Assembly: GCA_021776685.1 (NCBI GenBank)
Contig: JAJFFJ010000088.1
Span: 1 to 35,221, forward strand
Length of the DNA: 35,221 nucleotides
Source: Alphaproteobacteria bacterium
Lineage (GTDB): Bacteria > Pseudomonadota > Alphaproteobacteria > Bin65
Reading direction: 5' to 3'
This document shows, one piece after another, positions 1 through 35,221 of the stretch. The translations under genes and the position numbers were made by a program. The notes beneath the pieces are model-generated. The model searched no databases and was not told where the DNA came from. It saw only the letters and a list, made by a program, of their open reading frames with translations. How positions within the stretch are numbered: the first letter of the stretch is position 1; each line of letters starts with the position of its first letter.

Positions 1-66
1 GTTAAAGGTGAGTGTCGCCACCCCATCCTCAATCTCCAGCAAAATGTTCTTGTAGTCTTTGGCCAA
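1..66 (-). CDS. Enoyl-CoA hydratase/isomerase (crotonase) family protein, N-terminal fragment cut by the window edge
   Basis: Only the first 22 codons lie in the window; the gene runs off the left edge. Read on the minus strand from a TTG at 66, the product begins MAKDYKNILLEIEDGVATLTFN. This is the usual first beta-hairpin of crotonase-family enzymes, where a short polar start is followed by 'E-x-E-D-G-V-A-T-(I/L)-T-(L/F)-N'. No ATG or GTG lies in frame just upstream. A GGGAGGG Shine-Dalgarno sits a few bases before the TTG, which decides the start. Crotonases act on acyl-CoA thioesters, for example hydration in beta-oxidation. The exact substrate cannot be told from 22 residues. The nearby insertion sequence lies upstream of this gene, not inside it. 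Confidence 0.65.
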   Translation of the reverse strand, partial: MAKDYKNILLEIEDGVATLTFN

Positions 67-267
67 TGTACCCTCCCGAGGCTGGTGTATGTCATTCGCG
101 CGACAATAGCCAAGAATTGGAACCCAAGTCACCGGCAGAGGCATACGCGGGCCATCGATGCCTTTCTTTGACCCACTCCCCTCCCACCAATATGTGGATT
201 GTCAAATCGCGCTCGAGTTAAGGACCATCCTGAATGCCGCTCCGGAGGCTATGTCCGTTTCTGATGC

Positions 268-282
268 TGTGGACGGCTCTCC
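268..282 (+). repeat. Left subterminal inverted repeat of the IS1111-type element
   Basis: TGTGGACGGCTCTCC; pairs with the complement of 1599-1613 with one mismatch. Confidence 0.85.
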
Positions 283-288
283 ACTGAG

Positions 289-312
289 GTTGCAGGATAT
301 TCTGCAACTTTT
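289..312 (+). terminator. Hairpin plus T-run inside the IS left end, upstream of the transposase ribosome binding site
   Basis: GTTGCAG (289-295) and CTGCAAC (302-308) form a perfect 7-bp stem with a 6-base loop, followed at once by TTTT (309-312). The Shine-Dalgarno of the transposase begins at 318. It looks like a weak intrinsic terminator that would limit read-through into the transposase from outside promoters. The T-run is short, so it may instead be a translational control hairpin. Confidence 0.45.
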
Positions 313-329
313 GAACCAGGAGGAGAGCC

Positions 330-1358
330 ATGGAACAGATCAGGGTAATTGGATTGGATATCGCGAAGTCGGTTTTCCAGGTGCACGGCGTTGATGGCGA
401 GGGCGAGGTTGTTGTTCGGCGTCGTCTGAAGCGGTCGCGTGTGGTGCCGTTCTTCGCATCGATTGAACCGTGCAGGATAGGCATTGAGGCGTGTGCTACC
501 TCGCACTTCTGGGCACGGGAACTGGGGGCGCTGGGGCACGATGTGAAGCTGATGCCGCCTGCCTATGTGAAGCCCTACGTGAAGCGCCAGAAGAACGACG
601 CGGCGGATGCGGAAGCGATCTGCGAAGCGGTAACGCGACCGACGATGCGCTTTGTACCGGTGAAGACAACAGAGCAGCAAAGCGTGATGGTGCTGCATCG
701 GGTCCGTGAACTCTTGATGGGCCAGCGCGTCCGGCTGTCGAATGCAATCCGGGGTCATATGGCGGAGTTCGGCCTGATAGCGCCGATCGGGCGTATCGGT
801 CTGCAAAGACTGATCGAGACCATCGACGATGAGACCGATGACCGGGTGCCGCCCGGCGCGCGTCTCTGCATCAGGATGTTGGTCGATCAGCTTCTGCTGG
901 TAAATGTCCAGGTGCTTGAGAATGACCGCCAGATCAGAGCGAGCGCCAGTTCATCCGAGGTCGGCCGGCGGCTGATGGAGATACCGGGCATCGGCCCTGT
1001 CATTGCCAGCGCCCTGATCGCCACCGTGCCCGATCCGAAGGCTTTCCGCTGCGGGCGGAACCTGTCGGCCTGGATAGGTCTGGTGCCAAGACAAAACTCG
1101 AGCGGCGGCAAGGAGCGTCTCGGCGGCATCACCAAACAGGGTAATCGCTACCTGCGTAAGATGCTGGTAGTCGGCGCCATGGCGGTGATCCGCTACGCAC
1201 AGCGAAACGGCACGCGCCGGCCGTGGCTGGTGCAGCTGATGGCGCGGCGCACGACCAAAATTGCTGCCGTGGCGCTGGCCAACAAGACCGTGCGCATGGT
1301 CTGGGCGATCATGGTGAGCGGTGAACGCTACAGGGAACCGGTGCCGCTGGCGGCATAG
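330..1358 (+). CDS. IS110-family (IS1111 group) DEDD transposase
   Basis: This 342-residue recombinase moves the element; the usual family length is 320-400. The N-terminal RuvC-like DEDD domain starts with GLDIAKSVFQVHG (D10). It continues with IGIEACATSHFWA (E53) and KNDAADAEAI (D90, D93), the expected acidic set. The C-terminal Transposase_20 domain has the helix-hairpin-helix-like IPGIGPVIASALIATV and the segment GLVPRQNSSGGKERLGG, which holds the conserved serine thought to act as nucleophile. The ATG at 330 follows an AGGAGGAGAG Shine-Dalgarno (318-326). The reading frame is intact, so the enzyme is probably functional. Confidence 0.95.
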   Translation: MEQIRVIGLDIAKSVFQVHGVDGEGEVVVRRRLKRSRVVPFFASIEPCRIGIEACATSHFWARELGALGHDVKLMPPAYVKPYVKRQKNDAADAEAICEAVTRPTMRFVPVKTTEQQSVMVLHRVRELLMGQRVRLSNAIRGHMAEFGLIAPIGRIGLQRLIETIDDETDDRVPPGARLCIRMLVDQLLLVNVQVLENDRQIRASASSSEVGRRLMEIPGIGPVIASALIATVPDPKAFRCGRNLSAWIGLVPRQNSSGGKERLGGITKQGNRYLRKMLVVGAMAVIRYAQRNGTRRPWLVQLMARRTTKIAAVALANKTVRMVWAIMVSGERYREPVPLAA

Positions 1359-1598
1359 AACACGCGCCGGCCCCTAAAGAGATTGGAAAGGGCGAAAAGG
1401 ATGTAATGCGATCAACCGGTCGATACCGGGAAACGGGAAAACCCAGTTTAGCCAGAGCGCCTTCGAGCGCGTGTTTTTGATCGGGAACCGTTTCAGCGGA
1501 AGGCATTATGGCCAGCGGCTCAGCTACGCCGCATCAACAGGCCGAACACATGGCCGCACCGACCAGTAACGCAGAACATCAATTAAACCCTTGCCAAA
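1359..1598 (+). ncRNA. Candidate bridge/seeker guide RNA region of the IS1111-type element
   Basis: This is about 240 noncoding bases between the transposase stop and the right inverted repeat. IS110-family transposases use an RNA from a noncoding end of the element to choose the target; in the IS1111 group this RNA is encoded downstream of the transposase. The stretch contains short self-complementary pieces, for example CCGG-TCGATA-CCGG near 1415 and GAGCGC-CTTC-GAGCGC near 1455. I cannot define its ends or its guide loops by eye. The assignment rests on position and family, not on a recognised sequence. Confidence 0.4.
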
Positions 1599-1613
1599 GG
1601 GGAGCCGTCCACA
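1599..1613 (-). repeat. Right subterminal inverted repeat of the IS1111-type element
   Basis: Plus strand GGGGAGCCGTCCACA; its reverse complement TGTGGACGGCTCCCC matches the left repeat at 14 of 15 bases. Confidence 0.85.
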
Positions 1614-1802
1614 CATGACCCAAAGGCGACATCACGTTGATGAGGTTGCGGTTTTTCTTAGTAGAGCTAGCTGCAACTTGGCTCTGTGCGGCGACATTCC
1701 AGCCCGTGGTCTGGGAAGGGGCAGTCGCCCGCGGTTCCCTGCAATTCGGCTCCGACGTTTCTTCCGTTGAAGCCGAGGGTTCTCGTCCAAGACGTCAAAT
1801 GG

Positions 1803-1808
1803 TATAAT
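1803..1808 (+). promoter_or_regulatory. Consensus -10 hexamer (TATAAT) ahead of the small secreted protein gene
   Basis: A perfect TATAAT lies 42 bases before the ATG at 1851. At 17-18 bases upstream only a weak -35 match (TTCTCG, 1780-1785) is present. The site is outside the insertion sequence. Confidence 0.4.
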
Positions 1809-1850
1809 TGCGCATTAGGCCAAAGATAATCGCCAATGCGAGGTGCTAAC

Positions 1851-2336
1851 ATGAAGCAGTTAATCTTCTTTGGATTTCTCGCCTTTTCAGTTTCACAGAT
1901 TGGCACCGCACGGTTCATCCAACCCGCCTCCGCGCAGTCACTTGCTCAATCTGGACAGCGGTTTGTCTATATACATCGCAAAATCTACCAACACCGCACT
2001 CCCACGATCATCACGACCTGCAATTGCTATCTGTTGTCCTATTCGGCGTGGGTCCAGAATGGATACCAAGTGGGCCGCTATGCTTCACTCTCTCGAGCGA
2101 TAGCAGTCCGAAATGTGCTGGCACGGAGGCGGAGTACCTGCCCTGGCAAATGTCGAACACCGCTGGTTGCGCGCCGCCGTCATCAACCCCGCCACGGGGC
2201 ATGTACAAAGAAGCGGCGTCAATGGTTGTTTTTCCAAGGTTTGTATTGCGCAAAGCTATCGAAGCAGGGGCAGCACGCTGCGCTTGAGCAGTGTAGGGCG
2301 AAGTACCACCAGCGGAAACGTATATGGGGCTGCTGA
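1851..2336 (+). CDS. Hypothetical secreted Cys/Arg-rich small protein
   Basis: I do not recognise this 161-residue protein. It begins with a typical signal peptide: MKQ, a hydrophobic stretch of about 15 residues, and a likely cleavage after PASAQS (about residue 30). The mature part holds eight cysteines, including a CNC motif and spaced single Cys towards the C-terminus. The second half is strongly basic, with many Arg, Lys and His. A GAGGTG Shine-Dalgarno (1840-1845) and a TATAAT box (1803) fit the ATG at 1851 better than the upstream in-frame ATG at 1836. The neighbours are a mobile element and a tRNA remnant, so this is accessory DNA. Other frames here are also partly open, so a decayed or frameshifted gene is possible. 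Confidence 0.45.
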   Translation: MKQLIFFGFLAFSVSQIGTARFIQPASAQSLAQSGQRFVYIHRKIYQHRTPTIITTCNCYLLSYSAWVQNGYQVGRYASLSRAIAVRNVLARRRSTCPGKCRTPLVARRRHQPRHGACTKKRRQWLFFQGLYCAKLSKQGQHAALEQCRAKYHQRKRIWGC

Positions 2337-2395
2337 CAAACCAAGAATGGTAGGTTGCACCCACTACTGCGAAATGGCACGCGTCCGAACAAGAA

Positions 2396-2423
2396 ATGTC
2401 CGCTGTTGGCTATTAGCGGACGT
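2396..2423. repeat. Hairpin-forming intergenic repeat-like element
   Basis: GTCCGCT (2398-2404) and AGCGGAC (2415-2421) pair perfectly around a 10-base loop. An A-T pair and a T-G wobble extend the stem to nine. A third AGCGGA-type copy occurs just after it (around 2463 and 2483). The style resembles the 'ATGTCCGCT...AGCGGACAT' intergenic repeats often seen in alphaproteobacterial genomes. That match is from memory, not from a search. Confidence 0.4.
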
Positions 2424-2551
2424 CACCAACACACAGAAATAACGGCCCGTTTGCACTTGGAAGCGGACTATCGGGACCACTAGCGGATCAATTGTCTCGG
2501 CGCGTTCGTGAGCCTCAGGATCAAATCACAGAATGGGTCCAGGAAAATTGG

Positions 2552-2579
2552 GCGCCCGGGATGATTCGAACGCCTAACC
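2552..2579 (-). repeat. Degenerate copy of a tRNA-Arg 3' end (possible attachment-site scar)
   Basis: Read on the minus strand, 2552-2579 matches the T-arm and acceptor 3' strand of the tRNA-Arg(ACG) gene (33550-33577) at 25 of 28 bases, including TTCGAATC and CCCGGGCGC. The rest of the tRNA is absent and the T-stem no longer pairs well. Such partial tRNA 3' ends are what tyrosine-recombinase integration leaves behind. No integrase gene lies beside it in the window. Confidence 0.55.
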
Positions 2580-2586
2580 GTCGCGT

Positions 2587-3330
2587 CTATCTGTATTCGG
2601 GATTGGGGTGATCGAACCGGCAGCCGGCGTCCCATTCACTGCGCTGGTTGCCATGAGCAGGAATGCCACCCGCATCTTTCACCATGCGCGCCATATGCAA
2701 GAGGTTCCAGGTCATAAATGTGGCGTTGCGCTGGGTGAAATCGTTCGTCAATCCACCTGAATCCGTGTCCAGATAGGACGGCCCCGGCCCGGCTTCGCCG
2801 ATCCAGCCGGCGTCGGCCTGTGGCGGCACCGTGTATCCAAGATGCTGCAACGCATAGAGGATGCTCATGGCGCAATGTTTGATGCCGTCCTCGTTTCCGG
2901 TGACGATGCAGCCGCCGACCTTACCGTAATAGGCGTATTGACCGGCGTTGTTCAGCTGGCCGGACATGCCGTAGAGCCTCTCGATCACTTGGGTGCAGAT
3001 AGAGGATTTCTCGCCAAGCCAGATCGGCGTGCCGAGCACCAGGATCTCTGCGGCCTGAACCTTCTCAAACAGGGCGGGCCAGTCATCGACCGGCGATCCG
3101 TGTTCCGTCATATCGGGATAGACGCCGAAGGCGAGCTTGTGGTCGGCAGGGCGGATCACTTCGACGCTGACGCTATTCTTTTCCATGATCGCGCGTGGTA
3201 CCGCCAGCAGACCATCCGTGTGGGACACTTCAGGCGACGGCTTCAGGGTACAGTTGATGAAGACCGCTGACAGATCGGAAAAATCCGCCGGGTTCTCTGC
3301 GCACAGCTTTTCCTGGAGTTCGTTCAGCAT
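2587..3330 (-). CDS. Flavodoxin-like NAD(P)H-dependent oxidoreductase
   Basis: This 247-residue protein resembles the NADPH-dependent FMN reductase/flavodoxin-fold family. The core reads beta-strand 'AVFINCTLKPSPEVSHTDGL', the phosphate-binding region for FMN. It is followed by 'AAEILVLGTPIWLGEKSS', the conserved P-x-W loop, then 'GKVGGCIVTGNEDG' for the isoalloxazine side. It probably binds FMN and transfers electrons from NAD(P)H to an unknown acceptor in the cytoplasm. The open frame extends to a TTG at 3432, but the extra residues are low-complexity, so I place the start at the ATG at 3330 (MLNELQEKL). It lies 121 bases downstream of the ferritin-like gene on the same strand, so the two may be co-transcribed. 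Confidence 0.8.
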   Translation of the reverse strand: MLNELQEKLCAENPADFSDLSAVFINCTLKPSPEVSHTDGLLAVPRAIMEKNSVSVEVIRPADHKLAFGVYPDMTEHGSPVDDWPALFEKVQAAEILVLGTPIWLGEKSSICTQVIERLYGMSGQLNNAGQYAYYGKVGGCIVTGNEDGIKHCAMSILYALQHLGYTVPPQADAGWIGEAGPGPSYLDTDSGGLTNDFTQRNATFMTWNLLHMARMVKDAGGIPAHGNQRSEWDAGCRFDHPNPEYR

Positions 3331-3451
3331 AATCCGCTCGCTGGTTTGATTTGAAGAAGGGGGAGGCAGATTGAGGGGGCGCTTGCCAACCTCACCGAGG
3401 ATCGGCTGGCTGTTCTCCGACGCTGCCTCCAACCATCGGAGACGATCCGCG

Positions 3452-3925
3452 TCACGCGGCTTCGGGCAGCGGGATGAATGTCACCGGCACGGGGTTCTCG
3501 CCCAACGCGCCAAGCAGCACCGACCAGTGCATCGCTTCATCGCCGGAGATGCTCGCCGCGGTCTCTGCGAGTTCGGGATTTTTGAAATTTGCGACAGTAC
3601 TCAGATGACCGCTGGCCGCACTTTTCTCGAGAGTAACGGCATATCTCAGGATGTCTTCCTGGCTGGCGAGCGGCGGATAGTCCTTCGCATAGTCGCCGGC
3701 CGCCAGCGGCTCGACGGGCGTGCCGCCGTATCCTTCGATCAATGAACGCAGCAACTCAGCGTGGCCGCTGTGATCGGACTGGAACTTTTTTGCAACGTCG
3801 GCCACGGCGTCTGCCAGCAGTCCGCTGTCGAGCGCGGCTTGGTAAGCAGCGATGCCGAAATACTCGCCGGACAGCGACCTGTTGAGGAGGTCCAAATCGT
3901 TTTGAATGTCAGCTTCGTGGGTCAT
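3452..3925 (-). CDS. Ferritin-like domain protein
   Basis: The 157-residue product is a four-helix ferritin-like protein. Candidate di-iron ligands are E21 (in LSGEYFGIAAY), H55 and E57 (HSGHAELL), E100 (VTLEKSA), and E130/H133 (GDEAMHW, the E-x-x-H pair). No signal peptide is seen, so it is probably cytoplasmic. Ferritin-like proteins of this size store iron, scavenge peroxide, or have no known role. The start is supported by an AAGGAT just upstream. The gene is divergent from a LysR regulator with a candidate LysR box between them, so LysR control is a reasonable guess. The flavodoxin-like gene downstream could supply electrons. Confidence 0.78.
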   Translation of the reverse strand: MTHEADIQNDLDLLNRSLSGEYFGIAAYQAALDSGLLADAVADVAKKFQSDHSGHAELLRSLIEGYGGTPVEPLAAGDYAKDYPPLASQEDILRYAVTLEKSAASGHLSTVANFKNPELAETAASISGDEAMHWSVLLGALGENPVPVTFIPLPEAA

Positions 3926-3979
3926 GTGTCGTATCCTTGATTGGGTTTCGTCGGGGTTCAGGGATCGAAGAAGCCCCTG

Positions 3980-3997
3980 ATCCGGGTCATCCCGGAT
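3980..3997. promoter_or_regulatory. Perfect 7-bp dyad between the divergent ferritin-like and lysR genes
   Basis: ATCCGGG-TCAT-CCCGGAT is a perfect inverted repeat in the divergent promoter region, 55 bases upstream of the ferritin-like start. It may be an operator or an mRNA leader hairpin. The owner is unknown. Confidence 0.35.
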
Positions 3998-4055
3998 GTC
4001 AAAAAACCTATCGGGACCACGGGTTCGGCTCCAATATCACCTGACTCTCGGTTTC

Positions 4056-4070
4056 ATAGGCGGCGGCTAT
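4056..4070. promoter_or_regulatory. Candidate LysR-type regulator box (T-N11-A)
   Basis: ATAG-GCGGCGG-CTAT is a T-N11-A motif inside an interrupted dyad, the usual recognition pattern of LysR-type regulators. It lies 98 bases upstream of the lysR start and 130 bases upstream of the ferritin-like start, a normal position for an autoregulatory and activating site. Confidence 0.5.
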
Positions 4071-4168
4071 AGAGGCCCAATTGATCTACAAGCCGACCCG
4101 CCGGTTGAAGGACATGCAGACAGGGCTATTTCATCTGGCATAAGGCTGGATGCCCTGGGGAGGCTGAT

Positions 4169-5047
4169 ATGGAAATGCATCAGGTCCGCTATTTCCTGGC
4201 AGTTAGCGAAACGCTCAATTTCACCCGCGCCGCCGAGCAATGCAGCGTTGCGCAGCCTTCCCTGACGCGCGCCATCATGAATCTGGAGCAGGAACTGGGC
4301 GGCAAGCTCTTCCACAGGGAACGCAACAACACGCACCTCACTGAACTCGGCCGCATGATGGAGCCGTATCTGAGCGAGATTTTGGTGCAGTCCCAGGCTG
4401 CCAAAGCCCAGGCTCAGGCGGCTGCGGAACTGAACAACGTCACGCTGACCATAGGCGTCATGTGTTCGCTGGCGCCGCAGTTATTTTCCGGCTTCCTCCG
4501 AGCCTTCCACACGCGCAGTCCGGGGATCGAGCTGAACATCGTGGACGAACCGGTTGCGAGCCTCGCCACCATGCTTACCAAGGGCGAGATCGAGGTTGCG
4601 ATTTACGGGTGCCCGGAAGGCCACGATGATACTTTTCATGTTCTGCCGCTTTTTGAGGAGCGGTTCGTCATCGTTGTCCCTGGGGGTCATCCATTCTGTG
4701 ACCTGGAGACCGTGAAGGGCCGCGACCTGGACGGGCAATCTTACGTCAACCGCGCTCACTGCGAATATAACGACCACGCGGACAACGTCTTGGCCGACCT
4801 CGGCATCAGCGCGAAGCGGGTATTCCGAAGCGAACGCGATGGCTGGGTTCAGGGAATGATCGAGGCCGGATTGGGTTACGGGTTTTTCCCTGAATCGTCC
4901 GTCACCAATCCGGAGTTAACCGTCCGGCCGCTGGTTGAACCGACGTTCGTCCGAACGGTGGATCTAGTCACCGCACGCGGCCGGCCACATTCGGCAGCGG
5001 TTGGCGCCTTCGTCCGCGAAGCCAGCGCGCACCGTTGGCCACGCTAG
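4169..5047 (+). CDS. LysR-family transcriptional regulator
   Basis: The 292-residue length is normal for the family. Residues about 4-62 form the winged helix-turn-helix (VRYFLAVSETLNFTRAAEQCSVAQPSLTRAI, then LEQELGGKLFHRE). A linker helix rich in Ala and Gln follows. From about residue 92 the periplasmic-binding-protein-like effector domain begins (LTIGVMCSLAPQLFSGFLRAFH). The inducer is unknown. GGGGAGG (4157-4163) is well placed for the ATG at 4169. It is divergent from the ferritin-like gene and the candidate box at 4056-4070 lies between them, so it probably regulates that gene and itself. Confidence 0.93.
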   Translation: MEMHQVRYFLAVSETLNFTRAAEQCSVAQPSLTRAIMNLEQELGGKLFHRERNNTHLTELGRMMEPYLSEILVQSQAAKAQAQAAAELNNVTLTIGVMCSLAPQLFSGFLRAFHTRSPGIELNIVDEPVASLATMLTKGEIEVAIYGCPEGHDDTFHVLPLFEERFVIVVPGGHPFCDLETVKGRDLDGQSYVNRAHCEYNDHADNVLADLGISAKRVFRSERDGWVQGMIEAGLGYGFFPESSVTNPELTVRPLVEPTFVRTVDLVTARGRPHSAAVGAFVREASAHRWPR

Positions 5048-5192
5048 GGCACCGGTGGCACGCCGCTAGCTGCCTTGCGCAATCACGCTCTCTTCTGTGC
5101 CATACTGGGCGCAGCTGGATCGCGTCGCAGAGGCGTCGGCCGCCTGACAAGATATCCAGTATTTAAAAACCTGCGAGATCGGAAATCCAGCA

Positions 5193-5456
5193 ATGTCCAA
5201 GCCATCACAAGATGAACTGGCCCAGGCCCTGGCGGCTGCTGGCGCCAGCCACCATGAATATGAGCAATCCCACCTCAAAGGTGAACGCGACGAGCAATGG
5301 GCAGGGTATTACGCCGCCTACACCTTGGGTCGCCTGGGGGACTTCCTTGCACCGAGCAGCCTTACCGGGTTGCTGGAGACAGCTCCCGCTGGAGACGATT
5401 GGGCGACCGCGGCGTCGGCCTATATTCTGGAGCAGATGGCGGCGCAAGACGCTTGA
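5193..5456 (+). CDS. Small conserved-looking hypothetical protein
   Basis: I do not recognise this 87-residue protein. It has no signal peptide or membrane segment. It is acidic and mainly helical, with a centre of aromatic and charged residues (HHEYEQSHLKGERDEQWAGYYAAYTLGRLGDF) that looks selected. The C-terminal end is Ala-rich. It stands alone between the lysR gene and a glutathione S-transferase, with 145 bases upstream and 209 downstream. The ATG is a reasonable start but has only a weak purine-rich stretch (GAGATCGGAAA) before it. Codon use agrees with neighbouring genes. Confidence 0.6.
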   Translation: MSKPSQDELAQALAAAGASHHEYEQSHLKGERDEQWAGYYAAYTLGRLGDFLAPSSLTGLLETAPAGDDWATAASAYILEQMAAQDA

Positions 5457-5665
5457 ACCGGTCGATAATTAGAGCCCGCTTCTGGCGATTAGCAGAGATC
5501 TGATGCGGAAATGTTTGCAGCATTCGCCCCACTGTAGAACGCACTGCGGCATGTGATGATCCGGGCATGGTCACATCGACCGTCTTGGAAGAGAATGCCG
5601 CCGCAGCGAAATGTTGGCGGCGGGTGCCGGCACATGCGCCAACTGACTGAGAGGGATCCGCACAG

Positions 5666-6454
5666 ATGTTGAAGCTCTATCACGGGACGACTTCGGTCTG
5701 CGCCATCAAGGTGCGGCTGGTGCTGGTGGAGAAGGGCCTCGACTGGGAGGGCGAGATTCTTAATCTCCAGCGCGGCGATCAGCATCAACCTGACTATCTG
5801 AAACTTAATCCCAACGGGGTGGTTCCAACGCTGGTGCATGACGGCAATGTCATCGCCGAATCCAGCGTCATTCTCAGCTATCTGGATGAAGCGTTCCCCA
5901 ATCCACCGCTGATGCCGGCTGATCCCGTGTTGTGCGCCCGCGCGCGAATCTGGATGAAACGGGTCGACGACATCCTGCACGCCGCCATCGGTGCGGTCAC
6001 CTTTGCCACTGCCAACCGGAAGGTGCTGATCCGGAAATCGCCGGAAGAGCTGGCCGCCCATTTCGAGCGGATCCCCGACCCCGCCTATCGCGAACGCCAG
6101 CGGCAATCGGTGGAAATGGGCCTCGGCGCGCCGCTGGTCGAAGGCGCGATCCGGCACTATGACAAGGCGATCGGTCAGATGGACGCCGACCTGGCTGACA
6201 CCACGTATCTGGCCGGTGACTCCTGGTCGCTCGCCGATGCCGCGCTGACTCCCTATATCAATCGCGCCGAGATGCTGGGAATGGAAGGCCTCTGGGACAA
6301 CCGCCCGAATGTGGCGCGTTGGTTCGCCGATATGAAGGTGCGACCGACCTACGCCACCTGTATTACCGACGTCCTGACAGCGGCGGATCTCGACCGGTTC
6401 GACATTCCCCGAGACGAGGTCGACGCCAGGGTGCGCGAGATAGTCGCCGTCTGA
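5666..6454 (+). CDS. Glutathione S-transferase family protein
   Basis: The 262 residues show the two-domain GST layout. The N-terminal thioredoxin-like domain (about 1-80) starts MLKLYHGTTSVCAIKVRLVLVEKGL. It has the cis-Pro loop NPNGVVPTLV and the glutathione-contacting 'ESSVILSYLDE'. The helical C-terminal domain (about 90-230) contains the conserved 'YLAGDSWSLADAALTPYINR' (N-capping box and Asp). It probably conjugates or reduces an electrophile with glutathione, or cleaves an ether bond. The length is slightly above average because of a C-terminal extension. It precedes a PhyH-type dioxygenase on the same strand at 127 bases, which may reflect a shared catabolic role, but the spacing leaves room for a separate promoter. 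Confidence 0.9.
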   Translation: MLKLYHGTTSVCAIKVRLVLVEKGLDWEGEILNLQRGDQHQPDYLKLNPNGVVPTLVHDGNVIAESSVILSYLDEAFPNPPLMPADPVLCARARIWMKRVDDILHAAIGAVTFATANRKVLIRKSPEELAAHFERIPDPAYRERQRQSVEMGLGAPLVEGAIRHYDKAIGQMDADLADTTYLAGDSWSLADAALTPYINRAEMLGMEGLWDNRPNVARWFADMKVRPTYATCITDVLTAADLDRFDIPRDEVDARVREIVAV

Positions 6455-6497
6455 CTGCGCTCCAACCGTGACTCCTTCGGGCGCGTTTCAGAATGGT

Positions 6498-6509
6498 TTG
6501 TCCTGACAA
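6498..6509. promoter_or_regulatory. Short perfect dyad upstream of the PhyH-type gene
   Basis: TTGTC-CT-GACAA is a perfect inverted repeat 72 bases upstream of the dioxygenase start. It could be an operator. It is short enough to occur by chance. Confidence 0.25.
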
Positions 6510-6581
6510 GGCTCTACACTGAATTCGGCGCAAGCCCTATATTGGCCGCTCATTTTTGATCGTGCCCGGAAAGGCTCAAAA

Positions 6582-7421
6582 ATGCCGAAGCGTCTGTCGC
6601 AAGCTCAGGTCGACCACTATCACGATCACGGCTATGTCTCGCCGATACCCGTCCTTGACCCGGCGGATGTGGTGAGGCTGCGCGCAGAGCTTGAGCAGCA
6701 TGAGGCCGACGCTGGAAAACCCCTCGATTTTCCGGAAAAGTCAAAGGCGTATCTGCTCTATGGCTGGTCGGACGAAGTCGTCCATCATCCCGCCGTGCTG
6801 GATGCGGTGGAGGATGTGATCGGACCGGATATTCTGGTCTATCACCAGACCACCTGGATCAAGGAGCCCGGCACGCCGAACTATGTGCTCTGGCATCAGG
6901 ACGGCAAATATTTCTTCCTTGAGCCGCATCTGCATATCACTGCATGGGTCGCGCTGACCGATGTGACGGTTGAAAATGGCTGCGTGCATGTTCTGCCTGG
7001 CAGTCATAAGTGGGGCGATTTCGATCACGTGGACGACACTGGTCCGCACAATATGATCAAGCGCGGTCAGGGCATCCCGGACCTGTTCGACAACGAAGTG
7101 GGCGTGCCCATCGAACTCAAGGCCGGCGAGATGTCCCTGCACCACACCGACCTGGTTCATTGCTCGCACGGCAACAGCGGTTCCGACCGCCGTATCGGCA
7201 TCGGCACCAGCTACATTCCCGCCTCCGTGATCCAGACCGGCGAACCGAAACGCACGGCCCTGCCGGTTCGCGGCAAGCCGCAACCCGGCGTGTTTGAAGA
7301 AGAAAAGCGGCTGGTCAACGAAGTGAGCGACGAGGCAAAGGCCGCCCACGCCTACTCTGTCGGCTTGTTTCGACAACTACAGGATGTGGGCGCGGCGATC
7401 CGGGAACAGGCTGCGGAATAG
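6582..7421 (+). CDS. Phytanoyl-CoA dioxygenase (PhyH) family protein
   Basis: This 279-residue protein is an Fe(II)/2-oxoglutarate-dependent oxygenase. The metal triad is visible: H105 and D107 in WHQDGKYF and the distal H193 in DLVHCSHGN. R204 in DRRIGIG is placed to bind 2-oxoglutarate. The N-terminal LSQAQVDHYHDHGYVSPIPVLD is the usual PhyH opening. Family members hydroxylate diverse small substrates; the substrate here is unknown. AAAGG upstream of the ATG supports the start. The SDR gene downstream is convergent, 113 bases away, so the pair is not an operon. Confidence 0.92.
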   Translation: MPKRLSQAQVDHYHDHGYVSPIPVLDPADVVRLRAELEQHEADAGKPLDFPEKSKAYLLYGWSDEVVHHPAVLDAVEDVIGPDILVYHQTTWIKEPGTPNYVLWHQDGKYFFLEPHLHITAWVALTDVTVENGCVHVLPGSHKWGDFDHVDDTGPHNMIKRGQGIPDLFDNEVGVPIELKAGEMSLHHTDLVHCSHGNSGSDRRIGIGTSYIPASVIQTGEPKRTALPVRGKPQPGVFEEEKRLVNEVSDEAKAAHAYSVGLFRQLQDVGAAIREQAAE

Positions 7422-7534
7422 TGACCGGCGAGGCGCCGCGAAACTGATCACGACCAGCGCACCACTCTCTGTTGCCGCTTGCCATTGCCCCTTTAACGAC
7501 GCTCCTTCAGAAAATGCGACTGGCAGCACCGATA

Positions 7535-8275
7535 TCATTTCGCCGTATAACCGCCGTCGGCACAAATGACCTGACCGGTCACAAACGAAGCTGCGTCCGA
7601 CAGCAGGAACACAATCACGTTTGCGATTTCATCCGGCTCACCAAATCGGCCCATGGGAATGCCCTGCAACAACCAGTCGTGCCGCTCGGGATTGGCGCGG
7701 GTTTCGGCGGTCATGGCCGTATTGGTAGGACCCGGCCCAACTGCATTGACCCGAACATTGTCAGGCCCAAGTTCCAGCGCCATCGTCCGTGTCAATCCGT
7801 TGATGCCTGACTTCGACGCCGCATAAGCCGCCGCGCGCGGATGACCGGCCAACCCGATCTGGCTGGAGATCATGACGATCGATCCCACCTGCCGGGCTTT
7901 CATGTGCCGAGCCGCGGCGCGGGCCAGGTTGAAGCAGCCGGTCAGGTTGACGCCGATAACACTGTCCCACGCCGCATCGGTCGTTTCTGTCGAGGGCAGC
8001 AATTCGAGAATGCCTGCCCCTGCGACTGCGCCGGTCAGGCTGCCAAAAGTCGAGACCGTGCGCTCGATGGCCTGATCAATGGCTGCGCTGTCGGTCACAT
8101 CGATGTCAAAAATCAGGTCGGCCTCGGCAATTTCCGCCAGGGCGCTTTTCTGTTCGGCGCCTCGAACGGTTCCCGCCACCTTCGCCCCAAGAGACTGGAG
8201 CTTCGCTGCAGTGGCCAGCCCGATCCCGGAACCCGCTCCGGTCAGAAAAACGCCATGCCCGTGCAAATCGATCAT
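7535..8275 (-). CDS. Short-chain dehydrogenase/reductase (SDR)
   Basis: The 246 residues make a classical SDR. The cofactor loop TGAGSGIG is at 12-19. An acidic D60 in DIDVTD fits the adenine-pocket Asp. The catalytic set is N110, S138, Y151 and K155 (Y-A-A-S-K). The C-terminal '[38 protein letters not shown]' is typical. One oddity: the structural NNAG motif reads AGAG (85-88). The protein oxidises or reduces an alcohol/carbonyl with NAD(P); the substrate is unknown. Confidence 0.93.
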
Positions 8276-8426
8276 CCGGTGCTTCCTGCAAATGCCGTGT
8301 GTATCCAGACGAGAGGAGCGGCGGGCCCGTCACCCTGCCAATGCACTATACCAATCTGGGGAGCAGAAACAGAATGCCGGGCAAACAGGACCGCCACGCC
8401 TGGTCAATGGCGGGTCGCGAGGACGG

Positions 8427-10025
8427 CTACTGTTTTCGCTTTAACAAGCTGCCGGCCCAGGCGCGGCTGAAGTTGTAGGTCATCTCCACCATGAAGAGGT
8501 TATCGCGGCGGACGCTGAAGAGCGAGCTGGTGGGGCGCGTTTGGGTGAACAGGCGCGCCTCGACCGTCAATTTCCAATTGGTGCCGATACGGGTGGAGGC
8601 TTCGACGAAGAAGGACCGCTCGGGTGAGCGCAGATCCTGGATAGCGCCGGCAAGCACCTGGGTGTCCTGCGGGTTGTTCAGCGCCAGACGGACGCCGGCA
8701 AAGATATCGTTAGCAAAGGGCGTTCCCGCGCGGCGCTGGCGGCTGTCGTAGAGGTATTCGCCGAGAAGGCCGAGGTCCGCGTTGGTCTTGAAGATGCGGA
8801 AAAAGGTGTATTCAAAGCCGCCCGCCACAGCCACATAGTCTTCCTCGCGGAAGACAGCATTCTTCTGGCGCAGGCGCACAATCGACTCGAGCTTGACCAG
8901 CCACGGCCCCTTCGTGAACTGCGCGTCCACACCAACCTGGTCGATCTGCTCATAGACCGGCACCAGCACCGGCTCCCGGCCGTTGAAGCCCAGACGAAAC
9001 ACCGGGTCCCGGCTGGTGCCGCGGAAATAGTGCAGACCCACGTCCACCGCCTTGATGGTGTGGCTGTATCGGATCGCGAAGTCAGGATGCCAGTGGCGCA
9101 GACGGCTGTCCCCGAAGACCGCCGTGTCGGGCTCCACCCTGAGCGCGCTGCGCAGGCGTCCACCGCGGCCCGGGAAGGTGCGCGGACGGAAGTAGGGCAG
9201 GAAATAGAAGCTGACCGCGCCCCATTTGCGCGGTACCGTCAGCGCCAGCATGGGCTGGCCCAGCTTGTCCTCGCCGTCCACATTCTCGACGCCATCGTCC
9301 TGGTTGATGATGTCGACCAGATGCACAGATTCGGTGACGCCCCAGAACACCTTGTCGACGCCAAAGCGCAGCTCCAGCCGCGGCTTCTTCCACACTTTCA
9401 GCAGGTAGGCTTCGCGCAGGTCGAAATGGGTGCGCTCTTGGTCCGAGGCATCCCAGCGGAAGAACGGCTTCACCGTGAAGCGCAGGTTGTTGCGCAACTG
9501 CAGGGAATATTCGATCTCACCGAACAGGCCCGCACTCTGCGGTTTCTGCCCGGCATGGATCGGCATCAGCGGGAAGGCGCGTATTTCCGCGCCAATGCTG
9601 CCGGTGATCTTGTGCTTGGGAAAACCGCTGCCACCGCGCGCCGGGTCGGTCTTGCGTGGCGAGGGCTTTTTCTGGTCCAGGCTAGGGTCGCCGCTTTTGC
9701 CGGGCGCCGGGCCGGGCATGCCACCGGGAGGAGCCTCTTTCTTTGTGGTCTTGCCGCCCGAATTCAGGCTTGGGTCATCCGCCGGCGGTGGCGGGCCAGG
9801 CATGCCATCACCGGTCTTGTTGCTGGTCTTGTCGCCGCCCTTAGTGCCGGCATTCTTGCTGTCGGTGTCCGGTGGCGGTGGCGGGCCGGGCATTTTGGTA
9901 TCCGGCTTTTGCGCCAGCAGGGCCATGGGATCGGGCAGGCCGTCATCCGCTACTGCAGGTGCAGCAAAGGTGAGGAACGCTGCCGCTGGCAGCGCGCCCA
10001 TCAGCCGTATCATGCCCCCGGTCAT
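8427..10025 (-). CDS. Outer-membrane beta-barrel protein with a proline-rich N-terminal linker, partner of the RND/LolA-like unit
   Basis: I do not recognise a named family for this 532-residue protein. A signal peptide (about 1-26, ending AAPAVADD) is followed by a disordered region (about 27-145). That region holds three related motifs, MPGPPPPPD, MPGPPPPADDPSL and MPGPAPGKSGDPSL, set in Lys/Gly/Ser/Asp-rich sequence. From about 150 onwards, alternating amphipathic strands dominate (IGAEIRAFPLMP, SLQLRNNLRFTVKPFFRWD, LEARLFTQTRP). The protein ends in strand-like 'LFMVEMTYNF', so an outer-membrane barrel is likely. It starts 7 bases after the LolA-like stop, as the last gene of the unit. It may be the outer-membrane acceptor or channel for the exported substrate; that is inference from context. 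Confidence 0.75.
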   Translation of the reverse strand: MTGGMIRLMGALPAAAFLTFAAPAVADDGLPDPMALLAQKPDTKMPGPPPPPDTDSKNAGTKGGDKTSNKTGDGMPGPPPPADDPSLNSGGKTTKKEAPPGGMPGPAPGKSGDPSLDQKKPSPRKTDPARGGSGFPKHKITGSIGAEIRAFPLMPIHAGQKPQSAGLFGEIEYSLQLRNNLRFTVKPFFRWDASDQERTHFDLREAYLLKVWKKPRLELRFGVDKVFWGVTESVHLVDIINQDDGVENVDGEDKLGQPMLALTVPRKWGAVSFYFLPYFRPRTFPGRGGRLRSALRVEPDTAVFGDSRLRHWHPDFAIRYSHTIKAVDVGLHYFRGTSRDPVFRLGFNGREPVLVPVYEQIDQVGVDAQFTKGPWLVKLESIVRLRQKNAVFREEDYVAVAGGFEYTFFRIFKTNADLGLLGEYLYDSRQRRAGTPFANDIFAGVRLALNNPQDTQVLAGAIQDLRSPERSFFVEASTRIGTNWKLTVEARLFTQTRPTSSLFSVRRDNLFMVEMTYNFSRAWAGSLLKRKQ

Positions 10026-10032
10026 GTCGCGC

Positions 10033-10878
10033 CTAGTTGGACCGCGCCCGTTTCAGGCTGGTCTTGGTGAAGTCGCCTTCAGACAGGCCCGACTTGAACT
10101 TGTAGCCGCCCCAGATCATGTCCGTGCTTTTCCTGGTCTGGTGATTGTACATACGCAGGAAGTGTGCCCGCCAGATTTTGCCCAGATATTGCCTGTAACG
10201 CAGCAGAAAGAGGGTCTTCAGCCGTGCACCCTTACGGTCGTAATAGATCACTTTGTGCACCCGGTAATGTTCCTTGTCGAGCCAGGTGATCTGCCGGGTA
10301 TAGCCGGAGTTGGGATCGGTGGGGACCCGTTGGCTGACGAAACACATCAGCTTGCCGCCCGGCCCACATTTCTCGTCCCGCAAATATTTGTAGCGATACT
10401 TCTCTACTTCCTGGGAAGAGAGATCCTCGTAGGCAAACTCGCTGCCCACGAAAGAGCCGGACTTGTTGGACGAACTGATCCGCTTCACCCGCTTCAACGC
10501 CGGCAGGAACAGCCACTGATCGTCGTCGCCCTTCTTGTGGGTCCAGGTCAGCAGTGCCGTGCCCTCGATATCAGGCGGGCGGCTGAAGACGATGATGCTC
10601 TTGTCGCCGTCGGACTGCTTCTCGAAGGAGGTGATCTTGAAATTGCGCTCGCTCGACTGACCCTGGGCGTTGCGCAGGATCATCTTACCGAGGACGGAGG
10701 AATCACCCCAGCCGAGGTCGCGCTTGTCGGCTTCCTTGGCGATCGCCAGACCCTTGGCCGCAGCGCTTTGCGCATGGGCGGTACAGGTAGAGAGCGCCAC
10801 GGGCGCAGCGGCCATCGCCGCGACGCCGGCCAACGAGACGTATTTACGCCGCAGCAGGGGAAGGTTGATGCACGTCAT
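10033..10878 (-). CDS. LolA-like periplasmic outer-membrane lipoprotein-sorting family protein
   Basis: The 281-residue protein has an N-terminal signal peptide ending near TAHAQS (about residue 37). The mature part matches the LolA-like family linked to MMPL-type transporters. The conserved stretch runs 'RNFKITSFEKQSDGDKSIIVFSRPPDIEGTALL', then 'QWLFLPALKRVKRISSSNKSGSFVGSEFAYEDL'. This fold binds lipids in a hydrophobic half-barrel. It probably ferries a lipid or hydrophobic product across the periplasm from the RND protein to the outer membrane. The ATG at 10878 overlaps the end of the RND gene by 35 bases, so the two are translationally close. It is not the general lipoprotein chaperone LolA, which is shorter and differs in sequence. 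Confidence 0.85.
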   Translation of the reverse strand: MTCINLPLLRRKYVSLAGVAAMAAAPVALSTCTAHAQSAAAKGLAIAKEADKRDLGWGDSSVLGKMILRNAQGQSSERNFKITSFEKQSDGDKSIIVFSRPPDIEGTALLTWTHKKGDDDQWLFLPALKRVKRISSSNKSGSFVGSEFAYEDLSSQEVEKYRYKYLRDEKCGPGGKLMCFVSQRVPTDPNSGYTRQITWLDKEHYRVHKVIYYDRKGARLKTLFLLRYRQYLGKIWRAHFLRMYNHQTRKSTDMIWGGYKFKSGLSEGDFTKTSLKRARSN

Positions 10879-13366
10879 GGCTCGATTTTTCCTTCTTTCT
10901 GTCGATCTTGAGAAGCAGGGGGGCCAGGAAAAAGAAATCGGCGATCAGTGCAATGAATATGGTGATCGCTGTCATCAGGCCCATGATGGAATTGATCGCA
11001 AAGCTGGAGTAAGCGAGCACGCCGAAGCCCGCCATCAGGACGAAGGTGGTGACCACCAAGGCCCAACCAACGGTCACGAAGGCATAGCGTACGGCGTCCT
11101 CGACGCTGGCATTCTGCTCGCGCCGCGCTCGAAGATATTTCGAGAGGAAGTGAATCGTGTCGTCCACCACAATGCCCAGTGTCAGCGCGGCCAGCACCGC
11201 GGCTGCCAGATTGACCTCGCCCACGAACAGACCCCAGGCGCCAAAGGCCATCGCCGCTGGCACCAGGTTGGGAATTAGGCTGATAAGCCCGATCTTGACG
11301 CTGCGAAGCGCGACCATCAGCAACGCCGAGATCAGCAGCAGCGCCAGCAACGTGCCAAACAGCATGGAAACGATATTGCGTTCGGAGATGTGGGCGAACA
11401 TGAGGTTGGCGCCCGTGCCGCGGCCGTGAACATGGGCCACCTCAACAACCGGTTTGCCTGTCTTTGGGTCGACCAGCATTTTCCCGGTCTCAGGATTAAT
11501 GCGGGTCGTGCGTACGGGTTCGCGCATGTAGGCGGGCAGGTTGTCGACGATCCACTTGTTGGATTTGACCTCGAAGGCGCGCATGGCGACCGCCGACATG
11601 TCAGTAATCGTCACGACGATGCGGGTCGAAGATTTACCAACATTTATCTGGTCGTTCAGATCGAGCCCGAAGGGCAAAGACATTTCGAAGAGCAGCAGAT
11701 ATTGCGCCGCCAGCTTTCGCTCCCCGGGCAGCTTGTAGAAGCTCTGTTTATCGCCATTCAGATTCTTGTTCAGGCGCTTCATTGTGTCGGACATGGCGTT
11801 CACATGAACGACACCTTTCTGCGCGCGCAGCCAGTCGACAAATTTCCCGAGATTCTTGAGATAGGCCGGGCTGCTGATTGAATTGGCGGCGCCCTTGGAA
11901 CCAGGTGCGGCGCCAGGCAGGGAATACTCAATGGCATACATGCCTGTGAGATTCTGCATGGTGTAGTCCGCGTCGACGCGGAATTGGACCGAGGTGTCGA
12001 AATACTGGACGAACCGGTCATTCAGTTCGATGCGTGGAATGAAGGCGATGCAGACCACGATCAACAATCCCATGCCGTAAAGCAGCGGGTTGCGCCTGCG
12101 GACTACGAACTCACCCACATGGGCCATCACTGCTGTGTGCCCTTCACGCGGCTGGCGCGCCTTGATGGGCAAAACCACCATCAGCGCCGGCAGGAATGTC
12201 ACCGAGAAGAGCAACGCGCCCATGATGCCGATCGCCGTGATGTTGCCGAGGTCATGGAACGGCGGCGCGTCGGAGAAATTCATGGTCAGGAAGCCAATCG
12301 CCGTGGTCACGCTGGTGAGGATGATCGGCAGCATATTGATGCGGAGGCTTTCAATAACGGCATCGCGTTTGGGCACGCCGCGCCGCATTTCGTGGAACAT
12401 GGTGACCAGGAAATGGATCGAATCGGCGATCGCCAGCGTCATGATGATTAACGGTGCGTTGATTGCCGGTGGCGACAGCGGGATGCCGAGATAACCGGAG
12501 ATCCCCATAGCGGTCATGGTCGAAAGGATAATGACCGCCAGAGCCCCCAGTGTGCCGAGCAAGGACCGCAGCATTAGTGCCATCAGCACCAGAATCAGCA
12601 GGAATGCGATGGGAATCAGCGTCGCCACATCTTGCTGGCTCGATGCCACGAAAGCATGGTTGAGCATAACGATTCCGGTCAGCCGGACAGCAACCGTCGG
12701 GTATTTTTTCTCGATGTCCTTGGCCAGAGCCCGGCCCGCATCCACGATCTTGAAAATCGCGTCCGGATTGTTCTCAGGCATCAAGACCGTGACGTTAACG
12801 CCGGTAGTCTTGCTGTCCTTACGGATCAGGCGGCCATTCAACAATGGTTCTGAAAGCGCAATCTTCTGCGCCTCGACAATTTGCACCACCGGCATTTTGA
12901 GGGCGGATTTTATCAGGTCGCGGACGATCAATTCGTCTTCGCTGGCCTTGGTATGCTGAAAATTGGCGAGAGAATCGACCCGGCGCGAGAATGGGAGCTT
13001 CCAGGACCTCTTGGTCAGCTCTTCGATCGCCGCCAGGCGCTGGCGCGTGAAGACCGTGCCTTTCACGCCATCCTTGTCCGTCCCTTTGGCCGTGACGACG
13101 AACATCAGGTTTTCGTTTTTCATGTAGATGCGCTGAACCGCATCGAAGGCTTTCAGGTCCGGATTGTTTGGCCCGAAATAGACCCGGTAGTGGGTAGAGA
13201 ACTGCAGGAACTGACCGCCATAGGCCGAGCCGAAGGCAAATAACACGGTCGCGATAATTACCCACCAGCGATAGCGGACAACGAATTCGCCCCAGCGCCG
13301 CGCGTAAGCGCCGCCACCGTTTGCGCCACCATTTCCGGCTACCTGTCCGGAATCGTCAGCCGCCAT
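10844..13366 (-). CDS. RND superfamily transporter, MMPL/patched-like type
   Basis: The 840-residue inner-membrane protein has two similar halves. Each half has one TM helix, a large periplasmic domain, then a bundle of five TM helices. TM1 is near residues 33-50. The proton-relay-like motifs are ADSIHF (about residue 312) and VDDTIHF (about residue 734), typical of this RND branch. The ORF could start at 13393, but the ATG at 13366 has an ideal GGAGGAG Shine-Dalgarno and I use it. It is the first gene of a unit with the LolA-like and beta-barrel genes and follows a tetR gene by 97 bases. Relatives move hydrophobic lipids or polyenes. A role in drug efflux is less likely because no membrane-fusion protein is present. 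Confidence 0.92.
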   Translation of the reverse strand: MAADDSGQVAGNGGANGGGAYARRWGEFVVRYRWWVIIATVLFAFGSAYGGQFLQFSTHYRVYFGPNNPDLKAFDAVQRIYMKNENLMFVVTAKGTDKDGVKGTVFTRQRLAAIEELTKRSWKLPFSRRVDSLANFQHTKASEDELIVRDLIKSALKMPVVQIVEAQKIALSEPLLNGRLIRKDSKTTGVNVTVLMPENNPDAIFKIVDAGRALAKDIEKKYPTVAVRLTGIVMLNHAFVASSQQDVATLIPIAFLLILVLMALMLRSLLGTLGALAVIILSTMTAMGISGYLGIPLSPPAINAPLIIMTLAIADSIHFLVTMFHEMRRGVPKRDAVIESLRINMLPIILTSVTTAIGFLTMNFSDAPPFHDLGNITAIGIMGALLFSVTFLPALMVVLPIKARQPREGHTAVMAHVGEFVVRRRNPLLYGMGLLIVVCIAFIPRIELNDRFVQYFDTSVQFRVDADYTMQNLTGMYAIEYSLPGAAPGSKGAANSISSPAYLKNLGKFVDWLRAQKGVVHVNAMSDTMKRLNKNLNGDKQSFYKLPGERKLAAQYLLLFEMSLPFGLDLNDQINVGKSSTRIVVTITDMSAVAMRAFEVKSNKWIVDNLPAYMREPVRTTRINPETGKMLVDPKTGKPVVEVAHVHGRGTGANLMFAHISERNIVSMLFGTLLALLLISALLMVALRSVKIGLISLIPNLVPAAMAFGAWGLFVGEVNLAAAVLAALTLGIVVDDTIHFLSKYLRARREQNASVEDAVRYAFVTVGWALVVTTFVLMAGFGVLAYSSFAINSIMGLMTAITIFIALIADFFFLAPLLLKIDRKKEKSSHDVHQPSPAAA

Positions 13367-13430
13367 TACATTTCTCCTCCGCCGTGACCCCATTCACGCC
13401 ATGGGGACACATTTGGGTGTGGTTCAAGTC

Positions 13431-13471
13431 TGTTCAATGAACATTTTTGCTTTTGTTCATGATTCAGTGAA
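13431..13471. promoter_or_regulatory. Candidate TetR operator pair upstream of the RND gene
   Basis: TGTTCAATGAACA (13431-13443) is a perfect palindrome. Its core TTCANTGAA recurs as TTCAGTGAA at 13463-13471, with centres 30 bases apart. Both lie between the tetR stop and the RND start; the second overlaps the tetR stop codon. A related TTCAGTCAG occurs in the tetR promoter on the minus strand. Confidence 0.5.
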
Positions 13472-14057
13472 TTCTGCTCAGTAACCCCTTCAACACCAGC
13501 TTTGTGATCTGGCCACAGAACACATCCACCTGCTCACGGGTGAAGTTGGAACTGACCGCCGGATACCAGGGGCCGGCGAGCGCCAGCAACACCTTGAAGG
13601 CGTCGTTGTCGCCGTCGATAGGCTCGAATTCGCCAGAGGCGAGGCCCTGATCCAGCACTTCCTGGATCATCGACGTAAGCGACGCCATATGCATATCCAT
13701 CACGTCGCCACGGTTGGTGGCGCAGATCTGGATGATCTCCTGCATATAGGGATCGCCCTGAAAACGGTCATATTTGGTTAGCGCAATTTCCCGAACCAGC
13801 CGCTCCAGTTTGGCGGATGCCAAGGGCTCCGAGCTGCGGATAATCTCGCGGCCGATGTCCTCGTCCTCAAACATGCAGCGTTTGGAGACCTGAATGGCGA
13901 TCTCCTCTTTGGCGTCGAAATAGCGGTAGAGATTGGCAGCGGACATGCCCACGGTTCGCGCAATATCAGCCATGGTGGTTTTGCCATAGCTGAAGCGGCG
14001 GAACAGGTCCTGCGCTTGGTCCAGTATATGCTCGCGGGTGACCGCCAAATCAGACAT
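13464..14057 (-). CDS. TetR-family transcriptional regulator
   Basis: The 197-residue length is normal. Residues about 7-53 form the TetR DNA-binding domain: TREHILDQAQDLFRRFSYGKTTMADIARTVGMSAANLYRYFDAKEEI. The recognition helix region is MSAANLYRYF. The C-terminal ligand domain is all-helical and not assignable to a known ligand. The gene lies directly upstream of the RND/LolA-like/barrel unit on the same strand, with candidate operators on both sides. It therefore probably represses itself and the exporter, and is released by a hydrophobic ligand. The ligand part is inference from TetR-RND pairs in general. Confidence 0.93.
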   Translation of the reverse strand: MSDLAVTREHILDQAQDLFRRFSYGKTTMADIARTVGMSAANLYRYFDAKEEIAIQVSKRCMFEDEDIGREIIRSSEPLASAKLERLVREIALTKYDRFQGDPYMQEIIQICATNRGDVMDMHMASLTSMIQEVLDQGLASGEFEPIDGDNDAFKVLLALAGPWYPAVSSNFTREQVDVFCGQITKLVLKGLLSRIH

Positions 14058-14066
14058 GGCGCGACC

Positions 14067-14111
14067 ATAATTGCACCTGACTGAATAATCAACAAATTAT
14101 TTAGTATTCAG
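14067..14111 (-). promoter_or_regulatory. Candidate tetR promoter with overlapping dyad operator
   Basis: On the minus strand TTGTTG (14090-14095) and AATTAT (14067-14072) are separated by 17 bases, a weak promoter match. The dyad CTGAATA (14081-14087)/TATTCAG (14105-14111) and an inner AATAAT/ATTATT pair overlap it. The arrangement fits autorepression. Confidence 0.4.
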
Positions 14112-14121
14112 AGAATGACGC

Positions 14122-15285
14122 CTAAGACGCGAAAATTCGATCCAGCACACCCCGATAGATTCGGCTGAGAGCTTCCAGATCCGCGACCGGCTGCTGCTCG
14201 TCCACCTTGTGCATGGTGCGGCCGACGCCGCCGAATTCGGCGACGGGGCAGTATTTATGGATGAACCGGGCGTCCGATGTGCCCCCGGTGGTGCTGAGCT
14301 CAGGCGTACGGCCCGTCGCGTCCTCTACCGCCGCGGCAATCGCGGCGGACAATTCCCCGGGTGGGCAGAGGAAGGATTCGCCCGAGACGCGCACGTCCAG
14401 ATCGTACCGCCCCCCTGCGCCGACGGCCCCATCGAAGATATTCTTCAACCAGGCTTTCAACCCGTCGCCGCTGTGGGTGTCATTGAAACGAATATTGAAT
14501 GTGGCCCGCGCCGTTGCGGCGATGACGTTCGATGCGGTGTTGCCCACATCCACCGTGGAGACCTGCACCGTGGAGGGCTGGAAATGCTCTGTCCCGTCAT
14601 CAAGCGACGCGGACGTAATGGCATCGAGCATTTTCACCAGGCGGTGGACGGGATTATCGGCCAGGTGCGGATAAGCGGTATGGCCCTGCACCCCATGGAC
14701 CGTCAACCGCCCGGTCAGGCTGCCGCGACGGCCAATCTTGATCATGTCGCCAAGCGCCTCGGGATTCGTCGGCTCGCCCACCAGACACATGTCCAGGGTC
14801 TCACCGCGATCCACCAACCAGTCCAGCATCTTGGTGGTGCCATTGATGGCATCGCCCTCCTCGTCACCGGTGATCAGAAAGCTGATCGAGCCGCCGAAGT
14901 CCGCGCCGCGCGCGCCCAGAAAGCCGTCAACGGCAGCCGCGAAAGCCGCGATGGCGCCTTTCATATCGGACGCGCCACGACCATAGAGCACCCCGTCTTT
15001 CACCTCAGCCGCGAAGGGATCAACGGTCCAACCCTCAAGTTCGCCGGTGGGCACCACGTCCGTGTGTCCGGCAAAGCAGAAGTTTGGCGCACCATCGCCC
15101 AGACGGGCGTAGAGATTGTCGACCCGCGCGCCTGGTCCTTCTGTGCCCTCGCCAAAGGGCAGCCGGTGGCAGGTAAAGCCGAGCCCCTCCAGCGCCGCCT
15201 GCAGCACGTCGAGCGCGCCTTCGTCCGCGGGGGTTACGGAAGGGCGGCGGATCAGATCCTGTGCCAGGGCAATCGTGTCAATCAT
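14122..15285 (-). CDS. dapE: Succinyl-diaminopimelate desuccinylase
   Basis: The 387-residue zinc peptidase-like enzyme hydrolyses N-succinyl-LL-diaminopimelate to LL-diaminopimelate and succinate in lysine and peptidoglycan biosynthesis. Metal and catalytic motifs of the M20 family are present: [32 protein letters not shown] and, near the end, the metal-binding His in RTMHKVDE. The dimerisation domain ([28 protein letters not shown]) is also clear and favours DapE over ArgE. The frame is open to 15342, but [19 protein letters not shown] at 15285 is the conserved DapE start. It follows dapD on the same strand, separated by two GFA-family genes. Confidence 0.95.
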
Positions 15286-15386
15286 GTCAGTCCGACTTCG
15301 ATTCAATTGGAAATGACGGCCCGAGCCTAGGGAAGGCCCCATGGCATCGCAAGCCGACCGATCAGCCTAACGGGCACGTCGGCAGG

Positions 15387-15824
15387 TCACACCAACGGGG
15401 GGCCCTCCCGCTTGAGCGTCGCATAACGGGGCAGGCTGTCTGCATGGGTGTCAATCCACTCCAGAGCGTCACCATAGTAGGCGTGAAGGATTGGCGTCAC
15501 CTGATTGGGGTCATCCAGGGCGCCGACCAGGATATGTACTTCTTCCGGCCATTTCGGGCTGAGGCCGACGAGCTGCGTACCGCAGGCCGCACAAAATCCG
15601 CGGTGCCGGTCAGGTGAATCTGTGAAGATTTTGGGCGCGCCGTCAGTCCAGGCAAAATCGCCGGCGGCGACGCTCACCCAGGTCGCGAAGGGCGCGCTGG
15701 TCTGCCGCCGGCAGAGTGAGCAGTGGCAGTGGACGACCCAGTTCGGGTTCCCGGTGGCGGCGAAGCGCACCTGGCCACATTGGCATCCGCCAGTCAGCGC
15801 TTCGGGAATTGCATCTTCTGTCAT
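15387..15824 (-). CDS. GFA (CENP-V/DUF636) family protein, copy 1
   Basis: The 145-residue protein carries the zinc-binding pattern of the glutathione-dependent formaldehyde-activating family: C14-x-C16 (GGCQCGQVRF), C33-x-C35-x2-C38 (VHCHCSLC) and C78-x2-C81 (GFCAACG). Most family members have no proven reaction; the original Gfa was proposed to bind S-hydroxymethylglutathione. It lies 18 bases after a paralogue (15843-16256) on the same strand and 101 bases before dapE. The two proteins share the whole architecture, so they probably arose by tandem duplication, although they are now clearly diverged. Confidence 0.92.
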   Translation of the reverse strand: MTEDAIPEALTGGCQCGQVRFAATGNPNWVVHCHCSLCRRQTSAPFATWVSVAAGDFAWTDGAPKIFTDSPDRHRGFCAACGTQLVGLSPKWPEEVHILVGALDDPNQVTPILHAYYGDALEWIDTHADSLPRYATLKREGPPLV

Positions 15825-15842
15825 GTCTTCCTGTGCTCCTGA

Positions 15843-16256
15843 TCAGCCGCCGGCCACATGGTCATGTTGAGGCAGGTCATCGCCCAGATGCATCCAGGCG
15901 AGCTTTTCCGCGACATGCACATGGCCTTTGGGTGTGACCGAACCCGGATCATCGAGGGTGGTCACCGCAATGTGCGCCTCGTCGGCCCAGCGTTCGCTGC
16001 GGAACATCATGGGCGTCCCGCATGCACCGCAGAACAGCCGCTCCACCCCCGGTGACGATTTGTAGGTCTGTGGCGCGCTGGCGGTCCACGTGAAGCGGTC
16101 GCTGTGAAATCCTGCCCATGTCACCATGGGCGCGCCGGACTGGCGGCGGCAGCTGTTGCAATGGCAATGCAGCACCCACCGGGGCGAGCCTTCCGTGCGA
16201 TATCGCACCTGGCCGCACAGGCAGCCACCCTCCCGTGGGTTGTCGCTGCTGGTCAC
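15843..16256 (-). CDS. GFA (CENP-V/DUF636) family protein, copy 2
   Basis: The 137-residue paralogue of the next gene has the same cysteine set: C12-x-C14 (GGCLCGQVRY), C31-x-C33-x2-C36 (HCHCNSC) and C76-x2-C79 (LFCGACG). It ends in a His-rich tail (LPQHDHVAGG). The ATG is 12 bases after the dapD stop, so translation is likely coupled to dapD and the gene is in the lysine operon. No link between GFA proteins and lysine synthesis is known to me. Confidence 0.92.
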   Translation of the reverse strand: MTSSDNPREGGCLCGQVRYRTEGSPRWVLHCHCNSCRRQSGAPMVTWAGFHSDRFTWTASAPQTYKSSPGVERLFCGACGTPMMFRSERWADEAHIAVTTLDDPGSVTPKGHVHVAEKLAWMHLGDDLPQHDHVAGG

Positions 16257-16268
16257 CGCTCCAGGACC

Positions 16269-17114
16269 CTAGTCCCTGAGCAGTTCGTTGATCGACGTCT
16301 TCGAACGGGTCTGCTCGTCCACCCGCTTGACGATCACGGCGCAGTAAAGGCTCGGGCCACCCTTCGGATCGGGCAGGCTCCCAGGCACCACGACCGAATA
16401 AGACGGCACCCGGCCCTGATGCACCTCGCCGGTAGCGCGATCGACGATCTTGGTGGATGCCCCGATATAGACGCCCATGGACAGCACGGCGCCCTGCTCG
16501 ACGATGACGCCCTCGGCCACTTCCGATCGGGCGCCGATGAAGCAGTTGTCTTCGATGATCACCGGATCGGCCTGCAGCGGCTCAAGCACGCCACCGATGC
16601 CGGCGCCACCGGATATGTGGCAGTCGCGGCCGATCTGGGCACAGGAGCCAACCGTCGCCCAGGTGTCCACCATCGTACCGCTGTCTACATAGGCGCCCAG
16701 GTTGACGAAGCTGGGCATTAGCACCACGCCAGGCGCGATGTAGGCGGAGCGGCGGACGATGCAGTTGGGCACCGCACGGAACCCCGCATCGCCAAATTCC
16801 TTGTCGCCCCAGCCGGCGAATTTCGACGGCACCTTGTCCCACCAGCTGGTGCCGTCGCCGGGACCGCCGGAGATGGCGGTCATATCGTTGAGGCGGAACG
16901 ACAGCAACACCGCCTTTTTGGCCCACTGGTTCACATGCCAGCCGCCCCCTTGGCCATTGGCCTGTTTTTCAGCGACCCGCAATGACCCGCTGTCCAGCGC
17001 ATCCAGGGCGGCGTCGACCGCGTTGCGCACATCCCCCTGTGTATCCGCGCCAATGCTGTCGCGGTCATCCCATGCGGCGTCGATGGTTTGCTCAAGTGCC
17101 TTCAGGTCGGTCAT
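16269..17114 (-). CDS. dapD: 2,3,4,5-tetrahydropyridine-2,6-dicarboxylate N-succinyltransferase
   Basis: The 281-residue enzyme transfers succinyl from succinyl-CoA to tetrahydrodipicolinate, the step before DapC/DapE in the succinylase branch of lysine and diaminopimelate synthesis. A helical N-terminal domain (about 1-100, beginning [19 protein letters not shown]) is followed by a left-handed parallel beta-helix of hexapeptide repeats. The core contains [23 protein letters not shown] and [14 protein letters not shown], which are diagnostic. The length matches the family. It sits 69 bases after the HAD gene and directly before the GFA pair. Confidence 0.97.
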
Positions 17115-17183
17115 ATCAGAAGCCCGATTATGTGGTCAGAAATGTCGAGATTGGCGGGAGAATTCTGGAGCGGCGCGCCTGAG

Positions 17184-17900
17184 TCAACCTGCGCGTTGGC
17201 GCAGAGACCGCGCCGCTACCACCTGTTCCAGCCAGCCCACCAGATCGACGGTGGAATGGTGCACATGGTCGTCATCATGTCCGAACATGGCCCAGTCATT
17301 TTCAGTGTGAATGTGCAGGGTGGTCATGCCCCGGTCGTGCGCCGGCTTCAGGTTGCGCGCCAGATCTTCCACCAGGATCGCCCGCGCCGGGTCAACGCCA
17401 TGCTCTTCCAGGAAGGTGTCGTAGAAGTGGTCGTTCGGCTTGGGGATATAGCTAGAGGCTGCGATATCGAAAGTGGCTTCAAAATGGTGCGCCACGCCGA
17501 TGCGATCCAGCACCTCCTCTGCATGGGCGACCGTGCCGTTGGTGAAGATGTATTTCGGCGCGTCGATCTTGCTGAGCGCGACATCCAGCGCCGGGTCGGC
17601 CGGGATCGGACTGTAGTCGATCTTGTGAACGAAGTTGAGATAGTGGGCAGGGTCAACCCCGTGTTCCGCCATCAGGCCGTTCATAGTGGTGCCGTATTTG
17701 ACGAAATATTCCTTCTGCAGCGTATAAGCTTCATCAGGCGGCAGGCCGGTTGTGTCCTGCACATATTTGCGGATCAGTTGCTCCACCTCGACGAACAGGT
17801 TGCAGGTGGAGGGATAGAGCGTGTTGTCCAGGTCGAAGACCCAGGCCTCCACATGATCCAGTGGCATGAGGTCCGGTGGCATCGGGTCCGTTGCAGCCAA
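17184..17900 (-). CDS. HAD-superfamily hydrolase, pyrimidine 5'-nucleotidase type
   Basis: The 238-residue phosphatase has all four HAD motifs: VFDLDNTLYP (nucleophile D23, D25), FTNGT (motif II), the Lys in YIPKPNDHFYD (motif III), and ILVEDLARN (motif IV, acidic). The cap region with 'YTLQKEYFVKYGTTMNGLMAEHGVDP' is the pattern of the pyrimidine 5'-nucleotidase (SDT1/YjjG-like) branch that is common next to argB in alphaproteobacteria. It should remove phosphate from pyrimidine nucleotides or related metabolites in the cytoplasm. Its start is one base after the argB stop, so the two genes are co-transcribed. Confidence 0.9.
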   Translation of the reverse strand: MAATDPMPPDLMPLDHVEAWVFDLDNTLYPSTCNLFVEVEQLIRKYVQDTTGLPPDEAYTLQKEYFVKYGTTMNGLMAEHGVDPAHYLNFVHKIDYSPIPADPALDVALSKIDAPKYIFTNGTVAHAEEVLDRIGVAHHFEATFDIAASSYIPKPNDHFYDTFLEEHGVDPARAILVEDLARNLKPAHDRGMTTLHIHTENDWAMFGHDDDHVHHSTVDLVGWLEQVVAARSLRQRAG

Positions 17901-17901
17901 G

Positions 17902-18810
17902 TCAGTCAGCCTTGATCAGCGTGCCGACGCCCGCGGGTGTGAAAATTTCCAGCAGCATGGTGTGCGGCACCCGGCCATCCAGGATGACCGCCGCCTCGAC
18001 CCCCTGCTCGACCGATTCGATGCAGGTTTCCAATTTGGGGATCATGCCGCCCGAGATCGTGCCGTCGGTCATCAGCGTGCGCGCCTCACTGACGGTAAGT
18101 TCCGGGATAAGCTTGCCTTCCTTGTTCAGCACACCAGGCACGTCCGTCAACAGGAACAGCCGAACGGCCTGGGTTGCGCCCGCCACAGCACCGGCGACGG
18201 TGTCGGCATTGATGTTGTAGGTGGTGCCGTCGGCGCCGACGCCAATGGGCGCGACCACGGGTATCAGCCCGCTTTTCGATAACTGAAACAGGATCTGCGC
18301 GTCGATCTTTTCCGGCTCGCCCACATGGCCGAGGTCGAGCACCCGCTCGATGTTCGAGTCCGGATCGCGATGGGTCCGGCGCAGCTTTTTCGCCCGGATC
18401 ATGCCGCTGTCTTTGCCCGACAATCCAATGGCCTTGCCACCCGCCTCATTGATGGCGTGGACCACCTGTTTGTTGATCGCGCCTGACAACACCATTTCAA
18501 CCACGTCGACGATCTCCGGCGTGGTCACACGCAGGCCATCGACAAACTCGCTCTCGATGTTCAACCGTTCGAGCATGCGGCCAATCTGCGGGCCACCGCC
18601 ATGGACGATGATTGGCTCTATGCCGCCATGCTTCAGCAGGACGACATCCTGGGCGAAGTTATGCGCCAGTTTCTCGTCGCCCATGGCATGCCCGCCATAT
18701 TTGATGATGAATGTCTGCCCTTCGTATTTCATCAGATAGGGCAGTGCATCAATCAGCGTGCGTGCGGTGCGCAGCCATTGTTTGGTTTCGGCAATGCGGC
18801 GGTCGGTCAT
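17902..18810 (-). CDS. argB: Acetylglutamate kinase
   Basis: The 302-residue amino-acid kinase phosphorylates N-acetyl-L-glutamate, the second step of arginine biosynthesis. Motifs seen: [10 protein letters not shown] (ATP/phosphate loop), [22 protein letters not shown], and [14 protein letters not shown] (nucleotide and substrate site), followed by FLLTDVPGV. The N-terminal extension ([25 protein letters not shown]) is the helix found in arginine-inhibited, hexameric ArgB enzymes, so feedback inhibition by arginine is likely. It follows engB by 49 bases on the same strand. Confidence 0.97.
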
Positions 18811-18859
18811 GCGGATACGGTCGTTATTATCGAAGCATTATTTTGGGGGCTGAGTTCGT

Positions 18860-19504
18860 TTACTGCGCGGCGGCGAATGACGCAAGCTCGGCACGGAGCA
18901 CATCGATGCCGACGCCGGTCTGGGCGCTGGTCGCGATTACTTCAGGGTGACAGGCCGGATGTTTGCGAATCTGCGGCTCCACCTCGCCAATCAGCCGCTT
19001 GAGGGGGCCTTCAGGCAGCTTGTCTGCCTTTGTCAGGACGATTTGATAGCTGACCGCGGCCTGGTCCAACAGAGCCATAATCTCAAGATCATTGGGCTTC
19101 AGGCCGTGGCGGGCGTCGATCAACAGGCATACCCGCGCCAATTGGACCCGGCCCTTCAGATAGCTGAGAATGAGCTCGTTCCAGGCCGCGACCTCGCGCT
19201 TGGCCGCACGGGCATAGCCGTATCCCGGCAGGTCCACCAGCATCAGCCGCCCGGCGAGATCAAAGAAATTGAGCTGCCGGGTGCGGCCCGGCGTGTTGGA
19301 CGTGCGCGCCAACGCCTTGCGTCTGGTCAGGGCATTGATCAGGCTGGATTTGCCCACGTTGGAACGACCGGCAAAGCCCACTTCCTGCAGCAGGCCTTCC
19401 GGCAGCTGCGATTCCTCGGCAACGCCTAAAACGAAGTCGCAAGTCTGTTCGAACAGCATGCGACCGGTTTCCAGCGCCGCCGCGTCGTCCGGCGCGTTCG
19501 TCAT
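18860..19504 (-). CDS. engB: Ribosome biogenesis GTP-binding protein EngB/YihA/YsxC
   Basis: The 214-residue GTPase acts in large-subunit ribosome assembly. The P-loop GRSNVGKSSLINALT is at about 46-60. The switch II motif DLPGYGYA, the specificity motif LTKADK and 'SAQTG' follow in order. The frame is open upstream through the yidC tail, but the ATG at 19504 lies four bases after the yidC stop and matches the usual EngB N-terminus. This gene order, yidC-engB-argB, is conserved in alphaproteobacteria. Confidence 0.95.
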   Translation of the reverse strand: MTNAPDDAAALETGRMLFEQTCDFVLGVAEESQLPEGLLQEVGFAGRSNVGKSSLINALTRRKALARTSNTPGRTRQLNFFDLAGRLMLVDLPGYGYARAAKREVAAWNELILSYLKGRVQLARVCLLIDARHGLKPNDLEIMALLDQAAVSYQIVLTKADKLPEGPLKRLIGEVEPQIRKHPACHPEVIATSAQTGVGIDVLRAELASFAAAQ

Positions 19505-19508
19505 GGCT

Positions 19509-21542
19509 TTACTTTCGCGACCGGGGACGTCGCTTGTTACCCCCGCGGCTGTTGCTGCGGTTGCCACCACGGTTGTTATTGCGATTGCCGGCTGATTTTC
19601 CACCACCCGTGCTCCCGCCGGCAGCCTTGCCGCCCGATTTACCGCCGGATTTACCGCCCGATTTACCGCCCGATTTACCACCATCGTCCTTTGCAGGTTC
19701 TTCGTCGCCGCCACTGGCTTCCTGGGCGGCCAATTCTTTCACATTGGTGACAGCAAGGCCGGTGCCTTTGCGGGCTTTTTCCCGCTCCATCAGCACACCG
19801 ATGGCTTTCTGTTGGGCGATTGACAGCAGATTGTTCCATGCCCAATAGACCACCAGACCGGCTGGGAAGCTGGCCAGCATGAAGGTGAAGACGAAGGGCA
19901 GCATCATAAAGATTTTCTGCTGCATCGGGTCAGCTGGCGGCGGATTCAGCTTTTGCTGCAGCCACATGGTGAGGCCCATGATCAGCGGCCAGATTCCAAC
20001 GCTGATGAGGCCGATGAAACCTTCCTTGGGCGCATCAAAGGGCAGCAGGCCGAACAGATTCAGGATCGACGTCGGATCCTGGGTGGAGAGATCCTCGATC
20101 CAGCCAAAAAATGGCGCATGGCGCATGTCGAGGGAGATAAACAGGGTCACATAGAGCGCGAAGAAGACCGGAATCTGCACCAGAATTGGCAGGCAACCTG
20201 CAGCGGGATTGATCTTTTCCTTGCGGTATAGCCCCATCAACTCCTGGTTCATGCGCTGTTTGTCGTCAGAGTGTTTCTCGCGCAGCGCCTTCATCTCGGG
20301 CGCGAGCATCTTCATCTTGTTCATCGACTTGTAAGCGCGATGCGACAGCCAGAAGAACGCCGCCTTGACCATCACCGTCAGCATCAGAATGGCGACGCCA
20401 AAGTTGCCGAAGATTCCAAACAGCCAGATCAGGACGTTCATGAACGGCTCGGTGATGAACCACAGCCGTCCAAAATCGATGGCCCATTCAAAGCGCGGCA
20501 CGCCCAGCTTGTCCCGGTAGGCCAGCAAGATGTCGTACTTTTTAGCGCCCGCGAAGAGCAGGCTCTTGGCCGTCTTCGACTGGCCCGGGGCGACGGCAAT
20601 CGGTTCCGCCTGATGATATAGCGCCCGATAGATGTTCGTCGCTGGGTCGTAGGCGAAGTAAGCCTTGGTCTTCTGTTTCTGATTCGGGATCAGCACCACC
20701 ATCCAGTAGTGGTCGCGGAAGCCCAGCCAGCCGCCGTAGCTGTTGTAGGCGAGACCCCGTCCGCCTTCGTCCTTGATGTCGCTGTAATCCGGTTCCTTCT
20801 TGGAGCCAGAGGAATCTTTTTCCTCCAGCTGCATGATGGTGGGGCCCTCATGCAGGATCAGGAACCCCTGGGTGTCCGGCTCGCCCCGGCGATAGATCCA
20901 GCCCGCCGGGTAAAGCGACACCGCCTTCGCCGTCGTGTTGGTCACCTTCTGCTCGACCGAAATCATATAGTCCTGGTCGATCGTGTAGGTGCGCTCGAAT
21001 TTGAGTCCACCCAGGGTGGCGGAGAGCGTCACCGGCGTTGCAGCCGTCAGCACCTTCCCCTTGGTCAACGTCCACTTGATCGACAACGGGTCCACCGGCT
21101 TGCCGGCGGCATCCTTGCCGGCAATATTCTGTCCGGTCTTGGAGTCGATCCAGCCTGCCGCCGCAAAAAACTGGTTGCTGGTGCCGCGCGGCAACAGCAG
21201 GTTCACCGCCGGGCTGTTCTTGTCGATCTGCTGGCGGTAGCGCTTCAGGGTCAGGTCGTCGACCACAGCCCCCACCAGATTGATCGACCCGGACACGGCC
21301 CGCGTTTCGATGGGTATCCGGTCTGCCTTGGTCGCCGCCAGGACATCGCTGCGGCTCTTGAAAGAATTGACTGCAATCGCAGGTGACTTTCCCGGACCTG
21401 TGACGCCCGGGGTTTTGGGTCCGCCTGCAGTCTGCCCACCTGCAGGTTTCTTCGACTCCGGCGGCGCCATCAATGTCTGGAACGAAAACAGGATCGCCAC
21501 AGACAGGACAACAGCAACAATCAGATTTCTTTGGTTGTCCAT
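19509..21542 (-). CDS. yidC: Membrane protein insertase YidC with a long basic repeat tail
   Basis: The 677-residue protein inserts and folds inner-membrane proteins, alone or with SecYEG. TM1 (NLIVAVVLSVAILFSF) is followed by a Pro/Gly/Lys-rich stretch and the large periplasmic beta-domain (to about 360). The conserved five-TM core then follows, with 'YKSMNKMKMLAPEMKALREKH', 'GCLPILVQIPVFFALYVTLF' and 'LMLASFPAGLVVYWAWNNLLS'-like segments. It is longer than most alphaproteobacterial YidC (about 560-620). The excess is a C-terminal tail from about 600, with GGKS repeats and ending in NRGGNKRRPRSRK. Such basic tails can bind ribosomes. Confidence 0.96.
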   Translation of the reverse strand: MDNQRNLIVAVVLSVAILFSFQTLMAPPESKKPAGGQTAGGPKTPGVTGPGKSPAIAVNSFKSRSDVLAATKADRIPIETRAVSGSINLVGAVVDDLTLKRYRQQIDKNSPAVNLLLPRGTSNQFFAAAGWIDSKTGQNIAGKDAAGKPVDPLSIKWTLTKGKVLTAATPVTLSATLGGLKFERTYTIDQDYMISVEQKVTNTTAKAVSLYPAGWIYRRGEPDTQGFLILHEGPTIMQLEEKDSSGSKKEPDYSDIKDEGGRGLAYNSYGGWLGFRDHYWMVVLIPNQKQKTKAYFAYDPATNIYRALYHQAEPIAVAPGQSKTAKSLLFAGAKKYDILLAYRDKLGVPRFEWAIDFGRLWFITEPFMNVLIWLFGIFGNFGVAILMLTVMVKAAFFWLSHRAYKSMNKMKMLAPEMKALREKHSDDKQRMNQELMGLYRKEKINPAAGCLPILVQIPVFFALYVTLFISLDMRHAPFFGWIEDLSTQDPTSILNLFGLLPFDAPKEGFIGLISVGIWPLIMGLTMWLQQKLNPPPADPMQQKIFMMLPFVFTFMLASFPAGLVVYWAWNNLLSIAQQKAIGVLMEREKARKGTGLAVTNVKELAAQEASGGDEEPAKDDGGKSGGKSGGKSGGKSGGKAAGGSTGGGKSAGNRNNNRGGNRSNSRGGNKRRPRSRK
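19631..19678. repeat. 12-bp tandem repeat, four units, within yidC
   Basis: CGCCCGATTTAC is repeated four times (19631-19642, 19643-19654, 19655-19666, 19667-19678); the second unit differs by one base. On the coding strand it encodes GGKS repeats in the YidC tail. The unit is a multiple of three, so copy-number changes would keep the frame. Confidence 0.9.
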
Positions 21543-21576
21543 CCTGCGGTCTCTCAGCGCTCGTGCGCGTCAGCAG

Positions 21577-21846
21577 TCAGCCGGCGTCGCGGCCTGATGC
21601 TTTCAAATTTGGTTTGGGTGATTTTGGATTTGGCACCGGGTCATACCCCGAGCCACCCCACGGGTGGCAGCGGCCAATCCGCCGCACGGCCAGCCACGCG
21701 CCGGAAAGGGCGCCATAACGCTGGACCGCTTCGCGGGCATATTCCGAGCAGGTGGGCAGATACCGGCACTGACGGCCAAGGAAGGCCGACAAGGTCAGCT
21801 GATAGCCGCGGATCAGGACAATCATCATTCGCGCAGGAATGCTCAT
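21577..21846 (-). CDS. yidD: Membrane protein insertion efficiency factor YidD
   Basis: The 89-residue protein has the full YidD signature: an amphipathic N-terminal helix ([19 protein letters not shown]), [15 protein letters not shown], and '[17 protein letters not shown]'. It assists YidC-dependent insertion at the inner face of the membrane. The tail after DPVP ([17 protein letters not shown]) is basic and variable, as usual. It is 18 bases after rnpA and 34 bases before yidC on the same strand. Confidence 0.95.
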
Positions 21847-21864
21847 CGATTTCCAACCTTGCGC

Positions 21865-22251
21865 CTAATCCGACGCCCTATCCTGTTGCGGCACCTGTTG
21901 CCGCAACAGCTTCAGCCGCCGCAGCGCGCCCTCGAGGTCTTCCCGCAGGCGGGCATAGGGACGGGTCACGGTCGCCCCCCTTGCGATCAATACATAGTCA
22001 TAGCCGGGCGTCGCGCAAACCGGCAAAAGCTCGCGGGCCAGCGAACGCAGCCGCCGTCGCGCACGGTTGCGGGCCACAGCGTTGCCCACCTTCTTGCTGG
22101 CGGTAAGCCCCAGGCCGATATCAAATGCGCCCGCTCGTGGGCAGGCCTGCAGCACCAGCCCTGGCGACGCGCGGCGATCTCCCTTGTTGGCCACGTGCAG
22201 AAACTCGCGCCGACGGCGCAACTGCCGTAGCGATTCGAGTGTTTCTGTCAT
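21865..22251 (-). CDS. rnpA: Ribonuclease P protein component
   Basis: The 128-residue basic protein is the protein subunit of RNase P, which removes tRNA 5' leaders. The RNR signature is present as 'GLTASKKVGNAVARNRARRRLRSLARELL', preceded by the conserved FxxxxxxGKR-like start (RRRREFLHVANKGDRRASPGLVL). The C-terminal extension is Arg-rich. It follows rpmH by 48 bases, the universal arrangement. Confidence 0.95.
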   Translation of the reverse strand: MTETLESLRQLRRRREFLHVANKGDRRASPGLVLQACPRAGAFDIGLGLTASKKVGNAVARNRARRRLRSLARELLPVCATPGYDYVLIARGATVTRPYARLREDLEGALRRLKLLRQQVPQQDRASD

Positions 22252-22299
22252 GGCGGTAAAGCGGAGCGGTGCAGCCGGGCCGGTAGGCCCAGCGGCAGG

Positions 22300-22434
22300 T
22301 CAAGCGCTCAGGCGCTTCCGGCCCTTGGCGCGGCGGGAGGCGATCACCTTGCGGCCACCTTTGGTCGCCATGCGCGAGCGAAAGCCGTGACGGCGTTTGC
22401 GCACCAGCCGGCTGGGCTGAAATGGACGTTTCAC
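22300..22434 (-). CDS. rpmH: 50S ribosomal protein L34
   Basis: The 44-residue product, [20 protein letters not shown] followed by [20 protein letters not shown], is L34 from end to end. The start codon is GTG at 22434: the residue that aligns with the usual initiator Met is encoded by GTG, and GGGGAG sits six bases upstream. The longer open frame from 22497 carries 21 extra residues that are not L34. It is the first gene of the rpmH-rnpA-yidD-yidC operon, behind a near-consensus promoter. Confidence 0.97.
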
Positions 22435-22538
22435 ATCAAGACTCCCCAGGCTGATTTGCTGCCGGCAAAACGCCCGAATTTCGCGCACTGACATCATGCG
22501 GCAGCGCGGTCGTACTCAATTCCCTATGGAAAGGCGGG

Positions 22539-22567
22539 TGTATACGGAGTAGCCCCCTCCCTGTCAA
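22539..22567 (-). promoter_or_regulatory. Sigma-70-type promoter of the rpmH operon
   Basis: On the minus strand TTGACA (22562-22567) and TATACA (22539-22544) are separated by exactly 17 bases. The -35 is perfect and the -10 matches 5 of 6. Transcription would start near 22532, giving a leader of about 97 bases before rpmH. Confidence 0.8.
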
Positions 22568-22729
22568 TGCGGCGGGGCGTGTTGCGGCAATCTCGCGCCT
22601 CCTGCCCGGGCCCGTTCACGACAGGTTGAAGCATGGTGATGGGCGGAAAGGCTGATGTCTCAGTCTTATTCCCCATATGGTGCCGTGGCGCACTGGCGCC
22701 CGGGGGAGCATCGCGCCAAGGGACAATCG

Positions 22730-23533
22730 ATGATAGGTTCGAGCAGGTCAAAGACCAACGCGGAGGGGGACGCGGTGGAAGATGGAGATCGCCCCGGCGG
22801 CACGCCGGACAGCGACAGAAGCCGCGGCGGGGGCCTTTCCCTGACAAAGCTCGTTCCCCTGGCGTTGATTGTCGCCGGGCTTGTGGCCTTTTTTGCCTTC
22901 GGTTTGCACCACTATCTGACATTCGATCAGCTTAAGCAGCATCGGTCGGCTCTGGACGGGTGGGTACGCGCCAACAGCGTGATCGCACCGCTGCTGTTCG
23001 CGCTCGCATATATCGTGATTGTCGCTTTTTCTTTGCCTGTAGCTTCGCTTGCGACTCTGGTGGTGGGGTTTCTGTTCGGCATCGTTCTCGGCAGCATCGT
23101 GGTGGTGATTGGCGCCACCATTGGCGCCGTCATCCTGTTTCTGGCCGCCCGCTATGCTTTGGGTGACTTTTTCCGGGGAAAGGCGGGTCCCGCCATCAAG
23201 AAGATGGAAAAGGGGTTTCAGGACGATGCCTTCAGCTATTTGCTGGTATTACGGCTGGTGCCGCTATTCCCCTTCTTTCTCGTCAATCTGGTGCCCGCAT
23301 TTCTCGGCGTCAGAACCCGGGTCTTTGCGCTGGCGACCTTCATCGGCATCATCCCCGGCAGTATTGTCTATGTCTCGGTGGGCAACGGGCTCGGCGCTGT
23401 CTTCGACAAGGGTCGGGAACCCGACCTGGGAATCATTTTCGAGCCCGAGATCCTGTTGCCGATCATCGGGCTGGCGATCCTCGCCCTTGTGCCGGTGATC
23501 TACAAACGTGTCTCCCGCAAGCGTCGGACCTAG
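22730..23533 (+). CDS. TVP38/TMEM64 family inner-membrane protein (VTT domain)
   Basis: The protein has 267 residues from the ATG at 22730, chosen because AAGGGA precedes it; the frame is open from 22655. A charged N-terminal tail (about 1-35) is followed by TM1 (LVPLALIVAGLVAFFAFGL). The VTT domain then shows 'FSLPVASLATLVVGFLFGIVLGSIVVVIGATIGAVILFLAARY', 'RLVPLFPFFLVNLVPAFLGVRTRVFALATFIGIIPGSIVYVSVGNGLG' and a last TM helix. The family is related to DedA and is implicated in lipid flipping across membranes. Its own substrate is unknown. It is divergent from rpmH. Confidence 0.93.
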   Translation: MIGSSRSKTNAEGDAVEDGDRPGGTPDSDRSRGGGLSLTKLVPLALIVAGLVAFFAFGLHHYLTFDQLKQHRSALDGWVRANSVIAPLLFALAYIVIVAFSLPVASLATLVVGFLFGIVLGSIVVVIGATIGAVILFLAARYALGDFFRGKAGPAIKKMEKGFQDDAFSYLLVLRLVPLFPFFLVNLVPAFLGVRTRVFALATFIGIIPGSIVYVSVGNGLGAVFDKGREPDLGIIFEPEILLPIIGLAILALVPVIYKRVSRKRRT

Positions 23534-23920
23534 GCTCGTTTCCCGGGAATTACGGGGCTCAGTGTCACGGAGTTGTGACCCACCGCGAAAGCATCGTGAG
23601 TTGGTGACGGCGTCCCCGGTAGCTAGTCTCTACGTGTTATCGGGTGCGTGCCGTTGTGCGTACCTGCCAAGGACGCTTGCAGTTCGGAAACCTCATGGTT
23701 CGGGCTGTAGCGTATGGCGCAGTCATGCGCCTTGGCGAAATGGGGCGGCCGGGTCTACTGGCCACAAACTAGTGGATTCGCGTTCTCCGCTCCTGGAGGG
23801 CGCCGCTGGTAACCCTCTTCTCGCTGGCGGCGCCCTCTTATTCTTCAATCCAGAAGATTTCACCTAAAACCGGTATCGCCGATTGCCGCGACGGCCCACA
23901 CGCCCATATTGTGACTCAGT
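23534..23920 (+). other. Hairpin-rich 387-base intergenic region, possible structured RNA
   Basis: There is no convincing gene here; the one open frame across it has no family features. Several perfect stems can be drawn: GTCAC/GTGAC (23564-23579), GGCGCA-GTCA-TGCGCC (23716-23731), AACC-TCAT-GGTT (23689-23700) and the 11-bp stem at 23796-23837. GCCAA (23666-23670) pairs with TTGGC (23732-23736) to close a three-way junction around two of them. I compared it by eye with tmRNA, SRP RNA, RNase P RNA and 6S RNA and found no signature of any of these. It may be an sRNA or a leader of the histidine kinase gene. Confidence 0.4.
23796..23837 (+). terminator. Strong 11-bp hairpin, possible intrinsic terminator
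   Basis: GAGGGCGCCGC (23796-23806) and GCGGCGCCCTC (23827-23837) pair perfectly with a 20-base loop. The following TTATTCTTC is T-rich but interrupted. It would end a transcript coming from 22730-23795. The long loop leaves another role open. Confidence 0.5.
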
Positions 23921-25321
23921 GTGACAGCGGTGCAGGACATGCAACGGAACGACCTGAAGCGGCCTCCTTTGTGGAAGAGCCTGTCGGTGCGACTGCTCGT
24001 GCTGACCGTGTTCTTTGTCATGCTCGTCGAAGTTTTTGTCTACGCGCCGTCGGTGGCGCGTTACCGCCTGGTCTATCTGCAGGACAAACTGGCCAACGCC
24101 CACCTGGCGACTGTGGCGCTGGAAGCCGCAGGCAAGCGCGAGCTGACCCCGATGCTGCAACGGCGCCTGCTGGACCATGCCCGCGCCTACATCGTGCTGC
24201 GGCGCGAGAAGGGACAGCCCAAGCGGGCCATCATGCGGCGCATGCCGCCGCCTATCGATCGCATTTACGATATTCGGAAGACTTCGTTCTTCGGTCTGAT
24301 ATTTGACGCCCTGGAAACCATGGTTTTCGGCGGCAGCCGGACCCTGCGCATCATTGGACCTTCGCCCGCAGATCCCAACGTCACGATGGACATCGTTCTG
24401 TCTGAACGGCCGCTCTACGAAGAAATGGTGGCCTACTCCTGGCGCATCCTGCTTCTGTCCGTGTTCATTTCGCTGGTCACAGCAGCGCTGGTCTATGCAT
24501 CTCTTCATTTTCTGATCGTGCGCCCGATTAAGAGCCTGACCGAGAATATGGTGAGTTTTCGCGAGGAGCCTGAGGACGCAACGCGGATGCTCAGCCCCTC
24601 TCACCGGCAGGATGAACTTGGTGTGGCGCAGCGGGAATATGCCCAGATGCAGAACGATTTGCGCGTCTCTCTACGCCAGAAGGAGCGGCTGGCGATTTTG
24701 GGCGGCGCCGTAACGCGCATCAATCACGACCTCCGCAACATGCTGTCCTCGGCCCAACTGGTCTCGGACCGGCTGACCACGGTGGAAGATCCTGAGGTCA
24801 AGAAGGTGGCGCCCCGGCTGGTTCGCGCCATCGACCGGGCAGTCAAACTTTGCACCCAGACCCTGGACTATTCCGGGCGGGACATCGACGCGCTCGACAG
24901 GGTCGGCTTCCCGCTGGCGGAACTGATTGATGAGGTCTTTGCCGATGAGGCGGACGCGACGCCGCCGGTGACGCTGGCGCATCATATTCCCCTCGACATG
25001 ACCCTCAACGCTGACCGGGCGCAGATCTATCGAGTGTTCGCCAACCTGACCCACAATGCCCTGCAGGCGGGCGCAACGACGGTGACCATCACCCCCGTTG
25101 GCGGCAGTGTTGAGGTGATTGACGTGGTCGACAATGGCCCGGGCGTGCCTGCGGAACTGCGTACTGACTTGTTCGACGCCTTCAAGAAGGCGCCCAGCAA
25201 CGGCGGAACCGGCCTGGGCCTGGCGATTACCCGCGAAATCGTCGATGCCCATGGCGGCGCCATCCAACTGATGAACGGTTCGGCCGGCGCGCACTTCCGG
25301 ATAACCTTGCCGCAGGCTTGA
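23921..25321 (+). CDS. Orphan sensor histidine kinase
   Basis: The protein is 466 residues from GTG 23921; an ATG at 23939 is an equally possible start. TM1 (VRLLVLTVFFVMLVEVFVYA) and TM2 (ILLLSVFISLVTAALVYASLHFL) flank a periplasmic sensor domain of about 130 residues of no recognised type. A HAMP linker follows. The dimerisation helix has INHDLRNMLSSAQL, with phospho-acceptor H269. The ATPase has the N box ANLTHNALQAGA, the G1 box DNGPGVP and the G2 box GTGLGLAI, so it looks catalytically intact. There is no response regulator on either side; its partner is encoded elsewhere. The next gene, panB, is 83 bases downstream. Confidence 0.93.
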   Translation: MTAVQDMQRNDLKRPPLWKSLSVRLLVLTVFFVMLVEVFVYAPSVARYRLVYLQDKLANAHLATVALEAAGKRELTPMLQRRLLDHARAYIVLRREKGQPKRAIMRRMPPPIDRIYDIRKTSFFGLIFDALETMVFGGSRTLRIIGPSPADPNVTMDIVLSERPLYEEMVAYSWRILLLSVFISLVTAALVYASLHFLIVRPIKSLTENMVSFREEPEDATRMLSPSHRQDELGVAQREYAQMQNDLRVSLRQKERLAILGGAVTRINHDLRNMLSSAQLVSDRLTTVEDPEVKKVAPRLVRAIDRAVKLCTQTLDYSGRDIDALDRVGFPLAELIDEVFADEADATPPVTLAHHIPLDMTLNADRAQIYRVFANLTHNALQAGATTVTITPVGGSVEVIDVVDNGPGVPAELRTDLFDAFKKAPSNGGTGLGLAITREIVDAHGGAIQLMNGSAGAHFRITLPQA

Positions 25322-25404
25322 TTGGCAATTTTGCACTGCAGCATAATACCGGGTAGGCTCTCCGCCCAGCAGGACAGTTGGCTTTAGCGGCAAAGGACCC
25401 GGCC

Positions 25405-26283
25405 ATGAGCACCAATTCCCCCGCAGGCGCGAAGGTGACCCGCACCACACCACCGGCAATCCGCGATCGCAAGGGCGGCGACCCGCTGGTCTGCCTGACC
25501 GCCTACACCCATCAGGTGGCCAAGCTGCTGGACGACGACATGGACCTCCTGCTGGTGGGCGACTCGCTGGCGATGGTGCTGTACGGCCTGGACACCACCT
25601 TGGGCGTGACCATGGAAATGATGATCGCGCACGGAAATGCAGTGATGCGCGGATCCACCACTGCCTGCGTGGTCGTCGACATGCCTTTCGGCACCTATCA
25701 GGAAAGCAAGGAGGTGGCGTTCCGCAACGCCGCCCGCATCATGTGCGAGACCCGCTGCCAGGCTGTGAAACTGGAAGGCGGCGTCGAAATGGCGGAGACA
25801 ATCGCCTTTCTGGTCGACCGGGGCATTCCTGTCCTGGCCCATGTGGGCCTGACCCCCCAGGCAGTGAACAAGTTCGGCGGATTTCGCGCCCAGGGCCGCA
25901 CCGAAGAGAGCGCCCGGCAAATCATGGAAGACTCCCTGGCGGTTGCCGAGGCAGGCGCTTTTGCGGTGGTCATCGAAGGCACGCTGGAACCGCTGGCGCG
26001 GGAAATCACCGACCGAATCGCGATCCCGACTATCGGTATCGGCGCGTCACCCCATTGTGACGGGCAAATCCTGGTCACCGAGGACGTGATCGGCCTGTTC
26101 ACCGAGTTCAAGCCCAGGTTCGTCAAACGCTATGGCAACATGGGCGACCTGATCACCGACGCCGGCGCAGCCTATGCCGCAGAGGTCAAGGCGCGCAGTT
26201 TCCCGGGGCCGGAACACTGTTTTGGCTTCGAGGCGGCTGCCGCGGAAAATGCGGAAGAAAAGGCCGAACCCCAGCCCGCCTGA
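25405..26283 (+). CDS. panB: 3-methyl-2-oxobutanoate hydroxymethyltransferase
   Basis: The 292-residue enzyme adds the hydroxymethyl group of 5,10-methylene-tetrahydrofolate to 2-oxoisovalerate, making ketopantoate for pantothenate and CoA. Typical motifs are [24 protein letters not shown] (metal ligand Asp), '[20 protein letters not shown]', KLEGG and '[36 protein letters not shown]'. The ATG at 25405 follows AAAGGA; the frame is open from a TTG at 25378, which I reject. It ends in an acidic Glu/Ala/Pro tail longer than usual. panC follows 15 bases later. Confidence 0.97.
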
Positions 26284-26298
26284 CCTTTAAGCGACGCC

Positions 26299-27147
26299 AT
26301 GATTGATATCGTCCGGACCGTTGGGGAGTTAAGGGCGCGTGTTGCCGACTGGCGGCGCGGAGACCTGTCCGTAGGCGTGGTGCCGACCATGGGTGCGCTG
26401 CACGCGGGCCATCTGGCGCTGGTGCAAGCCTCGCTTGCTGAATGCAGCCGGACCGTGGTGACCTTGTTCGTCAACCCCACCCAATTTGGTGACGGCGAAG
26501 ACCTGAGCCGATATCCCCGGAATGAGGCCGACGACGCGGCCAAGGTGACCGCAGAAGGCGCCCATGTGCTGTTCGCGCCGGATGCAGCAGAAATGTATCC
26601 AGCGGATTTCGACGCAGCCATTCGCATCGGCGGCGTAACAGAAGAACTGGAAACAGCCCATCGTCCCGGCCATTTCGATGGTGTGGCGACGGTGGTCGCA
26701 AAATTGCTTCTGCAGTCGGGCGCGGACCGGGCTTATTTCGGCGAAAAGGACTATCAGCAGCTCTGCACCGTCAAAAAGCTGGTGCGCGATCTGGACATCC
26801 ACTGCGAAATTCGCGGCGTCCCCACAGTGCGCGAGACTGATGGCCTGGCGCTGTCGTCGCGCAACGCTTATCTGGACGCCGCCCAGCGCGCGGCAGCACC
26901 TGCGCTGCACCAAACGCTGGTGGCGGCGGCCCAACGCATCGCTGCCGAAGATCCGCCGGACGATGTTGAGGCCTGGGCCATGCGCGAGCTTCTCGCCGCC
27001 GGGTTTGACGCCGTGGACTATGTGGCGGTGCGTGACGCGGAGACGTTGGCGCCGCCGGCGCCAGGGCGCCCACTGCGCCTTCTGGCGACCGCCCGCATGG
27101 GCGCGACGCGCCTGCTCGACAACGTCGCCGTCATCGACGCAGCTTAG
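26299..27147 (+). CDS. panC: Pantothenate synthetase (pantoate-beta-alanine ligase)
   Basis: The 282-residue enzyme joins pantoate and beta-alanine with ATP. The nucleotidyltransferase motif VPTMGALHAGHLALV (HxGH), 'FVNPTQFGDGEDLSRYPR', 'YFGEKDYQQL' and the KMSKS-like 'TDGLALSSRN' are all present. It is in an operon with panB. Its last four bases overlap the end of the convergent permease gene (27144-28235). Confidence 0.97.
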   Translation: MIDIVRTVGELRARVADWRRGDLSVGVVPTMGALHAGHLALVQASLAECSRTVVTLFVNPTQFGDGEDLSRYPRNEADDAAKVTAEGAHVLFAPDAAEMYPADFDAAIRIGGVTEELETAHRPGHFDGVATVVAKLLLQSGADRAYFGEKDYQQLCTVKKLVRDLDIHCEIRGVPTVRETDGLALSSRNAYLDAAQRAAAPALHQTLVAAAQRIAAEDPPDDVEAWAMRELLAAGFDAVDYVAVRDAETLAPPAPGRPLRLLATARMGATRLLDNVAVIDAA

Positions 27148-28235
27148 CTTTGATCGGGCACCACGCGGCCATTCTGCGACAGGGCAATGGCGATGGGCCG
27201 GGTAGGGCCGATGTTCCACAACACGATCATCAGGATCACCAGGATCGGCACCGCCAAAAACATGCCGACGATGCCCCACACTGCGCCGAAGGTGAACAGG
27301 GCGAAAACCATCACGAACATGGAGACGTTGAGCGACTTGCTCATGAACCTCGGCTCGACAGCATTGGTAATCCCGATCTGCAGTCCGCCCGACACCACGA
27401 GAATGATCAGCGCCTCGCTGAAGCCGTTGAACTGGACGACCGCGAACATCACCGGAAACAGGATCGCGACGATGGGACCGATGGTGGGGATGTAATAGCC
27501 AAGGAAGGCCAGGAAGGCGAAGAAAGGCGCGAATTTCAGCCCCACCGCTGCCATGATTGCCCATGCGATCAGCCCGACCAGTACCGCAAGCCAGGTTTTG
27601 ATCAGCGCATAGGTGCGGATTTGCTGCCCCATCTGCGCAAGCATTTTCCTAACCTGCTCACGCCGCTCCTCATCCCGGAAAATCAGGCGCATCTTGGAGT
27701 CGAAATAGTTCTGCTCCACCAGCAGGAACGCGATGTAGATAACGATGGTGACTGCCGTGCTGGCCGTACCGGAAATCGCGCCGACAATGGCGCTCGACCA
27801 TTTGGTGGGATCGATCTCCTTGATGATGGTCTGCACCGTGGGCACATCGGAAATCCCTATCAGGACAGCATACCTTTTGAGGACATCATCCAGTTTGTCT
27901 TCAATGTCTTTCGACTGGGACGTCATGTCGGCGATAGAGGCGGCGATGATGTTGCTGATACCGATTACCACGCCGATGACTATCAAAATGGCCACCGTCA
28001 GGCAGATTGCCCCCGGCAGGCCGAAGCCACCCGGCCGCAGATTGTAAAGGGCTGTCGATAACGCATTGATCAGCAGCCACAGCACGACGGCTGCGGCGAG
28101 CGGCACTAAAAGCGCGCGAGCATAAATCATCACCAGCACAATGCCGGCGGCGAGGAACAACCCCAGGGCGATAACAATGAAATTGCGGGCGGAATCTTGC
28201 ACGGGCGGGCCTCCCGGATAGCTGAAGTCCGCCAT
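27144..28235 (-). CDS. AI-2E family transporter (PerM/TqsA-like permease)
   Basis: The 363-residue membrane protein has the family layout: two TM helices near the N-terminus (FIVIALGLFLAAGIVLVMIYARALLVPLAAAVVLWLL), a third, a soluble segment (about 100-160), then five or more TM helices. These contain the conserved 'FLAFLGYYIPTIGPIVAILFPVMFA' and the C-terminal 'VWGIVGMFLAVPILVILMIVL'. The family includes the quorum signal exporter TqsA and sodium/proton antiporters, so the substrate is open. It overlaps panC by four bases, convergently. Confidence 0.92.
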   Translation of the reverse strand: MADFSYPGGPPVQDSARNFIVIALGLFLAAGIVLVMIYARALLVPLAAAVVLWLLINALSTALYNLRPGGFGLPGAICLTVAILIVIGVVIGISNIIAASIADMTSQSKDIEDKLDDVLKRYAVLIGISDVPTVQTIIKEIDPTKWSSAIVGAISGTASTAVTIVIYIAFLLVEQNYFDSKMRLIFRDEERREQVRKMLAQMGQQIRTYALIKTWLAVLVGLIAWAIMAAVGLKFAPFFAFLAFLGYYIPTIGPIVAILFPVMFAVVQFNGFSEALIILVVSGGLQIGITNAVEPRFMSKSLNVSMFVMVFALFTFGAVWGIVGMFLAVPILVILMIVLWNIGPTRPIAIALSQNGRVVPDQS

Positions 28236-28317
28236 TATCCGCGTCAGGACGGCGGCTGCCTAGCCCGTGCGCTGTGGGTTACCCCCAGCCCGGATTGCCC
28301 GGACGGCAGGGCGGGCG

Positions 28318-29253
28318 TCAGCTTAACTGCGCGTTGGTGCGATCCGGGCGCTGGGCCTGGAACACCACCAGACTGACCGCGACCAAGACACAGCCAAGCG
28401 CAGCAAGCTCTCGCCAGCCGATGTCCTCGCCCAGCACAATTGCGCCGCTTACTACGCCCACCACCGGCACCATCATGGAACTGATCGCGGCCACCGTGGG
28501 CGGAAAAATCTTCACCAGATGGAACCACAAGGCATAGCCCATGACGACGCCTAACAGCACAATGAAGATCATCGAAAAAACCGCCGGACCGCTGGCCTCG
28601 TGCATCTCAAACCGTTCGGTTGCGAGCGCCGCCGCCAACATCGGGAAAAACCCCACAAACAGCTGCCAACCGGCCAGCGCATACATGTTGATGCCCCAAT
28701 CGAAGCGTTTCACCACAATCGTCCCGGCAGCCCAACTGATCGCGGAAGCGCCGACGAACAAGATGCCCAATCGGCTGGTGCCGAGGGCGCCAAAGTCCGA
28801 CGACAGCAACAGCACAACTGCCGCCACCCCCAGAATCAGCCCGGCGATCTTTCGCGGGGTCATGGATTCCTTCAGCACCACAACGCTCATAATCGCCACC
28901 CAAACCGGCATCGAGTAGCAGACGATGGCTGCGTGCCCGGCGCCCAGCATCTTCAGGCCAAAGCCCGTCAGCACGTGCCAGCCGGTGATGTTCAGCAGGC
29001 CTGCCACGATCAGCCAGCCCCACAGGCGCCGGGGCACACGCCACGCACCGCCGTCCAGCCGCGTGCCCAGGACCAGCAGGACCGCGGCGCCGACCCCACA
29101 ACTGACCGCGCGGAACTGCCATACCGGCACTTCCAGAAAAACGATGCGCATGGCCGGCCATGTGACGCCCCAGACCACCCACAAAAGCACCAGCATCAGA
29201 ATGCCAATGGCGGCGGGACGGACAGCGGCGCTGGCGGGCGAGGTCAGGGTCAT
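28318..29253 (-). CDS. EamA-family (DMT) transporter, copy 2
   Basis: The 311-residue protein has ten TM helices in two EamA repeats, with the usual 'WVVWGVTWPAMRIVFLEVPVWQFRAVSCGVG' opening and 'SSMMVPVVGVVSGAIVLGEDIGWRELAALGCVLVAVSLV' at the end of the second repeat. EamA proteins export amino acids, metabolites or drugs across the inner membrane; the substrate is unknown. The ATG overlaps the stop of the upstream paralogue by four bases, so the two are translated together and may work as a pair. Confidence 0.93.
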   Translation of the reverse strand: MTLTSPASAAVRPAAIGILMLVLLWVVWGVTWPAMRIVFLEVPVWQFRAVSCGVGAAVLLVLGTRLDGGAWRVPRRLWGWLIVAGLLNITGWHVLTGFGLKMLGAGHAAIVCYSMPVWVAIMSVVVLKESMTPRKIAGLILGVAAVVLLLSSDFGALGTSRLGILFVGASAISWAAGTIVVKRFDWGINMYALAGWQLFVGFFPMLAAALATERFEMHEASGPAVFSMIFIVLLGVVMGYALWFHLVKIFPPTVAAISSMMVPVVGVVSGAIVLGEDIGWRELAALGCVLVAVSLVVFQAQRPDRTNAQLS

Positions 29254-30167
29254 GGGCTTTCCGCCTTTGCGGAAACATCATCGGGCTTCGGGTTGAAATA
29301 GACCACGAGCGCGATGGCGGTGACGACCATTACCAGTGCGGAAATCTCGCGCCAGCCGAATGGCTCGCCAAGGACGATCGCTGAACTGATCGCCGCCACC
29401 ACCGGCACAATAAGCGTGCCGATTGCCGCAACGGTTGTGGGCAGCAGGCGGATGACGGTGAACCAACCGACAAAGCAAAACGCGGTTGCGACGATGGTGA
29501 TATAGGCGCTGGACCAGAGGGCAGCGTCACTGGCCTCGTGATAAACAAATTCCTCGGTCAACACCGCGACCACGGCAATCGGCAGCGAACCAAGCCCCAC
29601 CTGCCACGCGGCGAGCGACACGGGTGGGATCGTCCAGCCGCCATGTTTCTGCACAAGCGTGCCGATCGCCCAGTTCACGGCGGCGATCAGGGTTACAAAA
29701 ACGCCGAGTTGGCTGGATTCGATCGCGTCGAAATCCTGGGACAACACCACCACAATCACGCCGGCGACCAACAGCACAGCGACGCCGCGGGCCACTGTCA
29801 TCCGCTCCCCTACGAAGAGCACACCCAGAATGGCGGCGAAAATCGGCATGCTGAAGGCCAGAATGGACGCATTCGCCGCCGTCAGCATAGATAGGCCCCA
29901 GGCCATCAACATGAACCAGGAGGTGATGTTGAACAGGCTGGCGATAAGCAGGATTGGCCACTGTCCGCGGGGCACCGCGATGGCCTGGCGCGCCACCACC
30001 GCCAGCAGGAACAGAATGACGCTGCCGGAAAGACCCGTAACAGCCCGGAACTGCCAAAGCGGCACCTCGTTGACCACAGTTTTCAGGGCCGGCCAGTTGA
30101 GGCCCCAGGCCGTGGACACGACCACCAGCAACGCCATGCCAGCAACGCGTGAGGCGGCGGGCGACAT
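29250..30167 (-). CDS. EamA-family (DMT) transporter, copy 1
   Basis: The 305-residue ten-TM protein is a paralogue of the next gene. The two share the opening (STAWGLNWPALKTVVNEVPLWQFRAV here) and the final repeat (GTLIVPVVAAISSAIVLGEPFGWREISALVMVVTAIALVVYF). It is 6 bases after gpt and overlaps the next transporter by four bases. The three genes form one operon. Whether both transporters form a heterodimer is not known. Confidence 0.93.
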   Translation of the reverse strand: MSPAASRVAGMALLVVVSTAWGLNWPALKTVVNEVPLWQFRAVTGLSGSVILFLLAVVARQAIAVPRGQWPILLIASLFNITSWFMLMAWGLSMLTAANASILAFSMPIFAAILGVLFVGERMTVARGVAVLLVAGVIVVVLSQDFDAIESSQLGVFVTLIAAVNWAIGTLVQKHGGWTIPPVSLAAWQVGLGSLPIAVVAVLTEEFVYHEASDAALWSSAYITIVATAFCFVGWFTVIRLLPTTVAAIGTLIVPVVAAISSAIVLGEPFGWREISALVMVVTAIALVVYFNPKPDDVSAKAESP

Positions 30168-30173
30168 GCGCCG

Positions 30174-30665
30174 TCAGCCGCTACCCTTCTGGCCGACGAT
30201 GGGCGCCACATATTGCGGCTCGGTGTCCCACGGAAAATGGATCCACGTGTCCTGGCTCACCTCGGTGACGAAGGTGTCCACCTCGGGCCGGCCGGACGGC
30301 TTGGCGTAGACCGTCGCCAGGTGCGCCTTCGGCAGCTTCTTGCGCACGATGCGCGCTGTGGCGCCTGTATCAACAAGGTCGTCGACAAGCAGAATACCTT
30401 CGCCGTCGCCGTCCACTTCCTTGAGGACTGTGAAACTGCCCTGCTCCATGTGGTCATAGCTGGCGACACAGAAAGTATCGATCAGCCGCATTTCAAGCTC
30501 ACGTGCGACGATGGCCGCGGGCACCAGACCGCCCCGGGTGATCGCCACCAAACGTTCGAACGGACCCTGTTCGCTCAGCCGCCAGGCCAGCGCCTTGGCG
30601 TCGCGGTGCAGTTCCTGCCAGGAAACCGGGAAATGTCGGGTATAGGGTTCGTCATTGTCGGACAT
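30174..30665 (-). CDS. gpt: Xanthine-guanine phosphoribosyltransferase
   Basis: The 163-residue purine salvage enzyme uses PRPP to convert xanthine, guanine or hypoxanthine to nucleotides. The PRPP-binding motif [17 protein letters not shown] is clear, and '[33 protein letters not shown]' matches Gpt. It is slightly longer than the E. coli enzyme (152 residues). AGGAGGAG six bases before the ATG at 30665 fixes the start. It heads the operon with two EamA transporters. Confidence 0.93.
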
Positions 30666-30804
30666 GATTTGGCTCCTCCTGAGGATGGGCGCTGATATCG
30701 TGCTGGCAGAGAAGAGTCCATGCTACAGATTGCATGCCTCCCATCAGGGCTTCCTATCGGGGCCTCTTATTTGCCCACCAACCAGCATCGCGAAAGTCCA
30801 AGGA

Positions 30805-32394
30805 ATGCTGCATCCCCGTTTCGCCCACCGCGGCATGGTTGTGTCCTCCCATCATCTGGCCGCCCAGGCCGGCCTGCGTGTTTTGCAGGGTGGCGGCAAT
30901 GCGGTGGAGGCCATGGTCGCAGCCGCCGCTGCGATCTCAGTCGTTTATCCGCATATGAATGGTATTGGCGGTGACGGCTTCTGGCTGATTGATGCGCCCG
31001 GATGGGACCAGCCCAAAGCGATCATGGGTGTCGGCAGAGCGGCACAGGCGGCCACGCGGGAGTGGTACACGGGTCAGCGTGTGGACGCGATTCCGGGCCG
31101 CGGTCCGCTGGCTGCCAACACCGTGGCGGGCACCATATCTGGCTGGGACGCGGCGCTGCGGATGGCGGCAGACTGGGGCGAACCGTTGCCGCTTGCGCGT
31201 CTTCTGGAGGACGCGGCCTATTATGCCCGCGATGGCATACCGGTGACCGCGGCCCATTGCACTGACGTGATCGGCAAGGCGGATCAGATGGACGGCGTGC
31301 CGGGATGGCATGACCTGTTCATGGCAGGTGGCGACCCGCGCCCTGGCGACAGGCTGAAACAGCCGGCGATGGCGGAGACCCTGGAAACACTAGGCCGGGA
31401 CGGATTGGACAGCTTCTACCGCGGGCCACTTGCCGAGCGAATTGCTGCCGACCTGGCGGCGGTCGGCAGCCCGGTCTCTGCCGACGACATGGCGAACCAT
31501 CAGGCCATGGAAACCGCACCGCTTTCGGTCGCGACCAGCGCGGGCATCCTCTACAACACGCCGCCGCCAACCCAGGGTCTGGTCTCCCTGATCATCCTGG
31601 CGCTCTACGACCGGATGCGCGCCGATGCAGCGGACAGCTTCGACCATGTGCACCGGCTGGTGGAGGCGACCAAGCAGGCCTTCCTGGTGCGCGACCAGCA
31701 CCTGACGGACCCGGACTATATGGACCGCCCCGCAGCGGACTGGCTTGGCAACGGGCCACTCTCGGAGATGACGTCCGCCATTAATCCGGCGGTGGCGCTG
31801 CCCTGGCCCCAACCCATGAACCCGGGCGACACAGTCTGGCTTGGCGCCGTCGATCAGGCCGGCCGCTCGGTCAGCTTTATCCACTCGATCTATTGGGAGT
31901 TCGGCTCCGGTGTGGTGCTGCCGGGAACCGGCATCCAGTGGCAGAACCGGGGCAGTTCCTTCTCGCTCGATCCGGGCGCGCTGAACGCGCTGCTGCCCGG
32001 CCGCCTGCCCTTTCATACCAACAACCCGGCGCTGGCGCGGCTGCCCGATGGCCGAGTCATGCTCTATGGCACCATGGGCGGCGATGGCCAGCCACAAACC
32101 CAGTCCGCCGTCTTCAGCCGCTACGCCATGCATGGGGGCGACCTTCAGGCAGCCATCACGGCGCCCCGCTGGCTGCTGGGCCGCCGCTGGGGCGAAGAGG
32201 CCACCGCCCTCCGACTGGAGGGACGTATGGATCCGGCGGTCATCCAGTCCCTGACAAACGCCGGCCACGAGATCGACCTGCTTGGCGATTTCGATTCGTT
32301 GCTGGGCCACGCGGGCGCCATCGTGCGCCACGCTGATGGGCGGCTGGAAGGCGCAACGGATCCGCGCGCCGACGGCACAGTCGCCGCATACTGA
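30805..32394 (+). CDS. Gamma-glutamyltransferase family hydrolase, oxamate amidohydrolase (HpxW)-like
   Basis: The protein is 529 residues from the ATG at 30805. The frame is open from 30655, but those extra residues are not GGT-like. The N-terminal 'MVVSSHHLAAQAGLRVLQGGGNAVEAMVAAAAAISVVYPHMNGIGGDGFWLI' is the Ntn-hydrolase opening of the GGT family. The self-cleavage and catalytic Thr is T343 in GDTVWLGAVDQAG. The family's usual THYSVVD is changed here to TVWLGAVD, as in the HpxW branch, together with 'YWEFGSGVVLPGTGIQWQNRGSSFSL'. It is therefore more likely an amidohydrolase than a glutathione-processing enzyme. No signal peptide is seen, so it is probably cytoplasmic. It is divergent from gpt. 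Confidence 0.85.
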   Translation: MLHPRFAHRGMVVSSHHLAAQAGLRVLQGGGNAVEAMVAAAAAISVVYPHMNGIGGDGFWLIDAPGWDQPKAIMGVGRAAQAATREWYTGQRVDAIPGRGPLAANTVAGTISGWDAALRMAADWGEPLPLARLLEDAAYYARDGIPVTAAHCTDVIGKADQMDGVPGWHDLFMAGGDPRPGDRLKQPAMAETLETLGRDGLDSFYRGPLAERIAADLAAVGSPVSADDMANHQAMETAPLSVATSAGILYNTPPPTQGLVSLIILALYDRMRADAADSFDHVHRLVEATKQAFLVRDQHLTDPDYMDRPAADWLGNGPLSEMTSAINPAVALPWPQPMNPGDTVWLGAVDQAGRSVSFIHSIYWEFGSGVVLPGTGIQWQNRGSSFSLDPGALNALLPGRLPFHTNNPALARLPDGRVMLYGTMGGDGQPQTQSAVFSRYAMHGGDLQAAITAPRWLLGRRWGEEATALRLEGRMDPAVIQSLTNAGHEIDLLGDFDSLLGHAGAIVRHADGRLEGATDPRADGTVAAY

Positions 32395-32418
32395 ATTGTC
32401 GGTCGGCTGCTGCGAACC

Positions 32419-33267
32419 CTAGCGGTTGAGCACCGAGGGCCGGTGGATGATATCCCGCATGGTCGCGGGGCCTGACGGTGCGCTGCCACGGGCTGCCACC
32501 TGTTTGTCCAGGTGCTCCAGCGCATGTTCCTGGCCAGTGATCCATTCCACATAGTTGGCCATCTTGGTCCGTGCCTGCTGGCGCAGGCCGAAGCCTGATT
32601 TGAGGCTGGCGGCAATTGCTTTGGCCAGCGCGGCCTGCAGCTTCCCGCCAGCGGCGCCCACTTGGCGGATACGCGCCCGAATGACCGTGGCTGCGCGCAA
32701 GTTCTGGTCCAGGCGCAGCAGGACGCCGTTCAGCCGGATTAGATCCGCCCGCAACGCCGCCATAACGTCCTGGGTGATTTTCATCCGGTCGCGGAATTTC
32801 TTGTCATAGGGCGGCAGCGGATCCCCGGGGCGCAGACGTAGATCGGTCAGCGCATTGGTGAATTCCTTCAAATGCAGGCCCATGGAACGCTGGCGAAACT
32901 GGACCTCGTCATCCCGGTCGCTCAACCGCTGGCGCACCGCGGCGTAAAGATCTTTGAGCGCCGCCATCTGTTTACCTGCGGGCTTGTCGGTCGGGGTAAC
33001 CGCCGGCCGGAATCGAGGCAGGTTGAGCGCCGGCGCTGAGCGGCCCAGCCGGGCGCGTCCGGTCACATCCACGTAAGGGGTCTTGTCTCCCGGCGCCTCG
33101 CCCGTGGTCGCCAGATAGATCACCCGGTCCGCCGTCGACCCCGCGCTGCGCGGCTGACTGCGCTTGGCGCAACCGCCTGTGGCAAGCAGCACGGCCGCCG
33201 CCAGCAATGGCAACGCCCGCCTTACGGGTTGGCGGCAAATGGGGACGGAGGAAATCTCTTTGATCAT
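32419..33267 (-). CDS. Predicted lipoprotein of unknown function
   Basis: I do not recognise this 282-residue protein. From the ATG at 33267 it has a lipoprotein signal peptide: 'RRALPLLAAAVLLATGGC' with the lipobox ATGGC and a Cys at about residue 33. The mature part is Lys/Arg-rich and mostly helical, with repeated Leu/Ala heptad-like stretches (about 105-240) that may form a coiled coil. The frame is open up to 33519, but that extension would run into the tRNA gene, so I reject it. It is convergent with the HpxW-like gene, 24 bases away. Location in the membrane, facing the periplasm, is inferred from the lipobox. Confidence 0.75.
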   Translation of the reverse strand: MIKEISSVPICRQPVRRALPLLAAAVLLATGGCAKRSQPRSAGSTADRVIYLATTGEAPGDKTPYVDVTGRARLGRSAPALNLPRFRPAVTPTDKPAGKQMAALKDLYAAVRQRLSDRDDEVQFRQRSMGLHLKEFTNALTDLRLRPGDPLPPYDKKFRDRMKITQDVMAALRADLIRLNGVLLRLDQNLRAATVIRARIRQVGAAGGKLQAALAKAIAASLKSGFGLRQQARTKMANYVEWITGQEHALEHLDKQVAARGSAPSGPATMRDIIHRPSVLNR

Positions 33268-33504
33268 GACATCCAGAACAGCCGTGGGACGCGGCGCACC
33301 TTGCCAACCACCGGCGCCAAACACAACTTGAAACCGGCCCGTCGGCCGTTGCAACGCGCCAGAGCAAGGTCCAAAGCTGTGGTCTTCTGCCGCGCGATAC
33401 GGGCTGCTCTTGGCCTTGCGTTCACAGGGCGATTTGCCTAGTGTCGCGGCCTTCCTGCCGGGCCGCGCCACAGTTGGCGCCCGACCACGATGCGGGACAC
33501 GGCG

Positions 33505-33581
33505 GCGCCCGTAGCTCAACTGGATAGAGCACCTGACTACGGATCAGGAGGTTGGGAGTTCGAATCTTCCCGGGCGCGCCA
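33505..33581 (+). tRNA. tRNA-Arg (anticodon ACG)
   Basis: A full cloverleaf is present: acceptor GCGCCCG/CGGGCGC perfect, D-arm GCTC-AACTGGATA-GAGC, anticodon stem CCTGA/TCAGG with loop CTACGGA (anticodon ACG), variable loop AGGTT, T-arm GGGAG-TTCGAAT-CTTCC (one G-T pair), discriminator G and encoded CCA. A run of seven T follows at 33582-33588, which would end transcription. Confidence 0.97.
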
Positions 33582-34400
33582 TTTTTTTCAATGACTTAGA
33601 TGGCAGATTCATTGAACCTGATGGGCAGATAACTCATCGGGTAAGCAATAGGTAAGCACGGTGCGCGAAATTGGCGTGCGGTTTCTGGCTGTCCTAGCCA
33701 AGCGCCCGCTCAAGCGGCGAACGCTCCACCCTGGCGTTCTGTTCCGCCTTGCCGTTCTTTAGGGCGTCGGAAAAGTCGGGAAACCCCCTTTTAGGGACTC
33801 CAGAATCTCCGGGCCGCCACCTTCCACCTTGGGGACGCGGGCACGCGATAGCACCCGGGCTTGTTCCAGGGCTAGCCCCCAGGAACACACAAGGGGGTGG
33901 GGGAAATGTGGGGGTACTGCACGCCCCTCAGGCTAGGTAAATATTAGGGTGCCATCACACGTGAAATGCTTCGGTCGGCCACAAACCGAAGAATGTCGGC
34001 TTCCGGTGTAACAGCGGACTCGGATTCACATGACTGTCGATGTCTGCATTTGACCCGAAACGGTCATTCGATGATGGGCCTACAATATCGATTCTCACAG
34101 AGGCCAGTTCGTTTGGCGAAGGAAGATCCGGTAGCACTGCATCCAAAGCGACAGTCCATGTAGCGATTCGGTACGCATCGTCTAGCCTCGCCATTGTTCT
34201 CGTCTTGGCATTTGCAGATGCTTTATGATACAATTTGTTGCGAAACATTACAGAGCGCACCAAATCTTCATCATTCATTGTTTTCTGACGTCACCCTGCT
34301 CAAGAGGCAAGCCTGTACTGCTGCAGTAACAACGCATTGCGAACGAGCATTCACTGACCTTTGAAAGCACTAGTGTCCAGCCCTAAAGGAACTTGAGCCA
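33582..34400. other. 819-base stretch without a convincing gene, next to the tRNA
   Basis: The T-run behind the tRNA is followed by an 8-bp inverted repeat, TTCAATGA (33587-33594)/TCATTGAA (33609-33616). The direct repeat GGTAAGCA then occurs at 33640-33647 and 33651-33658. Around 33960-34090 the sequence resembles dispersed intergenic repeats of alphaproteobacteria (a 'TCTGCATTTGACCCGAAACG' style segment). Small open frames here lack family features, signal peptides and good ribosome binding sites. This looks like a worn integration zone. Confidence 0.45.
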
Positions 34401-34958
34401 ATGAACTTGGTGTCTGTTAGCAGTAGATCGGTAGTCTTATTCGCGCTGTCGATCAGCACTGTGGTTTTCAGTGCTGAATCGGTTTTCAGTGGTGAATCCA
34501 AGGAGCTACCGAAGCGAAGCGGCCCGATTCCAACGACGACACGTGGCGTTCCGCACGTCCAAATTGGGGTCAGGCCTGTTCCAGAAATATCAAAGGAGTT
34601 GCTGCGTCTGGTTTCCAGGATGAAAGGCGTGGAGGTTCGTGACACAGTGATTTCGTTGCCTGGCGCCAAAGGGTTTTGGATCAACAAAAGCGTCAAACTC
34701 GCGCGTCCCGACGCAATCGTCGGTGGACGTGAATTCGCTCACTTGCATCCAGATGGCAGTCTGCACGCGTCGCTGTCACCAGAGTTTGCGCGACGCGCTG
34801 TGGCAGCCGGTTGGGCCACGCATCATCCCTGGGCCAAGAGCAGACCGGGTTGGCAAGGATTCGTGATGATCTACACACCCAAATCCAAGAGTGAACTGGA
34901 AGTCGTCTTCAGGCTCGTTGTCAGGTCCTACAACTTCGTCACCGGAAAATCCGAATAA
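34401..34958 (+). CDS. Secreted luciferase-domain (DUF5519-like) protein
   Basis: The 185-residue protein begins with a hydrophobic signal-like segment (about 8-30). The mature part has the features of the small 'luciferase domain' family: GGREFAHLHPDGSLHASLSPEFARRAVAAGWATHHPWA, then 'RPGWQGFVMIYTPKSKSELEVVF'. Despite the name, no light-producing activity is implied; the function of the family is unclear. AAAGGAACTTG lies before the ATG. An in-frame 18-bp tandem duplication lies near the signal cleavage site (34463-34498). Base composition looks less GC-rich than the core genes, which fits acquired DNA. Confidence 0.75.
   Translation: MNLVSVSSRSVVLFALSISTVVFSAESVFSGESKELPKRSGPIPTTTRGVPHVQIGVRPVPEISKELLRLVSRMKGVEVRDTVISLPGAKGFWINKSVKLARPDAIVGGREFAHLHPDGSLHASLSPEFARRAVAAGWATHHPWAKSRPGWQGFVMIYTPKSKSELEVVFRLVVRSYNFVTGKSE
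34463..34498 (+). repeat. 18-bp in-frame tandem duplication
   Basis: GGTTTTCAGTGCTGAATC (34463-34480) is followed at once by the same 18 bases with one change (34481-34498). It encodes VFSAES then VFSGES at the end of the signal peptide. Confidence 0.85.
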
Positions 34959-35221
34959 TCAACGAGCCGCCGATCCGCTCGTTAGCGGTTGCTCTTCGCC
35001 CCAGTGTCCGCATTCGGATCGCACCGGCAGCGCTGACAAAACCACTGCCCTGCTTCCTCCGCCATATCGTCCTTTCACGGCCCAGTCAGCCAGCATGAGC
35101 GCGCCGGCGCGCCGAAGTGAATCCGGCGCAACCGGCGGTCAGTTCATGCGGTGGGATCCGCCGTTAAACGGCCGACCCGTGACCTTGGTATCTTCCGATT
35201 AGCGCTTTGTCGTGTTGGATT
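34959..35221. other. Unassigned right end of the window
   Basis: These 263 bases after the luciferase-domain gene hold no gene I can support. A weak hairpin with GAGC/GCTC arms (about 34965-34996) could be a terminator. The last 100 bases include GC-rich palindromic pieces such as GGCGCGCC near 35104. Confidence 0.4.

Follow-up and report, generated by a model that had tools for sequence, protein, structure and literature searches.

A conserved TetR-linked set of MMPL pump, LolA-like protein and porin-type barrel: a candidate inducible export unit across the alphaproteobacterial envelope

To our knowledge, little is understood of how hydrophobic molecules move across the Gram-negative periplasm other than by the Lpt, Lol and Mla routes. 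Relatives of the unit described here have been reported from hydrocarbon- and terpene-handling bacteria (PMC6394551, PMC6304351). In Castellaniella defragrans, the ameABCD cluster combines a DUF1302 outer-membrane protein, a periplasmic protein of the LolA superfamily and an HAE3 RND pump, and its deletion makes cells less tolerant of monoterpenes and lets more Nile Red accumulate when they are treated with CCCP, which supports a role in the efflux of hydrophobic compounds (PMC6394551). In Thalassolituus oleivorans, TOL_3187, which unites MMPL and LolA parts, and the porin TOL_3188 are strongly induced during growth on n-C28 alkane (PMC6304351). In addition, the ORM2a Nanopod cluster and the DUF1302 and DUF1329 proteins of Delftia are linked to the metabolism of benzene or phenanthrene (PMC13101534, PMC3110197).

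The window analysed here is a stretch of 35,221 nucleotides from an Alphaproteobacteria bacterium (contig JAJFFJ010000088.1), and it carries a compact four-gene unit on its minus strand (Table 1). A preliminary description of this DNA had proposed four genes on one strand with one overlap of 35 bases and one gap of 7 bases, and every coordinate tested agrees: tetR and the MMPL gene are 70 bases apart, the LolA-like and MMPL frames share 35 bases (10844-10878), and 7 bases separate the LolA-like stop from the start of the barrel gene. The LolA-like and barrel proteins have signal-peptide-like N-termini, as judged by eye. On the barrel side, a gene for a FabG-like SDR (7535-8275) lies 151 bases past the barrel gene, followed in the flank by a PhyH gene on the plus strand (6582-7421), while the upstream flank encodes an M20 peptidase, a GFA protein and a DapD-like protein (Pfam). 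Scans for sigma-70 promoters and terminators gave no more matches than were found in shuffled sequences.

Table 1. Features of the four-gene unit, with positions in the window
Feature	Position	Strand	Description
Barrel protein gene	8427-10025	-	532 aa; predicted outer-membrane porin-type beta-barrel, distant DUF1302 relative
LolA-like gene	10033-10878	-	281 aa; exported LolA-like carrier (predicted), PF17131
MMPL/RND gene	10844-13393	-	849 aa; MMPL/HAE3-type inner-membrane pump, PF03176
tetR	13464-14057	-	197 aa; TetR-family repressor (TetR_N + TetR_C_27); opens the unit
Predicted operator TAAATAATTTGTTGATTATTCA	14082-14103	-	lies 25-46 nt ahead of the tetR start
Possible second operator ATGAACAAAAGCAAAAATGTTCAT	13437-13460	-	between tetR and the MMPL gene; inverted repeat; weak
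Pro/Gly/Lys-rich linker, residues 28-136 of the barrel protein	9618-9944	-	defined by composition

The linkage of the pump, LolA-like and barrel genes is strongly conserved. GTDB genome contigs were scanned with a profile of the barrel alone, with the LolA and MMPL proteins kept out of the query, which retrieved at least 551 relatives, and the best 80 of these were used for the neighbourhood counts. Among these best 80 loci, the order MMPL, LolA, barrel occurs in 59, and the three genes lie within 6 kb in 6 more; 9 of the 80 are on contigs too short to judge, which leaves 71, and 65 of them hold the complete trio within 6 kb. Such recurrence of the trio order is far above chance. The preliminary description had made its reading depend on the trio staying together in other genomes, and the linkage indeed extends well past the alphaproteobacteria, as the hosts of the best 80 loci include Alpha- and Gammaproteobacteria, Nitrospinota, Nitrospirota, Desulfobacterota, Planctomycetota, Acidobacteria and others. 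A reverse test, for which 20 PF17131 loci were sampled from other genomes of the phylum, points the same way: all of the ten top-scoring loci sit within the same trio, and the weaker ones include the orders LolA-MMPL-barrel (L175) and LolA-barrel-MMPL (L169) and an MMPL-LolA pair alone (L167), the remainder having LolA alone or nothing that matches the trio profiles. Furthermore, over 58 loci and the window the tree distances of the three proteins show correlations of 0.75-0.76, whereas permutations reached 0.30 at most; shared species history contributes to the observed values, which include it. Closer to the window, the barrel was found in 14 of 61 genomes (its own genome and relatives), corresponding to 8 of the 54 genera in the sample, and in the 13 barrel-bearing genomes other than that of the window LolA lies nearby in 11 and a substantial MMPL match in 10. 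Kiloniella litopenaei (L100), which can be cultured, is among the bacteria that carry the unit. The viral contigs contained no relative.

The LolA-like protein matches the LolA_like family PF17131 at 2.8e-59 (200 bits), and its residues 39-277 match PDB entry 3bk5, a protein of Vibrio parahaemolyticus, at 5.5e-87; its match to DUF1329 reaches 24 bits against a cut-off of 23.1 and covers 61 residues only. Column identity of the LolA-like protein across phyla averages 59%. We know of no ligand for 3bk5, and of no function assigned so far to this protein or its relatives, and the constant partners of the subfamily, an RND pump and a barrel, are now clear. The annotation of PF17131 as an outer membrane lipoprotein-sorting protein might suggest a second LolA that serves special lipoproteins, yet a search up to E 1 did not place the protein in PF03548, the family of true LolA, and its constant partners are not LolCDE or LolB, which makes lipoprotein sorting very improbable; sorting by a true LolA was rejected on the same two grounds.

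The pump matches the MMPL family PF03176 at 1.8e-31, and its best NCBIfam subfamily is HAE3 (TIGR00921, 1.1e-43), under the cut-off of that model. Its structural model (pLDDT 83.8) superimposes on HpnN (5khn) at 3.4 A over 649 residues with 20% identity, and also aligns with MmpL3/4/5, which places the predicted fold near HpnN and the MmpL lipid transporters. Across 52 pump sequences, D744 is invariant and D745 is kept in at least 90%, forming an acidic pair in TM10, and D324 in TM4 is the majority residue; these three are candidate proton-relay acids. The pump scores 132.5 bits with the HpnN model against a cut-off of 751.85 and is thus not HpnN, and transport of hopanoids by it was discarded, since the genome encodes a near-complete HpnN separately (contigs C114 and C132). 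Classical HAE1 efflux was likewise rejected because the unit has neither an HlyD-type adaptor nor a TolC match in Pfam, and its barrel aligns with porins.

The sequence of the barrel protein matches no Pfam or NCBIfam family, and a search of solved structures with it returned nothing up to E 1. An AlphaFold2 model built from 64 sequences nevertheless has a mean pLDDT of 91.1 and a pTM of 0.85, with 20 strand segments assigned by DSSP, and it resembles OprD/Occ porins (Z ~24 over ~300 residues), AlgE (Z 22.8) and maltoporins (Z ~18). The protein is therefore confidently predicted to be a large up-and-down beta-barrel of the porin type, probably with 18 strands, in line with the barrel that the preliminary description had expected. 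Comparison of profiles with hhalign relates it to a short DUF1302-like family (E 4.9e-14), while the match to canonical DUF1302 is weak (probability 33%); 5 of the 64 barrel relatives match DUF1302 weakly, and the window protein gives no match. At L175, a short DUF1302-like protein adjoins LolA and MMPL. DUF1302 itself has no match in the genome of the window, and a control of 14 genomes was equally silent. Between its signal peptide and barrel the window protein has a 109-residue linker with 25 P, 18 G and 13 K that has no counterpart among the relatives seen, in which a median of 29.5 residues precede the barrel match, and its C-terminus extends 13 residues beyond the usual terminal Phe. Conserved charged residues are numerous in the porin-like barrel, which suggests that an amphiphile would fit better than a neutral lipid.

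In one relative, L177, the MMPL domains continue into a LolA_like domain at the C-terminus of a single protein, and the barrel gene starts 3 bases downstream. An extra hydrophobic stretch, apparently a former signal peptide, lies between TM12 and the LolA domain of this protein, so the domain could still face the periplasm beside the pump. As known from LolA and LolB, the LolA fold belongs to carriers, and this speaks for a shuttle. Fusions of this kind, in which the carrier is tethered to the pump, would also suit a fixed conduit with the LolA-like protein as an adaptor that docks the pump to the barrel, as proposed for AmeB/AmeC, for which the authors suggest a membrane-fusion-like role (PMC6394551). 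Besides its carrier fold, the porin-type rather than TolC-type barrel and the lack of an HlyD-type adaptor in the unit weigh against such docking, and we consider it unlikely.

The TetR protein (TetR_N 2.1e-12, TetR_C_27 3.1e-10) is the sole frequent neighbour of the trio, with homologues in the window and at 27 of the best 80 of at least 551 loci. The next commonest neighbour clusters, GGDEF/EAL-like proteins, an ABC ATPase and a response regulator, look generic, and neighbour clustering found no recurrent biosynthetic or catabolic genes around the trio loci; this bears out the earlier remark that biosynthesis genes are missing beside the unit. A palindrome, TGAATAWTWWRTTGAWTATTCA, recurs upstream of the trio-linked tetR genes, mostly 30-67 nt ahead of the start, and the window copy, TAAATAATTTGTTGATTATTCA, sits in the gap that separates tetR from the M20 peptidase gene upstream. 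The motif reaches p<=0.01 against shuffles in 18 of 28 loci where ~0.3 are expected, although these p-values are optimistic because the consensus was derived from the same loci; the agreement across phyla is direct nonetheless. This conserved predicted operator upstream of tetR is new here. Within the 4.54 Mb genome the pattern is matched exactly by the window copy alone, and a search for a wider TetR regulon gave one further site with two mismatches, as many as its reversed control. The half-sites of the possible second operator resemble those upstream of tetR in L066 (TGAACATT...AATGTTCA). The TetR protein also shows weak resemblance to acyl-CoA-type regulators (NF053878 2e-7, 3vpr 4.8e-8), and the predicted operator presumably resembles the Bacillus FadR box, which we take as a lead only. 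Conservation of the predicted operator, and its single exact occurrence in the genome, make the unit look like a locally regulated, inducible transporter, and the predicted site supports the TetR control proposed earlier, in which TetR would repress the unit.

The preliminary description had further placed pump, carrier and outer-membrane acceptor in one line that acts on one hydrophobic substrate, perhaps a common lipid. The anatomy of this line is upheld by linkage, folds, tree correlation and the fusion, whereas a lipid as substrate, common or not, is not. Placement of a common endogenous envelope lipid in the outer membrane as a housekeeping function would agree with the LolA fold, the HpnN/MmpL-like pump and the absence of recurrent catabolic or biosynthetic neighbours, but the patchy occurrence in 14 of 61 genomes and 8 of 54 sampled genera, the local TetR with its predicted operator and the separate HpnN make such a lipid a possible but less likely substrate. 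In addition, hydrocarbons and terpenes are the compounds to which the published relatives have been linked, and we regard housekeeping lipid export as improbable. The association of AmeABCD, the benzene-linked Nanopod cluster and TOL_3187/TOL_3188 with such compounds points instead to a probably hydrophobic or amphiphilic substrate.

The direction of transport, taken from membership of the RND family, would be outwards. OprD-type porins function in uptake, and the HAE3/MMPL pumps with known direction, HpnN and MmpL, move their substrates outwards. The barrel could conversely admit a hydrophobic nutrient that the LolA-like protein and the pump pass inwards, as TOL_3187/TOL_3188 are induced on C28 alkane and are drawn in an uptake route (PMC6304351), and the authors of the benzene cluster leave direction open (PMC13101534). 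Against the precedent of uptake by OprD-type porins stand the outward direction of the related pumps and the absence of recurrent catabolic genes beside the trio, and uptake appears quite improbable.

Taken together, the unit is probably an inducible trans-envelope exporter of a hydrophobic or amphiphilic small molecule. In this model of export, build-up of an inducer, which is probably the exported compound itself or a derivative of it, would release TetR from the predicted operator, and the tetR-MMPL-LolA-barrel operon would then be made. The proton-driven HAE3/MMPL pump would extract the molecule from the inner membrane, or from the outer leaflet of that membrane, and release it on the periplasmic side, where the LolA-like protein may bind it in its hydrophobic cup and carry it across the periplasm to the outer membrane. 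There the OprD/AlgE-like barrel would take over the molecule and either let it leave the cell or deliver it to the outer leaflet. The transcription of the genes as an operon, the order of hand-over and the identity of the ligand are conjectural parts of this model. More tentatively, an RND pump, a LolA-like shuttle and a porin-type barrel might constitute a separate and widespread exporter class in which a soluble carrier replaces a sealed conduit; a compact branch of it, controlled by TetR and spread over several phyla, would partly be under one conserved operator answering a fatty-acyl type signal. The literature searched contained no experimental work on this subfamily. With three conserved proteins, a dedicated regulator and a specific predicted operator together in so small a unit, substrate and direction become testable in one organism.

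Several described systems share part of this design. HpnN has the same HAE3-type pump fold, but the window pump falls far under its cut-off. The BstABC sterol transporters of Methylococcus likewise join an RND pump, a periplasmic binder and an outer-membrane-associated protein for one lipid, whereas BstB and BstC belong to other families than the window proteins, the genes are clustered with sterol synthesis genes, and the paper makes no mention of LolA (PMC10942540). In Porphyromonas gingivalis, PG1175-81, and similar operons in Prevotella, also contain TetR, MMPL and an 'outer membrane lipoprotein-sorting protein', but they include two ABC genes and respond strongly to iron, and the available part of the report describes no barrel of the window family (PMC10434189). 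The ORM2a Nanopod cluster brings together a porin-like protein, DUF1329 and an MMPL family transporter (PMC13101534); the ORM2a and Delftia systems differ from the window unit in having YCF48 and stress proteins, and no TetR is reported in the accessible sections (PMC13101534, PMC3110197). TOL_3187/TOL_3188 show the same succession of MMPL and LolA, directly followed by a porin with no known domain; the pump and carrier, which are separate genes in the window, are fused in TOL_3187, the authors propose uptake, and the likeness to the window barrel is one of description (PMC6304351).

AmeABCD and TOL_3187/TOL_3188 are the nearest of the known systems. The window pump is likewise of the HAE3 RND type, judged by its MMPL match, its HAE3 subfamily match under the cut-off and its fold. 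AmeB is a 451 aa DUF1329 protein, and the LolA-like protein of the window has 281 aa and just passes the DUF1329 cut-off; the YCF48-like AmeC has no counterpart among the four genes of the unit or the scanned flanks, and the outer-membrane protein of AmeABCD is a DUF1302 protein, whereas the window barrel is just distantly DUF1302-like. The gene orders also differ, with the outer-membrane protein first and the pump last in AmeABCD and the succession pump, LolA-like protein and barrel in the window, and AmeABCD sits among monoterpene genes, whereas the window unit has its own TetR. The window unit would work like AmeABCD but is not to be filed as a member, because it lacks the YCF48 protein and its barrel and LolA-like proteins come from other branches. 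It is a shorter variant of such systems, with no YCF48 protein, a distant DUF1302-like barrel and its own TetR.

In L050, a locus from another genome, the barrel protein appears by eye to carry a SPOR-like (peptidoglycan-binding) domain ahead of the barrel. Taken with the Pro-rich linker (residues 28-136) that precedes the barrel in the window protein, this is a hint that the barrel protein extends into the cell wall with its N-terminal portions. At the opposite end, the window barrel extends 13 residues (SRAWAGSLLKRKQ) beyond a Phe that is the terminus in nearly all relatives, and its C-terminal assembly signal would therefore be internal.

Coordinates of the features discussed
Feature	Sequence	Position
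Residues beyond the usual terminal Phe	window	8427-8468
SPOR-like region (by eye)	L050	upstream of 10001
MMPL-LolA fusion gene	L177	4929-7484

Pump and carrier are fused in L177, a related locus, with an extra hydrophobic segment between the two parts, and the barrel gene comes after the fusion gene.

Judged by eye only, ArsM-like methyltransferase genes (L041, L049, L057, L076, L100) and Acr3-like arsenite transporter genes (L048, L049, L067, L076) lie near the trio in loci from some Nitrospirota, Desulfobacterota and others. HpnN, the hopanoid transporter of the window's own genome, is apparently divided between contigs C114 and C132 (residues 4-587 and 540-856). An additional MMPL gene lies downstream of the barrel gene in L041, L049, L076 and L040, and its product is more distant, being 23-25% identical to the window pump.
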